64,000 nucleotides of DNA from Parafannyhessea umbonata (GTDB lineage: Bacteria; Actinomycetota; Coriobacteriia; Coriobacteriales; Atopobiaceae), in the NCBI RefSeq assembly GCF_900105025.1, contig NZ_LT629759.1:1922001-1986000 (forward strand), in the 5' to 3' direction. A model generated the notes under the pieces. The model searched no databases and was not told the DNA's origin. It worked only from the letters and a program-made list of their open reading frames with translations. Shown piece by piece: positions 1 through 64,000 of this stretch. A program made the translations under genes and the position numbers. Within the stretch, counting starts at the first letter, position 1; each line of letters starts with the position of its first letter.

Positions 1-2270
1 TCGAGGTTCGCGAGCATGTCCTCGCTCTGGTTCGGAATCTCGCGGGTGATCTCCTCGGGACCGAGCTTCGTGTCGCGGGCGTCGATCTCGTGACGGGAGA
101 TGTTGATGGAGGTCAGCAGGTCGTCCTGGACAACGCGCTCCGAGACGACGATGCCGTCCTCGTAGTTGTAGCCCTCCCACGGCATGTATGCCACGGTCAG
201 GTTCGTGCCCAGCGCAAGCTCGCCGTGGTCGATGGACGTGCCGTCGGTCAGCGGCTCGCCGGCCTCGACCTTCTGGCCCACGTGGACCACGGGACGGTGG
301 TTGATGCAGGTGCTCTGGTTGGAGCGCTGGTACTTGGGAAGGTCGAAGCGCTCGGGGCCGTTCGCGGTGTCGACGACCACGTGAGCGGCGTCGACCTCGA
401 CGACGGTGCCCGCGTGCTTTGCGACGATGAGCTCGCCGGAGTCGAGTGCGGCACGGCGCTCGAGGCCGGTGCCGACGTAGGGCGCGTGCGGCTTGATCAG
501 GGGCACGGCCTGACGCTGCATGTTCGCGCCCATGAGGGTACGCTTTGCGTCGTCGTGCTCAAGGAACGGAATGAGGTTCGCCGCGACGGAAAGGAGCTGG
601 CGCGGGGAGACGTCCATGTAGTCGACGGTCTCGACGGGCACGGACGCCGGAGCGCCGAACGAGCCGTCGAAGTTGCGCGTACGCGCGATGACGGTCTCGG
701 GCTTGTAGGTCTTGCCCTCGGGGTCGACGGCGACAAAGTGGCCGGTACTCGGGTCGACGGGGGTGTTCGCCGGCGCGATGACGTGGTTCTCCTCCTCGTC
801 AGCGGTCATCCAGTCGATGTCGTCCGTGACGCGGCCGTCCACGACGCGACGGTACGGCGCCTCGATGAAGCCGTACTCGTTCACGTGCGCGTACAGCGCG
901 AGCGAGCCGATGAGGCCGATGTTCGGGCCTTCGGGCGTCTCGATCGGGCACATGCGCGCGTAGTGCGAGTTGTGGACGTCGCGGACGGCGGTCGGGACGT
1001 TCGTGCGGCGGCTGGAGCCGGACTTGTGGCCGGCAAGGCCGCCGGGGCCCAGTGCGGACAGACGGCGCTTGTGCGTAAGGCCGGCAAGCGGGTTGGACTG
1101 GTCCATGAACTGGGAAAGCTGAGAAGAGCCGAAGAACTCCTTGATGGCCGCCACGATGGGACGGATGTTAATCAAGGACTGCGGCGTGATGTCGTCGGCG
1201 TCCTGGGAGGCCATGCGCTCGCGGATGACGCGCTCCATGCGGCTCATGCCGATGCGGAACTGGTTCTGCACCAGCTCGCCCACAGTGCGGACGCGACGGT
1301 TGCCAAAGTGGTCGATATCATCGAACTTCTTGGTGGTGTCGCCGTCGTGCAGCGCGAGCAGGTACCTCAGCGCGCAGACGATGTCCTCCTGCGTCAGGAT
1401 CTTCTCCTGCGCATCGACATCCAGCTCGAGCTTCTTGTTGATCTTGTAACGACCGACGCGCGCAAGGTCGTAGCGCTGGTGGTTGAAGTACAGGCTGTCC
1501 AGCAACTTCATCGCGGAGTCGACGGTGGGCGGCTCGCCCGGGCGCTGGCGACGGTAAATCTCGAGAAGGGCATCCTCGCGGGTCGTGGCAACGTCGCGCT
1601 CCAGCGTGGCGCGAACCACGTCGGAGTCGCCAAGCAGGTTCATGATCTCGTCGTCGCTCTCGGCGATGCCGAGCGCGCGAAGCAGCAGGGTCGCGCTCTG
1701 ACGGCGTTTGCGGTCAATGGAGACCACCAGGTGGCCGTGCTTGTCGACCTCGAACTCAAGCCACGCGCCACGCGCGGGAATAAACTGCACGCGCTGCACG
1801 GTGACGCCGTTGTCCAGCTCCTCGGAGAAGTACACGCCCGGCGAGCGAACCAGCTGCGAGACGACGACGCGCTCGGTGCCGTTGATGATGAAGGTGCCGC
1901 GGTCGGTCATCAGGGGGAAGTCGCCCATGAAGACGAGCTGCTCCTTGATCTCGCCCGTGTCAGTGTTCACGAAGCGCACGTCCACGAAGAGCGGCGCCTG
2001 GTACGACATGTCCTTGGCACGACATTCCGCAATGTCCGCGGGCGCGTCGCCAAACTGATGTTCACCAAAGGTGACCTGCATGTTCTTCGCGGAGTTCTCG
2101 ATGGGCGAAAACTCGGCGAAGCACTCGGCCAGGCCTTCGGTCATGAAGCGGTTGAAAGACTCCTTCTGTACGGAAATGAGGTTGGGCAACTCCATCGCAC
2201 CAGGGATCTTGCTGAAGCTCACGCGCTTGCGCTGCTCCTGTGCGGGCTGGGAAGACTTTGCGGTAGGCAC
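1..2270 (-). CDS. rpoB: RNA polymerase beta subunit, 3' end cut by window edge
   Basis: RpoB, part of the catalytic core of RNA polymerase. About 757 codons are present; the C-terminal third lies outside the window. The GTG start at 2270 is chosen because AGGAGG lies 9 nt upstream and the protein then reads [13 protein letters not shown]...[16 protein letters not shown]. Family motifs are clear: the rifampicin region [23 protein letters not shown] (in two parts here), ALGPGG, and [19 protein letters not shown]. The left edge reads [15 protein letters not shown]. It sits downstream of rplJL, as usual, but has its own promoter after an rplL terminator. Odd: the conserved RERAGFEVRDVH stretch after ALGPGGL is replaced by a longer, different sequence (see findings). 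rpoC is expected next, outside the window. Confidence 0.97.
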
Positions 2271-2322
2271 CAGGCACTTCCTCCTTCGACGAGATAAAAA
2301 GCGGCAGTTGTCGCAATCTAAT

Positions 2323-2351
2323 AACTTAACGAAGTTGGAATTCCAGGTCAA
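2323..2351 (-). promoter_or_regulatory. candidate rpoB promoter
   Basis: On the minus strand TTGACC (2346-2351) and TAAGTT (2323-2328) are separated by 17 nt, about 50 nt upstream of the rpoB start. It lies after the rplL terminator, so rpoB could be transcribed independently of rplJL. The remaining gap to rplL (2352-2611) holds no gene; it is relatively AT-rich and includes one GTTCTTCTCG copy at 2591-2600. Confidence 0.5.
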
Positions 2352-2611
2352 TGAAAAGTCTTGACATTCGAGGGGCTTTTTATTAGGGGAGAAAAGCGAG
2401 CCTTTTACCTGCGAAAACGCAATCTTCAATTGTGGTCAGATTGTGGGCCGTTACATCCCAAATCAACCACTCGTTGCATTTTCGCGCAGAAATTTGTCAG
2501 TCGTTACAGATTCTCGCCCACCATCGGCTTTCCGCAGACCAACCTCGAAAGTCTTTCAAGCATTGGGACCGCCGGGGCGAGCTCGCAGAGGTTCTTCTCG
2601 TGTTCGCGCCA

Positions 2612-2646
2612 TAACAAAAAGGTCCGGACCTTGCGGCCCGGACCCC
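2612..2646 (-). terminator. terminator after rplL
   Basis: On the minus strand a hairpin with arms GGTCCGG and CCGGACC is followed directly by TTTTTG. It lies about 30 nt past the rplL stop and probably ends or attenuates rplJL transcription before rpoB. Confidence 0.75.
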
Positions 2647-2676
2647 AGACGTGCGAAGTGCTAAAGGGAGCGCTTG

Positions 2677-3054
2677 TTACTTCAGGGTAACGGTAGCGCC
2701 GGCCTCCTCGAGCTGCTTCTTGGCGTCCTCAGCGTCCTCCTTCTTGGCACCCTCGAGGATGACCTTAGGAGCGGACTCGACGGCCTCCTTGGCCTCCTTC
2801 AGGCCAAGGGAGGTGAGGGCACGGACGACCTTGATGACGGCGATCTTGTTGGAGCCGAAAGAGGTCAGCTCGACGTCGAAGTTGGTCTTCTCCTCAGCGG
2901 GAGCAGCGTCGGCCGCGGGAGCGGCAGCGGCGACAGCGACGGGAGCAGCAGCGGAGACGCCGAAGACGTCCTCCAGCTCGTGAACGAGCTCGGAAAGCTC
3001 GAGGGCGGGCATCTCCTTGAGGGCCTCGATGATCTCATCCTTGGTGACAGCCAT
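2677..3054 (-). CDS. rplL: 50S ribosomal protein L7/L12
   Basis: Stalk protein of the large ribosomal subunit; dimers bind L10 and recruit translational GTPases. The 125-residue length is typical. The N-terminal dimerisation segment (about 1-35) is followed by an Ala-rich hinge (about 36-53). The C-terminal domain contains the conserved [26 protein letters not shown] and [13 protein letters not shown] stretches. The start follows AAAGGAG at a normal distance. It is 87 nt downstream of rplJ in the same transcript. Confidence 0.98.
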
Positions 3055-3141
3055 GTCAATTCTCCTTTGTTAGTGGGCGCTTCCTGCGCCCATCAAATTT
3101 TTGGTCGTGCAAGGTTCAATGTTGCCTTTGAAGTTCGCCTT

Positions 3142-3657
3142 TTAGGCGGCGTTCTTCTGATCTGCGATGGCGTCCAGGACGGTCGCAAGACCCCTGGCGG
3201 GACCAGCGCAAACCTGAGCGATGCCGGAAAGCGGGCTTGCGATGACGTAAACCAGCTGGGCCATGAGCTCGTCGCGAGAGGGCAGCTCCGCATAGGCCTT
3301 GGCCTCGTCCGCAGAGAGGGACTGGCCGTCAGCGATGGCACCGAGCCACTCGATCTTCTTGAGGGCCTTGGACTCCTCCTTGATGACCTTGGCAGCGGCG
3401 ACGGGGTCGTTCTCGTAGAAGACGTAGGCAACGGTGCCTGCGACGTCAGCCACGGGCATCTCGGCCTGCTCAAGAGCGATCTTCACGATGTTGTTCTTGT
3501 AGACCTTCATGTGAGCGCCGGCCGCGGTGAGCTTGCGGCGAAGCTCCTGAGTCTCCTTGACGGTAAGACCACGGTAGTCGATGAAGAAGATACCCTTGGA
3601 GTTGTCAATGGACTCCTTGACCTTGGCGAGCATCTCGACGTTCTTGCTGTTGGGCAT
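3142..3657 (-). CDS. rplJ: 50S ribosomal protein L10
   Basis: Base of the ribosomal stalk; binds 23S rRNA and L7/L12 dimers. 171 residues. The start at MPNSKNVEML is preferred over an upstream in-frame extension of 38 residues because AAGGAGG lies just ahead of it and the extension overlaps the leader hairpin. The sequence reads through IDYRGLTVKETQELRRKL and VYKNNIVKIAL, standard L10 motifs. It forms an operon with rplL and is preceded by an L10-type autoregulatory leader with a terminator hairpin. Confidence 0.97.
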   Translation of the reverse strand: MPNSKNVEMLAKVKESIDNSKGIFFIDYRGLTVKETQELRRKLTAAGAHMKVYKNNIVKIALEQAEMPVADVAGTVAYVFYENDPVAAAKVIKEESKALKKIEWLGAIADGQSLSADEAKAYAELPSRDELMAQLVYVIASPLSGIAQVCAGPARGLATVLDAIADQKNAA

Positions 3658-3714
3658 GAAATACACCTCCTTGATCCAATCGGGCACATGCCGCCGACGC
3701 GGCGGGCCTTCACG

Positions 3715-3750
3715 AAAAAGACCCCGCTTGGCGCAGCCAAAGCGAGGTCC
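3715..3750 (-). terminator. attenuator hairpin ahead of rplJ
   Basis: The minus strand reads GACCTCGCTTTGGC, TGC, then GCCAAGCGGGGTC and CTTTTT. This strong stem-loop with a T tract lies about 60 nt before the rplJ start. Its place between the L10 leader and the gene suggests control by premature termination rather than a true operon end. Confidence 0.7.
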
Positions 3751-3842
3751 AAGAAGTAATTCCAAGACCACCTCGGCTGGCGGGATACCCCTTCAAGCCC
3801 TTGCGGGCACCTGCTGTCTTTGGCAGCGGTACGTGCTGTTTA
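3751..3842 (-). promoter_or_regulatory. ribosomal protein L10 leader
   Basis: The minus-strand RNA contains GCTGCCAAAGACAGCAGG, TGCCCGCAAGGGC and AAGGGGTATCCCGCC. These match the order of elements in the L10 leader (L10/L12-binding mRNA structure) of many bacteria. It lies between a possible promoter (TTGACT near 3930, weak) and the attenuator hairpin. The region 3843-4015 upstream holds no gene; it has one GTTCTTCTCG copy at 3915-3924. Confidence 0.75.
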
Positions 3843-4015
3843 CTATCGCATGACTCACGCCATGCAGAGGACATTTTCACATCAGCCATGTCATGCGTCA
3901 AGTCAAGGCGTCGCGTTCTTCTCGTCTCCACATTGTATGCGCATAGACATCCGTCTCCATTCCCTACCGTGAGTAGACCAGCCCAGCCACGCGCTCGACA
4001 AGATGAGCCGGGCGA

Positions 4016-4059
4016 GAAAAAAACAGAATGCCGGCCCGGGAGATCCCGAACCAGCATTC
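4016..4059 (-). terminator. terminator after rplKA
   Basis: On the minus strand the arms GAATGCTGGTTCGGGA and TCCCGGGCCGGCATTC are followed by TGTTTTTTT. This strong intrinsic terminator separates the rplKA transcript from rplJL. Confidence 0.85.
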
Positions 4060-4100
4060 GTGCGTTGCTTCTGTCTAGCGACTGCTAGGTGGCTCTTTTG

Positions 4101-4808
4101 CTACTCGGCGAGGAAGTCGCGGGTCACAGCGGAGTCGACCTTGACGCCGGGGCCCATCGTCGAGGAGAAGGCGACGGACTTGACATAGCGGCCCTTGGCC
4201 GTGGACGGCTTCACGCGGAGGATCTCGGTGTAGAGAGCCGCATAGTTCTCGACGAGCTGCTCGACGGTGAAGGAGACCTTGCCCATGGGGACATGGCAGA
4301 TGCCGTAGCGGTCAGCGCGGTACTCGACACGACCGGCCTTGAGCTCCTTGACCATCTTCTCGACGTCCATGGTGACGGTGCCGAGCTTGGGGTTCGGCAT
4401 CAGGCCACGGGGGCCGAGGATGCGGCCGAGACGACCGACCTTGCCCATGAGGTTCGGGGTCGCGATGACGGCGTCGAAGTTGATGTTGCCCTTCTGGACA
4501 TCCTCGACGAGGTCGTCGGAACCGACGATGTCGGCACCGGCTGCCTTGGCCTCTTCGGCCTTGGCGCCCTCTGCGAAGACGGCGACGCGGACGGTCTTGC
4601 CGGTGCCGTTGGGCAGGGAGATGGAGCCACGGACGTTCTGGTCGGCCTTGCGGGTGTCGACGCCCAGGCGGATGGAAGCCTCGACGGTCTCGTCGAACTT
4701 GGCGGTGGAGAGCTCCTTCACGAGCTCCATGGCCTTCTTCGGGCTGTAGACCTCTGCCTTGTCGAACTTGGCAGCGGCGTTGGTGTAGTTCTTTCCGTGC
4801 TTCGCCAT
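4101..4808 (-). CDS. rplA: 50S ribosomal protein L1
   Basis: L1 binds 23S rRNA at the L1 stalk and helps release deacylated tRNA. 235 residues, normal length. Recognisable stretches include [16 protein letters not shown], the [18 protein letters not shown] core, and [19 protein letters not shown], the hallmark of L1. It lies 104 nt downstream of rplK in the usual rplK-rplA order and is followed by a strong terminator. The start follows a good purine-rich site (GGAGG). Confidence 0.98.
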
Positions 4809-4912
4809 TTCTTACCTCCTGTGTGGTTAGCGGGCGGCGTGGCCCTCCCACGTAGTTGGTGGATTCCCACCGTTATCTGACACGCCCGGGCTTGCCAGGC
4901 GCTTGGAACCTG

Positions 4913-5338
4913 CTACTCGGCGATGGTGACGCCCATGGAGCGCGCGGTGCCCGCGACGATCTTCTTGGCAGCCTCGATGTCGTTGGCGTTGAGGTCCGGC
5001 ATCTTGATCTCGGCGATCTTGGTGAGCTGCTCCTGAGAAAGCTGGCCAACCTTGTCGCGCTGGGGAACGCCAGAGCCGCTCTTGAGGCCGAGCTCCTTCT
5101 TGATCAGCTGCGCCGCAGGAGGGGTCTTGCAAACGAAGTCAAAGGTGCGGTCCTCGTAGACGGTGATCTCGACAGGGATGATGTCACCCTTCTTGTCGGA
5201 GGTCGCCGCGTTGAACGCCTGGCAGAACTGCATGATGTTGACCTGCGCGGCACCAAGGGCGGGGCCGACGGGAGGCGCGGGGTTAGCTGCGCCAGCAGGA
5301 ATCTGGAGCTTGATGAAGTGGGTAACCTTCTTGGCCAT
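4913..5338 (-). CDS. rplK: 50S ribosomal protein L11
   Basis: L11 forms the GTPase-associated centre with 23S rRNA and is the target region of thiopeptides. 141 residues. It contains [29 protein letters not shown] (positions about 8-36, proline-rich N-domain) and the C-domain motif ending [11 protein letters not shown]. It follows nusG by 86 nt and precedes rplA, the standard nusG-rplK-rplA order. Confidence 0.98.
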
Positions 5339-5424
5339 TGTGGTCTCCTAGACAGAGTTTTGCGTTTCCTATATCAATCGACCCCGGAGAAGCCATCCTC
5401 ACCGATACCGGGACCGACTGGTTG

Positions 5425-5982
5425 CTAAGCGATGATGGTGATCTGGTCGAGGGTGAGTTCGACGGGAGTCTCACGGCCGAAGATCGTGAGCATGACCTTG
5501 ACCTTGCCCGCCTCGGCGTTGACCTCGGACACTTGGCCGTCGAAGTCCGCAAGCGGACCAGATACGACCTTGACCGACATGCCGGGCTCGATGTTCGTGG
5601 TGGTCGTGACGTGCTTCTGGGGCTTAGAGCCGTTCGCGTTACCACCGCCGCGGTGCATGATCTTGTTGAACTCAGACCTGCGGAGCGGGGCAGGCTTGCT
5701 GCCGTCCAGACCAAGGAAGCCAGTGACGCCGTCTGTGTTGCGGACGAGAGTCCACGTGTCGTCGTTCATCTCCATGCGAACGAGGACATAACCCGGGAAG
5801 ACCTTCTCTTCCTTGGTCTCGCGCTTGCCACCGTCCTTGATCTCGGTGACGTCCTCGGTCGGAATCTGGATGTCGACGATCTTGTCCTGCATGCCGTTTA
5901 TCTCGGCACGGTGCTCGATCTCGCCCTTCACCTTGTTCTCGTAGCCCGAGTAGGTGTGGACCACATACCAGCGCTTTGCCAT
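5425..5982 (-). CDS. nusG: transcription termination/antitermination protein NusG
   Basis: Binds RNA polymerase and links it to Rho or the ribosome. 185 residues. The N-terminal NGN domain begins KRWYVVHTYSGYENKVK and includes VFPGYVLVRM. The C-terminal KOW domain contains GMSVKVVSGPLADFDGQV and ends with DQITIIA. It starts 3 nt after the secE stop, so the pair is very likely co-translated. Confidence 0.98.
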   Translation of the reverse strand: MAKRWYVVHTYSGYENKVKGEIEHRAEINGMQDKIVDIQIPTEDVTEIKDGGKRETKEEKVFPGYVLVRMEMNDDTWTLVRNTDGVTGFLGLDGSKPAPLRRSEFNKIMHRGGGNANGSKPQKHVTTTTNIEPGMSVKVVSGPLADFDGQVSEVNAEAGKVKVMLTIFGRETPVELTLDQITIIA

Positions 5983-5985
5983 GTC

Positions 5986-6351
5986 CTATCCCCTCAGTCC
6001 CGTGAAGCCCACGAGTACAGCAACGAATCCGGTGTCGACAAGCCACACGCACACTCCGAACACGATGAGCATGACGATGACTGCGACGGAATAGCTCTTG
6101 AGCTCGTTGCGCTCGGGCCACACCACGCGATGCATCTCCGCCTTCACGTCGCGGAAGTAGCTGCGAATGCGACCAGGCTTCTTTGCCGGTTTCTCGGACT
6201 TCTTCGCAGAGGTTTGGGCAACCGAAGCGTCAGCCTTCTTCGCCGGCTCCTTCGAGCCGGGCTGGGAAGCGGCGCGGGTGGCCTCGAGCGCGGCACGCTC
6301 AGCAGAGCGGGCCTTGCGTGCGCTTCTTCTCTGACGCTCCTTCTTTGCCAT
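5986..6351 (-). CDS. secE: preprotein translocase subunit SecE
   Basis: Essential small subunit of SecYEG. 121 residues with a single C-terminal membrane span (about 88-112, SVAVIVMLIVFGVCVWLV). It is preceded by the family motif VKAEMHRVVWPERNEL. The first 60 residues are a basic, Ala/Lys-rich extension, longer than in minimal SecE but common in actinobacteria. It lies directly upstream of nusG and downstream of tRNA-Trp. Confidence 0.95.
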   Translation of the reverse strand: MAKKERQRRSARKARSAERAALEATRAASQPGSKEPAKKADASVAQTSAKKSEKPAKKPGRIRSYFRDVKAEMHRVVWPERNELKSYSVAVIVMLIVFGVCVWLVDTGFVAVLVGFTGLRG

Positions 6352-6414
6352 TAAACGAAACCCCTATTCATAGAAACCGGCTAACCCCGATAAGGGATAG
6401 CCGGTGGTGTAATC

Positions 6415-6490
6415 TGGCAGGCCAGGTAGGACTCGAACCCACAACAAACGGTTTTGGAGACCGCCGCTCTACCATTGGAGCTACTGGCCT
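6415..6490 (-). tRNA. tRNA-Trp (CCA)
   Basis: On the minus strand the acceptor arms AGGCCAG and CTGGCCT pair. The D arm is GCTC-AATGGTA-GAGC, the anticodon loop CTCCAAA (anticodon CCA) and the T arm contains GGTTCGAGTCC. The 3' CCA is encoded (6415-6417). It is embedded between rpmG and secE. Confidence 0.96.
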
Positions 6491-6504
6491 GTATGACCCT
6501 TATT

Positions 6505-6654
6505 TTAGCGGGTCTCCCTGTGAAGGGTGTGCTTGTGGCACCACGGGCAATATTTCTTCAACTCCATGCGATCCGGAGTGTTTGCCTTGTTCTTCTTCGT
6601 GGTGTAATTGCGACGCTTGCACTCAGTGCATGCAAGGGTAACGAGTGTACGCAT
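6505..6654 (-). CDS. rpmG: 50S ribosomal protein L33, zinc-ribbon type
   Basis: Large-subunit protein of 49 residues. The start ATG at 6654 follows AGGAGG by 4 nt. It retains both cysteine pairs (CTEC near position 10 and CPWC near 38), so this is the zinc-binding paralogue. It lies upstream of tRNA-Trp, secE and nusG and probably shares their transcript. Confidence 0.96.
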
Positions 6655-6707
6655 TGATCCTCCTATAGATAACCGCCACGGGACTACCCCTGCGTCGGCG
6701 ATGGTAT

Positions 6708-6737
6708 ACGCTACCATTCAATGGTTCGGTCTGTCAA
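6708..6737 (-). promoter_or_regulatory. promoter of rpmG-tRNA-Trp-secE-nusG
   Basis: Minus strand: TTGACA (6732-6737), 18-nt spacer, TAGCGT (6708-6713), about 55 nt upstream of rpmG and downstream of the tuf terminator. Confidence 0.55.
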
Positions 6738-6800
6738 CCGGATGGGTTTGTCATTCAGCGCCTCGACAAAACCATCAAATATCAGCGCATACATTGGAAG

Positions 6801-6834
6801 AGAAAAGCCCGACGCCCCAAACGAGGCGTCGGGC
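6801..6834 (-). terminator. terminator after tuf
   Basis: Minus-strand stem GCCCGACGCC / GGGCGTCGGGC followed by TTTTC, about 30 nt past the tuf stop. Confidence 0.85.
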
Positions 6835-6863
6835 CAAAAGTACGAGCTATGTGTAGCTAGATG

Positions 6864-8069
6864 CTACGCAATGATCGTGGAGACACGACCGTCGCCGACG
6901 GTGTGGCCGCCCTCGCGGATAGCGAAGCGGAGGCCCTCCTCCATGGCGATCGGGTGAATGAGGTCGCAGTGGATGGTGATGTGGTCACCAGGCATAGCCA
7001 TCTCAACCTTGTTGCCATCGGAGTCGGTGAGCTCGGTGATGTCGCCAGTCACGTCAGTGGTGCGGAAGTAGAACTGGGGACGATAGCCGGAGAAGAACGG
7101 GGTGTGACGGCCACCCTCCTCCTTGGTGAGGACGTAGATCTCGCCGGTGAACTCGTGGTGAGGGGTGACGGAGCCGGGCTTGCAGAGAACCTGGCCACGG
7201 ACGACGTCCTCGCGCTTGATGCCACGGAGCAGGATGCCGACGTTGTCGCCAGCCTCGCAGAAGTCCATGGTCTTGCGGAACATCTCGATGCCGGTGGCAG
7301 TCGAGGTCTGGGTGTCCTTGATGCCGACGATCTCGACAGGCTCGTTGAGCTTGAGCTCGCCACGCTCGACACGGCCGGTGACGACGGTACCACGGCCGGA
7401 GATGGTCATGACGTCCTCGATAGCCATCAGGAACGGCTTCTCGTTGTCACGAGCGGGGGTCGGGATGTAGGAGTCAACGGTGTGCATGAGCTCGACGATG
7501 GAGTCGACCCACTTCTGCTCGCCGTTGAGGGCGCCGAGAGCAGAACCACGGATGATGGGGATATCGTCTCCGGGGAAGCCGTACTCGGACAGGAGGTCAC
7601 GGGTCTCCATCTCGACGAGGTCGATGAGCTCCTCATCGTCGACCATGTCGCACTTGTTCAGGAAGACGACGATGTACTTAACGCCGACCTGACGGGCAAG
7701 GAGGATGTGCTCACGAGTCTGAGCCATGGGGCCGTCGGTAGCTGCGATGACGAGGATAGCACCGTCCATCTGAGCAGCGCCGGAAATCATGTTCTTGACG
7801 TAGTCAGCGTGGCCCGGGCAGTCGACGTGCGCGTAGTGGCGCTCCCAGGTCTCGTACTCGACGTGAGCGACAGAAATGGTAATACCACGCTGACGCTCCT
7901 CGGGAGCCTTGTCGATGTTCTCGAAGGCGGTGTAGTCGGCCTTGCAGCCCTCGGTCTCGGAGAGAACCTTGGTGATGGCTGCGGTAAGGGTGGTCTTACC
8001 GTGGTCGACGTGACCAATCGTACCGATGTTTACGTGTGGCTTAGAACGGTCGAACTTCTCCTTGGCCAT
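6864..8069 (-). CDS. tuf: elongation factor Tu
   Basis: GTPase that delivers aminoacyl-tRNA to the ribosome. 401 residues from the ATG at 8069, which sits 7 nt after AGGAGG; a TTG two codons upstream is less likely. GTP-binding motifs are GHVDHGKT (19-26), DCPGHADY near 82 and NKCD near 137. Domains 2 and 3 are complete, ending [13 protein letters not shown]. It lies downstream of a tRNA Tyr-Thr-Met cluster, an arrangement seen for tufB in other bacteria. fusA and rpsL are not in the window. Confidence 0.98.
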
Positions 8070-8141
8070 TGCCAATCCTCCTTTTGAAACAACCTTCGCG
8101 GGCTATTCCATGGTACTAAAAACGACGCCTAATTATGCTCA

Positions 8142-8159
8142 GAGGCGCCGAAGCGCCTC
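8142..8159 (-). terminator. hairpin between tRNA-Met and tuf
   Basis: GAGGCGC-TTCG-GCGCCTC, a perfect 7-bp stem with a stable tetraloop. There is no immediate T tract, so it may be a processing or partial-termination element; AGCATAATT just after it could be a -10 for tuf. Confidence 0.45.
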
Positions 8160-8169
8160 ATTAAAGCCA

Positions 8170-8246
8170 TGGTACCGGTGACTGGATTCGAACCAGTGAC
8201 ATCGCGGGTATGAGCCGCGTGCTCTAACCAGCTGAGCTACACCGGC
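8170..8246 (-). tRNA. tRNA-Met (CAT)
   Basis: Acceptor GCCGGTG / CACCGGT-A, D arm with GTTAGAGC, anticodon stem CGCGG / CCGCG around loop CTCATAC (anticodon CAT), encoded CCA. Probably elongator Met; a lysidine-modified Ile tRNA with CAT cannot be excluded by eye. Confidence 0.9.
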
Positions 8247-8268
8247 ATGGTGTGTGGCACTTGAAACA

Positions 8269-8344
8269 TGGAGCCCGCGACCGGATTCGAACCGGTGACC
8301 TCTTCGTTACCAACGAAGTGCTCTACCGACTGAGCTACACGGGC
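8269..8344 (-). tRNA. tRNA-Thr (GGT)
   Basis: Acceptor GCCCGTG / CGCGGGC, anticodon stem CTTCG / CGAAG with loop TTGGTAA (anticodon GGT), encoded CCA at the 3' end. Confidence 0.95.
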
Positions 8345-8350
8345 CTGGAA

Positions 8351-8434
8351 TGGTGGGGATGCTTGGACTCGAACCAAGGAACCCAGAGGGAGCGGATTTA
8401 CAGTCCGCCGCAGTTGCCGCTGTGCCACATCCCC
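8351..8434 (-). tRNA. tRNA-Tyr (GTA)
   Basis: Class II tRNA with a variable arm. Acceptor GGGGATG / CATCCCC, anticodon stem GCGGA / TCCGC, loop CTGTAAA (anticodon GTA), encoded CCA. Confidence 0.95.
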
Positions 8435-8494
8435 ATTCCGTTTTCAAGCTGCTTGCTCGTTCGTTCGCGAGGACTTCCCTTGCAAGCGGAAAGT

Positions 8495-8523
8495 ATACTA
8501 CGGCCCGGGGGCCCGCTTGTCAA
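8495..8523 (-). promoter_or_regulatory. promoter of tRNA Tyr-Thr-Met-tuf
   Basis: Minus strand: TTGACA (8518-8523), 17-nt spacer, TAGTAT (8495-8500), about 60 nt before tRNA-Tyr. This is one of the best promoter matches in the window. Confidence 0.75.
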
Positions 8524-8616
8524 CTCATTCCACCCATCCGGGCGTATCCCCTCATATTTCCTACATAATTGCAGGTAGAACATGCCGTTCTTCTCTTCGA
8601 AACATAGTGTTGGGAT

Positions 8617-8653
8617 AAAAAAGGCGCCAAAACCCGCAAAAGGTTTTGGCGCT
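8617..8653 (-). terminator. terminator after tRNA-Thr (TGT)
   Basis: Minus-strand stem AGCGCCAAAACC / GGTTTTGGCGCC followed by TTTTTT. It isolates tRNA-Thr(TGT) from the downstream tRNA-tuf unit. Confidence 0.9.
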
Positions 8654-8661
8654 GATATTCC

Positions 8662-8736
8662 TGGAGCTGGCGATAGGGCTCGAACCTACAACAACTGGTT
8701 TACAAAACCAGGGCTCTACCATTGAGCTACGCCAGC
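8662..8736 (-). tRNA. tRNA-Thr (TGT)
   Basis: Acceptor GCTGGCG / CGCCAGC, D arm GCTC-AATGGTA-GAGC, anticodon stem CTGGT / ACCAG with loop TTTGTAA (anticodon TGT), encoded CCA. A TATGAT -10-like box lies just upstream near 8750. The rest of the gap to 9015 shows no gene. Confidence 0.95.
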
Positions 8737-9015
8737 GGGTTCTAGCATCATAGCCCGAACGTGCGCTTTGCGCTAGGGGTCACTCGGTCTTTTTGCTCGC
8801 CCATGCGGTTGTACAGGACGAGGCCCGATTCAGACAGCCGGCTCCGTTGCAAGCCCGGCAAAGACACTCGCGTCCTCGCTACCCCCTATGACACCCGCAG
8901 CGGCATTCATGTCACGCGTCGCGATATGCGACGTGGACAGAATCTTGCGCGATCGGCGGACCGACGCTTGCGCGACCAGAGGGGCATCTCCGCGGACGCC
9001 GATGCTTGCCGGTGC

Positions 9016-9561
9016 CTAGACGCGACCAAGCAGACGGTCCAGCTTCTGGCGCGTCTGTGGGTCGAGCCTGTCCTCCAGCGTGAGGTGCTGGTGGTTGCGC
9101 TCCTCGTTCGCCGCGCGCACGTCCTCCACGATGGCGCCCACGTCCGCGATGAGCACGTCGCTCGACACGCGCGTAACGGGCACGCCGCCCACCGTGGCGC
9201 GGATCGTGTTGTCGGACGTGATGACCGTGACGGCGCGCACATGGTGACGGGCCTCCGTCACCAGGCGCTCTATCACGCTGTCCGCGTCCTCACCCGTGGG
9301 CGAGAAGACCGTGCGCACGCCGGCGACGGTGAGGTTCGGGCGCTCGGGCGATACGTTGCCCGCAGCGTCGAACACGACGACGGCCTCGTAGCGGCCCTGA
9401 GCATACGCCGCGACGTCGGCTATGAGCAGCTGACGCGCGCGGTCAAACGGATCGGTATCCCCCAGGCGACCAGATGGCTGGTCCACAAGGCCCATGTAGC
9501 GCTGCGACTTGTGGATGACGTTGTAGCCATCCACTACCAGAAGCTCCGCGGGACGCGCCAT
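9016..9561 (-). CDS. NYN/PIN-like ribonuclease domain protein (YacP/Rae1 family)
   Basis: Small predicted endoribonuclease of 181 residues. It opens ELLVVDGYNVIHKS, the signature of the NYN (YacP-like) fold, in which Asp and Asn help form a metal site. Further acidic motifs are VVVFDAAGN and the ITSDNTIR segment. In Bacillus the relative Rae1 (YacP) cleaves mRNA in the ribosomal A site; that role here is inference. The ATG at 9561 lies 1 nt after the rlmB-like stop, so the two are translationally coupled. The cysS-rlmB-yacP order is conserved in many Gram-positives. Confidence 0.85.
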   Translation of the reverse strand: MARPAELLVVDGYNVIHKSQRYMGLVDQPSGRLGDTDPFDRARQLLIADVAAYAQGRYEAVVVFDAAGNVSPERPNLTVAGVRTVFSPTGEDADSVIERLVTEARHHVRAVTVITSDNTIRATVGGVPVTRVSSDVLIADVGAIVEDVRAANEERNHQHLTLEDRLDPQTRQKLDRLLGRV

Positions 9562-9562
9562 G

Positions 9563-10552
9563 CTAGAGCTCCCCCGCCGGCGTCGCGCCTTCCGCGGGCA
9601 CACCCGCCGCGGCAGCGCTCTCGCGGCGCAGCCACTCGTAGCACATGACCGTGGCGGCCTGGGCCACGTTGAGCGACTCCACCCTGCCCCGCTGCGGCAG
9701 GCGGCACTCGAAGTCGCACTTCCTGCGGACCAGCTGCGATATGCCAGAGCCCTCCGAGCCCATGACCAGGCACAGCCTGCCCTCGAGCGGCGTGGACCAC
9801 ACGTCCTGCGTCGCGTGCTCCGTGGAGCCCGCGACCCAGAAGCCGGCGCGCTTGAGCTCGTCTATCGCGGTCGCGAGGTTCGACACCTGCGCAATGGGCA
9901 CGTGCAGCACCGCGCCGGCGGACGTCTTGTACGCGCCCACGCCCACGCCGGCGGCACGCGCCTTCGCGATGACGACGCCGGCCGCGCCCACGACCTCCGC
10001 GGAGCGGACGATCGCGCCAAAGTTGCCCTCGTCCGTCACGTGGTCGAGAAGAACGACGAGCGCGTGGCCGTCGCCCGCGTTTGCGATGACATCCGAGAGC
10101 TCCGCGTAGGCGAACGGGCGGGTCTGCACCACGATGCCCTGGTGAGCGCCGTGCGAGCTGAGGGCGTCGAGCCGACCCTTCGGCACGCGCTCCACCGGGA
10201 CGCCCGCCGCCTCGAGCCTGCGAACGAGACTGACGAGCGTCTGGTCCTGCTCGCCGCCCATGGCCACGAGTGCGCGCTTAAGCGGAAGGCCGCCCTCGAG
10301 CGCCTCCGCGCATGCGCGACGCCCCTCGATCAAGTCCGTGGCGGGACGTTGGCCCTTGGGACGCTGGCCGCCCTTGCGGGCGTTGTCGCGGGACGCGGGG
10401 CCGCGCGTCGCCTGACCGCGGCCGCCGGCAGCGCCCCTCGGCCCCCGACGCTCCCCGCGACCGCCCGCGGCACGTTCGGACCCGTGTCCGCCCGCGCCCC
10501 GTGCGCCGCCCCTGCCGGGACGCCCGGCACTTCTCGGCTGCATCTTCGACAT
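9563..10552 (-). CDS. rlmB: SPOUT (TrmH/RlmB-type) rRNA 2'-O-methyltransferase
   Basis: Methylates a ribose 2'-OH, in RlmB at G2251 of 23S rRNA, using S-adenosylmethionine. 329 residues. After a basic Gly/Arg-rich tail of about 70 residues comes the substrate-binding domain (DLIEGRRACAEAL). The SpoU domain follows with VLLDHVTDEGNFGAIVRSAE (motif 1), VMGSEGSGI (motif 2) and GRVESLNVAQAATV (motif 3). All three motifs are complete. It lies between cysS (7 nt) and the NYN gene (1 nt). The RG-rich tail is much longer than in E. coli RlmB. Confidence 0.9.
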   Translation of the reverse strand: MSKMQPRSAGRPGRGGARGAGGHGSERAAGGRGERRGPRGAAGGRGQATRGPASRDNARKGGQRPKGQRPATDLIEGRRACAEALEGGLPLKRALVAMGGEQDQTLVSLVRRLEAAGVPVERVPKGRLDALSSHGAHQGIVVQTRPFAYAELSDVIANAGDGHALVVLLDHVTDEGNFGAIVRSAEVVGAAGVVIAKARAAGVGVGAYKTSAGAVLHVPIAQVSNLATAIDELKRAGFWVAGSTEHATQDVWSTPLEGRLCLVMGSEGSGISQLVRRKCDFECRLPQRGRVESLNVAQAATVMCYEWLRRESAAAAGVPAEGATPAGEL

Positions 10553-10559
10553 GAGCCGC

Positions 10560-12035
10560 CTACGCTTTCCTCGTCAGGCGCGCGCCGGCGGCGGTGTCCT
10601 CGACCACCAGGCCAAGCGCGGCGATGCCGTCGCGGATGGCGTCTGCCGTCGCCCACTCCTTCTTGGCGCGGGCCGCCTGGCGCGCGGCCAGGAGCGCCTT
10701 CGCGGCGTCGGCGGGGTCGTCGCCCTGATAGCCGGCGTGCTCGGCCGCAAGGTCCACCAGCTCGTGCGGGAGGTCGCTCTCGCCGGCCTGAGAGAGGTTG
10801 ACGCCCAGCACGTCGGAAAGCTCCGCGATCATGTCGGCCGCACGCAGCGCCGGAGCGGTCGCAGCGTCGTTGCCGGCGTCCGCAAGGTACTTGTTCGCGG
10901 CGGTCACCAGGCCAAAGATGGCCGCAAGGCCGCCGGAGGTGTTGAAGTCGTCGTCCATCTGGCGCACGAACTCGTCGTGGGCCGCGTCGATGGCGGCGCC
11001 CAGCTCGCGATCGCCCGCGGAAAGCTCGCCGTCCTGCGGCGCGTTGTCCGCAGCCCAGCGCAGGTTCTTCACGCAGGTGCGCAGGCGGTCGAGCGTGCCG
11101 ACGGCGCCGTCGAGCTGGTCGGTCTGGAAGTCGAGCGCGGAGCGGTAGTGGGTCTGCAGCATGAGCAGGCGCACGGCGTCCGCGGGATACTTGTCAAGAA
11201 TCTCCTTCAGGGTGAAGAAGTTGCCCAGAGACTTGGACATCTTCTCGCCGTTGACGCGGAGCATGCCCGTGTGCATCCACACGTTCGCAAGGGGGCGGCC
11301 CCATGCGCACATGGCCTGAGCGGTCTCGTTCTCGTGGTGCGGGAAGACCAGGTCCTGGCCGCCACCGTGGATGTCGATGGGCGTACCCAGGTAGCGGTGG
11401 ATCATGGCGCAGCACTCCGTGTGCCAGCCGGGACGGCCGTCGCCCCACGGGCTCGGCCAGCTGGGCTCGCCGGGCTTCGCAGCCTTCCACAGCGCGAAGT
11501 CAAACGGGTCGCGCTTCTGGTCGTTCACCTCGACGCGCTCTCCGGCGCGCAGCTGGTCAAGGTCGCGTCCGGACAGGATGCCGTAGTTGTGGTCGGACCG
11601 TACCGAGAAGTACACGTCACCGTTGTCGGCGGCGTATGCGTGGCCCTTCTCGATCAGGGTCAAGATCATCTGCTGCATGGCCTCGATCTCGCGCGTGGCG
11701 CGCGGGCGGATGTCCGGGTCGAGGATGCCGAAGCGGTGCATCTGCTCGATGAAGGCGTTGGAGTACTCCTCCGCCACCTCGGCGGCCGTGCGGCCCTCCT
11801 CGTTCGCACGGTTGATGATCTTGTCGTCCACGTCCGTCAGGTTCTGGGCAAACGTGACCTCGTAGCCCTTGTATTGCAGGTAGCGGCGGATCACGTCGAA
11901 GCTCAGGAACGTGCGCGCGTTGCCTATGTGAATCTGGTCATACACGGTGGGTCCGCACACGTACATGCGCACCTTGCCCTCGTCTATGGGCTTGAACTCT
12001 TCCTTCTTGTGGGTCTGGGAGTTGTATACGAGCAT
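10560..12035 (-). CDS. cysS: cysteinyl-tRNA synthetase
   Basis: Class I synthetase that charges tRNA-Cys; 491 residues, usual size. It contains the zinc-site region YVCGPTVYD, the nucleotide-binding HIGN (about 38-41), the conserved WHTECCAM and HHENETAQ zinc ligands, and KMSKS (about 269). The C-terminal helical anticodon region follows. It starts the cysS-rlmB-NYN operon and is separated from ispF by 94 nt. Confidence 0.97.
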   Translation of the reverse strand: MLVYNSQTHKKEEFKPIDEGKVRMYVCGPTVYDQIHIGNARTFLSFDVIRRYLQYKGYEVTFAQNLTDVDDKIINRANEEGRTAAEVAEEYSNAFIEQMHRFGILDPDIRPRATREIEAMQQMILTLIEKGHAYAADNGDVYFSVRSDHNYGILSGRDLDQLRAGERVEVNDQKRDPFDFALWKAAKPGEPSWPSPWGDGRPGWHTECCAMIHRYLGTPIDIHGGGQDLVFPHHENETAQAMCAWGRPLANVWMHTGMLRVNGEKMSKSLGNFFTLKEILDKYPADAVRLLMLQTHYRSALDFQTDQLDGAVGTLDRLRTCVKNLRWAADNAPQDGELSAGDRELGAAIDAAHDEFVRQMDDDFNTSGGLAAIFGLVTAANKYLADAGNDAATAPALRAADMIAELSDVLGVNLSQAGESDLPHELVDLAAEHAGYQGDDPADAAKALLAARQAARAKKEWATADAIRDGIAALGLVVEDTAAGARLTRKA

Positions 12036-12129
12036 CGTGGTTCTCCTTGGGTGTGAGCGGGCATGCCCCGCGTGCGTTCATGGCATGGCATTGTAGCGCT
12101 TTGCGCCCGGGCCGCGACCCCGGGGCACC

Positions 12130-12642
12130 TCAGTCATTACATCGCCCGGCCCCCGAGCCGTCGCCTTGGCCGTCGTCCAGAAGCGCAACGGCCCACGCGG
12201 CAATGCCCTCCTCGCGCCCCACGAAGCCCAGCCGCTCCGTCGTGGTGGCCTTCATGCCCACCCGTCCCACGTCCACGCCCATGGCGCGGGCGAGGTTCTT
12301 TCGCATCTGCTCGCGGTACGGCGCGAGCTTAGGCGCCTGCGCCGCAATGGTGCAGTCGCAGTCAAGCACGCGCGCGCCACGCTCGCGCGCCACGTCCATC
12401 ACGCGCGAGAGCAGCACAAGCGAGTCCGCCCCCTCGAATGCGGGGTCGTCGTCCGGAAAGAGCTGGCCTATGTCGCCGGCGCGCAGCGCGCCCAGTATCG
12501 CGTCCATCAGGGCGTGCGTCACGACGTCCGCGTCGGAGTGGCCCAGAAGCCCCCTCTGGCTCGGCACGTCCACGCCGCCCAGGATGCACCTGCGCCCCTC
12601 CGCGAAGCGGTGGACGTCGAACCCGTGTCCTATGCGAAGCAC
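12130..12642 (-). CDS. ispF: 2-C-methyl-D-erythritol 2,4-cyclodiphosphate synthase
   Basis: Fifth step of the non-mevalonate isoprenoid pathway. 170 residues. Metal-binding GHGFDVHRF (5-13) and LLGHSDADVVTHALMDAILGA are present, as are DIGQLFPDDD and the C-terminal KATTTERLGFVGREEGIAAWAV. It lies 9 nt after ispD, which supplies the same pathway, in the order disA-ispD-ispF. Confidence 0.97.
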   Translation of the reverse strand: MLRIGHGFDVHRFAEGRRCILGGVDVPSQRGLLGHSDADVVTHALMDAILGALRAGDIGQLFPDDDPAFEGADSLVLLSRVMDVARERGARVLDCDCTIAAQAPKLAPYREQMRKNLARAMGVDVGRVGMKATTTERLGFVGREEGIAAWAVALLDDGQGDGSGAGRCND

Positions 12643-12651
12643 GTCTCCTCC

Positions 12652-13440
12652 TCACTCAAGGCCGCAGCCCTCCTGGATCAGGCGCCGCTGCAGCAGCGTC
12701 TCCGCGATGGCCAGGTCTTCGGGAAGCGTCACCTTAATGTTGTCGCGGCTTGACTTCACGCACACCACGCGCCCGCCGTGGCGCTCAACCAGCGACGCGT
12801 CGTCCGTCCCCTCGAACTCGTCCCATATGGCCGCGCGGTGCGCGGACACGATGGCCTTCGTCCTGAACACCTGTGGCGTCTGCGCGCACCAATAGAAGCT
12901 GCGGTCCGGCGTCGCCACGATGGTGCCGCCCTCCACCAGCTTCAGCGTGTCCGTACTGGGCACGGCGCATATGGCGCCCGCGATCGAATCGTCACCGCGG
13001 ACGCGCGCGACACAGCGCTCCACGTCCTGCGTGCGCACGAGCGGTCGCGCGGCGTCGTGTATGGCCACCAGCGAGAATCCCGCACGTCCGGGCACGGCGC
13101 ACAGCCCCGAGTACACGGACTCCTGCCTCGTCGCGCCGGAGTGCGCAATCGTCACCGGGCAGCGCAGGCGAAGCCTGCCGAGCACGTCGCGGCGCATCTC
13201 GTCCTCGCGCTCCGGCGCGCACACCACCACGATGTGCCCCACGGAGGGCGCCCGGTCCAGCGCGAGCACCGCCCAGCACGCGATGGGCAGACCGCACAGC
13301 TCCACGTACTGCTTGCCCCGCGGGTCGCCAAAGCGCGAGCCCACGCCGCCGGCAACCACTATCGCGCACGTGTCCCGCCCAGATCGCGTGGCCGCGTCCT
13401 TCTCGGCCAGGGCGCATGCGCACGGCCCGGGGGCACTCAT
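12652..13440 (-). CDS. ispD: 2-C-methyl-D-erythritol 4-phosphate cytidylyltransferase
   Basis: Transfers CMP from CTP to MEP in isoprenoid synthesis. 262 residues; the first 25 form a Cys/Ala-rich extension before the catalytic IVVAGGVGSRFG loop. Other motifs are HDAARPLV and the IKVTLPEDL region near the end. Its ATG overlaps the disA stop by 4 nt (ATGA), indicating coupled translation. Confidence 0.95.
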   Translation of the reverse strand: MSAPGPCACALAEKDAATRSGRDTCAIVVAGGVGSRFGDPRGKQYVELCGLPIACWAVLALDRAPSVGHIVVVCAPEREDEMRRDVLGRLRLRCPVTIAHSGATRQESVYSGLCAVPGRAGFSLVAIHDAARPLVRTQDVERCVARVRGDDSIAGAICAVPSTDTLKLVEGGTIVATPDRSFYWCAQTPQVFRTKAIVSAHRAAIWDEFEGTDDASLVERHGGRVVCVKSSRDNIKVTLPEDLAIAETLLQRRLIQEGCGLE

Positions 13441-14510
13441 GCGCGCTTACCCCACATGCGATACAGGCTGTCCGCCAGGATGCCGGGGTTGTCCACGCCC
13501 ACGCTGTCCAGGCGCGACGGGTTTTTCTCGATGTCGTCAAGCAGGTTCTGGAGCGAGCCGTACTCGTCCACGATCTTATCGGCCATGCCCTTGCGCACCA
13601 CGGAGATGTTGGAGAGCGTCCGCAGGCCCAAAGGCGTCAGGATGGAGTCCTCGCCCTTGCCCTCGTAGCCCAGGATGGACGCGACCACCTTTGGCTGGCG
13701 CAGGCGGGCGTTGTCCGTCTCGTGCAGCTGCCTGCGAATGCGCTCCGCGTTCTCGCGCGAGGAGTCCGCCGCGTAGTCGCGCACCAGCAGCGTGTAGTTC
13801 TCGCCCGCGTCGCCCACGAACTCGTCGCGCTGCATCTCGATGGTCTTGCCCTCGCTTCCCAGCTCCAGGATCAGGCGGTCCAGCTGCTCCGCCACGGTGG
13901 ACAGCACCTCGAAGAGGTAGATGGTCTCCGTGATGTCGGAAAGCGTGACGTAGTTGTCCAGCTCGAGCGTGGTCAGGCGCAGCAGGCTGCGGTCAAGCTG
14001 CGTGCGCGTGCTCTGCAGCGACACCAGAAGCTGGTTCACGGACGCCATGATCTGCGTCACGGTGCGCAGCTGGTGGCCCTTGCCGTCCACGAACACGTTC
14101 ACGACCTGGCGGCGCTCGGAAACGGAGATCACGATGGCCTTCGTGAGCAGGCTCATGCGCGCCGCGGTGCGGTGGCGCATCCCGGTCTCGCTCGTGGGGA
14201 GCGACGGGTCCGGGTTCAGGTGGTAGTTTGCGCGCAGGATCTGGGTGAGCCCCTTGTCGATCACGATGGCGCCGTCCATCTTGCAGAGCTCGAACAGCCG
14301 GTTCGCCGTGAACGATATGTCAAGCTTGAAGCCGTCGTCTCCGGCGGCCAGCACGGCGTCCGTATCGCCTATGCAGATGAGCGCCCCCATGTGGCCCGCG
14401 ATGATCATGTCGAGCGCGTGCCTGAGCGAGGTTCCCGGCGCGGTCTGGCGAATGGCCGAGCGCAGCCGCTCCCTGCTGTCCTGGGCCCTGTCCACCTCGT
14501 TCTGGTCCAT
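13437..14510 (-). CDS. disA: DNA integrity scanning diadenylate cyclase DisA
   Basis: Makes the second messenger c-di-AMP from ATP while scanning DNA for branched structures. 357 residues, full length. The DAC domain has DGA at 79-81 and RHR at 112-114, both catalytic. The C-terminal helix-hairpin-helix domain (about 290-357) contains LRTLSNISVVRKGMADKIV. It lies between clpC and ispD. radA, which often separates clpC and disA, is absent here. Confidence 0.97.
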   Translation of the reverse strand: MDQNEVDRAQDSRERLRSAIRQTAPGTSLRHALDMIIAGHMGALICIGDTDAVLAAGDDGFKLDISFTANRLFELCKMDGAIVIDKGLTQILRANYHLNPDPSLPTSETGMRHRTAARMSLLTKAIVISVSERRQVVNVFVDGKGHQLRTVTQIMASVNQLLVSLQSTRTQLDRSLLRLTTLELDNYVTLSDITETIYLFEVLSTVAEQLDRLILELGSEGKTIEMQRDEFVGDAGENYTLLVRDYAADSSRENAERIRRQLHETDNARLRQPKVVASILGYEGKGEDSILTPLGLRTLSNISVVRKGMADKIVDEYGSLQNLLDDIEKNPSRLDSVGVDNPGILADSLYRMWGKRA

Positions 14511-14574
14511 CGGCTCACCCCCATATCACAGCCGGCCCGCGCGTCGCGGGCCGGCCAACGTCGTCACCTACAGT

Positions 14575-14612
14575 ATATTGCTTGCGCGGGGCGAGAAGAA
14601 CCCCGCCCCTTT
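14575..14612 (-). terminator. hairpin downstream of clpC
   Basis: On the minus strand GGGGCGGGG pairs imperfectly with CCCCGCG across the loop TTCTTCTCG. There is no clear T tract. It contains the intergenic motif CGAGAAGAAC (14592-14601) and could be a partial terminator between clpC and disA. Confidence 0.35.
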
Positions 14613-14619
14613 GTCGCGG

Positions 14620-17229
14620 CTACTCCGCGGAGGCAAGCCCCCCGGAGGCCCCGGGCGTCGCACGGCCGCCGGCCGGCGCGCTCCAGTGCTCGCGCGCACG
14701 GGGAAGGTCCATGTGGACCCTCTCGGTCATGGCCGGGATCTCTCCCTCGCCCTTCGAGAACGTGAGGCCGTCCTCGCCGGCGTCCACCGCGATCACGTCG
14801 CCCGCCTTCCAGGTGCCCATGAGCATCTGCTCGGACAGCGGGTCCTCTATGAGCGTCTGGATGGCGCGGCGCAGCGGACGGGCGCCATAGACCGGGTCCG
14901 TGCCCTGCTTCGCGATGTAGTCGCGCGCCGCGTCCGTCAGCTCGATGGACATGCCGTTCGCGATGAGGCGGTTGCGCAGGTCGCCGATCATGAGCTCCAC
15001 GATCTTGCGCAGCTGCTCGCCCGTGAGCGACTTGAACACCACGATCTCGTCCACGCGGTTCAGGAACTCCGGGCGGAACAGGTGCTTGAGCTCCCCCTCC
15101 ACGCGACTCTTGATCTCGCGGTCGGAAAGTCCGCCGTTGCCCTGCGAGCTGAAGCCCATGGGCGCGGTCTGGGCGATCTCGCGCGCGCCCACGTTGGACG
15201 TCATGATGATGACGGTGTTGCTGAAGTCCACGGTGCGGCCCTGGCCATCGGTCAGGCGACCCTCGTCCAGGATCTGGAGAAGGACGTTGAAGACGTCCGG
15301 GTGGGCCTTCTCGATCTCGTCAAACAGCACGACGGAGTACGGACGCCTGCGCACGGCCTTCGTGAGCTCGCCGCCCTCGTCGTAGCCGACGTATCCGGGA
15401 GGCGCTCCCACGAGCTTGGACACCTCGTGCTTCTCCATGAACTCGGACATGTCGAAGCTGATGAGGGCGTCGTCGCTGCCAAACAGGAACTCCGCGAGCG
15501 ACTTGGCGAGCTCCGTCTTGCCGACGCCGGACGGGCCGAGGAAGATGAACGAGCCGCCGGGGCGACGCGGGTCCTTCAGCGGCGAGCGGCTGCGACGTAT
15601 GGCGCGCGCGACCTTGCTCACTGCCTCGTCCTGCCCGATGACGCGCTGGTGCAGGGCGTCCTCGCAGCGCAGGAGCTTCGAGGCCTCCGCCTCGGTCAGG
15701 TTGGACACGGGGACCCCGGTGATGTCCGAGACCACGTCCGCGATGTCCTTCTCGTCCACCACGACGACGTTCTTGCTTTGGCGCTCGTGCCAGGACTTCT
15801 CGAGCTCGTCGCGCTTGGAGGTGAGCTCGCGCTCCTTGTCGCGCAGGCGCGCGGCCTCCTCGAACTCCTGGGCCGTCGCGGCCTTGGACTTCTGCTCCTT
15901 GATGCGGGCGAGCTCCTCGTCCACCTGCGCGAGCTCCGGCGGCAGCGTCGTCTTGTGGACGCGCGTGCGGGCACCGGCCTCGTCGATGATGTCAATCGCC
16001 TTGTCTGGCAGGAACCTGTCCTGCACGTAGCGGTTCGAGAGGCTGACCGCCGCCTCGATGGCCGCATCCGTGTACTTGACGTGGTGGTGCTGCTCGTAGC
16101 GGTCCTGCAGACCGTGGAGGATCTTGATGGTGTCCTCCGGCGTGGGCTCGCCGATGTTGACGGGCTGGAAGCGGCGCTCGAGTGCGGAGTCCTTCTCGAT
16201 GTGCTTGCGGTACTCGTCCACTGTCGTGGCGCCGATGACCTGGATCTCGCCACGGGACAGGGGCGGCTTCAGGATGGAGGCCGCATCGATGGAGCCCTCC
16301 GCGGAGCCCGCGCCGATGATGGTGTGGATCTCGTCGATGAAGAGGATGTCGTCCTTGTTCTTCATCACCTCCGCGATGACCTTCTTCATGCGCTCCTCGA
16401 ACTCGCCGCGGTACTTTGAGCCGGCGACGAGAGAGGCGACGTCCAGCGTCCAGACCTGCTTGCCGCGCAGGATGTCCGGAACGTTGCCCGCGGAGATGAG
16501 CTGCGCGAGCCCCTCGACGATGGCCGTCTTGCCGACGCCCGGGTCGCCCAGGATGAGCGGGTTGTTCTTCTGGCGGCGGGCAAGCACCTGCATCACGCGC
16601 TCGACCTCACGGTCGCGGCCGATGACGGGGTCGAGCTTGCCGTCCGCGGCCAGCTTCGTGAGGTTGCGGCCGAACTGCTCCAGCATGGATCCGTCGTCTG
16701 AGGACGAGCCGCCCTGCGGAGCGCCCGCGCCCATGAACTGGGGGCCGAAGCCGACCTCGGACGCGGCGGAGGCGGGCTCGTTCTTCTCGCCCTCGCTCTC
16801 CATCAGCTCGTTAACGGCGTTGCGCACCGCGTCGCCGGACACGCCCATGCGGGAGAGCGCGGTCATGGCACGGCCGTCGCCCTCCGCGACGATGCCCAGG
16901 AGCAGGTGCTCGGTCGCGATGTAGGTCTGGCCACGGGTCACCGTCTCGCGGTACGCGTCCTCAAGCACGCGCTTGGCGCGCGGCGTGAAGGGGATGTGCC
17001 CGCCGGGGACGGGTTCGGTTTCCTCGGACGAGATCTCCCTGATGGTGGCAACGGTCTCGTCGTACGTGACGTCGAGCTTTGCCAGCGCCTGCGCGGCTAT
17101 GCCGTCGCCCTCGCGGATGAGCGCGAGCAGCAGGTGCTCCGTGCCAACGTACATCTTGCCGAGGCTGCGGGCCTCCTCCTGCGCGAGGCTCATGACCTTG
17201 CGGGCCTTGTCTGTGAACTTCTCGAACAT
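14620..17229 (-). CDS. clpC: ATP-dependent Clp protease ATPase subunit ClpC
   Basis: AAA+ unfoldase that feeds proteins to ClpP. 869 residues. Order: double Clp-N repeat (1-145), AAA-1 with Walker A GDPGVGKT and DILFIDEIH, a UVR-type middle segment (about 430-470), AAA-2 with GPSGVGKT and [16 protein letters not shown], and a C-terminal D2-small domain. The UVR motif separates it from ClpB, which is also in this window. No CtsR, McsA or McsB genes accompany it and no CtsR box was seen. The Shine-Dalgarno GGAGG is unusually far (13 nt) from the ATG. Confidence 0.96.
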
Positions 17230-17382
17230 GCGGGGTCTGACGCCTCCATTCCTTGTGTTCCCGCGGCCCCACGCGCATACGGGCCCACGGATGTTGGTTT
17301 GCTTGTACGTCTTTACCCCGATGTGCGGCGGCTATAACGCAAGGCGGGCTTTTTGGGCCCACGTCCTCAAAACCGCGACCAA

Positions 17383-17421
17383 GGGGGCCGCCGACGGACT
17401 GCGCCGTCGACGGCCCCCTCG
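17383..17421 (-). terminator. hairpin after lysS
   Basis: GC-rich stem GGGGGCCG..GACGG / CCGTC..CGGCCCCC about 60 nt past the lysS stop, with only a weak T-rich tail (GGTTTTG). Confidence 0.5.
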
Positions 17422-17476
17422 TCTGCGTTGCGCGCCGCCGGTCGCCCCCGATCCGGGGGCCCGGCGCCACCAAGCC

Positions 17477-20287
17477 CTAGTACAGCTTCGAGCCCGCGGG
17501 GATGGCGTCGTCCACCATCAGCAGGTTCAGGCGCTCCTGGCCGTCCACCTCGTGGATGGCGGAAAGCAGCATGCCGCAGGACTCCACGCCCATCATCTTG
17601 CGCGGCGGGATGTTCACGATGGCCACCACGTTCTTGCCCACCAGGTCCTCCGGCTCGTAGTAGTCGTGGATGCCCGAGAGGATCGTGCGGTCCTGGCCCG
17701 AGCCGTCGTCAAGCGTAAACTGCAGCAGCTTCTTGCTCTTCGGGACGGCGACGCACTCCTTCACGTGGACCACGCGCATGTCGGACTGGCTGAACACGTC
17801 GAACGTCACGCCCTCGGCCACCGGCTCGATCGTGAGGCCCTTCTTCGCGGGCTCGGCGGCCTGCTCGGCCTCGTCCTCGTCGCCCCGTGCGTAGATGTCG
17901 CCCACGGGCGCGATGGCCTTCATGGCCTCGAGCACCTCGTTCAGCGCGTCCGCCACCTCGAGCCCGTTGTACTCGGCACCGAGGCGCATCACGTCGCGGT
18001 CGCAGCCGGCCGCGAAGCGCTTGTCCTTGAACTTCTTCTTGAGCGACTTCAGCGGCATGTCCAGAACCGATCCGGACGGGCGCATCTTGGCCGCCGTCTG
18101 GATCAGGCCCGAGACCTCGTCGCACTCAAACAGCACCTTCTCCATCTTCAGCTGCGGCTTCGGCAGGTCGTGGTTCATGTCGGAGTTGTGCGTCATGATG
18201 GCGTGCGCCAGATACGGGTTCGCGCCGGCCTCGGCCAGGAGCTCCGCGGTCTTCGTGGTGTGGAGCTGGTCGTCCTGCCACCTCTCCCAGTCCAGGTCGT
18301 GCAACAGGCCCACCAGGCCCCAGAACTCCACGTTCGCCGGGTCGTACTTCTGCGCGAAGTGGCTCATGAGGCCCTCGAGCGTCTCGCCGTGGCTCACGTG
18401 GAACGGGTCCTTGTTGTACGTGGTCAGAAGCTCGTACGCCTTCTCGCGCGAGATGCCCGCGTCGAGCGCGTCGCCCTCCTGCGCCGTGGCGTCGATCGCG
18501 GCGCGCACCGCGTCTGACATGCCGGTGCCGTCCTGCGCGCCCAAGGCCCCGTCCTTCTCGTCCGCGGCGTCAGCCTTCTGCTCGGCGTCGGCCGACGGCG
18601 CCGCGGCGGCCGCGGGTGAGTCGGCAGGCTCCTGCGCGGCAACGTCCTCCGCCTGGCGCTGGGCCTCCACCTCGGCGGTCGCGCCCTTCTCGGCATCCGA
18701 GAAAAGCGAGTCCACGTCCGCGGCGGCGTTGTCCGTGCGTGCACCGCCAACCTGCTCCGCGATGTCCTGACGCGTGACGGCCTCCGGCTTCATCTGCGGG
18801 AACAGCAGCACGTCGCGGATGGACGGCTGGTCGCAGAACAGCATCATCATGCGATCGATGCCGTAGCCGATGCCACCCGCGGGGGGCATGCCGTACTCCA
18901 GCGCGCGCACGTAGTCGTAGTCGTAGCCCATGGCCTCGTCGTCGCCAAAGCCCTTGGCGGCAACCTGCTCCGCAAAGCGACCGGCCTGGTCAACGGGGTC
19001 GTTGAGCTCGCTGAACGCGTTTGCGTACTCGTGGCCGGCAATGACGAGCTCGAAGCGGTCCGTCAGGCGCGGGTCGTCGTCCTTGCGCTTGGAAAGCGGG
19101 CTCACCTCCTCCGGGTAGTCGCACACGAAGGTCGGGCGCACCAGGGTCTCCTCGCCCAGCTCGTCGTACAGCTCAAACAGCAGCTTGCCCGGGCCCCAGT
19201 TGTCCTGCGGCTCGATGTTGTGGGCGCGGCACAGCTCGCGCAGGTGCTCCACGGGCGTGTCCATGTCGACGTGCTCGCCCACGACCTCGGAGGCGATCTC
19301 GCTCAGCGGGCGCGAGTCCCACGTGCCGCTCATGTCGATCTCCTGGCCCTGGAACGTGATGACCTCGTGGCCGGGCTCGCAGCCGCACGCCTCGCGCGCG
19401 ATGTACTGGAACAGGCCCTCGGTCAGGCGCTTCATGCCGTCCAGGTCGCTGTAGGCGCAGTACGCCTCCATCGAGGTGAACTCTGGGTTGTGGGTGAGGT
19501 CCATGCCCTCGTTGCGGAACTGGCGGCCGATCTCGAACACGCGCTCCATGCCGCCCACGATGAGGCGCTTCAGCGGCAGCTCCGTCGCAATGCGCAGGTA
19601 GAAGTCGCGATCAAGCGCGTTGAAGTGCGTGACGAACGGCTTTGCGTTCGCGCCGCCAAGGATGGAGTGCATGATGGGCGTCTCGACCTCGATGTAGCCG
19701 TCGGCCTCCATGTAGCTGCGGATGAGGCTCACGATGCGGCTGCGCTTGCGGAACACCTCGCGCACCTCGGGGTTCATGATCATGTCGAGGTAGCGCTGGC
19801 GGTAGCGGATCTCGCGGTCCGTGAGCCCGTGGAACTTCTCGGGCAGCGGGCGCATGGACTTGGAGAGAAGGACGATGCTCCTGGGCGCAAGGGAAAGCTC
19901 GCCGCGGCGCGTGCGCACGACGGGGCCCTCCGCCTGGATGATGTCGCCCATGTCAAGCTGGCGCAGCAGCTCCCAGCTCTTCTCGTCCATGTCGTTCACA
20001 CGGCAGAAAAGCTGGATCTTGCCGGACACGTCCTCCAGCACCACGAACATGAGCTTGCCCTGGCCGCGGATCGCGCGGACGCGACCGGCAAGGGAGTACT
20101 CGTCCTGGGTGTCGGCGCCGGCCTCGAGGTCCGCGTACTTCTCCTCCAGGTCCTTTGCGTGCGCCGTGACCTTGCTCGCGATGGGATACGGGTTCACGCC
20201 GGCGTCGATGAGCGCCTGGCGCTTGGCGCGGCGGACCGCGCGCACGTCGTTGATGTCTACCTCGGGGGCATTGCTCGCCTGAGCCAT
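17477..20287 (-). CDS. lysS: lysyl-tRNA synthetase fused to HD hydrolase and tRNA-binding domains
   Basis: 936 residues, almost twice the usual LysRS. Residues 1-505 are a complete class II LysRS: OB fold, FLEVETP-like YIEVETPIMH (motif 1), RQFRNEGMDLTHNPEFTSMEAY (motif 2), and GIGYGIDRMMML (motif 3). Residues about 510-612 are an Ala/Asp/Glu-rich linker. Residues about 613-795 form an HD-superfamily domain with FHVSH (630-633), LLHD (663-664), H695/H700 and D723. Residues about 829-936 are an EMAPII/Trbp111-like tRNA-binding OB fold (PKSKKLLQFTLDDGS, NIPPRKMMGVESCGMLL). The frame is open throughout and codon use does not change, so this looks like a true fusion. Lysine charging is near certain; the HD substrate is unknown. 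Confidence 0.95.
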   Translation of the reverse strand: MAQASNAPEVDINDVRAVRRAKRQALIDAGVNPYPIASKVTAHAKDLEEKYADLEAGADTQDEYSLAGRVRAIRGQGKLMFVVLEDVSGKIQLFCRVNDMDEKSWELLRQLDMGDIIQAEGPVVRTRRGELSLAPRSIVLLSKSMRPLPEKFHGLTDREIRYRQRYLDMIMNPEVREVFRKRSRIVSLIRSYMEADGYIEVETPIMHSILGGANAKPFVTHFNALDRDFYLRIATELPLKRLIVGGMERVFEIGRQFRNEGMDLTHNPEFTSMEAYCAYSDLDGMKRLTEGLFQYIAREACGCEPGHEVITFQGQEIDMSGTWDSRPLSEIASEVVGEHVDMDTPVEHLRELCRAHNIEPQDNWGPGKLLFELYDELGEETLVRPTFVCDYPEEVSPLSKRKDDDPRLTDRFELVIAGHEYANAFSELNDPVDQAGRFAEQVAAKGFGDDEAMGYDYDYVRALEYGMPPAGGIGYGIDRMMMLFCDQPSIRDVLLFPQMKPEAVTRQDIAEQVGGARTDNAAADVDSLFSDAEKGATAEVEAQRQAEDVAAQEPADSPAAAAAPSADAEQKADAADEKDGALGAQDGTGMSDAVRAAIDATAQEGDALDAGISREKAYELLTTYNKDPFHVSHGETLEGLMSHFAQKYDPANVEFWGLVGLLHDLDWERWQDDQLHTTKTAELLAEAGANPYLAHAIMTHNSDMNHDLPKPQLKMEKVLFECDEVSGLIQTAAKMRPSGSVLDMPLKSLKKKFKDKRFAAGCDRDVMRLGAEYNGLEVADALNEVLEAMKAIAPVGDIYARGDEDEAEQAAEPAKKGLTIEPVAEGVTFDVFSQSDMRVVHVKECVAVPKSKKLLQFTLDDGSGQDRTILSGIHDYYEPEDLVGKNVVAIVNIPPRKMMGVESCGMLLSAIHEVDGQERLNLLMVDDAIPAGSKLY

Positions 20288-20380
20288 GTTCTCTCCTGTT
20301 CCGGAATCGATCGGCCTTTGGCCGTTGTTGCTGGCTTGTGTTGCGTGCCGGGCGCGGGCCCGTGGGATGCGCCGTTACCA

Positions 20381-20423
20381 AGAGCGCCCCAGCCACACAG
20401 GTTCACCTGCGCAGTGGGGCGCG
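20381..20423 (-). terminator. hairpin between greA and lysS
   Basis: Minus strand GCGCCCC ... CGCAGGT-GA-ACCTG ... GGGGCGC then TCTTGG. A stable stem-loop after greA; the T tract is poor, so some read-through into lysS is possible. Confidence 0.5.
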
Positions 20424-20459
20424 ACGCTTCGTGCTATGCGGGGTTCCGCGTGGCCTGGC

Positions 20460-20936
20460 CTATCGCGTGATGTTTACGATCTTGTACTCGCGAACCTTGC
20501 CGGTGGGGGTGTTGAAGGAAACCTGGTCGCCCACCACGTGGCCGATGAGCGCCATGCCCGCCGGGGACTCGTTAGAGATCCTGTGGTTGATGGAGTCGGT
20601 CTCGGTGGTGCCCACGATTGTGAGGCCCATGCGCTTGCCCTTGGCGTCCTCGAGCTCCACGGTAGTGCCGATGGAGACGGACAGGTGGGCGTCCGCACCG
20701 GACTCCACGACCTTGGCCGTCGCCAGGATGTGGCGGATCTCGTTCACGCGAGACTCGTTCTGGGACTGCTCCTCCTTGGCGGCGTCGTACTCCGCGTTCT
20801 CGGAGAGGTCGCCAAAGCCGCGGGCCTCCTTGATGCGCTCGACGATCTCGTCGTGCTTCTCGCCCTCGCGGTACTCAAGCTCCTCGACGAGCTTCTGGCG
20901 GCCTTCGGGGGTAAGGATGATTTCCTTGTTTGCCAT
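20460..20936 (-). CDS. greA: transcription elongation factor GreA
   Basis: Rescues backtracked RNA polymerase by stimulating transcript cleavage. 158 residues, standard. The N-terminal coiled coil contains LTPEGRQKLVEELEYR and DLSENAEYDAAKEEQ, whose acidic tip enters the polymerase channel. The C-terminal FKBP-like domain contains the NESPAGMALIGHVVGD loop. It lies upstream of lysS, a common greA-lysS pairing. Confidence 0.97.
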   Translation of the reverse strand: MANKEIILTPEGRQKLVEELEYREGEKHDEIVERIKEARGFGDLSENAEYDAAKEEQSQNESRVNEIRHILATAKVVESGADAHLSVSIGTTVELEDAKGKRMGLTIVGTTETDSINHRISNESPAGMALIGHVVGDQVSFNTPTGKVREYKIVNITR

Positions 20937-21011
20937 GTTCTGCTTTCCTTCGTGGTGTTGGCCGGGACATGCGCCCCAGCCGGCGGTGCGCTTGCCCTGG
21001 TAGGGCGCTCG

Positions 21012-21347
21012 TTACTTGGACAGGGGGCTGCCGCACTTGGAGCAGAACTCCGCGCCGGCCTCGTTCTTGTGGCCGCAGTGCGAGCAGAAGACGGCGTCCT
21101 CGCTGGCGTCGGCATCGGCGTCGGAGTCCGCGGACTCCTCGACCACGTCCTCAGCCTCGGCGTCCTTGGCGGCCTCCTCGGACTTCTCGTCCTTCTTGTC
21201 GTCGGAGCCCTCCTCCATGCCCTCGCGCACGTTCTTCACGGTCTGGCCCAGGGACTTGCCAAGCTTCGGGAGGTTCTTGGGCCCAAAGATGACCAGCACT
21301 ACCAGGACGATGACGATAAGCTCAAACGGTCCCATACCCAAAATCAT
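21012..21347 (-). CDS. TatA/TatE-like translocase protein with C-terminal zinc ribbon
   Basis: 111 residues. The start ATG at 21347 follows GGGAGG by 6 nt. Residues 1-25 (MGPFELIVIVLVVLVIFGP) are a typical TatA signal-anchor with the FGP hinge, followed by the amphipathic KNLPKLGKSLGQTVK helix. Then comes a long Asp/Glu-rich linker (about 45-85). The last 25 residues carry two CxxC pairs (CSHC, CSKC), a small zinc ribbon. TatA proteins normally end in a disordered acidic tail. tatC is not in the window. The zinc ribbon is rare in TatA, so the role may be standard pore formation with an added cytoplasmic module. Confidence 0.85.
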   Translation of the reverse strand: MILGMGPFELIVIVLVVLVIFGPKNLPKLGKSLGQTVKNVREGMEEGSDDKKDEKSEEAAKDAEAEDVVEESADSDADADASEDAVFCSHCGHKNEAGAEFCSKCGSPLSK

Positions 21348-21541
21348 ACGAATCCTCCCAAAGGTTCTGTATAGATGGTGGCGTCTTAGGTTCGACAAAG
21401 ATGCAATGGTTAGTATAACCAAAGCCGGGCAAAACTCACAATCTCTACGTGCCCGTTTTGCGTGCGCAACGCGGCCGCGGCCTCGCACGCGCAAAGCCCG
21501 CCCGCACCGCGCCGCCACGCCAGAACATCAAAGGTAAACGC

Positions 21542-22387
21542 ATGCCAAAGCTCCCCATGCCCATCGTCGTGCTCATCAGCGTCGCCATCGCCGTCGACCT
21601 TATATGCCTTGTGTGCCTGTTTGTTCTCAGGCGCCGAGGTGTGTACATCAAGATTCGCACCATGTTTGGCCCCGCCCTCGTCTTCGACTCGCAGGACGAC
21701 GACGGCGTCCCCATCCGTCTGCTCAACGTGGGCGGCAAGTTCCAGTCCGTCAGCTACGTGCAGGACAGCCTCAAGTACAAGCTCGTCTGCGTGTACCACC
21801 GCTACTTTGCGCAGGTGGTCGACATAGCCGGCCTCAAGGACGGGCGAGAAGGACGCGCCCTCGTCATAGGGGGTGGCGGCTACTCGTTTCCCAAGTGGCT
21901 GGTGAGCTCCTGCCCGCGCCTCTCCACCACCGTCGTTGAGATCGACCCCGCCATAACGGACATCGCGCGACGCTTCTTCTTTCTGGACGATCTTGAGCGC
22001 GAGTGCCACACGCGGGAAGACGGTAGGCTCAACCTGGTTTGCGATGATGGCTGGGGCTACCTCACCGGCTCCGGAGAGCGCTTCGACCTCATCGTGAACG
22101 ACGCGTTTGGCGGCAAGAGGCCGCTTGGCCCACTCAAGACCGAGGACGGCGCGAGACAGGTGCGCGACCATCTGGCAGAGGGCGGCGTGTACCTGGCAAA
22201 CGTGATATCCCCGCTCCAGGGCAAGGGGACCGACGTGCTCACGGAGTCGCTCGACGCGTGCAAGGCAGCGTTCGAGCACGTGTACCTGATACCCGAGGCG
22301 CCGGAGAGCCCACGTCTGACGGGCGACAACGTCCTCGTCGCAAGCAACGCGCGCCTGAAGATCCAGGCGCGCTACGTGGTGAAGTAG
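21542..22387 (+). CDS. membrane-anchored spermidine-synthase-like methyltransferase-fold protein
   Basis: 281 residues from the ATG at 21542 (AAAGG upstream). An N-terminal membrane span (about 5-25, VVLISVAIAVDLICLVCLFVL) is followed by a Rossmann fold related to polyamine aminopropyltransferases. It has ALVIGGGGYSFPKWL, where spermidine synthase has GGGDG, then VVEIDP and DLIVNDAFGG. Because the binding loop differs and a membrane anchor is present, polyamine synthesis is unlikely; the real substrate is unknown. Similar anchored spermidine-synthase-fold proteins are widespread in bacteria. It converges on the LytTR gene across a bidirectional terminator. Confidence 0.75.
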   Translation: MPKLPMPIVVLISVAIAVDLICLVCLFVLRRRGVYIKIRTMFGPALVFDSQDDDGVPIRLLNVGGKFQSVSYVQDSLKYKLVCVYHRYFAQVVDIAGLKDGREGRALVIGGGGYSFPKWLVSSCPRLSTTVVEIDPAITDIARRFFFLDDLERECHTREDGRLNLVCDDGWGYLTGSGERFDLIVNDAFGGKRPLGPLKTEDGARQVRDHLAEGGVYLANVISPLQGKGTDVLTESLDACKAAFEHVYLIPEAPESPRLTGDNVLVASNARLKIQARYVVK

Positions 22388-22426
22388 GTTAGAGAAAACC
22401 GTTCTGTGGGATCGACGGGGCAAGCC

Positions 22427-22469
22427 TGCGGCCGCGCGGGCGTTGGGGGTTGCGACCCGCGCGGCCGCA
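22427..22469. terminator. bidirectional GC-rich hairpin
   Basis: Perfect 14-bp stem TGCGGCCGCGCGGG / CCCGCGCGGCCGCA between two convergent genes. There are no strong T tracts. Confidence 0.65.
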
Positions 22470-22476
22470 ACGGGCA

Positions 22477-23283
22477 CTAGTTCGTGGTCCGCATGAGCCG
22501 CGCCGCTACCTCGGCATGGCGCTTCTCGGGAACCGGAACGCGCGTGTCGTCAGACATCACGATCTCGCGACGCTCGATCAGGGCCACGTAGCTGGGGTTC
22601 ACTATGAAGCTACGGTGCACGCGCACAAAGCCAGAGCCAAGCGAGCGCTCCACCTCGGAGAGGCCAATGCTTGCCTCGTAATCACCCGAGACCGTGTGTA
22701 TGATGGTGTGCTTGCGCTTTGCGCCCACCCACAGCACCTCGTTGAGGGACACGAAGCGTATGGGTCCGTTCACGTCCGGGAACACCAGGCGACGCTTGTC
22801 GCTCTGCGCGGCAATGCGCGCCTCCAGGTAGCGGCGCGTCACCTTGTTGATGGAGTCCACACGGCACTTCTCGTCCGGAACTATCTGGCCACGCGGCCAG
22901 CTCACGAAGATGCTCACGATCCTGAGCTCGCCGCCCTTGCGCTCCCAGTTGAACTGGCAGCGTTCGTGCGACTGCAGGAACACGCCCGTCTCCTCGTCCG
23001 TCGTCACCATGTAGCGACCCGCGACCGAGCAGGCATCGCCGCAGTTCTGCACCACGGAGAACTGCGCGTGCGAGATGTGGGAGCTTTTTATGTCATGTAC
23101 AGCCTTCCGGAAGTCGACCGAGACCTCCTCCAAGCCGCGCATGTAGCGCTCCTGGTCCGGAGAGATCCACATGACGTCGTCACTGCAGAGACCGAGCACG
23201 TACTCTGGGTCGCGCTGCCAGAAGCGCGTGATTGCCGTCTGAGTCAGCTCGACACAGCGCCGTTCGATATCTTTTTTCATCAT
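22477..23283 (-). CDS. NTF2-like/LytTR DNA-binding regulator
   Basis: 268 residues from the first of two adjacent ATGs at 23283; the start is uncertain because no strong ribosome site is visible. Residues about 1-130 resemble a SnoaL/NTF2-like ligand-binding fold (AITRFWQRDPEYVLGLCSDD, GVFLQSHERCQFNWE). The C-terminal 100 residues are a LytTR domain with VLWVGAKRKHTIIHT, GFVRVHRSFIVNP and the YVALIERREIVMSDD core. There is no receiver domain, so it is a one-component regulator. It is divergent from cysK across 310 nt containing an inverted repeat. Confidence 0.85.
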   Translation of the reverse strand: MMKKDIERRCVELTQTAITRFWQRDPEYVLGLCSDDVMWISPDQERYMRGLEEVSVDFRKAVHDIKSSHISHAQFSVVQNCGDACSVAGRYMVTTDEETGVFLQSHERCQFNWERKGGELRIVSIFVSWPRGQIVPDEKCRVDSINKVTRRYLEARIAAQSDKRRLVFPDVNGPIRFVSLNEVLWVGAKRKHTIIHTVSGDYEASIGLSEVERSLGSGFVRVHRSFIVNPSYVALIERREIVMSDDTRVPVPEKRHAEVAARLMRTTN

Positions 23284-23349
23284 GCACCGCCAGCGTCGAC
23301 ACCAACCGTGCATTAAATGTATTCCCACGCCACGGGGGCAAGAAGTCTA

Positions 23350-23382
23350 ACTGGTACCAAAAGCCAGCTAATAGGTACCAGT
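23350..23382. promoter_or_regulatory. inverted repeat between LytTR gene and cysK
   Basis: Perfect 9-bp inverted repeat ACTGGTACC ... GGTACCAGT (15-nt spacer). It sits at or just after a minus-strand TATAAT (near 23389-23394), the probable -10 of the LytTR gene, which suggests an autoregulatory operator. A plus-strand CCTA...TAGG dyad lies nearer cysK (about 23456-23472). Confidence 0.55.
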
Positions 23383-23592
23383 CCGCGGAATTATAAAGTC
23401 AGCCCGCAAACTTGGCCATCTTCTTACCGCGCCGACACCATGCCCGCGAAGTCTCCTACCGTTTGGATAGGATTTTGTTACGAATGTATTTTCCTACTTG
23501 ATTGCTAGGGATTTGGGTGCCACGATACTGCCATGCGAGTTACCACGCACAAGGCGCTGTTTACCTCGCACCCAGTCTCTTAGGAGGAAGAA

Positions 23593-24504
23593 ATGAAGTA
23601 CGCAGGCAGCACTGAGGCACTCATCGGCTCCACCCCCCTGGTGGACCTCTCGGCCCTGGTGGACGGTAAGGCCACCATTCTGGGCAAGTACGAGGCCACC
23701 AACCCCGGCGGATCGGTGAAGGACCGCATCGCCAAGGCCATGCTCGACGCGGCCGAGGCCGACGGAACGCTCCAGCCGGGCGGCACCGTCATCGAGCCCA
23801 CGAGCGGCAACACCGGCGTCGGCCTCGCCATGCTCGCGGCGGAGCGCGGCTACAAGATGATCCTCGTCATGCCCGAGACCATGTCCGTCGAGCGTCGCAA
23901 GCTCGCCGCATCCTACGGCGCGCAGATCGTGCTCACCCCCGGCTCCGAGGGCATGAAGGGCGCCGTCGCCCGTGCCGAGGAGCTGCGCCAGCAGACCCCC
24001 GGCGCCATCGTCGCCGGCCAGTTCGTGAACCCCGCCAACCCGCGCGCCCACTACAAGACCACCGGCCCCGAGGTCTGGCGCGACACCGAGGGCACCGTCG
24101 ACTTCATCGTCGCGGGCGTCGGCACCGGCGGAACCATCAGCGGCACCGCAAAGTACCTGAAGGAGCAGAAGCCCTCCGTCCAGGGCATCGCCGTCGAGCC
24201 CGCCGAGTCCGCGGTGCTGGAGGGCAAGCCCGCCGGCGGCCACAAGATCCAGGGCATCGGCGCCGGGTTCATCCCCAAGACGTATGACGCGTCCGTCGTG
24301 GACGAGGTCGTCCCCGTGGCCTCCGCAGACGCCATCGCGACCAAGAAGCGCCTCGCAAGCGACTTCGGCCTGCTCGTGGGCATCAGCTCCGGCGCTGCCG
24401 TGGCCGCCGCGGTCGAGCTGGCAAGCCGTCCGCAAAACGCCGGCAAGACGATCGTGGCAATCCTGCCCGACACCGGCGAGCGCTACCTCTCGATGGACCT
24501 CTAA
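23593..24504 (+). CDS. cysK: cysteine synthase (O-acetylserine sulfhydrylase)
   Basis: PLP enzyme that makes cysteine from O-acetylserine and sulfide. 303 residues. The PLP lysine is K43 in NPGGSVKDR. The substrate loop PTSGNTGVG and the Gly-rich phosphate loop GVGTGGTISG are intact, as is ISSGAAVAAA near the end. The ATG follows TTAGGAGGAAGAA. It appears monocistronic; no cysE was seen nearby. Control may involve the operators in the upstream gap. Confidence 0.96.
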   Translation: MKYAGSTEALIGSTPLVDLSALVDGKATILGKYEATNPGGSVKDRIAKAMLDAAEADGTLQPGGTVIEPTSGNTGVGLAMLAAERGYKMILVMPETMSVERRKLAASYGAQIVLTPGSEGMKGAVARAEELRQQTPGAIVAGQFVNPANPRAHYKTTGPEVWRDTEGTVDFIVAGVGTGGTISGTAKYLKEQKPSVQGIAVEPAESAVLEGKPAGGHKIQGIGAGFIPKTYDASVVDEVVPVASADAIATKKRLASDFGLLVGISSGAAVAAAVELASRPQNAGKTIVAILPDTGERYLSMDL

Positions 24505-24766
24505 TGGGCCTCGCGGAGGAGAACCTGCGCTGGAGCCGCGCACTGTGACGTACCCGTAGCGACTCACGGGCACTTGACATCGCGCTGCCGCCAGGCAACT
24601 GCCAAGTCCGTGCAAGACACATGCAAGACGAAACGCCAGGCGGGCGGCCCCATTCGGGTCGTCCGCTTGTGGTATACAGCAGGTGTGAGTAACTGCCTCG
24701 CGCCATGACGCGGCCTCCACGCCGCCTCGCGGCCCGCGGCGCACCAAGCAGACCCAAGGAGACCCC

Positions 24767-25261
24767 ATGAGAGAGCTCTTCGACTTCCTGCTCGACCCCC
24801 AGACCGCCGTCGTATTCGACATCGACGGAGTCCTGGCCGTGTACGAGTTCGGCACGCATTGCCACAGCGCGTGCCCCGACGCGGACTGGGAGACATACGT
24901 CCGCGCCCACGACCCCTACGCGTCCACGCGCCCCGTGCCGGAAATCCAACACTTCGTGCGCACGAAGGGGCCGACGCGCGTCTACGCATGCTCCGTGGCG
25001 GCAGACTTCGAGGCGCCTGGCAAGCGCGACTTCGTGCTCGAAAACTATGACATTTCGCCAGACCACATCTGCCTGGTGGAGAGCAAGCCCCAGAAGATGG
25101 GCTTTCTCCAGAGCGTCGCGGACGACCTCGCGCTCCCCCGCAACCGCGTCGCCCTTGTGGAGGATACCGTGAAGACGCTCGACACGGCATGCGAGAAGGG
25201 CTTTGCCACCGTGCACGTCACGTCGTTCTTTGGGTTTGGCAACCAGCGGCCAGACGCCTAG
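24767..25261 (+). CDS. HAD-superfamily hydrolase-like protein
   Basis: 164 residues. HAD motif I is VVFDIDGVL (about 15-23, nucleophile Asp), motif III is the lysine in ESKPQKMGF, and motif IV is VALVEDTVKTLD. Only a short cap insert is present. The substrate cannot be predicted. The ATG follows AAGGAG. It is not clearly in an operon. The 262-nt gap before it (24505-24766) shows a lone TATACA box near 24673 but no gene. Confidence 0.8.
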   Translation: MRELFDFLLDPQTAVVFDIDGVLAVYEFGTHCHSACPDADWETYVRAHDPYASTRPVPEIQHFVRTKGPTRVYACSVAADFEAPGKRDFVLENYDISPDHICLVESKPQKMGFLQSVADDLALPRNRVALVEDTVKTLDTACEKGFATVHVTSFFGFGNQRPDA

Positions 25262-25348
25262 CGACACCGCCGTGGGACCGGCGCGAGGCGGATGCCGTCG
25301 CCAAGAGCTGGTGGGACCCAACGTGGTCCTCACTGGGTCGAGACACGA

Positions 25349-25384
25349 AAAGGCCCACGTCGCCGAAAGGGGCTGCGACGTGGG
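25349..25384 (-). terminator. terminator of the glucan-uptake operon
   Basis: Minus-strand stem GCCCACGTCGC / GCGACGTGGGC followed by CTTTTC. Two more GC-rich hairpins lie between it and the ATPase stop (25459-25496, 25508-25526). Confidence 0.7.
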
Positions 25385-25531
25385 CTTGGGGAGGGTGCTG
25401 CCTTATGGCTTGCAACGCCCGCGGCACGCGCTGCGTGGCGCGTACGTGCCGCCCCCTAACGCGGCCGGCCGGTGTAACATGCGCCGGTCGGCCGCGGGGA
25501 GCGTCTTGCCAAACGCCCGAAGGCGTCTGGG

Positions 25532-26731
25532 CTAGAACTCGAGGTTCTTCTCGTCAGCCTTGCTGAAGAGGTGGATGACATCGCCGCCGAACGTGAAGGA
25601 AACCTTCTCGCCCAGCTTGAAGCCACCGCGCTTCTCCTCCTTGAGATCCTGGGTCTGGACGATGACGATGACGTCCTTGCCCAGCGTGTTGAGGTGCAGG
25701 TGAATGGAGGAGCCCATCATCTCGGAGACGTCGACGGTACCGGTCACGAGCTCAGACGCGTCATCGGTAAGGGTGACGTGCTCCGGACGGATGCCAAGCG
25801 TGACGTCCTGCGGGGCGACGCCCTTGGCGGCGAGACGCTTCTGCTTTGCCTCGCTGGGAACGAACGTGGCGTCGCCAACCTTGACCTTGTAGGTGTCGCC
25901 GTCCTTGGTGAGCTTCGCGTCGAAGAAGTTCATCTGCGGAACGCCGATGAAGCCTGCGACGAAGAGGTTCGCGGGGTGGTCGAACAGCTCCTGCGGGGTG
26001 CCGACCTGCTGGACGACGCCGTCCCTCATGATCACGATGCGGTCGCCGAGGGTCATGGCCTCGGTCTGGTCGTGCGTGACGTAGATGAACGTGGTGTCGA
26101 TGCGCTGGCGGAGCTTGATGATCTCTGCACGCATCTGGTTGCGGAGCTTTGCGTCCAGGTTGGAGAGCGGCTCGTCCATGAGCAGGACCTTCGGCTCACG
26201 CACGATGGCGCGGCCGATGGCGACGCGCTGGCGCTGGCCGCCGGACAGTGCCTTCGGCTTGCGGTCGAGGTACTCGGTGATGCCCAGGATGGAGGCAGCC
26301 TCCTCGACCTTCTTGTCAATCTCGTCCTTCGGGACGTTGCGCAGCTTCAGGGGGAACGCCATGTTCTCGCGCACGGTCATGTGCGGATACAGGGCGTAGC
26401 TCTGGAAGACCATGGCGATGTCGCGGTCCTTGGGGGCCACGTCGTTCATGAGCTTGCCGTCGATGTACAGCTCGCCAGAGGTGATCTCCTCCAGGCCGGC
26501 CACCATGCGCAGCGTGGTGGACTTGCCGCAGCCGGACGGGCCAACAAGCACGATGAACTCTCGGTCGGCGATGTCGAGGTTGAAGTCCTCGACGGCGAGG
26601 ACGCCGCCCTCGACCTGCTTGAGGTTGCTCTTCTTCTTGGGAGCATCCTTCTTCTTGCCGAAGAGGTGCTTCTTCTCACCCTCGATGTTGGGGTAGATCT
26701 TCTCGATGTGCTTCAGGCTTACCTCTGCCAT
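25532..26731 (-). CDS. sugar ABC transporter ATP-binding protein (MalK/UgpC/MsmX type)
   Basis: ATPase for carbohydrate ABC importers. 399 residues. It has Walker A GPSGCGKST, signature LSGGQRQRVAIGRA, Walker B VLLMDEPLSNLDA, and a C-terminal TOBE/MalK regulatory domain. A Lys-rich insert (about residues 16-41, GEKKHLFGKKKDAPKKK) splits the first beta strands, which is unusual. Its ATG overlaps the malQ stop (TAATG). It is the last gene of the operon and probably serves the two permeases upstream, possibly other sugar importers too. Confidence 0.93.
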   Translation of the reverse strand: MAEVSLKHIEKIYPNIEGEKKHLFGKKKDAPKKKSNLKQVEGGVLAVEDFNLDIADREFIVLVGPSGCGKSTTLRMVAGLEEITSGELYIDGKLMNDVAPKDRDIAMVFQSYALYPHMTVRENMAFPLKLRNVPKDEIDKKVEEAASILGITEYLDRKPKALSGGQRQRVAIGRAIVREPKVLLMDEPLSNLDAKLRNQMRAEIIKLRQRIDTTFIYVTHDQTEAMTLGDRIVIMRDGVVQQVGTPQELFDHPANLFVAGFIGVPQMNFFDAKLTKDGDTYKVKVGDATFVPSEAKQKRLAAKGVAPQDVTLGIRPEHVTLTDDASELVTGTVDVSEMMGSSIHLHLNTLGKDVIVIVQTQDLKEEKRGGFKLGEKVSFTFGGDVIHLFSKADEKNLEF

Positions 26732-28221
26732 TAGCGTCTCACGTCCCTTCCATACATATGGGTCATCGCGGCGATGCGCTTAGTGAGCCCGGGCGTGATC
26801 TGCCCCGGCAAAAGCCTCCACTGCCAGTTCCCACCAAGGGTCCCAGGCAAGTTGGTCCGCGCCTCGGAACCCAACTCCAGATAGTCTTGCATTTGCGCCA
26901 CGAAGAGCTCCGCGACGCTGGACATGCCACCCCTGATGACGCCCCACGAGAAGCCCTCCCCCTCGTTGAGCCCCAGGTACTTGGTGGCAAGCTCGACATC
27001 AGCCGCATCGGCCTCCGACCTCCAGCCCTCGACGGTCTGGTTGTCGTGCGTACCGGTGTAGCAGACACAGTGCGGAGAGAATGCGTGCGGCAGGTAGTCG
27101 CTCACGTCGCGGGAGTCGAAGCCAAGCTCTAGCACCTTCATGCCCGGCATGCCCGAGTCCGCGAGCAGCTGACGCACCTCCGGCGTGGTGTAGCCAAGGT
27201 CCTCCGCGATGAAGCTCACGTTGGGGAACGCCTTCTCCAGCGTCCCGACCAGCTTCATGCCCGGTCCCTTGACCCAGCGGCCGTTGCGCGCGGTCTTGTC
27301 GCCGTACGGCACCGCCCAGTAGCTCTCAATCCCACGGAAGTGGTCGATGCGGATGGAGTCGTACAGGTTCGCAGCGCCCTTGATGCGGTTGACCCACCAG
27401 GCAAAGCCGTCCTTCTCCATGGCGTCGTAGTCGTAGAGCGGATTGCCCCACAGCTGTCCGTCCGCGGAGAAGTAATCTGGCGGAACGCCCGCAACCTCGA
27501 CGGGCACGTTCTTCTCGTCCAGCTGGAACATGGTGGGGTTCGCCCACACGTCCGCGGAGTCCAGCGCGACGTAGATGGGGAGGTCGCCCAGGACCTTGAC
27601 CCCCTTTGCGTGCGCATAGCGCTTCAACTGATCCCACTGGGTGTAGAAGAGGAACTGCTCGAACTCGTAGAACTCGATCTCGTCCGCAAGCTCGGACGTG
27701 TACCTGGCCACGGCGTCCTCCTCGCGAAGACGGATGCCGTCATCGGGCCACTCGATCCACGGCTTGAGGTCGAAGCGACGCTTTACCGCCATGAACAGGG
27801 CATAGTCGGCCAGCCAAGACCCGTTCTCAACCACAAACTCCTCGAAGAGCCGGCGGTTGCCGTTGCGTCCTCGCTCGAATGCGCGGCGCAGCAGCGGCTC
27901 GCGCCTCTGGAAGAGAAGGGCGTAGTCGACCTTGCTGGGATCGCCGCCCCAGTCCACGGCCTCGACCTCCTCCCTCGTGAGGAGCCCGTCCTCGACCAGG
28001 TAGTCCAGATCGATGAAGTAAGGGTTTCCCGCGAAGGTAGAGGGGCTCTGGTACGGGGAGTCACCGTAGCTGGTCGGTCCGACCGGCAGCATCTGCCACC
28101 AGGTCTGGCCGGACTCGGACAGGAAGTCCACGAACTCGCGGGCCTCCTTGCCCAGGGTGCCGATCCCATACGCCGTCGGGAGCGCGTAGATCGGAAGAAT
28201 TGTGCCGCACGAACGATCCAT
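26731..28221 (-). CDS. malQ: 4-alpha-glucanotransferase (amylomaltase)
   Basis: GH77 enzyme that disproportionates maltodextrins, releasing glucose. 496 residues, full length. Motifs: GEPLWGNP-like GQLWGNPLYDYDAM, the nucleophile in IRIDHFRG, the acid/base in FIAEDLG, and GTHDNQTVEGW. There is no signal peptide, so it is cytoplasmic. It starts 6 nt after the permease stop and overlaps the ATPase start by one base. It processes glucans imported by the neighbouring ABC system. Confidence 0.96.
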   Translation of the reverse strand: MDRSCGTILPIYALPTAYGIGTLGKEAREFVDFLSESGQTWWQMLPVGPTSYGDSPYQSPSTFAGNPYFIDLDYLVEDGLLTREEVEAVDWGGDPSKVDYALLFQRREPLLRRAFERGRNGNRRLFEEFVVENGSWLADYALFMAVKRRFDLKPWIEWPDDGIRLREEDAVARYTSELADEIEFYEFEQFLFYTQWDQLKRYAHAKGVKVLGDLPIYVALDSADVWANPTMFQLDEKNVPVEVAGVPPDYFSADGQLWGNPLYDYDAMEKDGFAWWVNRIKGAANLYDSIRIDHFRGIESYWAVPYGDKTARNGRWVKGPGMKLVGTLEKAFPNVSFIAEDLGYTTPEVRQLLADSGMPGMKVLELGFDSRDVSDYLPHAFSPHCVCYTGTHDNQTVEGWRSEADAADVELATKYLGLNEGEGFSWGVIRGGMSSVAELFVAQMQDYLELGSEARTNLPGTLGGNWQWRLLPGQITPGLTKRIAAMTHMYGRDVRR

Positions 28222-28227
28222 GATTCC

Positions 28228-29091
28228 TTAGCCCTTAACGGCGCCTGCTGCGACGCCCTTGATGATGTACTTCTGCAGCGCAAGGTAGAAGACGATGACG
28301 GGGATGATGCTCAGGAGGATGAGCGCCATGGTCGCGCCAAGGTCGACCGTACCGTAGCTGCCCTTGAGGTACTGGATGTGAATGGGGATGGTGCGGTACT
28401 TGTTGATGTCAAGCACAAGGTACGGAAGCAGGTAGTCGTTCCACACCCACATGACCTCGAGGATGCCGACCGAGATGAGCGTAGGCTTCAGCATGGGCAG
28501 AACCACGCGGAAGAATGTGCGCACGGGGCCGCAGCCGTCGATGGAGGCTGCCTCCTCGATCTCGATGGGGATCGACTTGACGAAGCCGACGAACATGAAG
28601 ATTGCGAGGCCGGCGCCGAAGCCGAGGTAGACGATGGGGATGGTGAACGGGGTGTTCAGCTTGAGGACGTCCGCCGTCTTGGACAGCGTGAACATGACCA
28701 TCTGGAAGGGAACCACCATGCTGAAGATGCACAGATAGTAGATGACCTTGCAGAACTTGGAGTTCACGCGTGCGATGTACCAGGCGGCCATCGAGCAGAA
28801 GAACAGGATGAGGAAGGTAGAGAGCACCGTGATGATCACGGAGTTGGCAACGGACGCCATGAAGGGGTAGTTGCCGAACGTCATGCCCTTGATGAAGTTC
28901 GCCCAACCGGCACCGGTCTCCGCGTTCGGGAGCGCGAAGGTGTCCGTCTTCACGAAGGTGTTCTTCTTGAAGGAGTTGATGACCACCGAAACGATGGGCA
29001 GGACGTAGATGATGCAGATGATGGAGAGAACCACAGAGGCGATTGTCTTGTGACGACGCTCGGAGGTAAGGGTCTCTTGCTTGGAAGCCAT
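28228..29091 (-). CDS. ABC sugar permease, MalG type
   Basis: Inner-membrane permease of 287 residues with six predicted spans (for example IASVVLSIICIIYVLPIVSVV near the N-terminus). The EAA motif that contacts the ATPase reads EIEEAASIDGCGPVRTFFRVVLPM. It overlaps the preceding permease stop by one base (TAATG). Specificity for maltodextrins is inferred from malQ and the amylase next door. Confidence 0.92.
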   Translation of the reverse strand: MASKQETLTSERRHKTIASVVLSIICIIYVLPIVSVVINSFKKNTFVKTDTFALPNAETGAGWANFIKGMTFGNYPFMASVANSVIITVLSTFLILFFCSMAAWYIARVNSKFCKVIYYLCIFSMVVPFQMVMFTLSKTADVLKLNTPFTIPIVYLGFGAGLAIFMFVGFVKSIPIEIEEAASIDGCGPVRTFFRVVLPMLKPTLISVGILEVMWVWNDYLLPYLVLDINKYRTIPIHIQYLKGSYGTVDLGATMALILLSIIPVIVFYLALQKYIIKGVAAGAVKG

Positions 29092-30005
29092 TACTGCTGC
29101 ACCTCCCTTTTACGCGTGTACGCAAGCTGGGCGAGGCCCATGATCGCGACGAGGACGAAGAAGATGACTGCCTTGGCCTGTGCGGTGCCGCGTGCGACCG
29201 AGGCGGTTCCGTAGAACGTGTTGTAGATGTTCAGGGCGAGCATCTCGGTCGTGTGGACCGTCTCGCCGTTCGCGAGCTGCTTGAAGGGGAGACCACCGGT
29301 CAGCGCAAGGTTCTGGTCGAAGAGCTTGAAGCTGTTGGTGAGGGTGAGGAACATGCAGATGGTGATTGAGGGCATTACGTTGGGGATGGTCACCTTGAAC
29401 AGGGTCTGAGACTTGGACGCACCGTCAATCTTGGCTGCCTCGAGCATGTCCTCGGGGACGGCCTGAAGGCCGGCGATGTAGATAATCATCATGTAGCCGA
29501 CCTGCTGCCAGCACATGAGGATGACCAGGCCCCAGAAACCATACTTGGTCTCGAGGATGACGGAGGTGCCGTACCTGGACAGGATGCCGTCGAAGATCAT
29601 CGACCAGATGTAGCCCAGGACGATGCCACCGATCAGGTTGGGCGCGAAGAACACGGTACGGAAGATGTTGCTTCCCTTCAGGTTCTGCGTCAGGGCGTAC
29701 GCGACGGCGAACGCCAGCACGTTGATGAGCACGAGGCTCACGACCGCGAATCCCGCGGTGTACCAGAACGAGTACCTGAAGCTCTCGTCCGCGAACGCCG
29801 CCGCATAGTTGCCGAGCCCGATGAACTTGGCGTCGGACGTGAGGCGGAACTGGCAGAACGAGAGGTAGATGCCTTGGATGAACGGCCAGATGAAACCAAT
29901 CGTGAATGCAGCGGTGACGGGTCCAAGGAAGAGGAGGCCCCAGCGCCTGATGGACCTCACCCTCGAACTCGTCGCCGTTATCTTCTTTGTCTTTGCACTA
30001 CTCAT
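29091..30005 (-). CDS. ABC sugar permease, MalF type
   Basis: 304 residues from MSSAKTKK; an upstream in-frame ATG would add four residues. Six predicted spans begin WGLLFLGPVTAAFTIGFIWPF. The EAA motif is MLEAAKIDGASKSQTLFKVTIPNV. It is a heterodimer partner of the MalG-type permease. It lies 62 nt downstream of the binding-protein gene. Confidence 0.92.
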   Translation of the reverse strand: MSSAKTKKITATSSRVRSIRRWGLLFLGPVTAAFTIGFIWPFIQGIYLSFCQFRLTSDAKFIGLGNYAAAFADESFRYSFWYTAGFAVVSLVLINVLAFAVAYALTQNLKGSNIFRTVFFAPNLIGGIVLGYIWSMIFDGILSRYGTSVILETKYGFWGLVILMCWQQVGYMMIIYIAGLQAVPEDMLEAAKIDGASKSQTLFKVTIPNVMPSITICMFLTLTNSFKLFDQNLALTGGLPFKQLANGETVHTTEMLALNIYNTFYGTASVARGTAQAKAVIFFVLVAIMGLAQLAYTRKREVQQ

Positions 30006-30079
30006 AAACGCTCCCAAAAAGAAGGGGGCCGGGCGGGCGAACGTCCGCCCGGTCCCCAGAGGCTTACCCGAGCCTAAGG

Positions 30080-31435
30080 CTATGCGTTAGCCTTCTTGTA
30101 CTGGGTCGCCCAGCCGTCAACGAAGGCGGTCTTGAACTTGTCCCAGTTCTCGTCGTTCTGCTTGGAGTTGTAGTCGTTCAGAGCGGAGACAAGGCCGGCG
30201 CGGTAGGTGTCGACGTTCGGCTCGAAGTTGGTCGCCCAGTCCATGACGTAGTTGCCCGCGTCGGTGTACTCGGCAGAGCGCTTCAGCCAGCCGTTCGTGG
30301 ACTCGGCGGCGTCCTTGAACGGCATGATGCCGAGCTGCTCGACAAGGGCCTTGGAGGCGTCGGGGTCGGAGACGAGCCACATCAGGAAGTCCATGGAGGC
30401 CTTCTGGTCCTTCTTGGAGGCGTTCTTGTTGATAGCCCAGCAGTTCTCGGTGCCGTTGTTGAGGCCGGCCTTCTCCTCGCCCTTGACGCCGCAGTAGTAC
30501 GGAAGCATCGTGGTGTTCTTGACGGACTTGGTGATGTCGGCGTAGTCCCAGGACCCGGTCAGATAGAACGTAGCCTTGCCGTCCTTGAACTGCTGCGCGG
30601 GATCGTGGCCGCCGGTTGCGAGCTGATCGGGAGCGGTGACGGAGTTGTTGATGATGAGGTCGTAGAGGTTCTTGAAGTTCGGCAGGTAGGTGCCCTCGAT
30701 GGTAGCGGGGGTCTCCTTCCACTTGTCCTTGCTGGCGCCGTCGCCCTTGTGCTCCTCATAGAAGAACTCGAGGTTGGCGAGGTGGCCAGTGACACGCCAG
30801 GACGAGGCGTCGTCCATGTCGGTGGCCGCGAAGGCGTCGAAGCCGTTGGCCTTGGCGTTCTTGTGGATGTCCTCGACGACGGCCTTCAGGGTGTCGAAGT
30901 TCTTGATCTCGTCGACGGAGTGGCCGGCCTTCGTGATGTTGTCGACGTTGGCGACGATGCCATAGCACTCGTAGCAGTAGCCGACGGAGACGAGCTTTCC
31001 GCTGTCATCGTACTGGTTGTACTCGTCGGTGGTCTGAGCCTTGGCGATATCGGTGTCCTTGAGGTCGAGGGCGTAGTCGTTCCACTCCTTGACGCCAGCC
31101 TGGTTACCGATGACGAAGATGGTCGGGGCCTCGGACTTGTCCATCTCGGAGGTCAGGGTCTTCTCGTAGTCGCCGGAGGCAGCGGTGACGATCTTCACCT
31201 TGACGTCCTTGGCCTTGGCATACTTCTTGCCGAGCTTCTGGATGGTCTCGTCAATCTCGGGCTTGAAGTTCAGCCAGTAAACGGTGCCATTCTTGCCAGA
31301 GCCGTAGGTCTTGCCGGCGCCGGACTTGCTGGAATCGTTTCCAGACTCACCGGAGCAGGCGGCGAGGCCGAGGCCCGCGACGACCGCGGCGGTTCCGCTC
31401 AGGAAACCCTTACGAGAAATTGGCTTGTCAAACAT
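30080..31435 (-). CDS. extracellular sugar-binding lipoprotein (MalE type)
   Basis: Captures sugar outside the cell. 451 residues from the ATG at 31435, which follows GGAGGG; an in-frame extension upstream is unlikely. The signal peptide has a twin-basic start (SRKGFLSGTAAVVAGLGL) and the lipobox LAAC with Cys27. The mature protein contains the family pattern DGKATFYLTGSWDYADI and GTENCWAIN. It is the first transporter gene after the LacI regulator, with a short hairpin ahead of it. Confidence 0.93.
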   Translation of the reverse strand: MFDKPISRKGFLSGTAAVVAGLGLAACSGESGNDSSKSGAGKTYGSGKNGTVYWLNFKPEIDETIQKLGKKYAKAKDVKVKIVTAASGDYEKTLTSEMDKSEAPTIFVIGNQAGVKEWNDYALDLKDTDIAKAQTTDEYNQYDDSGKLVSVGYCYECYGIVANVDNITKAGHSVDEIKNFDTLKAVVEDIHKNAKANGFDAFAATDMDDASSWRVTGHLANLEFFYEEHKGDGASKDKWKETPATIEGTYLPNFKNLYDLIINNSVTAPDQLATGGHDPAQQFKDGKATFYLTGSWDYADITKSVKNTTMLPYYCGVKGEEKAGLNNGTENCWAINKNASKKDQKASMDFLMWLVSDPDASKALVEQLGIMPFKDAAESTNGWLKRSAEYTDAGNYVMDWATNFEPNVDTYRAGLVSALNDYNSKQNDENWDKFKTAFVDGWATQYKKANA

Positions 31436-31484
31436 AAGAACCCTCCTACGTTTTCCTTCACGCACCCTCCCTTAGGTGCGAGAA

Positions 31485-32501
31485 TTACCTTTTTGCCGGC
31501 CCGACGGTCCCACCGGACCGCTGGGTCGTCTTGAGCCTGACGTGCTCGTTCTGAGACTTGCCCTCCAAGACGTCCACCAGCAGCCGCACAGCCTCCTGGC
31601 CCATGGTTTCCTGGGGCTGGCAGAGCGTGGTGAGCGTAGGGACCGTATATTGGGACATCTCGATGCCGTCGATCGCGATGACAGAGTAGTCGTCGGGAAC
31701 GGTGGCACCGGTGTCGAAGATCGCCTTCATGGCCGCGATGGCCAGCGTGTCGGCGATGGAGAAAATCGCTGTGAAGTCGAGGCCCTCCTCGATGGCCTCC
31801 TTGACGCTCTCGTATGCGGAGCTCATCAAGAAGCCGTTCGTCTTGAGGACGAGACTGAGGTCGAGTGGGATGCCCGCATCCTCCAGCGCCTGGCAGTAGC
31901 CGTCGTACCGTAGCTGACTGATGGACTGGTCGTCCGTCGCGGACAGCAGGCATGCGATGCGCGTATGGCCGGCATCGATGAGGGCATGGACGGCCTTGTA
32001 CGCCTCGGCCTTGTCGTTGATGGAGACGGAGGAGTAGGCGTCCTTTGGGAGGTCGCCAAAGTGATTGGTGTACGAGCAGCACACGAACGGAACGCCGATG
32101 GACTGCGCGTCATCCGTGGAATAGTCAAACCTGCCGCCCAAAAGCACGACGCCCTTTAGGCGCTTCGTGCGCGCAAGCTCCGCCGCCTCGGCTATCTCGT
32201 CACCAGCGGAGGAGAGCTGGCGCGACGCGATGCCGTAGCCGCGAAGCTCCGCAGTGTGCTCTATGGCGTGCTCGATGGGGGTGTAGAACGGGTTGGTGCC
32301 GCCACGGACGATGACGCCAATGGTGTCAGACTGGTTCATGGCAAGGTCGCGAGCGCTCCTGTTGGGAACGTAGCGCAGCGCGCGGGCGGCGTCCAGAACC
32401 TTGTTGCGCATGTCCTCGCTCACGTCCGGGTGGCCGTTGAGCGCACGGGAGACCGTGCTGACCGAGACCCCACAGTACGCTGCGACATCCTTGATGGTCA
32501 A
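31485..32501 (-). CDS. LacI-family transcriptional regulator
   Basis: 338 residues. The N-terminal HTH reads MTIKDVAAYCGVSVSTVSRALNG, followed by the hinge YVPNRSARDLAMNQS and a periplasmic-binding-protein-like sugar domain (about 60-330). It heads the operon for glucan uptake and is divergent from the GH13 amylase, so it probably controls both through operators in the gap (32558-32600). It is most like MalR-type regulators by context. Confidence 0.93.
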   Translation of the reverse strand: MTIKDVAAYCGVSVSTVSRALNGHPDVSEDMRNKVLDAARALRYVPNRSARDLAMNQSDTIGVIVRGGTNPFYTPIEHAIEHTAELRGYGIASRQLSSAGDEIAEAAELARTKRLKGVVLLGGRFDYSTDDAQSIGVPFVCCSYTNHFGDLPKDAYSSVSINDKAEAYKAVHALIDAGHTRIACLLSATDDQSISQLRYDGYCQALEDAGIPLDLSLVLKTNGFLMSSAYESVKEAIEEGLDFTAIFSIADTLAIAAMKAIFDTGATVPDDYSVIAIDGIEMSQYTVPTLTTLCQPQETMGQEAVRLLVDVLEGKSQNEHVRLKTTQRSGGTVGPAKR

Positions 32502-32551
32502 CGCCGGTCCCTCCCCTCATGAACTTGTTCTGGCGTTTCGTACCGATTCAC

Positions 32552-32600
32552 AAAACTGGTATGAAACCAGCTGCGGGAACGTTTCTGGTAACGTTTCCAG
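32552..32600. promoter_or_regulatory. LacI-type operators between regulator and amylase
   Basis: Two AACGTT-centred sites lie 12 bp apart (32578-32583 and 32590-32595). The second reads TGGAAACGTTACCA on the minus strand, a good cre/LacI-type palindrome. A third dyad, CTGGTATGAAACCAG, lies just left (32557-32571). The rest of the 357-nt gap (32502-32858) holds no gene. Confidence 0.6.
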
Positions 32601-32858
32601 TAAGCCCATTGAAGCACTTGCATGGAGATTCGGTCAAGGGCGAGAGGGGGTAATTTCCGGGAACGGGCGGTGAACGGACGAAAATCGCGGGTGAGTAGCA
32701 ATCGCGTCAAAAAAGTGGGAACGAACGCCCTCGGGCGAGAAACAAAAGGGCACACGCCCGCAGCGGGCACAATGGCCTATGCTATCGCGTGACCGCGGCC
32801 GCCCGGATGCCGCGGGCTAAGCGGCGCGGGCGCCGCAGCAAATCCAAGGAGGAAGCGT

Positions 32859-34196
32859 ATGCCGGCAGACACAAACCCCATGCTGCAGAAGCAGGTAATC
32901 TATTCCATCTTCGTACGCAACCACACCAAGGAGGGCACGTTCCTCTCGGTCATACCCGACCTCGACCGCATACGCAACCTGGGCGTCGACGTGGTGTGGC
33001 TCATGCCGATCCACCCCACGGGCGAGAAAGGCCGCAAGGGCACGCTCGGAAGCCCGTACGCAAACCGCGACTACCGCGCAGTGAACCCGGAGTACGGCAC
33101 GCTGGAAGACTTCAGGCGACTGGTGGACGCAATCCACGCACGCGGCATGAGGTGCATCATCGACGTGGTATACAACCACACGTCCCCCGATTCCGTGCTG
33201 TTTGAGCAGCACCCGGAGTTCTTCTATCGCAAGCCGGACGGTAGGCCCGGCAACCATGTGGGCGACTGGTCCGACGTAATCGACCTGGACTACGGCACGC
33301 CCGGCAACTGGAACAAGCCGCTGTGGGACTATCAGATCGAATCGCTGTGCTACTGGGCGACCATGGTGGACGGCTTCCGCTGCGACGTGGCGTCCTTCGT
33401 GCCCGTGGAGTTCTGGAAGGCCGCGCGCGAGGCCGTGGCGAAGGTGCGCCCCGACGCCATCTGGCTGGCCGAGACCGTGCACCGCTCGTTTGGCAAGGCG
33501 TGCCGCGCGCTGGGCATGTGCTGCGCCCGCGACACGGAGGCGTTCGAGGCGTTCGACATCGAGTACTCCTACGACGTGCAGGAGACGTTCGACGACTACC
33601 TGCGCGGCAAGGCGACGCTCAGCCACTACCTGGACCTGGTTGACTTTCAGGACTGCGCGTACCCCGCGTACTACAACAAGCTGCGCTACCTCGAGAACCA
33701 TGACCTGCCGCGCATTGCGGGATGGGACAGCGACCCCCGCGACCTGCGCAACCTTACCGCCATGGCCTACTTCCTGAAAGGCACGACCCTGCTGTACGCC
33801 GGCCAGGAGGTCGCGGCGGAGCACCAGCCCAGCCTGTTTGACCGTGACACCGTGGACTGGACCGTGCGCTGCGACCTGAGCGGACTCATGCGCACGCTGT
33901 ATGGCATCAAGCGCGACGTGTTGCAGCCGACGGACTACTGCCATGCCACGGCGGACGACGAGAAGAACGTGGCGGTCATCTATCGAGACGACATTCGCGA
34001 GGAGGCGGGCGAAACCCCTCGCACCGTTGGCGTATTCAGCCTGAAGGGCGAGGCCACCCGCGTTGCCGTCGACGTTGCGGACGGCACGTACAAGAACCTG
34101 ATTGACGGGTCCGACGTGACGGTGAGCGACGGCGAGCTTGCGTGCGACGGCGAGCCCGTCATCATGCGCTGCCCGCGCCCGGAGCTCGCGGTGTAG
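32859..34196 (+). CDS. cytoplasmic GH13 alpha-amylase-family enzyme
   Basis: Glycoside hydrolase of 445 residues. GH13 signatures: DVVYNHTS (region I), DGFRCDVAS (region II, Asp nucleophile), AIWLAETVH (region III, Glu acid/base) and LENHDLPR (region IV). The C-terminal beta domain is present. There is no signal peptide, so it acts inside the cell, probably on imported maltodextrins. The ATG follows AAGGAGG. It is divergent from the LacI operon and likely co-controlled. Confidence 0.93.
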   Translation: MPADTNPMLQKQVIYSIFVRNHTKEGTFLSVIPDLDRIRNLGVDVVWLMPIHPTGEKGRKGTLGSPYANRDYRAVNPEYGTLEDFRRLVDAIHARGMRCIIDVVYNHTSPDSVLFEQHPEFFYRKPDGRPGNHVGDWSDVIDLDYGTPGNWNKPLWDYQIESLCYWATMVDGFRCDVASFVPVEFWKAAREAVAKVRPDAIWLAETVHRSFGKACRALGMCCARDTEAFEAFDIEYSYDVQETFDDYLRGKATLSHYLDLVDFQDCAYPAYYNKLRYLENHDLPRIAGWDSDPRDLRNLTAMAYFLKGTTLLYAGQEVAAEHQPSLFDRDTVDWTVRCDLSGLMRTLYGIKRDVLQPTDYCHATADDEKNVAVIYRDDIREEAGETPRTVGVFSLKGEATRVAVDVADGTYKNLIDGSDVTVSDGELACDGEPVIMRCPRPELAV

Positions 34197-34277
34197 CGAC
34201 CCGGCGGCGGCGCTCCGCGCCAAATGCGGCGAAGCGCCATGCGCAAGGTGACATGCACGCAAGCCATGTGCGACATA

Positions 34278-34313
34278 AGGGGGGGGCGGCGCTCAACCGA
34301 GCGTCGCCCCCCC
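34278..34313. terminator. GC-rich hairpin after amylase
   Basis: GGGGGGCGGCGCTC / GAGCGTCGCCCCCC with loop AACC, between convergent amylase and hsp20. Confidence 0.6.
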
Positions 34314-34408
34314 GTGCGTTACGGCCGGCCGCGTTCTCGCGGCGCGGGCCATGCACCGGGCACACCCTCTGGTGCACCCCAGATGCGCAGCGCTACTCGA
34401 TAGTGACG

Positions 34409-34834
34409 CTACTCGATGGTGACCTTCGTCACGTTGGACTGCCTCTGCTGCTTGGGGACGTTCACCGTAAGGACGCCGCCCTCGAGCTTGGCGGAAAGCC
34501 CTTCTCGCGCGGCGTCCTTAAGGTACACGCCACGGGACGCCTGCCACTCCGAGGTCTCCTTCTGCAGGTAGGTCCTGCTCTTCTTCTCGTCGGACTCCTT
34601 CTTGTCCACGCTGATGGAGAGGCGACCCTCGTTAAGCTCCACGTCTACCTGGTCCTTCGTGACGCCTGGCAGCTCCGCGGAGACCACGTACGCGTCACCT
34701 GCGTCCTCCACGTCCATCTTGAAGCCGTAGTCACCGGTAACCTTTGCCAGGGGCGCGAAGAAATCGTCCATGGAGTCGAACGGCCAGCTGCGAAGTGCCC
34801 TGTCAAGGCTTGTGTACGGAATCATGCTCGTCAT
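34409..34834 (-). CDS. Hsp20/alpha-crystallin small heat-shock protein
   Basis: ATP-independent chaperone that holds unfolding proteins. 141 residues from the ATG at 34834 (GGGAG 8 nt upstream). The alpha-crystallin domain spans about 35-135 with AYVVSAELPGVTKDQVDVEL and the consensus AKLEGGVLTVNVPK. The C-terminal IxI/V tail is VTKVTIE. It has an upstream element (34970-34994) shared with dnaK and clpB, so it likely belongs to the same heat-shock regulon. Confidence 0.93.
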   Translation of the reverse strand: MTSMIPYTSLDRALRSWPFDSMDDFFAPLAKVTGDYGFKMDVEDAGDAYVVSAELPGVTKDQVDVELNEGRLSISVDKKESDEKKSRTYLQKETSEWQASRGVYLKDAAREGLSAKLEGGVLTVNVPKQQRQSNVTKVTIE

Positions 34835-34969
34835 GACTATCACTCCCTATGGTTGGTGGCGCCCGCCTTTCGGCGCCGTCGTGCGCTTTTGCGTTCGTAG
34901 ATGTTTGTTCCCGCGGGTGCCTGATTTAAACACGTAAAGCAAGGTTTTCTTAGCGACACAAGCTCATCA

Positions 34970-34994
34970 AATCTAAGCGTGCTTGTACTAGGTT
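34970..34994. promoter_or_regulatory. heat-shock inverted repeat upstream of hsp20
   Basis: AATCTAA-N11-CTAGGTT, matching the dnaK and clpB elements with two changes in the right arm. It is 136 nt upstream of hsp20. Confidence 0.5.
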
Positions 34995-35102
34995 TCTATT
35001 TATGTTTGCTTACTGCTTAGCGGAGTTTGGCTGGAGGTCTTTCGTGCGCGATATGCTAAATTCCATCCAGTAGCATCTTGCGAGCGAACACAGAGGCACG
35101 CA

Positions 35103-35867
35103 ATGAATCAGCAGAAGCCAGCGGGACGCGCGTCCGACGACACCTCGCGCACCGCGCAGGACATACCCGACTTCCTGGTCGAGGCCGCCGAGGCCAAGCC
35201 GCAGCACATCAGCGGCGCAAGGGATGCGGGCGCGACGCAGGACCAGCGCCTGCGCGCGGGCGAGAAGGGCGCAGCCGCGGCGCAGGCGGCCGCGGCGGAC
35301 ATCGCACCAGAGGCCGGGGCAGCAAGTGCCTCTTCCGGCGACGCCGCGGACGAGGACCTGTTTGGGCTGGACGAGCTCGAGGGCTACGACACGGAGCCCC
35401 AAGCCCAGGGCGCACCGCGCCGCCGCCCGATGGATCCTACGGAGTACAAGGCCGCACAGGCCGCCCGCGAGCAGGGCTGGGAGGACGGCGCCTGGTCCGC
35501 GGGCGACGGCATGCAACGCGAGCTGTACACGCGCCCGCGCGCGCCGCACAAGACGCAGCCTGCCATCAACGACGACGCGGCAGACGGTACGTACTCCCCC
35601 GAGGGCTATGCGCACGACTCCAACATCGCCATCGGCGGCGGGGTGCTCTCTGGCGGACACAGTTACCGTCGCGCGCGCAAGAGCAGGTCCTCCATGCAGC
35701 AGGGGCGCTATGGCCAGTACCTTGAGGTGCCAAAGGGCCGCCGCTCTATATTTGCCTCGCGCGACCGCATGCGCCGCCGCAGGTCGCTCTTCTCGATCAT
35801 CGCGGTAATCCTAGTGTTCGTGGCCATCGCGATCGTGATTGCCCAGATGGCGAGCCGCCTGGGCTAG
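35103..35867 (+). CDS. tail-anchored hypothetical protein
   Basis: 254 residues, not recognised as a known family. The first 150 are low-complexity, Ala/Asp/Gln-rich and probably disordered. A basic segment (RRARKSRSS, RDRMRRRRS) precedes one C-terminal membrane span (about 229-249, LFSIIAVILVFVAIAIVIAQM). Topology is probably N-in with the bulk cytoplasmic. It is convergent with a small acidic gene and the PASTA protein, so an envelope role is possible. There is a weak purine-rich site before the ATG. Confidence 0.7.
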   Translation: MNQQKPAGRASDDTSRTAQDIPDFLVEAAEAKPQHISGARDAGATQDQRLRAGEKGAAAAQAAAADIAPEAGAASASSGDAADEDLFGLDELEGYDTEPQAQGAPRRRPMDPTEYKAAQAAREQGWEDGAWSAGDGMQRELYTRPRAPHKTQPAINDDAADGTYSPEGYAHDSNIAIGGGVLSGGHSYRRARKSRSSMQQGRYGQYLEVPKGRRSIFASRDRMRRRRSLFSIIAVILVFVAIAIVIAQMASRLG

Positions 35868-35927
35868 GCGCAGCGCGCGACCGCCGGTGGAGCGGGCGCG
35901 CAACCCACCTGCACCGTGGCGGTTGCG

Positions 35928-36170
35928 CTAGCTCCAGGGATCGCGCTCGAACAGCGGCTCCGGCGTTGGCCTGCGGTCGGGATACGGGTCGTAGCCGTCG
36001 TCGTCCTCACGCTCCGCACGGATGAACGGATCGTCCTTCGGCTGGCCGGGCTTCGGCCGCGCCCGACGCGCATCCCGCCTCTGCCCTGGGGTCGTGTGGT
36101 CGCGTTCTTCTCGCCCGGAATCCTTGCGCACGTCTTGCGGTCGCCCACCGTCCTTTGGCATTTGTTGCAT
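35928..36170 (-). CDS. small charged hypothetical protein
   Basis: 80 residues, MQQMPKDGGRPQDV to FERDPWS. It is strongly charged: a basic middle (RRDARRARPKPG) then an acidic end (RAEREDDDGYDPYPDRR). There is no membrane span or known domain. The start ATG lies 12 nt after the PASTA stop, and the stop TAG forms part of its AGGGGG ribosome site, so translation is coupled. I infer a real gene from this spacing and from continued codon bias; the function is unknown. Confidence 0.6.
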   Translation of the reverse strand: MQQMPKDGGRPQDVRKDSGREERDHTTPGQRRDARRARPKPGQPKDDPFIRAEREDDDGYDPYPDRRPTPEPLFERDPWS

Positions 36171-36184
36171 GTGTCTTGCGCCCC

Positions 36185-37618
36185 CTATCCGTACACGTCC
36201 ACGCACGCGATCATGTCGCAGACGCTGTTGTTGAACTTGCCAAGGTCGTAGGCGTCGTACAGCGACTTTGGCGCGCATGTTGCCGCGGCGCGCGTGCGGT
36301 CCGCCTCCCGCACCACAAGGACGGACCAGCAGTAGTCGCCCATCTCGCCGTAGGCGCACAGGAATCGCGCGGAAGACTTCCGCAAGTTCGAGGGCACGAC
36401 TGCCTGATCTTGCGTCAGCGTCTGGCTCATGCCCGTGAACCCGCAGAGGTCTGCAAGCTGGCGCACCGTGGACTCGTCAGGGGTCGCGGCGTTTTCCGGA
36501 AGGTCCGCGCTCGCGAAGTCCAGGCGGATGCCCGGCAGCGGCGCTCCGGACGCCAGCACGTCCTCGGTGCCAGAGCCCTTGGGGAAGCTGTGGCTGAACG
36601 GGGTGTCCGTCACCGTCACGTTGCCCTTGTCCGCCGAGGTGTACAGCACGCGCGCGACGCCGCCGTCGCCCGTGGATGAGGAGGACAGCCGGAAGCCCTC
36701 GCCCTTCAGGAACTCCGTCACGTGCGTCTTGTAGTCAAAATACTCGCGCAGAAGGTGGTAGTCGGACGGATACGGCGCAGACACCTGCAAGGTGACGGTC
36801 GCTCCCTTCTCTATGGTGGTGCCAGGGGCGGGATCGGCCGCGACGACAGTCTGGGCGGCCTCGTCGGAATTGACATACGTGACGCTCGCGACAAGGCCGG
36901 CCTCGGCCACGGCGGCCCGGGCGTCCTCCTCCGTCTTGCCCACGACGTACGGCACCGTGTACGGCCGCGCGACCTTGATGGTGATGGTGTCGCTTGCCTG
37001 GAACGTGGCACCCTCCGCCGGCTCCGTCGCGACAACGCTGCCGTCCGCGGCGCCCGACGCCACGTAGGCAATGGAGAAGTTCTTGGCACCTGACTCGCGG
37101 AGCGCCTTTTTGGCCTCGCCCAGCTGGAGCCCGGACACCTTGGGCACGACGCGCGCCCTCGCGACGTAGACGGTAACGGTACTCCCCACCCGGGCACGCG
37201 TGCCCGCCGCCGGACTCGTGCGTACGACGGTGCCCACGGGATCGTCCGAAGCGACGGTGGCAACCTTGACCGCCAGGCCCTTTCCCCGGATCTTGCTGCC
37301 CGCAGCCTCCTGCGAGATTCCCACGACGTAGGGCACGGACTTGCCACCCCAGAGTTCTGCCCCGTACGTCGCGGCAGCCACGACACAGCCCACGAGCGCC
37401 ACGACGAGCACGAGCGCGATGACCGCACGCCTGGGATGGCGGCTCTTGCCCTCGCCCGGAACGGCATCCGGCGCGACGGCCGCGACGGCGCCGCGTGCCA
37501 CGCGGCCGAACCGGTCGGGGTCGACCACGGCGGAGGCGTCGGCGTCCTCGACGGCGTCCTCGGAGTTCTGGTCCAGGGGGACTAGCTGCTCTGGAGCCCG
37601 GTCCTTCTCGTCCGTCAC
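36185..37618 (-). CDS. PASTA-repeat membrane protein without kinase domain
   Basis: 477 residues from a GTG at 37618, preceded by GGAGGGGAGG. A cytoplasmic N-terminal segment (1-62, acidic) leads to one membrane span (about 65-84, AVIALVLVVALVGCVVAAA). Three PASTA repeats follow (about 94-155, 156-222, 223-290) with VPYVVG/VPKVSG/VPYVVG starts. A C-terminal extracytoplasmic domain of about 185 residues containing several Cys (LCGFTG, FLCAYGEMGDYC, CAPKS, CDMIACVD) is unfamiliar. PASTA repeats bind peptidoglycan or muropeptides in PknB-type kinases; here no kinase is attached. Confidence 0.85.
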   Translation of the reverse strand: MTDEKDRAPEQLVPLDQNSEDAVEDADASAVVDPDRFGRVARGAVAAVAPDAVPGEGKSRHPRRAVIALVLVVALVGCVVAAATYGAELWGGKSVPYVVGISQEAAGSKIRGKGLAVKVATVASDDPVGTVVRTSPAAGTRARVGSTVTVYVARARVVPKVSGLQLGEAKKALRESGAKNFSIAYVASGAADGSVVATEPAEGATFQASDTITIKVARPYTVPYVVGKTEEDARAAVAEAGLVASVTYVNSDEAAQTVVAADPAPGTTIEKGATVTLQVSAPYPSDYHLLREYFDYKTHVTEFLKGEGFRLSSSSTGDGGVARVLYTSADKGNVTVTDTPFSHSFPKGSGTEDVLASGAPLPGIRLDFASADLPENAATPDESTVRQLADLCGFTGMSQTLTQDQAVVPSNLRKSSARFLCAYGEMGDYCWSVLVVREADRTRAAATCAPKSLYDAYDLGKFNNSVCDMIACVDVYG

Positions 37619-37673
37619 TATGCCTCCCCTCCACGCGTTTGGAACATTATGGCGCAAAGCCGCCGCGAACCGC

Positions 37674-37712
37674 AAAAAGGCCGGCCGGGCAGGATGTCCC
37701 ACCCGGCCGGCC
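37674..37712 (-). terminator. terminator after clpB
   Basis: Minus-strand stem GGCCGGCCGGG / CCCGGCCGGCC followed by TTTTTG, 43 nt past the clpB stop. Confidence 0.9.
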
Positions 37713-37754
37713 TTGGCCTTTTATGTCGGGCCGCACGACGTGCGGTTCGCTAGG

Positions 37755-40406
37755 CTACTCCACCGTGTCCGGCTCGACAGGCGCGTCGTCCGACGGCTGG
37801 TCGGAGTTCTCGCCGGCGGGGACGGGCTCCGCAAAGAGCTGGTCGTCCGCGCCCACGTCGATCCTCGCGGTGTCGCCCTCGTGGAGCTTGCCCGCGATGA
37901 TGAGCGACGCGACGTTGTCCACCACTTGGCGCTGGATGAGGCGCTTGAGCGGACGCGCGCCGTAGACGGGGTCGAGCCCGTCGAGCGAGAGCGACTGGAT
38001 GGCCGCAGGTGTGAGCTCGAGCTTGATGCGCTCGCGGTCGAGGCGCTTGCGGACGTCCTTCAGCTGGATGTCCACGATCTTCTCGATGTCGTCGAGGCCC
38101 AGTGCGTGGAAGACCACCACGTCGTCGATACGGTTGAGGAACTCCGGCTTGAAGGTGGCACGCAGCGCGTCGTTCACCTGCTTCTGGACGACCTTGGGGT
38201 CGCTCGAGGCATTGGCGCCGGCGATGTACTGGCTGCCGACGTTAGACGTCATGATGATGATCGTGTTCTTGAAGCTCACGACGCGGCCCTGGCCGTCGGT
38301 CAGGCGACCGTCGTCCAGTACCTGCAGCAGGATGTTGAAGACGTCGGGATGCGCCTTCTCCATCTCGTCCAGGAGGATGACGGAGTACGGACGACGGCGC
38401 ACGGCCTCGGTGAGCTGGCCACCCTCGTCGTAGCCCACGTATCCTGGGGGCGCGCCGATGAGGCGCTGGACGCTGAACTTCTCCATGTACTCGGACATGT
38501 CGATGCGGACCAGGGCCTTCTCGTCGTCGAACAGGTACTCTGCCAGGGCCTTGGCGAGCTCGGTCTTGCCGACGCCCGTGGGGCCGAGGAAGAAGAAGCT
38601 GCCGATGGGGCGGTTGGGGTCGGAGAGTCCGGCACGGCTGCGGCGCACGGCCGCGGCGACGGCCTTGACGGCCTCGTCCTGGCCCACGACGCGCTTGTGG
38701 AGCTCCGCCTCCAGGTTCTTGAGCTTGTCCATCTCGCCCTGCATCATCTTGCTGACGGGGACGCCGGTCCACGAGCTCACGACCTCCGCTATCTCGTCTG
38801 GGGTAACCTCCTCCTTCAGGATGCCGCCGGCCTCCTGCTTGGACTCGAGCGCGTGCTCGGCCGCCTCGTAGCTCTTCTGGAGCTCCGGGATCTTGCCGTA
38901 GCGCAGCTCGGACGCCTTCGCGAGATCGCCCGCACGCGTGGCCATCTCGACCTGCGACTTCGCATCCTCGATCTGGCTCTTGAGGTCCTGGACGTGGTCA
39001 ATCGCGTCCTTCTCGTTCTTCCAGTTGGCCTTCATGCCGTCGAGCTTCTCGCGCGTGACCGCAATCTCCTTCTGCAGCGCGGCAAGACGCTCCTTCGAGG
39101 CGGCGTCCTCCTCCTTCATGAGGGCCTGCTCCTCGATCTGCTTCTGGGTCAGCTCGCGGTCGACGGCGTCGATCTCCGCGGGCATGGAGTCGAGCTCCAT
39201 GCGCAGGCGGGACGCGGCCTCGTCCACCAGGTCGATGGCCTTGTCGGGCAGGAAGCGCTCGCTGATGTAGCGGTTGGAGAGGTCTGCGGCAGAGACCAGC
39301 GCCGCGTCCGTGATGCGCACGCGGTGGTGCTGCTCGTACTTCTCCTTCAGGCCACGCAGGATGGATATGGTGTCCTCAACCGTAGGCTCAGACACGAACA
39401 CCGTCTGGAAGCGGCGGGCAAGGGCCTGGTCCTTCTCGATGTACTTGTGGTACTCGTCCAGCGTCGTCGCACCGATCATGTGCAGCTCGCCACGGGCCAG
39501 GGCCGGCTTCAGGATGTTGCCGGCGTCCATGGAGCCCTCGGTCGCACCTGCGCCCACGATGGTGTGCAGCTCGTCGATGAAGAGGATGACCCTGCCGTTT
39601 GCCTTCTGGACCTCCTTCAGCACGCTCTTGAGGCGGTCCTCGAACTCGCCGCGGTACTTGGCGCCAGCGACGAGCGCGCTCATGTCAAGCTCCACGACCT
39701 CCTTGTCCTTGATGGTGGAGGGCACGTCGCCCGCGGCGATGCGCTCTGCCAGGCCCTCGACGATGGCGGTCTTGCCGACGCCAGGCTCGCCGATGAGGAC
39801 GGGGTTGTTCTTCGTGCGGCGGCTGAGTACCTGGATGGTGCGGCGGATCTCCTCCACGCGGCCGATGACCGGGTCGAGCTTGCCCTGGCGGGCGAGGTCC
39901 GTCACGTTGCGACCGTACTGCTCCAGCGCCTCGAACTGCGTCTTCGCGTCCTGCGAGGTCACGCGCTCGTCGCCGCGCAGGTCGTTGAACGCCTCCTGCA
40001 CGCGCTTGCCCGTGATGCCCGCGCCGCGCAGCGCAGATCCGGCGTCGCCCTTCTCGTCCGCGAGCGCGCACAGCAGGTGCTCGCTCGTAACGTAGCTGTC
40101 GCCGAGCTTGGAGGCGAGCTTCTCGGCCTCGTCGCCCACGCGACGGAGCTCGTTGCTGATGCTCATCTGGCTCATGTCACCCGTGACGCGCGGAGCGTGC
40201 GCGATGGTCTGGTCCACCTGCGCCTCGACCTGCGCGGGGTCCGCCCCCACGCGCTCGATGATGGCGGTGATGTTGCGCTCGTTGGATTGCAGCAGCGCCT
40301 TCAGCAGGTGGATGGGGCGAACCTCACCCGCCTCGGCGTCGGCGGCTATGCTGACGGAGGACTGCAGCGCCTCCTGGGCCGTCACTGCCCACTTGTCGAA
40401 TCTCAT
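37755..40406 (-). CDS. clpB: chaperone ClpB (disaggregase)
   Basis: Hexameric AAA+ machine that rescues aggregates with DnaK. 883 residues from [14 protein letters not shown] (AGGGAG upstream). Clp-N repeats (1-145), AAA-1 with GEPGVGKT and [10 protein letters not shown], a long middle coiled coil (about 400-525), and AAA-2 with [12 protein letters not shown] and [17 protein letters not shown]. The long coiled-coil M domain identifies ClpB rather than ClpC. Its upstream element is shared with dnaK and hsp20. It is monocistronic, bounded by terminators. Confidence 0.97.
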
Positions 40407-40474
40407 GCTTTTCTCCCTTCTGGGAATCTGGTTATCAAGGTTCATTGTTCCCCATGAGCTGGGGCTTATACAAA

Positions 40475-40499
40475 AATCTAAGTCGTTGTTAGATAGATT
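40475..40499. promoter_or_regulatory. heat-shock inverted repeat upstream of clpB
   Basis: AATCTAA-N11-ATAGATT overlaps the probable -35 of a minus-strand promoter; TGTATAAG lies just downstream (40467-40474) as an extended -10. It matches the dnaK element closely. Confidence 0.6.
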
Positions 40500-40520
40500 T
40501 TCTGCGCGTGGTAAAGAGAA

Positions 40521-40565
40521 CCAAAAGAAAGGGGGCGGCACACCATCGAAGGTGTGCCGCCCCCC
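40521..40565 (-). terminator. terminator after aminotransferase
   Basis: Minus-strand stem GGGGGCGGCACACC / GGTGTGCCGCCCCC followed by TTTCTTTT. Confidence 0.85.
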
Positions 40566-40609
40566 TGTGTCTGGCAGAGGCCGCCTCGAGCCCGTGGGTG
40601 CCGGCGCCG

Positions 40610-41764
40610 CTACTCGAGCGTGCGCATGAACGCGGAGATCGCGGCCAGGCCATGGCGCAGGTCGTCGGGGTTGTCGGAGTACGCGTAGCCGATGCGCATG
40701 CTGTGCGGCTCCTCGAAGGCGTCACCGGGCGTGACGAGGGCACCCGTGGTCTTGACCATGTCCGCGCAGAAGTCGTAGGAGTCGACATCGTAGTCGTAGT
40801 AGACGAGGGCGGTGGTGCCGGCCTCGGGCCTCACGAACGAGAGACGCGGCTCGGAGTCGACCCACTCCTGCAGGACCTGCAGGTTCTGGCGGACGATGCG
40901 GTGGCTGCGGGCCAGGATCGCGTCGCGGTGCGCCAGGGCGTACGCGGCCACCTCCTCGTCAAACAGCCCACAGCTGATGAGGTTGTAGTCGCGGTGGCTC
41001 AGCAGGTCATGGCGGAGCTGCGGGTCCTTCGTGATGCACCAGCCCAGGCGGATGCCCGCCATGGACCAAACCTTGGACATGGAGCTCACGACCACGGCCT
41101 TGTCGTACAGGTCGACCGGCGACGTGGTAAAGGCGTCGCTGTCCTGCACGAGCAGGCGATAGACCTCGTCGAACACGAGCCAGGCATCGTGCCTGCGCGC
41201 AATGTCGACGATGCCGCGGATCTCCTCCTCCGAAAGCAGCGCACCAGTGGGGTTGTCCGGGTTGTTGATGCAGATGACCTTGACGTCGTCCCCGCACAGG
41301 GCGTCGAGCCGCTTGGCGTCCACGTGGTAGCGCTGCTCCTTGTCCAGGTGCAGGATGCTCACGTTGGCACCGCACATCTGGGGGATGGAGTAGAGCTGCT
41401 GGTAGGTGGGCATGACGGAAACGACGTGGTCGCCCGGCTCGCACAGGGTCGTGAGCACCAGGTGGTTGGCACCCGCCGCGCCGTGCGTGGGGATGACGTG
41501 CCCCGGCTCGACCGTCTGGTACAGGCCGCAGATGCCCTCCAGGAACTTGGGATTGCCCTCGATGTCACCGTACGTCAGGCGGCGCTTGCAAAACGCGCTC
41601 AGGAACTCGTCACGCGCCTTGGCACCAGCCTCTGCCGAGCCTTCGCACAGCTCGAACACCTCGTCGAGGGACATGGAGTACGTACAGGTCTCGGCCACGT
41701 TGTAACGGCACTTCGTCTCCCACGCGTTCATCCACTGCTCGACCTTGAAGTCCTTGATCTTCAT
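40610..41764 (-). CDS. class I/II PLP-dependent aminotransferase
   Basis: 384 residues, fold-type I. The PLP lysine is in VVVSSMSKVWSMAGIRLGW. Other motifs are INNPDNPTGALL and VFDEVYR. The sequence is not close to the usual AspC or HisC forms. It follows an ornithine-cyclodeaminase-family gene by 86 nt on the same strand, and a PucR regulator is divergent from the pair, suggesting an amino-acid or imine metabolism module. Its exact substrate is unknown. Confidence 0.85.
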   Translation of the reverse strand: MKIKDFKVEQWMNAWETKCRYNVAETCTYSMSLDEVFELCEGSAEAGAKARDEFLSAFCKRRLTYGDIEGNPKFLEGICGLYQTVEPGHVIPTHGAAGANHLVLTTLCEPGDHVVSVMPTYQQLYSIPQMCGANVSILHLDKEQRYHVDAKRLDALCGDDVKVICINNPDNPTGALLSEEEIRGIVDIARRHDAWLVFDEVYRLLVQDSDAFTTSPVDLYDKAVVVSSMSKVWSMAGIRLGWCITKDPQLRHDLLSHRDYNLISCGLFDEEVAAYALAHRDAILARSHRIVRQNLQVLQEWVDSEPRLSFVRPEAGTTALVYYDYDVDSYDFCADMVKTTGALVTPGDAFEEPHSMRIGYAYSDNPDDLRHGLAAISAFMRTLE

Positions 41765-41850
41765 TTCTGCCTCCGTATGTGGGGCCTCGCCCCGTATGCG
41801 GGCGCCTCCGTCCGCGTGCCTTCACGTATGTGTGTTGCTCTTCTCGCCCG

Positions 41851-42873
41851 CTACAGCTCGACCACGGTGCCCATGGCGCGCTCGACGGCGCGGTCGTAGG
41901 CCATGCGCGACGCCGCAAGGTCCTGTACGGCGATGCCCGAGGTGTCGAACACGGTCACCTGGTCCTGGGACGTGCGGCCCTGTGCCTTTCCGGCGATGAC
42001 CTCCCCCAGCTCCGCGGCTATGTGCTTCGGCGTGATGGCACCCTGCTTGACGGGCACCTCGAGCTCGCCAGATGCGACGCTCTGCGCGCGGTCGTCCACG
42101 AACACGCGGGCCGCGGCTACAAGGTCGGACGCAAGCTCCTGCTTACCCTCCATGTCCGCGCCGACCGCGCTGATGTGCGTGCCGGGACGCACCCAGTCGA
42201 GCTGGATTACGGGGTCGGTCGCTGGAGTGATGGTGATTATGGCGTCCGCAGCGCCCGCGGCAGCCTTGCCGTCCGCCACGGCAACGAGCTCGAACTCGCG
42301 CATCGCGCCCGCGGCCTCCAGGATGGCCTGGACCTCGCCGCGCATGAGCTCGACGCGCGCGGCAGGCGCCTCCTCCTTGCGCGGGTCCCACACCTCCACG
42401 TGGCCGATGCTGGGGCACGCCGCGAGCGTCGCGGCCACCATGAACGTACTCATGTGGCCCGCACCCACCACGAGCAGGCGCGACGCGTCCTTGCGCGCCA
42501 GCCACTTCACGCCGAGTGCCGCGGCAGCACCGGTGCGCAGGCCGGTAATCGCGCCGGCGTTCAGGAGCGCCAGCGGGGCGCCCGTGGCGTCGTCGCACAG
42601 GAGCGTGGTGCCAAAGACCTCCGGCAGCCCGCGGCTGGGGTTGCCCGAGAACCACGCCGTGAGCTTCAGGCCAAACAGGCCGCTGCCCGCCAGCTCGCCG
42701 GAGCGGATGTCCATGTCCGCCACGCCAGGCTCGAACTGCTCGTACACCATGGGCCACGCCGTGGCCTCCCCCTCCGCCTTCTGGCGGTAGGCGTCCTCGA
42801 CCGCCTCGAGCGCGTCGGTCACGGTGAAGACCTGCGAGATCTCCCTGGCGGAAAGTACCCTGATCTGCGTCAT
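41851..42873 (-). CDS. ornithine cyclodeaminase/mu-crystallin family protein
   Basis: 340 residues, NAD(P)-binding. The Rossmann motif is LLVVGAGHMSTFMVA (GxGxxx), with TGLRTGAAAALG upstream and ISAVGADMEGKQEL for substrate contacts. Family members include ornithine cyclodeaminase, ketimine reductase, pyrroline-2-carboxylate reductase and alanine dehydrogenase; sequence alone does not choose among them. It is paired with the aminotransferase and divergent from the PucR-type regulator. Confidence 0.85.
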   Translation of the reverse strand: MTQIRVLSAREISQVFTVTDALEAVEDAYRQKAEGEATAWPMVYEQFEPGVADMDIRSGELAGSGLFGLKLTAWFSGNPSRGLPEVFGTTLLCDDATGAPLALLNAGAITGLRTGAAAALGVKWLARKDASRLLVVGAGHMSTFMVAATLAACPSIGHVEVWDPRKEEAPAARVELMRGEVQAILEAAGAMREFELVAVADGKAAAGAADAIITITPATDPVIQLDWVRPGTHISAVGADMEGKQELASDLVAAARVFVDDRAQSVASGELEVPVKQGAITPKHIAAELGEVIAGKAQGRTSQDQVTVFDTSGIAVQDLAASRMAYDRAVERAMGTVVEL

Positions 42874-43019
42874 GCGTTGTCCTGTCTGACACGGGCTCCT
42901 GGATCCGGCCTGCCCGTAGCGCAGGCCCCATGCCCGCGCCTCTGTTGACAGCGACTCTACGCCCCCTCACCGTTCACATCGAGGACCAACCTTTGTATTC
43001 AGCTACAATCATTTTCAGG

Positions 43020-43077
43020 CGAGAAGAACTTATTTGCCGTTATGGCATGGCATTTGCCACGGTAATTGTTCTTCTCG
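43020..43077. promoter_or_regulatory. inverted GTTCTTCTCG pair upstream of pucR-like gene
   Basis: Perfect 10-bp arms CGAGAAGAAC (43020-43029) and GTTCTTCTCG (43068-43077) flank a 38-nt AT-richer core with two TTTGCC copies. The position, about 40 nt before the start, suggests an operator for the divergent pair. Confidence 0.45.
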
Positions 43078-43118
43078 ACAGTATTGACGTAGTGTTTTTG
43101 TACCTACGGGGGCATGCA

Positions 43119-44303
43119 ATGATCTATACCGCCTCGGACTTCATGAACTCTTACGCCCAGAGCGTGCGCCTGCTGGCGGGCGCCGGTGGCCTCTCGCGCG
43201 CCATCGGGCAGGTGGGCATCCTGGACTACGAGCTCATGCCCGGCCTCAAGAGCCGCTACCAGCGCGTCAACTTCGAGCCGGGGCAGCTGGTGCTCTCGAC
43301 GTTCCTGTATGCGCGCGATGACCCGTGGCTTATTGGCGAGGCCGTAAAGTACCTGGTGGGACGCGGCGTCAGCGGACTCGTGATCAAGAACGTGCTGCAC
43401 CTGGATATACCGGACTCCGCGCTGCGCTATGCAAACGCGCGCGACTTCCCGCTGTTTCTGGCCACCCGCGACGACTTCTTCTTCGACACGGTCATCGCCC
43501 AGGTGGACCGACGCGTGGCCGAGCTCGCGGACGCGTCGTTTGCACAGAACGAGCTCGACCTGATGACACGCGAGCCTGCGAGCAGCGAGGAGGTGCGCTC
43601 CCACGCTCTGCGCCTGAACCCCAGCTTTGGCGAGGAGCACGTTATTGCGTACGTCGCGGAGCCGCAGTCGCAGGCGGGCCTTGCCCAGGCGCTCTCGCGC
43701 TACCACAAGAGCCGGATAAGCGGCCTGCGCTGCCTGCTTGCGCCGTACGACGACGGCCTGCTGTACGTGGCGAGCGCGGAGTCAGACGTGGTGGACGACC
43801 GCGCGCAGCTGGACGGGCTGGTGGGCACCCTGCGCGCGGACGTGCTGGAGCACGAGGTGACGGCGCCCGTGGGCGTGAGCCGCGTCCACTTTGACCTGGG
43901 GCAGATGGGCGACGCCGTGCTGGAGGCACGCCGCGCGGCGCTCATTGCGCGCAGGCGCGGCGGTGGCACCGTGCACTACGGCGACCTGGGCGTGCTGCAG
44001 GCGCTGCTGCCGTGCGCGGGCGACGCGCGGGTTGCCGCGTGGGCGGACGGCGTGATGGAGCCGCTGCGCAGCTTCGATGCGGAGACCGGCTCCAACCTGC
44101 TGCTGACGCTCGAGGCGTACTGCGACGCCGGCGAGTCCGTCGACGCCGCCGCCCAGGCGCTGGGCCAGCACCCCAACACCGTGCGCTACCGCCTGGGCAA
44201 GATCGCCTCCGTCTGCGGCCTCGACTACAGGTCTCGCACGCAGATGGAGCAGCTGTCCGTCGCGCGCAAGATCGAGCTCTGCCAGGAGCTCCTTGCGCAG
44301 TAG
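43119..44303 (+). CDS. PucR-family transcriptional regulator
   Basis: 394 residues from MIYTASDFMN (GGGGG 7 nt upstream); an ORF extension of 63 residues overlaps the promoter and is rejected. The N-terminal PucR ligand domain (about 5-125) contains GQLVLSTFLYARDD and GVSGLVIKN. The C-terminal HTH (about 330-385) reads AAQALGQHPNTVRYRLGKI. Such regulators control purine, amino-acid or amine catabolism; here the divergent targets are the cyclodeaminase and aminotransferase. Confidence 0.9.
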   Translation: MIYTASDFMNSYAQSVRLLAGAGGLSRAIGQVGILDYELMPGLKSRYQRVNFEPGQLVLSTFLYARDDPWLIGEAVKYLVGRGVSGLVIKNVLHLDIPDSALRYANARDFPLFLATRDDFFFDTVIAQVDRRVAELADASFAQNELDLMTREPASSEEVRSHALRLNPSFGEEHVIAYVAEPQSQAGLAQALSRYHKSRISGLRCLLAPYDDGLLYVASAESDVVDDRAQLDGLVGTLRADVLEHEVTAPVGVSRVHFDLGQMGDAVLEARRAALIARRRGGGTVHYGDLGVLQALLPCAGDARVAAWADGVMEPLRSFDAETGSNLLLTLEAYCDAGESVDAAAQALGQHPNTVRYRLGKIASVCGLDYRSRTQMEQLSVARKIELCQELLAQ

Positions 44304-44323
44304 CACCCTGCGCGCAGGCGCCC

Positions 44324-45397
44324 CTATGCTCGGGCGCGCCCCAGTATCAGCCGCGTCTGGTCAAGAAACACGCGCATCTCCTCCGGCGTGCCCACTGTTA
44401 CGCGCAGCCACGGGCGAAGCCTCTCCGTGTCGTAGTGGCGCGTCAGCACGCCGGCAGCGCGCAGCTCGGCACACCATGCGCGCGCATCCAGGTCCGGATG
44501 CGACGCCAGCAGGAAGTTCGTGCTCGAGGGCAGCACCGCAAAGCCCATGGCCGCGAGCTCCGCGCGTGACGCCTCGCGTGTGCGCACCGTGTCGGCAACC
44601 GTCGCGCGGTAGTACTCCGGGTCGGAAAGCGCCGCGATGCCCACGGCCATGGTCGGCGCGCTCAGGTTAAACGGATTGAATGCAAACTTGATGTCCTCCA
44701 GGTCCTTCACCAGGTCCGCCTGAGCGATGGCATAGCCAATGTGCGCACCGGCGAGGTTGCGCGACTTGCTCATGGTGTGCACCACGATCAGGTTGCGGTG
44801 TTCGCGCACCAGCGGAACGCAGCTCTCGCCGCAGTAGTCCACGTACGCCTCGTCCAGCACCACAAGACGCTCGGGCCGCGAGGCCACGATCTTCTCGACC
44901 TCGTCCCTCCCCAGCGCGATGCCCGTCGGGGAGTTTGGGTTCGCCAGCAGCACGTGGCGGTCGGTGTCGCACAGCGCCGCAACGTCGACGCCAAAGTCGT
45001 CGCGCACGGGCACGTATTCCCAGTCGAGCCCAAAGGTAACCGCGAAGTCGTGGTAGAAGCCATACGTCACGTCCGGAAAGCACACGCGCGCGCCCGGTCC
45101 CATAAACGTCTGCATCACAAAGCCCAGCACCTCGTCCGAGCCGTTGCCCACGAACACCTCTTCCGCGCCCACGCCATACGTCCGCGCCACGGCACGGCGC
45201 AGCGGCATGCAGTACGGGTCGGCATAGCGCCCCAGCCCCTCAAAGAGCCCCTCGTCACGCAGCGCGTCGCGCACGCGCGGACTCGGCGCCACGCTCGTCT
45301 CGTTCGCGTTCAGCTTCACGTACGTGCGGTCCTTCGGCTGCTCGCCGGGTCGGTATGGACACGCGTTCGCAAAGCGACTTGCAAGAAACTCGCTCAT
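44324..45397 (-). CDS. hisC: histidinol-phosphate aminotransferase-like protein
   Basis: 357 residues from MSEFLASRFA (GGGGAGGAG upstream). Fold-type I PLP enzyme with LNANETSVAPSP, NPNSPTGIAL, the Asp/Tyr pair VVLDEAYVDY and the PLP lysine in HTMSKSRNLAGAHIGY. This pattern is characteristic of HisC, although related enzymes act on other imidazole or aromatic substrates. No other his genes are in the window, so a role in histidine synthesis is probable but not certain. Confidence 0.88.
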   Translation of the reverse strand: MSEFLASRFANACPYRPGEQPKDRTYVKLNANETSVAPSPRVRDALRDEGLFEGLGRYADPYCMPLRRAVARTYGVGAEEVFVGNGSDEVLGFVMQTFMGPGARVCFPDVTYGFYHDFAVTFGLDWEYVPVRDDFGVDVAALCDTDRHVLLANPNSPTGIALGRDEVEKIVASRPERLVVLDEAYVDYCGESCVPLVREHRNLIVVHTMSKSRNLAGAHIGYAIAQADLVKDLEDIKFAFNPFNLSAPTMAVGIAALSDPEYYRATVADTVRTREASRAELAAMGFAVLPSSTNFLLASHPDLDARAWCAELRAAGVLTRHYDTERLRPWLRVTVGTPEEMRVFLDQTRLILGRARA

Positions 45398-45473
45398 GCT
45401 AGCTCCTCCCCTGGATTCCCGCGCCGCCCGTGCATGCCCCACGCAAGACTTCTGCCACATGGCCGCCACACAC

Positions 45474-45516
45474 GAAAGCGCCTCTTCCCCACACAAAGGT
45501 ACGGGGAAGAGGCGCC
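45474..45516 (-). terminator. terminator after dnaK operon
   Basis: Minus-strand stem GCGCCTCTTCCCC / GGGGAAGAGGCGC followed by TTTCG, between hspR and hisC. Confidence 0.75.
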
Positions 45517-45596
45517 CAGGTAAAACCCAGTTTTTGTAGCGGGCAACAAAGGCCCAGACGGACGAGAAGGGCCCGCCGCGCGCCGGCAACCCAGCC

Positions 45597-46025
45597 TCAG
45601 ACGCCGCGGCCCTTGCCGTTCGAGAGCAGTCCACGCATGACCTGCTCCGGTCCCGCGCCGTCGTAGCGCGCGAGGGCCGTGATCTTCTCCCTCATGCGCA
45701 GCTCGTGGACCTCGTCCTCAAGCTCGCGCACGCGGCGGCGCAGGCGGTCTATCTCCTTGTCGCGCTCCATGGCGCGCTCGCGCATGTCCAGGATCCTCAC
45801 CACACCGGCGAGGTTGATGCCCTCGTCGGTCAGCTTGCTGATGAGGTTCAGCCGCTCGATGTCGCCTTGCGAGTACAGGCGCGTGTTGCCGCGCGAGCGC
45901 CCGGGCGTGACGAGCCCCTTCTGCTCGTACACGCGCAGGGTCTGCGGGTGCATGCCCGTCAGCTCCGCCGCCACGCTGATCATGTACAGTGGCTTGCTCT
46001 TGTCGTCTTCGTCCCTACGCGCCAT
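45597..46025 (-). CDS. hspR: heat-shock repressor HspR (MerR family)
   Basis: 142 residues from the ATG at 46025, which overlaps the dnaJ end by 11 nt. The MerR HTH reads YMISVAAELTGMHPQTLRVYEQKGLV and the wing PGRSRGNTRLYS. A C-terminal coiled coil (ERDKEIDRLRRRVRELEDEV) follows. In actinobacteria HspR binds HAIR operators with DnaK as co-repressor. Being the last gene of dnaK-grpE-dnaJ-hspR, it fits the Streptomyces model of feedback control. Confidence 0.92.
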   Translation of the reverse strand: MARRDEDDKSKPLYMISVAAELTGMHPQTLRVYEQKGLVTPGRSRGNTRLYSQGDIERLNLISKLTDEGINLAGVVRILDMRERAMERDKEIDRLRRRVRELEDEVHELRMREKITALARYDGAGPEQVMRGLLSNGKGRGV

Positions 46026-46989
46026 AGCGTTCCACGTCCTTTCGGTAGTCGCGCCTGTCATTATCCCTCATGACCTGCAGCGACTCCCTCTCCTTGGGCG
46101 TAAGGTGCGTAGGCACCACGACTTTCACCGTGACGTACATCGCGCCACGGCTCCCCTTGTGCTTCACGTCGGGGGCGCCAAGGTCCCTGAACCGGAACGT
46201 CTTGCCGTCCTGCGTGCCGGCGGGCACCTTCAACCTGACCTCGTGCCCGTCCGGCGTGGGAACGTCCACCTGGGCGCCGAGCGCCGCCTCGAAAACGCTT
46301 ATGGGCACCTCCATGCGCACGTCGGCACCGTCACGCTTGAACAGCGGATGCTCGGCCACGTTCGTCGTCACCACAAGGTCGCCGCGCGCGCCGCCGTTCA
46401 TGCCGTACTCGCCGCGGCCGCGGTAGCGGAGCTTGCCCCCGTCCACGGCACCGGCCGGCACCTTCACGGTAAGCGACTGGCGCTCGCCCGTGGAGGGTAT
46501 CGTGTACGACACCTTGCGTTGCGCGCCGGAAAACGCCTCCTCCGCGGATATGTCGATGGACATGGTGAGGTCGCCGCCCTTGACGGGCCTGTTCGATCGC
46601 GCCGCGCCGGGGCCTCCCGCCCCGCCGAAGATGGACGAGAAGTCGAACCCGCCAAACGCACCGTCGCCGTTCCTGATGTTGTCGAATATCTCGGACCAGT
46701 CGGCACCGTTCGCACCCGTCGTGTACGTGTACGTACGGTTGCGTCCGCCCGAACCGCCAAAGTCCGCGCCGGGGATGCCACCAAACATCAGCAGCTGGTC
46801 GTACTCCTTGCGCTTCTGGGGGTCGGAGAGCGTCGTGTACGCCTCGCTGATCTCCTTGAACTTCTGCGCGTCGCCGCCCGCGTCCGGATGGTACTTCACG
46901 GCCAGCTTGCGGAAGGCCTTCCTGATCTCGTCGGCGTCGGCGTCGCGCTTCACGCCAAGGATGTCGTAGTAGTTCCTCTTGTCCGTCAT
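46015..46989 (-). CDS. dnaJ: DnaJ/CbpA-type co-chaperone lacking the zinc finger
   Basis: 324 residues. J domain with HPD (VKYHPDAGGDAQKFKEI). A Gly/Phe-rich segment (about 75-130) and two C-terminal beta domains follow (ITVDI-like MSIDISAEEAF, VVTTNVAEHPLF, RLKVPAGTQDG). There is no CxxCxGxG repeat, so it is CbpA-like (class B) rather than classical DnaJ. Operon position after grpE and before hspR suggests it is the main DnaK partner of this operon. Confidence 0.93.
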   Translation of the reverse strand: MTDKRNYYDILGVKRDADADEIRKAFRKLAVKYHPDAGGDAQKFKEISEAYTTLSDPQKRKEYDQLLMFGGIPGADFGGSGGRNRTYTYTTGANGADWSEIFDNIRNGDGAFGGFDFSSIFGGAGGPGAARSNRPVKGGDLTMSIDISAEEAFSGAQRKVSYTIPSTGERQSLTVKVPAGAVDGGKLRYRGRGEYGMNGGARGDLVVTTNVAEHPLFKRDGADVRMEVPISVFEAALGAQVDVPTPDGHEVRLKVPAGTQDGKTFRFRDLGAPDVKHKGSRGAMYVTVKVVVPTHLTPKERESLQVMRDNDRRDYRKDVERYGA

Positions 46990-47062
46990 GCGAGCTAACG
47001 CCTCCTTCCAAATAGCCGCGCCCGAACCTGCTGGGCCCGGGCGCGTTGGTCAACTTACCTTG

Positions 47063-47836
47063 TTACTCGGCGTCGGCGGCCTTGCCGGGGTCCTTCGCGC
47101 CGCCCTTGGCGTCGGAATCGTCCTCCGCCTTGGGAGCCGGGCGCTTCGGCCCGCCAAAGGTCACCGTCACCATGGCGTTCCTGATGACCTTGCCACCCAT
47201 GGAGTAGCCCTTCTGGTACACCTGGGCCACGGTCTCGTCGTAGGCGTCCTTGTTCTCCTCGCGTCCCACCGCCTGGTGGATCAACGGGTCAAACGGCTCG
47301 CCCACGGGGTCGATCACCTCGACGCCCTCCTTCGCCAGGACGGAGAGCATCTTGTCGTGCACCGCGTTCACGCCGTCCACAAACTGCATCAGGCTCTCGT
47401 TGTCCGCGTCGTTCTTCGCGGCGTGCTCGGACGCGCGCTCCATGTCGTCCAAGACCGGCAGCAGGTTCACCACGAGCTTCTCAGCAGCGCGCTCGCGCTC
47501 GTCCAGGCGCTCCTGGGCCGTGCGCCTGCGATAGTTGTCCCAGTCCGCCTGAAGGCGCACCAAGCGCTCGCTTGCGTCCGCGGCCTGCTTCTTCGCAGCC
47601 TCGACGTCAGCGGCAGCCTCCTCGAGCTGCTTCTGCAGCTCGTCGCGCTCCGCGCGCACCTTGCTTGCGTCCGCCTTGAAGTCCTCGGCGGCAGCGGCCT
47701 CGCCCGCACGCTTCGCAGCCTCCACGCGAGCCGCCTCCTCCTCGGGATCAAGCTCGTCCGTCGCCTTCGCTTCCGGCGCGGCCTGGGCCTCAGTGGATTT
47801 GTTCTTCTCCTCCGCGTCCTCGACTGGCACCTTCAC
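47063..47836 (-). CDS. grpE: nucleotide exchange factor GrpE
   Basis: 257 residues, longer than usual (about 190) because of an Ala/Glu-rich first 70 residues. A long dimerisation coiled coil is followed by the GrpE domain: RLQADWDNYRRRTAQER, LLPVLDDMERA, and the C-terminal GGKVIRNAMVTVTFG. It lies 81 nt after dnaK and 73 nt before dnaJ. Confidence 0.95.
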   Translation of the reverse strand: MKVPVEDAEEKNKSTEAQAAPEAKATDELDPEEEAARVEAAKRAGEAAAAEDFKADASKVRAERDELQKQLEEAAADVEAAKKQAADASERLVRLQADWDNYRRRTAQERLDERERAAEKLVVNLLPVLDDMERASEHAAKNDADNESLMQFVDGVNAVHDKMLSVLAKEGVEVIDPVGEPFDPLIHQAVGREENKDAYDETVAQVYQKGYSMGGKVIRNAMVTVTFGGPKRPAPKAEDDSDAKGGAKDPGKAADAE

Positions 47837-47917
47837 GTCACCCTCCTTCGGGAATCCCCCAAGGGGCGGCCCTCAGACCGCCCCTCGGATAGCTATTGTT
47901 CGCTCAACGCGACGAGC

Positions 47918-49825
<1,908 letters not shown>

Positions 49826-49931
49826 GGTGTAGTTCCTTTCCCTGTCTCCCAAGGACGGCCATGCCGGCTTCGGGACGTTCTATCCTCGTTGTACAATCCT
49901 CATTGTTCCCATGCGTTTTGATTCTATACAT

Positions 49932-49956
49932 AATCTAAGTCCTCACACATTAGATT
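49932..49956. promoter_or_regulatory. heat-shock inverted repeat upstream of dnaK
   Basis: Perfect AATCTAA-N11-TTAGATT. On the minus strand TGTATAGA lies directly after it as a -10, so the repeat covers the -35 region, a good place for HspR. It shares flanking sequence with the clpB copy (CATTGTTCCC, TATACA). Confidence 0.65.
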
Positions 49957-50127
49957 TTTTGAAATTTGCGCTATAGGGTTCGGTCACGGGGGCAGCGTTT
50001 CTCGCCCCGCGACATCTACGCAGGTAAACGCCGCTGTTTGACCGCAGGTGCCCCCAAGTGGGACCATCGGTCCCAAGCCAAAAACTCATGTGGCGCCCCT
50101 GTGGAGGCCACAGAAGTGGAGAAGATC

Positions 50128-50697
50128 ATGAAGCTCCTGATTGCGTCTGACATCCATGGCGCGGCCCAGTGGTGCGCGCGCCTCATGGACGCCATCGACG
50201 CCGAGCAGCCGGACCGCGTCGTCCTTCTGGGCGACCTCCTGTACCACGGGCCCCGCAACGACCTCCCGGCGGACTACGCCCCGAAGGAGGTCATCGCGAT
50301 GCTTAACGGGATCGCGGACCGCGTCATCTGCGTGCGCGGCAACTGCGAGGCGGAGGTCGACCAGATGGTGCTGGACTTCCCGTGCATGGCGGACTACGAC
50401 GTGCTGTGGGACCCCCAGGCGCCAAACCCGCAGGCCGCGGGCGCGGGGCGCGAGCTCTTCCTCACGCACGGCCACGTGTGGGGTCCGGGCATCCACAACT
50501 CCATCGACCGCATGCCCACGCTTCCGGCCGGCGCCGCGATCGTCTATGGCCACACGCATAAGAAAGTGAACCAGCAAAGCGAGGCGAACCCCGCCGTGTG
50601 GTGCTTCAACCCCGGCAGCGTGGGCATCCCCAAGGATGGCTCGCACAGCTTTGGCATCTACCAAGACGGCAGCTTCGAGCACCGCATCCTGGAATAG
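50128..50697 (+). CDS. YfcE-type metallophosphodiesterase
   Basis: 189 residues from MKLLIASDIHG (GGAG upstream). Calcineurin-like fold with SDIHG (7-11), VVLLGDLLYHG, CVRGNCE (GNCD/GNHE position), LTHGH and YGHTHKKV. All metal-binding residues are present. YfcE relatives hydrolyse artificial phosphodiesters; the natural substrate is unknown. It is divergent from dnaK and ends at a motif-rich terminator. Confidence 0.92.
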   Translation: MKLLIASDIHGAAQWCARLMDAIDAEQPDRVVLLGDLLYHGPRNDLPADYAPKEVIAMLNGIADRVICVRGNCEAEVDQMVLDFPCMADYDVLWDPQAPNPQAAGAGRELFLTHGHVWGPGIHNSIDRMPTLPAGAAIVYGHTHKKVNQQSEANPAVWCFNPGSVGIPKDGSHSFGIYQDGSFEHRILE

Positions 50698-50705
50698 CGC
50701 CACAT

Positions 50706-50750
50706 CAGGCGAGAAGGACCAGCGACCATGGCCGCCAGTCCTTCTCGCCT
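50706..50750 (+). terminator. terminator after the phosphodiesterase gene
   Basis: Arms CAGGCGAGAAGGAC and GTCCTTCTCGCCTG are followed by GTTGTTT on the plus strand. The arms are themselves variants of the recurring GGCGAGAAG motif. Confidence 0.75.
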
Positions 50751-50824
50751 GCGTTGTTTACTTTCTTGGACGCCCATGCGGGCGCCGGGCCGGCGTGCTA
50801 CGCCTCGCCTCCAGAACCCCGGTG

Positions 50825-51487
50825 CTAGCCATCCAGTCCGTACTGCGCCTTAGAACTGACGCTTCCGTCGGTGAACGTGATCGACGCACTGGACCCAATG
50901 GACTCGCCGGTCCAGTTGTAGAGCTGGGAGGTGTGGCCGGAGATCTTGGTATCGCTCTGGAGCTCTCCGTCGCCGCCCATAATGTCCTTGACCTGGTCAT
51001 ACGTCATGCCAGTCTGCACCTGGTTGTACTTGTCCATCGTAGCTTTCGCGGCGGACTGATCGTTCACGCCAAACTGGGCCTTGTTAACGACTTGGTCGTT
51101 CTGGAACGTGACGTTTGCGACGCCAAAGCCGTCGGACTTCCACTCGTAAATCGTCGTGGTTATGTCGCCCACCTGGTTGGTGGTCTGCTCGGTTCCATCG
51201 GAGCCGATGATCTGCTTCACCTGCTCGTAGCTCATACCGTTCTCGATCTTCTTGAACTTGTCTGCATTGATCTTCGTATCGTCAGACGAGTCCGAACCGC
51301 CCTTCTTGGTGTTCGTGGTGCCAGAGGTGGCAGTGGCAGACTCCCCGCCCTTGTCGCTCGACTTGCTTCCAGATCCACCGCTCGCGCAAGCCCCGGCCAC
51401 CGCGATGATCGCGACGATGACAACTACCAGCAGAAGCTTGTGCCCCTTCTTCTTTGGGGCGCCGTCCGTGTCGCTCTTCCTCGACAT
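50825..51487 (-). CDS. repeat lipoprotein (DUF3862/BLIP-like)
   Basis: 220 residues. N-terminal signal (LLLVVVIVAIIAVAGAC) with a weak lipobox ending in Cys34, then a Ser/Gly/Thr-rich linker. Two tandem repeats of about 70 residues follow: DKFKKIENGMSYEQVKQIIG... and DKYNQVQTGMTYDQVKDIMG.... The GMxYxQVKxIxG pattern is typical of small BLIP/SmpA-fold domains. It probably sits on the outer face of the membrane; the ligand is unknown. A 17-bp palindrome (CTCTGCTG-G-CAGCAGAG, 51621-51637) lies upstream and may be an operator. Confidence 0.8.
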   Translation of the reverse strand: MSRKSDTDGAPKKKGHKLLLVVVIVAIIAVAGACASGGSGSKSSDKGGESATATSGTTNTKKGGSDSSDDTKINADKFKKIENGMSYEQVKQIIGSDGTEQTTNQVGDITTTIYEWKSDGFGVANVTFQNDQVVNKAQFGVNDQSAAKATMDKYNQVQTGMTYDQVKDIMGGDGELQSDTKISGHTSQLYNWTGESIGSSASITFTDGSVSSKAQYGLDG

Positions 51488-51783
51488 TGTTGCTCCAATT
51501 CTCCCGAATCCAACAGGGCGCCGGCGTCGCGGCTCCCATGGCGTTGGGCACCTTTTCGGCCCTCGCGCTTAACCAGGTGCCGACGCACGACCGATGTTAG
51601 GTTTCGGGAAGAGCAAAGTCCTCTGCTGGCAGCAGAGTCGGGCAAATTTCGTCACGTGAGGCGGCTACATTGGGCGCGCCTAGCGGTACGAATGCCTTTC
51701 TTTTCATATTTTATGTTCTAGAGCTTCCCAGGCGACGTCGCTTGAGGACCACCTTCTTCGCACGAAGTTTCGCCTTGGACCAT

Positions 51784-53178
51784 TTAGCCGACAATCGCAA
51801 CCGCCACGATATCCAACGCAAACAGCGCCGCCAGCCACAGCAGATGCATGCCCTCCCGACGCACTAGCACGCTCACACGCCCGTCTGTTCGGTCGTATCG
51901 CCCCAGCCGAAGCAGGCAGCACACGGGCTCCCAGCCAAAGGCAAATGCAACCCACACGGCCAGGCCAACCCCCAACACTGCGGAGTATTGTCCGTATGCA
52001 ACCGTTGGCCTAAACACCATGTACCAGCAAGAAACTGCCAACAGAACGGTACTGAACGCCACGAACGCGGCGAGAAGAACGCAGGCCGCCTTCGTCCCGG
52101 CCCCTGCGGCACGAAACGCCATCCAGAGGTCCCGGGCGCGGACATGTTCGACGAGCCGCGCATCCCGGTCGCGTAGGGCCCGCGCATCGACAGCGGTGCC
52201 CGCGACATCTGCGGCATGCGCGTCACCCGCACGAGCCGCGTCGCCCGCGACGCCATAGCTCACGGCAGAAGCCGCGGGCTCAACTCGCGTCGAATCCACG
52301 CCAGCAATCGTTGCGGCAAGCGCACGCTCGAGCTCGCCTGCGGACTGATAGCGGGCGGAAGGCTCGAAGGCCGTTGCCTTTTTGATTACCTTGCGCAGGG
52401 CCGGCGACACAAGCGGAGACTCCTGTGCCGCAGAGCCGAACGAAGCGTCTGCCGGGTCCGCCGCCGTAAGCGCGTATGCCAACACGCGGCCAAGCGAAAA
52501 AACGTCCGACCTTGCGTCTGTCTGCGCAAACCCATACTGCTCCGGCGCCGCGAAGCCCCACGTACCAAGGCGCGTGGTATCGTGCGAGGCGCCGTCCACG
52601 CGCATGCGAGCAATCCCCAGGTCGATGAGGTGCGCGCCGTCCGCGGCCACCACCACGTTTCCAGGCGCGATGTCCCGGTGTACCACGCCCGCCGCGTGCA
52701 GCGGCGCAAGCGCCTGGCACAACTGCCGCGCCAGCGCCACCGCACACCCCGGCGCCAGCGGCCCCCGCTCCCGCACAAGCTCGCGCAGAGTGGGCCCCTC
52801 CACATAGTCGTACACCGCCACGAGCGCATCTGGCAGCCGGTACAGCTCGCGCACGTGCGGCAGCCGAGAAACGCCGGCCGCCTTGGCCGCCGGCACCGCC
52901 GTGGCCTCGCCGTGCGCACCCGCCGCATCACACGCATCCGCGAGCTCCGCCACCTGCAGCGCGCGCCACGCGGACTCGTTCGCAAGCGGCGCCGGCATGC
53001 ACTTGCGCACCAGCAGCACGGGCTCGCCGGGTCGCGGCTCGCGACGTGCCACAAGCTCCGTCGTTCCACCGTCGCCCTGCGCCAGCACGCGCACGGGCAC
53101 AAACGAGTCGTCCAGATCCATCGCAGCCAGCAGCGCCTGGTCGTCCGGGTCAGCCAACATCGAATCGATCGCCGGCAT
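51784..53178 (-). CDS. membrane-anchored serine/threonine protein kinase
   Basis: 464 residues; the ATG at 53178 overlaps the HTH stop (TGATG). Hanks-type motifs: Gly loop QGDGG near 34, VAIK-lysine K59, HRD at 167-169, N174, DLG at 186-188 in place of DFG, and APE at 211-213. After the kinase domain (to about 285) comes an Ala/Asp-rich linker and three predicted membrane spans (about 364-388, 398-417, 444-463). No PASTA or other sensor domain is attached. Coupling to the upstream HTH gene suggests it acts on or with it. Confidence 0.85.
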   Translation of the reverse strand: MPAIDSMLADPDDQALLAAMDLDDSFVPVRVLAQGDGGTTELVARREPRPGEPVLLVRKCMPAPLANESAWRALQVAELADACDAAGAHGEATAVPAAKAAGVSRLPHVRELYRLPDALVAVYDYVEGPTLRELVRERGPLAPGCAVALARQLCQALAPLHAAGVVHRDIAPGNVVVAADGAHLIDLGIARMRVDGASHDTTRLGTWGFAAPEQYGFAQTDARSDVFSLGRVLAYALTAADPADASFGSAAQESPLVSPALRKVIKKATAFEPSARYQSAGELERALAATIAGVDSTRVEPAASAVSYGVAGDAARAGDAHAADVAGTAVDARALRDRDARLVEHVRARDLWMAFRAAGAGTKAACVLLAAFVAFSTVLLAVSCWYMVFRPTVAYGQYSAVLGVGLAVWVAFAFGWEPVCCLLRLGRYDRTDGRVSVLVRREGMHLLWLAALFALDIVAVAIVG

Positions 53179-53666
53179 CACTCCACGGCTCCCGCGCCGT
53201 CGGCACCGATGGTCTTCTCGCCCAGGCGGAAGAGCTCGTCGTCGCACTCGAATTGCGTGTAGCCGTGCTCCAGGCAGAAGATGATCACGGCGTCGCGACG
53301 GACCTTGCAGTACAGCTCGGAGTGGCCGGCACGGCGCAGCAGGCGCTGGGCCTCGCGCAGGCTGCAGCCAAGGCCAAACGCAAGGGCGATGGCCGTGTCT
53401 CGGCTGGGACGGCGCGCGCCCTGGAACACCTGGTATCCAAACGAGGGACTCACGTCGCACGCGCGCAGCACGTCCGCGCGCGTGCGGCCCTTCTGCTGCA
53501 GAAGGCTGCGCAGATAGGCGGCAAAATCGCGCTCGCCCACCTGCGTCTGGTCCAGATACTCCTGCGGCGTGGCGCTCGCGAGCAGGCGGGCCAGAAGCTC
53601 CTCCGTAAGGGGCTCGTGGTCCGCGGCGCCCGCCGCACCCGTCGCGCCCGGGCCCGCGCTAGGCAA
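53178..53666 (-). CDS. XRE-like HTH regulator coupled to kinase
   Basis: About 162 residues. The start is uncertain: TTG at 53666 after GGGAGG is the best choice and overlaps the iorB end. Residues about 50-120 form a Cro/CI-like helix-turn-helix (RADVLRACDVSPSFGYQVFQGARRPSRDTAIALAFGLG), followed by REAQRLLRRAGHSELYCKVRRDAVIIFCLEHGY. Its stop overlaps the kinase start by one base. I infer a regulatory pair; the target is unknown. Confidence 0.75.
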   Translation of the reverse strand: MPSAGPGATGAAGAADHEPLTEELLARLLASATPQEYLDQTQVGERDFAAYLRSLLQQKGRTRADVLRACDVSPSFGYQVFQGARRPSRDTAIALAFGLGCSLREAQRLLRRAGHSELYCKVRRDAVIIFCLEHGYTQFECDDELFRLGEKTIGADGAGAVE

Positions 53667-54297
53667 GGGCCGCCTCCCGGCCAAGGGCAAACGCCTTGAG
53701 GTTCGCGTCCACGGTCTTGGGCGGTACGCGACGGCGGATGGCGTCCTCCCACTCCTCGCGCGAAAACGGCAGCGCCGTGGAAAGCGCGCCCACCAGCACC
53801 ACGTTGGTGGAGCGGGGGCTGCCCGCCTCGCGCGCGATGGCGCCGGCGTTCATGCGCGTGGCGCCCAGCGCGTCCAGGCGCCGGTCAACGTTCTGCGGCA
53901 TGGTTGCGTTTCCTATGTTCACGGGCACGGGGGTGATCGTCTCGTCGTTCACAAAGAGGCGCCCTCCCTCGCGCAGGAACTGCTGGTTGCGCAGGGCCTC
54001 CATCGCCTCGAACGCCACCAGGACGTCCGCGGTGCCCGGGTCGCAGATCATGCTGTCCACCTTCTGGCCCATGCGGATGATCGTGCTGACCGATCCGCCG
54101 CGCTGGCTCATGCCGTGGATCTCGGACACCTTTACGTCCAGGCCGGCCTCGCTCGCGCACATGGCCAGGATGTTGCCGGCAAGGATCGTGCCCTGCCCGC
54201 CCACGCCCACCAGCAGGACGGTCATGGTCTTCTCCAACGTGACGCGCTTGCCAAGCTCGATGGTCGAGGCCTCGGCGGATGCGGTTGCGTGTGGCAT
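53659..54297 (-). CDS. iorB: indolepyruvate ferredoxin oxidoreductase, beta subunit
   Basis: 212 residues from MPHATASAEAS, whose GAGGAG site lies in the iorA end. The pyruvate-ferredoxin gamma-type domain begins MTVLLVGVGGQGTILAGNIL and includes SEIHGMSQRGGSVSTIIRMG. It partners iorA, 1 nt upstream, to oxidise aryl-2-oxoacids to aryl-acyl-CoA with ferredoxin. Downstream HTH and kinase genes overlap it. Confidence 0.93.
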   Translation of the reverse strand: MPHATASAEASTIELGKRVTLEKTMTVLLVGVGGQGTILAGNILAMCASEAGLDVKVSEIHGMSQRGGSVSTIIRMGQKVDSMICDPGTADVLVAFEAMEALRNQQFLREGGRLFVNDETITPVPVNIGNATMPQNVDRRLDALGATRMNAGAIAREAGSPRSTNVVLVGALSTALPFSREEWEDAIRRRVPPKTVDANLKAFALGREAALA

Positions 54298-54298
54298 G

Positions 54299-56104
54299 CT
54301 ACTCCTCCTCGAACGCGATGCAGCCAAACGGGCAGCTCTGCACGCACTGGTTGCAGCCGATGCACTGGGTCGGGTCGATCTCTGCGCTGCCGTCCGCCGC
54401 CTTGCCCAGGGCCGGGCAGCCAATCTGGATGCACGATCCGCACTTGCGGCAGTCCGTGATGCGCGGCGCCGGGCGAGAAGTGCGGTCGACCAGTCGGCAC
54501 GGGCTCTTGAAGATGATGACGCTCAGCCGGTCCGTGTGCGACGTGGCCGCCTTGAGCGCGCGGCGGATGGCCTTGAGGTCCTGCGCGTCAACCACGCTCA
54601 CCTCGTCCACGCCGATGGCCTGGCACAGCGCCACCAGGTCGAGCGGCTTGCCCGCCGGCCGGTCGAGCATGCTGGGCTTCTGCGCGGCGTCCATCAGGGG
54701 AGAAACGCGCGCCGCCTGCTCCGTGAGCGTGAGGCCGTTCACGGGGTTGCCCTGGGTGCCGGTCATGGCCGTCGTACGGTTGTCCAGGATGCAGAGCGTG
54801 CCCGTGCCGCCGTTGTAGACGGTGCCCAGCAGGCTCGTGATGCCGGAGTGCGCAAACGTGGAGTCGCCAATCACGCCCACGACCGGCCTTCCCGTGCGTT
54901 CCGGCGCGGCGGCGAGCTCCATGCCGTGCGCCATGGAGAAGGACGCGCCCATGTCGATGACGGAGTCGACCGCCTTGTACGGCGCGACGGCTCCGAGCGT
55001 GTAGCAGCCGATGTCGCCGCACACGATGGCGTGCATGCGCCTGAGCTCGCAGAAGACCAGCCTGTGCGGGCAGCCGGCGCAGAACGCGGGCGGGCGCGGG
55101 GGCAGGTCCTGGGCCGCCTGCTCGTGGGAGGGAAGCTCGGCGCCGAAGCTGGCGCGGATGTGCGAGGGGAAGATCTCGCCGGAGCGCGGCAGCGGAGCCG
55201 CCGGCGGCTCGCTCAGGTCGACGCCCATGGCCGCGATGGCGTCGCGGAAGTAGCGGCACGCCTCCTCGACCACGTACACCTTGTCCACGGACGCCGCAAA
55301 CTGCCTCAGGCGCTCCGGTGGCAGCGGCCACGTGAGGCCGAGCTTGAACGTGGATGCGTTCGGCAGCGCCTCGCGCACGTGGTTGTACAGCGCGCCAGCC
55401 ACGATGACGCCGATGCTGGTGTCGCGCATCTCGACCCGGTTGAGCTCGCTCTTCTCGGCAAACTGCACCAGGGCGTCCTCGCGCGCGTTCGTGGCCTGGA
55501 TGCGGCCGACGGCAAACGCCGGCATCATGACGTACTTCTGGGGCGCGGACGCGTAGTCGCGAAGCGGCGCATCCTCGCGCACGCCCGCGGGCTCGACCAT
55601 GGTGCGCGTGTGCGCGATGCGCATGGTCTCGTGCAGCATGACGGGAGTGTCGAAGCGCTCGGACAGCGCAAACGCCTTGCGGCTGAACTCGTAGGCCTCC
55701 TGCGAGTCCGCAGGGTCCAGGCACGGGATGCGCGCGAACGCCGCGTACGTGCGGGAGTCCTGCTCGTTCTGCGAGCTGTAGCACGATGGGTCGTCCGCGG
55801 CCAGCACCACGAGGCCTGCGTTCACGCCCGTGTTCGCGACGGACATGAACGGGTCTGCCGCGACGTTCACGCCCACGTGCTTCATGGTCACGAGCGTGCG
55901 TGCGCCCGCCATGGCAGACCCTATGCCCACCTCGAGCGCGACCTTCTCGTTCGGCGACCACTCGCAGTAGACGTCCTTGTGCCTGACCAGGTTCTCGAGC
56001 GTTTCCGTCGAAGGCGTGCCGGGGTACCCCGTGCCAACCCTGACGCCGGCCTCCCACGCGCCCTGCGCTATGGCCTCGTTGCCCGAAAGCAGCTGCTTTG
56101 CCAT
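54299..56104 (-). CDS. iorA: indolepyruvate ferredoxin oxidoreductase, alpha subunit
   Basis: 601 residues from MAKQLLSGNEAIAQG (GGGAG upstream). The pyrimidine-binding domain has GTGYPGTPSTE. The TPP domain has GDIGCYTLG and GDSTFAHSGI with the metal-binding NRTTAMTG. The C-terminus carries two 4Fe-4S clusters: CRKCGSCIQIGC (one CxxCxxC plus C) and CIGCNQCVQSCP. It functions in fermentation of aromatic amino acids. A promoter is visible at about 56198-56229. Confidence 0.95.
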   Translation of the reverse strand: MAKQLLSGNEAIAQGAWEAGVRVGTGYPGTPSTETLENLVRHKDVYCEWSPNEKVALEVGIGSAMAGARTLVTMKHVGVNVAADPFMSVANTGVNAGLVVLAADDPSCYSSQNEQDSRTYAAFARIPCLDPADSQEAYEFSRKAFALSERFDTPVMLHETMRIAHTRTMVEPAGVREDAPLRDYASAPQKYVMMPAFAVGRIQATNAREDALVQFAEKSELNRVEMRDTSIGVIVAGALYNHVREALPNASTFKLGLTWPLPPERLRQFAASVDKVYVVEEACRYFRDAIAAMGVDLSEPPAAPLPRSGEIFPSHIRASFGAELPSHEQAAQDLPPRPPAFCAGCPHRLVFCELRRMHAIVCGDIGCYTLGAVAPYKAVDSVIDMGASFSMAHGMELAAAPERTGRPVVGVIGDSTFAHSGITSLLGTVYNGGTGTLCILDNRTTAMTGTQGNPVNGLTLTEQAARVSPLMDAAQKPSMLDRPAGKPLDLVALCQAIGVDEVSVVDAQDLKAIRRALKAATSHTDRLSVIIFKSPCRLVDRTSRPAPRITDCRKCGSCIQIGCPALGKAADGSAEIDPTQCIGCNQCVQSCPFGCIAFEEE

Positions 56105-56197
56105 CGTTTCTCCCATCGCCAACCCGCGACGAGCCAGCCAGGCCGCCCCGCCGCAGGACCCACGTCACGAGCACCGGGCTCGTGCCAGGGCTCCATT

Positions 56198-56229
56198 GTC
56201 TAGGATAGTTGTTTCGATTTTGACAACAA
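56198..56229 (-). promoter_or_regulatory. candidate iorA promoter
   Basis: Minus strand TTGTTG (56224-56229), 16-nt spacer, TATCCT (56202-56207); alternatively TTGTCA with CTAGAC at 17 nt. A CACGAGC/GCTCGTG hairpin follows in the leader (56166-56183). Confidence 0.4.
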
Positions 56230-56278
56230 GGCCGTGCAATGGGCAAGCGGCGGCAACGCGCGCCACGGGCGAGAAGCG

Positions 56279-56317
56279 CAAAGGGGACGGGGCCGCACGC
56301 GGCGACCCCGTCCCCTG
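56279..56317 (-). terminator. terminator after APH-like kinase
   Basis: Minus-strand stem GGGGACGGGG / CCCCGTCCCC then TTTGCG; a moderate terminator. Confidence 0.6.
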
Positions 56318-56368
56318 TCCTGCTCATGTCATGCGGTGCGCGCCCTGTGCCGGGGTTGCGCCCCCGGG

Positions 56369-57133
56369 CTACTCGTAGTCGCCGACGGAGATCCAGCTGA
56401 GGAGGAAGTCCTTCTCGACCACGCGGCCGCGCGCAAGCTCGGCCGCCGCGACGATGGGGAACCACTGGCTGACGTACTCGACCGTGGTGCCCTGCAGCTC
56501 GCAGTAGGTCTTGAGGTAGCTCTCCGCGAAGTCGTCCTGACCGTTCAGCTTGAAGTGCAGGTACGAGACCGCGCAGTCCGCCGAGCCGTCGCCCTGGCTA
56601 GCGTGGGCCCAGTCGCAGATGCACGCGGTACCGTCCTCGCGGACGATCACGTTGGAGGGGACGAAGTCGCCGTGGCAGATCTTCTGGTGGTTGGGCATGC
56701 CGTCCAGACGCATCAGAAGGTCGTAGCGGGTGGACTCGTCCAGAACCTCCGTTACGGAGTTAATCATGCGCGTGTACTTGTCCTTCTGGCGGTTCATGAG
56801 GTCGTTCCTGTGCTGGTGCACGTCGAGCTGGAGCTTCACGAAGTCCTTCATGACGTCGTCCAGCCTGGAGGGGTCCTCGTCAGCAAGATCGCGCATGGTC
56901 TTGCCCGCGACCTTCTTGGTGACGAGCGCCCAGGAGCCGTCGACCTTGCTGACCTCGACGAGCTGGGGCACGTCGATGCCGGCCTGGTCCGCGCGGGCTA
57001 GGTTCAGCGCCTCGTTGAAGACGTCCGCAGGCGGCTTCGTGGCGTTGAACACCTTGGCGACGGTGTCACCGCAGTCGTAGACGACCTTGTTGTGACGGGT
57101 CCTGATGACCTTCTTGTCCTTGGGTAGTTCCAT
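56369..57133 (-). CDS. aminoglycoside/choline kinase-family phosphotransferase
   Basis: 254 residues, APH fold. The catalytic loop is ICHGDFVPSNVIV (HxDxxxxN) and the metal motif is CICDWAHAS (DxD/DW position). An N-terminal lobe contains VVYDCGDTVAKVF. Resistance is not implied; many family members phosphorylate choline, ethanolamine or sugars. It lies 41 nt downstream of adhE on the same strand, so co-transcription is likely but the link is unclear. Confidence 0.82.
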   Translation of the reverse strand: MELPKDKKVIRTRHNKVVYDCGDTVAKVFNATKPPADVFNEALNLARADQAGIDVPQLVEVSKVDGSWALVTKKVAGKTMRDLADEDPSRLDDVMKDFVKLQLDVHQHRNDLMNRQKDKYTRMINSVTEVLDESTRYDLLMRLDGMPNHQKICHGDFVPSNVIVREDGTACICDWAHASQGDGSADCAVSYLHFKLNGQDDFAESYLKTYCELQGTTVEYVSQWFPIVAAAELARGRVVEKDFLLSWISVGDYE

Positions 57134-57174
57134 GGTGCAGTCATCTCCTCATCTTGCGTGTACGACAAGAAACG

Positions 57175-59871
57175 CTACTCGGAATCGCGGATGGTCAGGC
57201 CCTTGTCCTCGTAGGAGGTCGCAGGACGGCCGTAGTAGGCGTCCAGGTACAGGGACTTGATCTCGGCCACGAGCGGGTAGCGCGGGTTCGCGCCGGTGCA
57301 CTGGTCGTTGAATGCGTTGAGGGACATCTCGTCGAGCGTGTCAAGGAAGTACTTCTCGTCCACGCCGTAGTCGGCGATGGTCTTCTTGACGCCGATGTAC
57401 TCCTTCAGGTCCTCGATGCCTTGCATGAAGTTCTCGAACACCTCGTCGTCGTCCTTGCCGGTGAACCCGCAGAAGCGGCCCATCTCGGCGTAGCGCTTCT
57501 TGGCCTGCGGGTACTGGTACTGGGAGAACGTGCCCATGCGGGTGGGACGCTCTGCCGCGTTGTAGCGGGCGACGCGAGTGAGGATGACGGCGTTGGCCCA
57601 GCCGTGCGGGATGTGGTGATAGGCGCCGAGCTTGTGGGCCATGGAGTGGTTCACGCCGAGGAAGGCGTTCGCGAAGGCCATGCCGGCGAGGCAGGAGGCG
57701 TTCGCCATGTGATCGCGGGCCTCGACGTTGGTGGGCTCGCTGTAGGCGGTCGGCAGGTAGTCGAACACGAGCTTCGCGGCCTTCAGCGCGATGGCGTCGG
57801 TGTAGTCGGACGCCATGATGGAGACGTAGGCCTCCATGGCGTGGGTAAGGACGTCGATGCCGGAGGCGGAGGTGAGGCCCTTGGGCTGCGTCATCATGTT
57901 GTCGGTGTCGACGATGGACATGGTCGGCATGAGCTCGTAGTCCGTGATCGGCCACTTGATGCCGGTCTCGGCGTCCGTGATGATGGCGAACGGCGTGACC
58001 TCGGAGCCGGTGCCCGAGGAGGTCGGGATCGCGACGAACTTGGCCTTCTCGCCCATCTTCTTGAAGCGGTAGACGCGCTTGCGGATGTCCATGAAGTCGA
58101 CGGCCATGTCGTCGAACTTCTCCTCCGGGTGCTCGTACATGGTCCACATGATCTTGCCGGCGTCCATCGCGGAGCCGCCGCCGATGGCGATGATCACGTC
58201 AGGCTCGAACGCGCGGAGCAGCTCCACGCCCTTCTGGGCGTCCTGCAGCTTCGGGTCGGGCGAGATGCTCCAGAAGCTGGAGTGGACGATGCCCATCTTG
58301 TCCAGGGGCTCCTCGATCTTCTTGGTGAAGCCGGACTTGTACAGGAAGGAGTCCGTGACGATGAAGGCGCGCTTGCAGCCGTAGACCTCCTTGAGCTCGC
58401 GGAGGGCGACGGGCATGCAGCCCTTCTTGAAGTAGACCTTCTCGGGGGTACGGAACCAGAGCATGTTCTCACGCCTCTCTGCGACCGACTTGATGTTGAG
58501 CAGCTGGTGAACGTCGACGTTGCCGGAGAAGGAGTTGCCACCCCAGGAGCCGCAGCCCAGCGTGAGGGACGGCGTGAGCTGGAAGTTGTAGATGTCGCCG
58601 ATGCCACCCTGGGCAGCAGGGGTGTTGATCAGGATGCGGCAGGTCTTCATGGCGTGCGCGTGCTTCTGGACCTTCTCGGTCTCGCGCGTGTCGATGAAGA
58701 GCGAGGAGGTGTGGCCGTAGCCGCCGTCTGCGACGAGGCGGGACGCCTTGGCGAGCGCGTCGTCGAAGTCGCTCGCGCGGTACATGCCGAGGATGGTCGT
58801 GAGCTTCTCGTGCGCCCAGGGGTTGGAGGGCTCGACGGACTCGGTCTCGCCGATGAGGACCTTGGTCCAGGCGGGAACCTCGACGCCAGCGGTCTCGGCG
58901 ATCTTGGTGGCGGGCTGGCCGACCATCTTCGCGTTGACGGCGCCGTTCACGATGACGGTGTTGCCGACCTTGTCGATGTCGTCGCCCTGCAGGAAGAACG
59001 CGCCGCGCTTCTGGAACTCGGCCTTGACCGCGTCGTACACGCCGTCGAGGACGATCACGTTCTGCTCGGTGGCGCAGATCATGCCGTTGTCGAACGTCTT
59101 GGACTGCATGATGGAGTTGACGGAGTTCACGACGTCTGCGGAGTCGTCGATGATGGCGGGGTTGTTGCCCGGGCCGACGCCGAGGGCGGGGGTGCCGGAG
59201 CTGTACGCGGCGTTGACCATGCCGGGGCCGCCGGTCGCGAGGATGATGTCGGCCTCGGACATGAGGGTGTTGGTGGCGACCAGGGACGGCTTCTCGATCC
59301 AGCCGACGATGCCTGCGGGCGCGCCGGCCTCGACCGCGGCCTCGAGCACGACGCGGGCGGCCTCGGTGGTGCACTTCTTCGCGCGCGGGTGCGGGCTAAT
59401 CATGATGGCGTTGCGGGTCTTCAGGCACAGCAGCGTCTTGAAGATCGCGGTGGAGGTGGGGTTCGTGGTGGGGATGACCGCGGCGACGACGCCGAGGGGC
59501 TCGGCGATCTTCGTCATGCCGTAGGCCTTGTCCTCCTCGATGACGCCGCACGTCTTGGTGTCACGGTACTTGTTGTAGACGAACTCGGCCGCGAAGTGGT
59601 TCTTGATGACCTTGTCCTCCACGACGCCGTAGCCGGTCTCCTCGTAGGCGAGCTGGGCCAGGGGGATGCGCTCCTTGTTGGCCGCGAGCGCTGCCGCCTT
59701 GAAGATCTTGTCGACCTGCTCCTGGGTGTACGTGGCGAACTTCTTCTGGGCCTCACGCATCTGGGCGAGCTTCTCGGTCAGCTCCTCGTCGCTGTGGACG
59801 ATGATGGCCGCGCCGTCATCGCGAGTTGGCTCTTCGACCTGCGGAGCTTTTGTCTCGGGGGCTTCGGACAT
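57175..59871 (-). CDS. adhE: bifunctional acetaldehyde-CoA/alcohol dehydrogenase
   Basis: Makes ethanol from acetyl-CoA and regenerates NAD+ in fermentation. 898 residues. N-terminal ALDH domain (about 1-450) with VIPTTNPTSTAIFK and the catalytic Cys in NGMICATEQNVIV. C-terminal iron-dependent ADH (about 460-898) with IAIGGGSAMDAGKIMW, IPTSSGTGSEVTPFA and metal-binding GVNHSMAHKLGAYHHIPHG. The order and length are standard for spirosome-forming AdhE. An operator-like GGAAACGTTTTC lies 9 nt before the -35. Confidence 0.97.
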   Translation of the reverse strand: MSEAPETKAPQVEEPTRDDGAAIIVHSDEELTEKLAQMREAQKKFATYTQEQVDKIFKAAALAANKERIPLAQLAYEETGYGVVEDKVIKNHFAAEFVYNKYRDTKTCGVIEEDKAYGMTKIAEPLGVVAAVIPTTNPTSTAIFKTLLCLKTRNAIMISPHPRAKKCTTEAARVVLEAAVEAGAPAGIVGWIEKPSLVATNTLMSEADIILATGGPGMVNAAYSSGTPALGVGPGNNPAIIDDSADVVNSVNSIMQSKTFDNGMICATEQNVIVLDGVYDAVKAEFQKRGAFFLQGDDIDKVGNTVIVNGAVNAKMVGQPATKIAETAGVEVPAWTKVLIGETESVEPSNPWAHEKLTTILGMYRASDFDDALAKASRLVADGGYGHTSSLFIDTRETEKVQKHAHAMKTCRILINTPAAQGGIGDIYNFQLTPSLTLGCGSWGGNSFSGNVDVHQLLNIKSVAERRENMLWFRTPEKVYFKKGCMPVALRELKEVYGCKRAFIVTDSFLYKSGFTKKIEEPLDKMGIVHSSFWSISPDPKLQDAQKGVELLRAFEPDVIIAIGGGSAMDAGKIMWTMYEHPEEKFDDMAVDFMDIRKRVYRFKKMGEKAKFVAIPTSSGTGSEVTPFAIITDAETGIKWPITDYELMPTMSIVDTDNMMTQPKGLTSASGIDVLTHAMEAYVSIMASDYTDAIALKAAKLVFDYLPTAYSEPTNVEARDHMANASCLAGMAFANAFLGVNHSMAHKLGAYHHIPHGWANAVILTRVARYNAAERPTRMGTFSQYQYPQAKKRYAEMGRFCGFTGKDDDEVFENFMQGIEDLKEYIGVKKTIADYGVDEKYFLDTLDEMSLNAFNDQCTGANPRYPLVAEIKSLYLDAYYGRPATSYEDKGLTIRDSE

Positions 59872-59942
59872 GTCTTCTCCTTCTGTCTTGATACGCCCGA
59901 GACGCCTGAGTCACGGGCATACGTCGCCTTACGACTAGGCCA

Positions 59943-59992
59943 ATTGTATTTGAGATGGAGATTTTTTGCTAAGTCGAATCGAAAACGTTTCC
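59943..59992 (-). promoter_or_regulatory. adhE promoter with LacI/cre-type site
   Basis: Minus strand TTAGCA (59967-59972), 18-nt spacer, TACAAT (59943-59948). Just upstream is TGGAAACGTTTTCG (about 59980-59993), matching the operator near the LacI-family gene. The rest of 59872-60212 has no gene; a CGAGAAGAAC copy lies at 60123-60132. Confidence 0.55.
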
Positions 59993-60212
59993 AGTCCACA
60001 TCGTTCTGATGACGTTGGCCAGTGAATGATATTCATTTCGAGAACCGCAGAATGCCTGCATGTTCGCCCTTCGCAGGTCACAAGCGGTGTTAGCCTCATT
60101 TGACATTTTCCTGAATACGGGGCGAGAAGAACCGCATATCAACAATTCGCATGGCGTATGCATCCGCGCGAAGCCCATGGCCGTACGAGCACAACAAAAA
60201 CGCACGTCCAGG

Positions 60213-61853
60213 CTAGGCCTGGTTCTCCCTGTCCACAAGACCCGTGGCCCCGTAGCGGCGACGCAGGAGCGGCTTCTCGATCTTGCCGGTGGGGTTGCGC
60301 GGCACATCCGCGAAGATGATCTTGCGCGGGCGCTTGTAGCGTGGGAGGCCCATGCAGAAGTCGTTGATGTAGTCCTCTCCCACCTTGCCGACGAACTCCG
60401 GCTTCAGCTGCACCACCGCGGCGGCGATCTCGCCCAGGCGCTCATCCGGAAGGCCTATGACAGCAACGTCCTGTATGGCGTCGCAACCGCTCATGAAGTC
60501 CTCGATCTGCACGGGGTAGAGGTTCTCGCCACCCGTGATGATGACGTCCTTCTTGCGGTCGACGAGCCAGTAGAAACCGTCCTCGTCCTGCCTGGCCATG
60601 TCACCGGTGTGCAGCCACCCGTCCACGAGCGTCTCTGCGGTGGCAGCGGGGTCCTTGTAGTAGCACTCCATCAGACCGGGGCCCTTGACGCACAGCTCGC
60701 CGACGGCCCCCTGCTCCACAGCCTCGCCCTTCTCGTCCACGATCTTGCACTCCCAGCGATAGCCGGGAACGCCGATGGCGCCCACGTGGTCGATGTTGTC
60801 CAGGCCAAGGTGCACGCAGCCGGGGCCCGTGGATTCCGACAGGCCGTAGTTGGTGTCGTACTGGTGGTTGGGGAAGACCTCCTTCCAGCGGCGGATGAGG
60901 CTCTTTGGCACGGGCTGGGCACCTATGTGCATGAGACGCCACTGGTCGAGGTGGTAGTCCGACAGCGTGACGGTGCCCTCCTCGATGGCGAGCAGGATGT
61001 CCTGCGCCCAGGGAACGAGCAGCCAGACGATGGTGCAGCGCTCGTCGGACACCGTCTTGAGGATGGTCTTGGGGCTCACGCCGCGCAGCAGCACGCCGCG
61101 TCCGCCAACGGAGAGCGAACCCAGCCAATGCATCATGGCGCCAGTGTGATACAGCGGCGGGATGCAGAGGAAGACGTCGTCGTGCGTGGTCTTGTGGTGC
61201 ACGGCCTCCATCTGAGCGGCCTGGGTAAGGCTCTGGTGGTGGTGCAGAATGGCCTTGGGGAAGCCCGTGGTGCCGGAGCTGTAGTAGATGGCCGCATCCT
61301 CGTTTTCAGAAAGCGGAATCATGGGGTCGGCGCTGGAGCAGAGCATCGCGAGCTCACGGTAGCTCTCCGCCCACGTGGGGCAATCGTCCCCCACGTAGAA
61401 CAGCAGCCTGCCGCGCTGGATCTGCGGCACGATCTGCTCCACGCGTCCAATGAACTCCGGACCAAAGACCAGGATGTCCGCATCGGCCTTCTTTATGCAA
61501 TACTCAATCTCATCCGGGGCATAGCGGAAGTTAAGCGGTACCACGGCGGCGCCGGTCTTGAGGATGCCAAAGTACAGCGGCAGCCACTCGATGCAGTTGT
61601 AGAGGAGAAGGGCCACCTTGTCGCCCTTGTGCACGCCTCGCGACAGCAGCAGGTTCGCAAAGCGGTTGGCCTGCTCGTCGAACACCTGCCAGGTCATCTC
61701 GCGGCGGAACGGCTCGTCCTCCGTGTTTTCGACCAGGTCGTACTCGCGCCACGTGACGTGGCGGTTCTCGCGCACCTCGGGGTTGACCTCGACGAGGGCG
61801 GTCTCGGTGGGATATGCGGCCGCGTTGTGACGCAGCATGTCGACGATGGTCAA
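60213..61853 (-). CDS. AMP-dependent acyl-CoA synthetase/ligase
   Basis: 546 residues of the ANL superfamily: activates a carboxylic acid with ATP and transfers it to CoA. Motifs are the P-loop YYSSGTTGFPKA, the GLSESTG core, GWLHTGDMARQDEDGFYWLVDRKKD and the catalytic Lys in NPTGKIEK near the end. It resembles medium- or long-chain/aryl acid ligases; the substrate is unknown. It might act with IorAB or in fatty-acid use. It is monocistronic, with an AT-rich operator region upstream. Confidence 0.9.
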   Translation of the reverse strand: MTIVDMLRHNAAAYPTETALVEVNPEVRENRHVTWREYDLVENTEDEPFRREMTWQVFDEQANRFANLLLSRGVHKGDKVALLLYNCIEWLPLYFGILKTGAAVVPLNFRYAPDEIEYCIKKADADILVFGPEFIGRVEQIVPQIQRGRLLFYVGDDCPTWAESYRELAMLCSSADPMIPLSENEDAAIYYSSGTTGFPKAILHHHQSLTQAAQMEAVHHKTTHDDVFLCIPPLYHTGAMMHWLGSLSVGGRGVLLRGVSPKTILKTVSDERCTIVWLLVPWAQDILLAIEEGTVTLSDYHLDQWRLMHIGAQPVPKSLIRRWKEVFPNHQYDTNYGLSESTGPGCVHLGLDNIDHVGAIGVPGYRWECKIVDEKGEAVEQGAVGELCVKGPGLMECYYKDPAATAETLVDGWLHTGDMARQDEDGFYWLVDRKKDVIITGGENLYPVQIEDFMSGCDAIQDVAVIGLPDERLGEIAAAVVQLKPEFVGKVGEDYINDFCMGLPRYKRPRKIIFADVPRNPTGKIEKPLLRRRYGATGLVDRENQA

Positions 61854-62050
61854 GCTGTCCTCCTTGGCGAGCGTGGGCCGGGCCGCACGTGGCCCGCATT
61901 GCGATGGCGCCGGCGCGCCACCCCAACAGTCTAGACGTTATGCCATGCTTGACGTGTGCGATTGGGCGCGCAATATGCAACGCGGGCATGATGCGCCGGG
62001 CGCAGGCCGTCGTCGCCGGGAGGCGTGACTTATCTACTTGTTTATCTACC

Positions 62051-62082
62051 ACTTATTCAAATGAACAAGTGCTTGAATAAGT
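62051..62082. promoter_or_regulatory. inverted repeat upstream of acyl-CoA synthetase
   Basis: Perfect 10-bp arms ACTTATTCAA / TTGAATAAGT with a 12-nt spacer in an AT-rich island. TAGATAA occurs twice next to it on the minus strand (near 62035-62050), likely the -10 region of the synthetase gene. Confidence 0.5.
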
Positions 62083-62110
62083 TGGTATATAAGTGGGCGC
62101 GGGGGACCAG

Positions 62111-63081
62111 CTACGCCTCGAACTTGTCCACCATGCCATCGTTTGACGCACACAGCTGCGTGATGGTCTGGGGAATCTGGTCTATGTCGTACGGGGTCAT
62201 CTGGTAGACCCAGTTGAGCCAGTTGCGATACAGCAGGTTGGCGTGGGCGCGCCACGTGAAGAGCGGCTGCTGCTCGGGGTCGTCGTCCGGGAAGTAGTTC
62301 TCGGGGATCTTGATGGGCAGGCCCTTCTTGAAGTCGCGCCAGAACTCGTTGCTGAGGGTGTCGCGGCCGTACTCGAAGTGGCCCGTCACGTATATCTCGT
62401 GGAAGTCGCGCGTGGCAAGGAGGGCCGGGCCCGTCTTGAAGCTTTCCGACAGCACGTGGAGCTCGGGGTGCTTCGCGAGCTCGTTGGTGTCGATCGCGGC
62501 GTGGCGCGAGTGGGGCATGTTGTGGACCTCGTCGAAGCCGTTCGTGAGGAAGCTGTACTCGTCGCACAGGCGCTGTGGGAAGACCCCGAACAGCTTGCTC
62601 CCCAGCTGTTTCTTGGGGATGCCGTACAGGTGCCAGAGCCCGGCCAGCGCGCCCCAGCACAGGTACATGGTGGAGAGCACGTGCTCCTGGCTCCAGTCGA
62701 TGATGCGACAGAGCTCGTCCCAGTAGTCGACCTCCTCGAACGGCATCTGCTCCACGGGCGCGCCGGTGATGATGAGGCCGTCGTAGTTGTTGGACTTGAG
62801 CTCGTCAAACGTCTGGTAGAACTTCACGAGGTGGTCCTCGGGGTGTTTTTGGACTCGTGGCTCGAGACGCGCATGAAGTCGCAGCTCACCTGCAGCGGGG
62901 ACTTCGAGATGAGGCGCAGGATCTGGGTCTCGGTCTCGACCTTGGTAGGCATCAGGTTCAGGATCGCCACGGCAAGCGGGCGAATCTGCTGCTCGGTCGC
63001 GGCCTCCTCCTCGAGCGCGAAGATGCGCTCCTGGTGCAGGATCTTCTTGGCAGGAAGGCCGTCGGGAATATTGATGGGCAT
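62111..63081 (-). pseudogene. metA: homoserine O-acyltransferase (MetA), frameshifted
   Basis: MetA acylates homoserine for methionine synthesis. The N-terminal part (MPINIPDGLPAKKILHQERIF to SSHESKNTP) and the C-terminal part (EDHLVKFYQTFDELK onward) are in different frames, joined at a C4 run (G4 at 62840-62843 on the plus strand). One added base gives the conserved SKNTPEDHL and a protein of about 323 residues. Catalytic Cys (MYLCWGALAG) and His/Glu (GHFEYG) are intact. It could be a sequencing error, a recent mutation, or recoding; the rest is well kept. A GGAG site precedes the ATG. Confidence 0.85.
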
Positions 63082-63093
63082 GTTCTTCTCCAA

Positions 63094-63240
63094 AGTAAAG
63101 CAGTTGCAAGACCGAGTTTGCGCCCCTGGGCTGAGGCGTCCCGGTCCCCGTTCAGGCGGCCCGCCTTGAATCCGTCACGCAGTGGGGCCACCTTGCGTGA
63201 CGCTAGCGCATTCGAAACGCCGTGCCGGCCGGCAACGCTT
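63094..63240 (-). promoter_or_regulatory. structured leader upstream of metA
   Basis: The minus-strand RNA has a strong stem (CGTCACGCA / TGCGTGACG, 63173-63203) followed by a second (TTCAAGGCGG / CCGCCTGAA, near 63148-63168) and a weaker third near 63125. The spacing before a methionine gene suggests a sensing leader, but the sequence does not match SAM-I, SAM-II or SAM-IV patterns I know. I see no open reading frame of interest in 63082-63353. Confidence 0.4.
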
Positions 63241-63353
63241 TGGCTTTTGCGAGCATACCGAACTCTCCCTCTACGTCCGCGGCCGCGCGCCGCAGGACGC
63301 CTACTACCTTAGCAACTTTCCGGCCGGCCAGGCGCGCGATTTGCGCGCCGGGG

Positions 63354-63968
63354 CTAGTCCCGCGAGCAGGCACACTCAAGAGCACTCACGATCGCCTTCC
63401 GCATGAGCGGAACGGGCATGCACGGCGTTGCCTCCGGCAGGCGGCGCGCCTGCTCAGGCGCGTACGGCACGTGCACAAAGCCGGCGCGAACCGTGGACCG
63501 GGACTTCGCGAGCGCATGAAGCGTCGAGAAGAGCACGGCGTTGCAGACGTAGGTGCCTGCGGTGTACGAGACCGCCGCGGGCACGCCGGCATCGGCCATG
63601 GCCTGCGCCATCGCATGGACGGGCAGCGTGGAGAAGTGCGCGTCCGGGGCGCCCTCCAACAGACGCGTTCCCCGTGGCCGCGCGCCGTCGTTATCGGGGA
63701 TGCGAGCGTCCGCGTAGTTGATGCCCACGAACTCCGGCGTCACCTTGGCGCGACCGCCCGCCTGGCCAAGGCAGAGCACGATGGCGGGATTCTCGCGCTT
63801 GATCGCCGCAAGCACGGCAGCCGGCCCGCGGCTAAACGACACGGGGATTCGCTCGCAGACCACGGCGTGGCCCGCGATGGTCGCAGGGAGCGTGCTTACC
63901 ACCTCCCACGAGGGGTTCGTCCGCTCTCCCCCAAAGGGCTCGAAGCCCGTAACCAAGATCTTCTCCAT
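63354..63968 (-). CDS. pcp: pyrrolidone-carboxylate peptidase
   Basis: Removes N-terminal pyroglutamate from peptides. 204 residues from MEKILVTGFEPFGG (AGGAAAGG upstream; a GTG three codons earlier is possible). The catalytic triad is visible as E79 (TPEF), C142 (TYVCNAVLF) and H166 (FVHVPY). Length is normal for peptidase family C15. It is the last gene in the window and likely monocistronic. Confidence 0.95.
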   Translation of the reverse strand: MEKILVTGFEPFGGERTNPSWEVVSTLPATIAGHAVVCERIPVSFSRGPAAVLAAIKRENPAIVLCLGQAGGRAKVTPEFVGINYADARIPDNDGARPRGTRLLEGAPDAHFSTLPVHAMAQAMADAGVPAAVSYTAGTYVCNAVLFSTLHALAKSRSTVRAGFVHVPYAPEQARRLPEATPCMPVPLMRKAIVSALECACSRD

Positions 63969-64000
63969 ACGCGTCACCTTTCCTGCGCTACAAACGCCCT

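Follow-up and report, generated by a model that had tools for sequence, protein, structure and literature searches.

A predicted HspR operator of derived HAIR type beside SigB-type promoters of dnaK, clpB and hsp20 in Parafannyhessea umbonata

The systems closest to the locus described here include the HspR/HAIR circuits. As given in passages of two sources (PMC6102357, PMC9004370), the classical HAIR operator reads CTTGAGT-N7-ACTCAAG and the HAIR of Bifidobacterium reads AAAsTTGAGysw-N6-CTCAAsTTTT, with A-rich flanks. A passage of PMC10415612 describes the Mycobacterium HspR as binding its operator with DnaK as co-repressor. For SigB promoters, the consensus is stated as GTTTAA-N12-14-GGGA/TAA/T in a passage of PMC8346170 and alternatively as GTTTAA-N15 (+/-2)-GGGTAT in one of PMC9847131.

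We analysed a window of 64,000 nucleotides (the whole stretch of DNA presented above) from Parafannyhessea umbonata, a member of the Atopobiaceae. In this window dnaK (first gene of dnaK-grpE-dnaJ-hspR), clpB and hsp20 all lie on the minus strand, and each is preceded by an element of the form AATCTAA-N11-TTAGATT. The original prediction had noted that this sequence is not identical to classical HAIR, and indeed three of the first seven letters of the arms deviate from it. From sequence comparison, the element is most likely an HspR operator, a lineage-specific form of a known site. We assign a probability of roughly three in four to the whole model, in which a derived, symmetric HAIR is read by HspR beside SigB-type promoters.

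The element and its copies

The three copies were re-found where first reported, with no mismatch before dnaK, one before clpB and two before hsp20, all in the same 7-11-7 layout (Table 1). The genome-wide scan (2,353,093 bases) returned these three sites as the only matches at up to two mismatches, a threshold at which the backwards pattern used as control had no match in this genome. At up to three mismatches the window still holds only these three, with 0.08 expected from shuffles; the whole genome has seven further places with exactly three mismatches, and the backwards pattern nine places at up to three. All 61 genomes of the family contain at least one match at up to two mismatches, with 236 forward places vs 51 for the backwards control. 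Thirty element loci of the family were fetched, 23 of them with dnaK, clpB, hsp20 or groEL and seven without any of these genes.

Table 1. Predicted regulatory sites and genes of the window (positions in the window)
Feature	Position	Strand	Basis
Predicted HspR operator of the dnaK-grpE-dnaJ-hspR operon	49932..49956	.	Perfect; HAIR 25-bp register
SigB-type promoter of dnaK	49905..49929	-	-35 GTATAG 49924-49929, spacer 13, -10 GGGAAC 49905-49910
dnaK	47918..49825	-	Profile match
grpE	47063..47836	-	Profile match
dnaJ-type gene of the operon	46015..46989	-	Profile match below cut-off
hspR, proposed repressor	45597..46061	-	NF047375 119.2 bits (cut-off 105); MerR_1
Predicted HspR operator of clpB	40475..40499	.	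One mismatch
SigB-type promoter of clpB	40447..40471	-	GTATAA-N13-GGGAAC, 3 bp past operator
clpB	37755..40406	-	Profile match
Predicted HspR operator of hsp20	34970..34994	.	Two mismatches
Probable second, degenerate HspR site of hsp20	34946..34970	.	Conserved in 35 aligned upstreams
SigB-type promoter of hsp20	34907..34931	-	GTTTAA-N13-GGGAAC, 38 bp past first operator
hsp20	34409..34843	-	PF00011

As a list of targets, the original trio of dnaK, clpB and hsp20 stands but is incomplete, as groES and a second hsp20 elsewhere in the genome also carry versions of the element. The groES version, AATCTAA-N10-TAAGATT (genome 2313119-2313142, locus L137), has a spacing of 10, not 11, and its strong arm on the distal side; that of the second hsp20 (genome 2139726-2139750) has three mismatches. 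Before htpG, a weak HspR-like palindrome, GACCTAA-N11-ATAGGTT, scores 10 of 14, a value reached by 5.7% of 300 shuffles. At the hsp20 of the window, the alignment of 35 hsp20 upstreams supports the probable second site, shifted by one 24-bp step towards the gene; there the right-arm score is the best of 58 offsets and the left arm ranks fourth of 64. In the same upstream region (window 34922-34970) a further left arm, the third, may lie at the promoter.

Two further observations concern the surroundings of dnaK. At 252 bits, the operon's DnaJ (324 aa) falls short of the DnaJ cut-off of 377; its match is split into two stretches, which gives the impression that the zinc-finger region is absent. 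A protein with BLIP/DUF3862/BamE-like matches (window 50836-51487) adjoins the dnaK promoter region.

Descent of the operator and its likely reader

Upstream regions of dnaK were compared among 60 genomes of the class, of which 58 had dnaK, and 80 other genomes of the phylum, of which 74 were usable. The class genomes comprised the Atopobiaceae (family f1), the families f3 and f2, which are probably Coriobacteriaceae and Eggerthellaceae, and class outgroups. When textbook HAIR is extended by two flanking bases, it reads AACTTGAGT-N7-ACTCAAGTT, spans 25 bp and falls in register with AATCTAA-N11-TTAGATT. With both arm types allowed, a spacing of 11 gave the best mean score among spacings of 4 to 18 in all five groups, the means being 12.68 in Atopobiaceae, 13.00 in f3, 13.54 in f2, 13.69 in class outgroups and 12.36 in other classes vs 9.17-9.74 in shuffles.

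Across Actinomycetota the dnaK sites form a series from HAIR/HAIR through a hybrid, AACTTGACA...CTTAGATT, to the symmetric AATCTAA...TTAGATT. Two HAIR arms are found in Streptomyces-like genomes, and the hybrid in f2, in class outgroups and in several other classes, where intermediate right arms such as TCAGATT are also present. In Atopobiaceae and f3 the left arms are changed as well (AATCTAA, AATCTCA, AATCTTA, AATCTAT and others, with AACCTTA in some). The left arm at dnaK is nearer to AATCTAA in 16 of the 19 Atopobiaceae (three ties) and in 13/13 of f3, and nearer to AACTTGA in 13/13 of f2 and 13/13 class outgroups; the right arm is nearer to AATCTAA in 57 of the 58 upstreams of these four groups, with one tie. 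By descent the element would work like HAIR, though it is not textbook HAIR with its CTTGAGT/ACTCAAG arms.

The placement of hspR within the dnaK operon was confirmed by its profile match (Table 1). The gene is present in 148 of the 149 genomes of the class, and it shares the strand of dnaK in all 133 fetched stretches that contain both. Neither HrcA nor CIRCE, which the original prediction had proposed looking for, was found in the genome: HrcA gave no match (7/14 named genomes were positive as control), and CIRCE, TTAGCACTC-N9-GAGTGCTAA, occurred at no place with up to three mismatches. Textbook HAIR itself is not enriched, with 56 forward places at up to three mismatches vs 57 for the control. 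Because of this prevalence and strand arrangement of hspR, and because HrcA, CIRCE and HAIR enrichment are lacking in this genome, binding of the derived operator by HspR is the simplest reading.

The original prediction had left the choice between an HspR that reads a changed operator and another factor. The first option gains from the 25-bp register, the intermediates, the prevalence and strand of hspR and the lack of HrcA and CIRCE; for the second, a search that covered HrcA and CIRCE found nothing. That a different DNA-binding protein reads the element, HspR acting elsewhere or on other sites, would suit arms that depart from textbook HAIR and a search of this breadth, but we regard it as very unlikely given that HAIR's 25-bp register is kept with intermediates across the phylum, that hspR accompanies dnaK in all 133 stretches and that neither HAIR enrichment nor HrcA or CIRCE was found in this genome.

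We also examined whether residues of the HspR wing covary with the operator, using 117 of 130 tips (13 were dropped, as their best site scored below 12 or the motif was missing). Among the 60 tips outside the class, operator position 23 is not A in 31/38 of those whose HspR wing ends in RRYS (or RRYA), and is A in 19/22 of those with RLYS, RMYS or RVYS (Fisher p 3e-7). A Pagel-type test on the DnaK tree gave p = 0.045 with only four inferred wing changes, for which reason the wing residue as a specificity switch stays a lead. The HspR of Atopobiaceae and f3 carries an extra C-terminal stretch (PEQVMRGLL and similar) past the ends of the f2 and outgroup proteins.

Promoters and the SigB/F/G sigma gene

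At dnaK and clpB the element was originally thought to overlap a sigma-70 -35, with an extended -10 following at once. The comparison does not support this part of the prediction: a SigB-type promoter, missed at the time, fits there instead. The upstream regions of dnaK, clpB, hsp20 and groES each contain a GTTTAA-like -35, a spacer of 12-14 bp and a GGG-A- -10. The -35 starts 2 bp after the operator at dnaK, 3 bp at clpB and 14 bp at groES (GTATAA-N12-GGGTAG); outside the window, htpG (L315) likewise has GTATAC-N13-GGGTAT.

The pattern GTWTAN-N12-14-GGGNW, which was shaped on dnaK, clpB, hsp20 and groES of this genome, occurs at 21 places genome-wide vs 2 for the control; these include the four genes and htpG, which emerged from the genome search. 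Four of the 21 places are copies of a single sequence that recurs at 5.2-kb intervals, presumably the rRNA operons, and several of the remaining ones sit in long open frames. At two loci (L314, L317) the pattern lies 50-70 bp before genes for a Band 7 protein and a short-chain dehydrogenase, both of which are additional candidates for the sigma regulon. Two more matches lie in the window on the minus strand (6685-6709 and 8475-8498).

Among the dnaK upstreams, the SigB-type pattern is found in 16/19 Atopobiaceae, 12/13 of f3, 0/13 of f2, 1/13 class outgroups and 0/74 genomes of other classes, where shuffles predict 0.04-0.38 per group; three Atopobiaceae and one f3 upstream lack it. The sigma-70 pattern TTGAYA-N16-18-TANNNT has the distribution 0/19, 0/13, 11/13, 11/13 and 29/74 in the same order. 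In the hybrids the left arm doubles as TTGACA, the -35 of a sigma-70 promoter that runs through the operator.

A MerR-type activator at a long-spacer promoter was considered and rejected. According to a passage of PMC5045206, such activators have a spacer of 19-20 bp and a dyad set 7-8 bp away from the -35, measured from its 3' end. In the hybrids about 4 bp separate the end of the -35 from the dyad that follows and the spacers measure 16-18 bp, and the operators of the window lie upstream of the -35.

We further examined 80 named loci around hspR, which are partly from the same genomes as the family-level sets, so that the two collections are not independent. Of 58 usable dnaK upstreams, 57 have the operator (score of at least 12) and 57 the promoter, separated by 2 bp in 56/56 with both. 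For clpB (58 usable) the operator is present in 54 and the promoter in 30, with a gap of 1-4 bp in 29/30, and for hsp20 (31 usable) the operator is present in 25 and the promoter in 24, with a gap of 37-39 bp in 17/18 with both. The match of the full promoter pattern at only 30 of the 58 clpB upstreams counts against a strict SigB-type reading.

The fixed 2-bp distance at dnaK would be expected if the element were no operator and served as an upstream element of an alternative-sigma promoter. The distances at clpB and hsp20 and at the groES of this genome vary, however, and relatives that lack the sigma gene have the same right arm within their sigma-70 promoters; we hold this explanation to be extremely improbable.

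The genome encodes a sigma factor (at 657671) that passes the SigB/F/G subfamily profile TIGR02980 with 291.7 bits (cut-off 234.35) and stays below the cut-off of the SigB equivalog TIGR02941 (221.5 vs 315 bits). The gene before it has a weak RsbW match (27 bits vs a cut-off of 145) and no Pfam match. No SigB-type pattern was found before the sigma gene in any of 20 loci (1.5 kb upstream, oriented). This result, the shortfall at the equivalog profile and the weak RsbW match weigh against the model. The survey for this gene covered the order and found it in 47 of 80 genomes: 23/23 Atopobiaceae, 21/21 of f3, 2/2 of f64 and 1/1 of f68. The 33 other genomes lack it (f2 0/21, five further families 0/12), numbers to be read with a control in which 1/14 genomes exceeded the cut-off and with many of the smaller-family genomes being drafts, 90-97% complete.

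The dnaK upstreams of 13 genomes from smaller families, three with the sigma gene and ten without, were examined in the same way. The three with the gene have no TTGA left arm (AATCTAT, AACTTTA and AATATAT) and have GTATA 2 bp past the operator, with the full pattern in two. A TTGA left arm is seen in eight of those that lack the gene; of the remaining two, one reads TACTTGC and the other yields no convincing site. The sigma-70 pattern is present in six of these ten genomes. In the DnaK tree, Atopobiaceae, f3, f64 and f68 form one clade with support of 0.965 (f69 is unplaced). The promoter swap is therefore one event, so that sigma gene, promoter and arm change are seen to coincide once only. 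The f64 genomes seem to have the new promoter already, but their left arms (AACTTTA, AATATAT) still differ from AATCTAA, a state that suits a promoter change preceding that of the arm.

One could keep HspR as reader of the changed operator and assign the promoters to sigma-70 with an extended -10 (TGTATAGAAT at dnaK, TTGTATAAG at clpB), GGGAAC being a motif in the untranslated leader. The TATA-like letters after the operator at these two genes, the variable SigB-type -35 and the incomplete coverage of the clpB upstreams agree with this. We nevertheless consider it rather unlikely, as the distance between GTWTA and GGG is kept at 12-15 bp, the two remain paired even where they lie farther from the operator (dnaK of L067 and L068, hsp20, groES), the upstream box of the pair at hsp20, GTTTAA, is no -10, and the SigB-type pattern tracks the distribution of the sigma gene.

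Proposed regulation and relation to known systems

In the evolutionary scheme that we favor, each arm would have changed from AACTTGA to AATCTAA while the ancestral 25-bp register was kept. The change of the gene-proximal arm, whose new form also occurs in other classes, probably dates back to the class ancestor; the distal arm would have changed only in the lineage whose heat-shock genes moved to SigB-type promoters downstream of the operator, the loss of the sigma-70 -35 leaving the left arm free to change.

As to function, we infer that a sigma factor of the SigB/F/G type transcribes dnaK, clpB, groES, hsp20 and perhaps htpG, and that HspR, expected to have DnaK as co-repressor, binds beside the promoter and bars RNA polymerase. 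At dnaK and clpB the gap between the end of the operator and the -35 is 2-3 bp, small enough for such a block. The distance of 38 bp at the clear hsp20 site and the spacing of 10 at groES fit the model less well, although the probable second hsp20 site lies one step nearer. Upon heat, HspR would be released and the sigma factor activated, such that the heat-shock genes may depend both on the stress sigma factor and on the departure of the repressor. A variant, which we think unlikely, is that HspR acts on the SigB-type holoenzyme from upstream in a two-key decision, or is even an activator at some genes; HspR would then have moved from across the sigma-70 -35 to a fixed place upstream of the SigB-type -35 (2 bp at dnaK).

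If repression by HspR beside SigB-type promoters is correct, chaperone induction in a large group of commensals, Atopobiaceae and, by inference, Coriobacteriaceae, is predicted to depend on a general-stress-type sigma factor. The locus would also document the drift of a repressor site in which one arm serves as a promoter box too, and the way in which a switch of sigma factor can set that arm free. Because the operator arms have changed, a search with textbook HAIR would miss the predicted HspR regulon of this group.

In the literature searched, outside which most subscription papers fell, we found neither HspR combined with SigB-type promoters nor a HAIR changed in both arms, and no paper in which HspR and Coriobacteri* appear together. 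A partnership of HspR with a stress sigma factor is known from Corynebacterium SigH; control by HspR through SigB-type promoters and the doubly changed HAIR seem to be new.

As far as the cited passages describe them, the HspR/HAIR systems of Streptomyces and Bifidobacterium share with this locus the association of hspR with dnaK, the dnaK operon and clpB as targets, and a 25-bp repeat when the A-rich flanks are counted. Unlike in those systems, both arms here are AATCTAA and not AACTTGA(GT), a SigB-type promoter adjoins the operator, no HrcA/CIRCE partner is present, and hsp20 and groES are also predicted targets. In Helicobacter pylori, according to a passage of PMC6102357, a HAIR-like core nucleates several HspR dimers (three are proposed), to which the 24-bp step at hsp20 may be compared; the arms and the promoter class differ, and tandem sites occur here at hsp20 only. 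The SigB-type promoters of Bacillus and Streptomyces, as outlined in PMC9847131 and PMC8346170, resemble ours in their GTTTAA-like -35, 12-14 bp spacer, GGG-A- -10 and the presence of a SigB/F/G sigma gene, whereas here the -35 is mostly GTATA(A/G), the promoter is combined with a putative HspR operator and the RsbW match is weak. The regulation proposed here can also be compared with that of Corynebacterium glutamicum, where a passage of PMC3489674 has HspR and the stress sigma factor SigH acting jointly on the heat-shock regulon; SigH is an ECF sigma factor, whereas the sigma factor and promoter of Parafannyhessea umbonata are of the SigB/F/G type.
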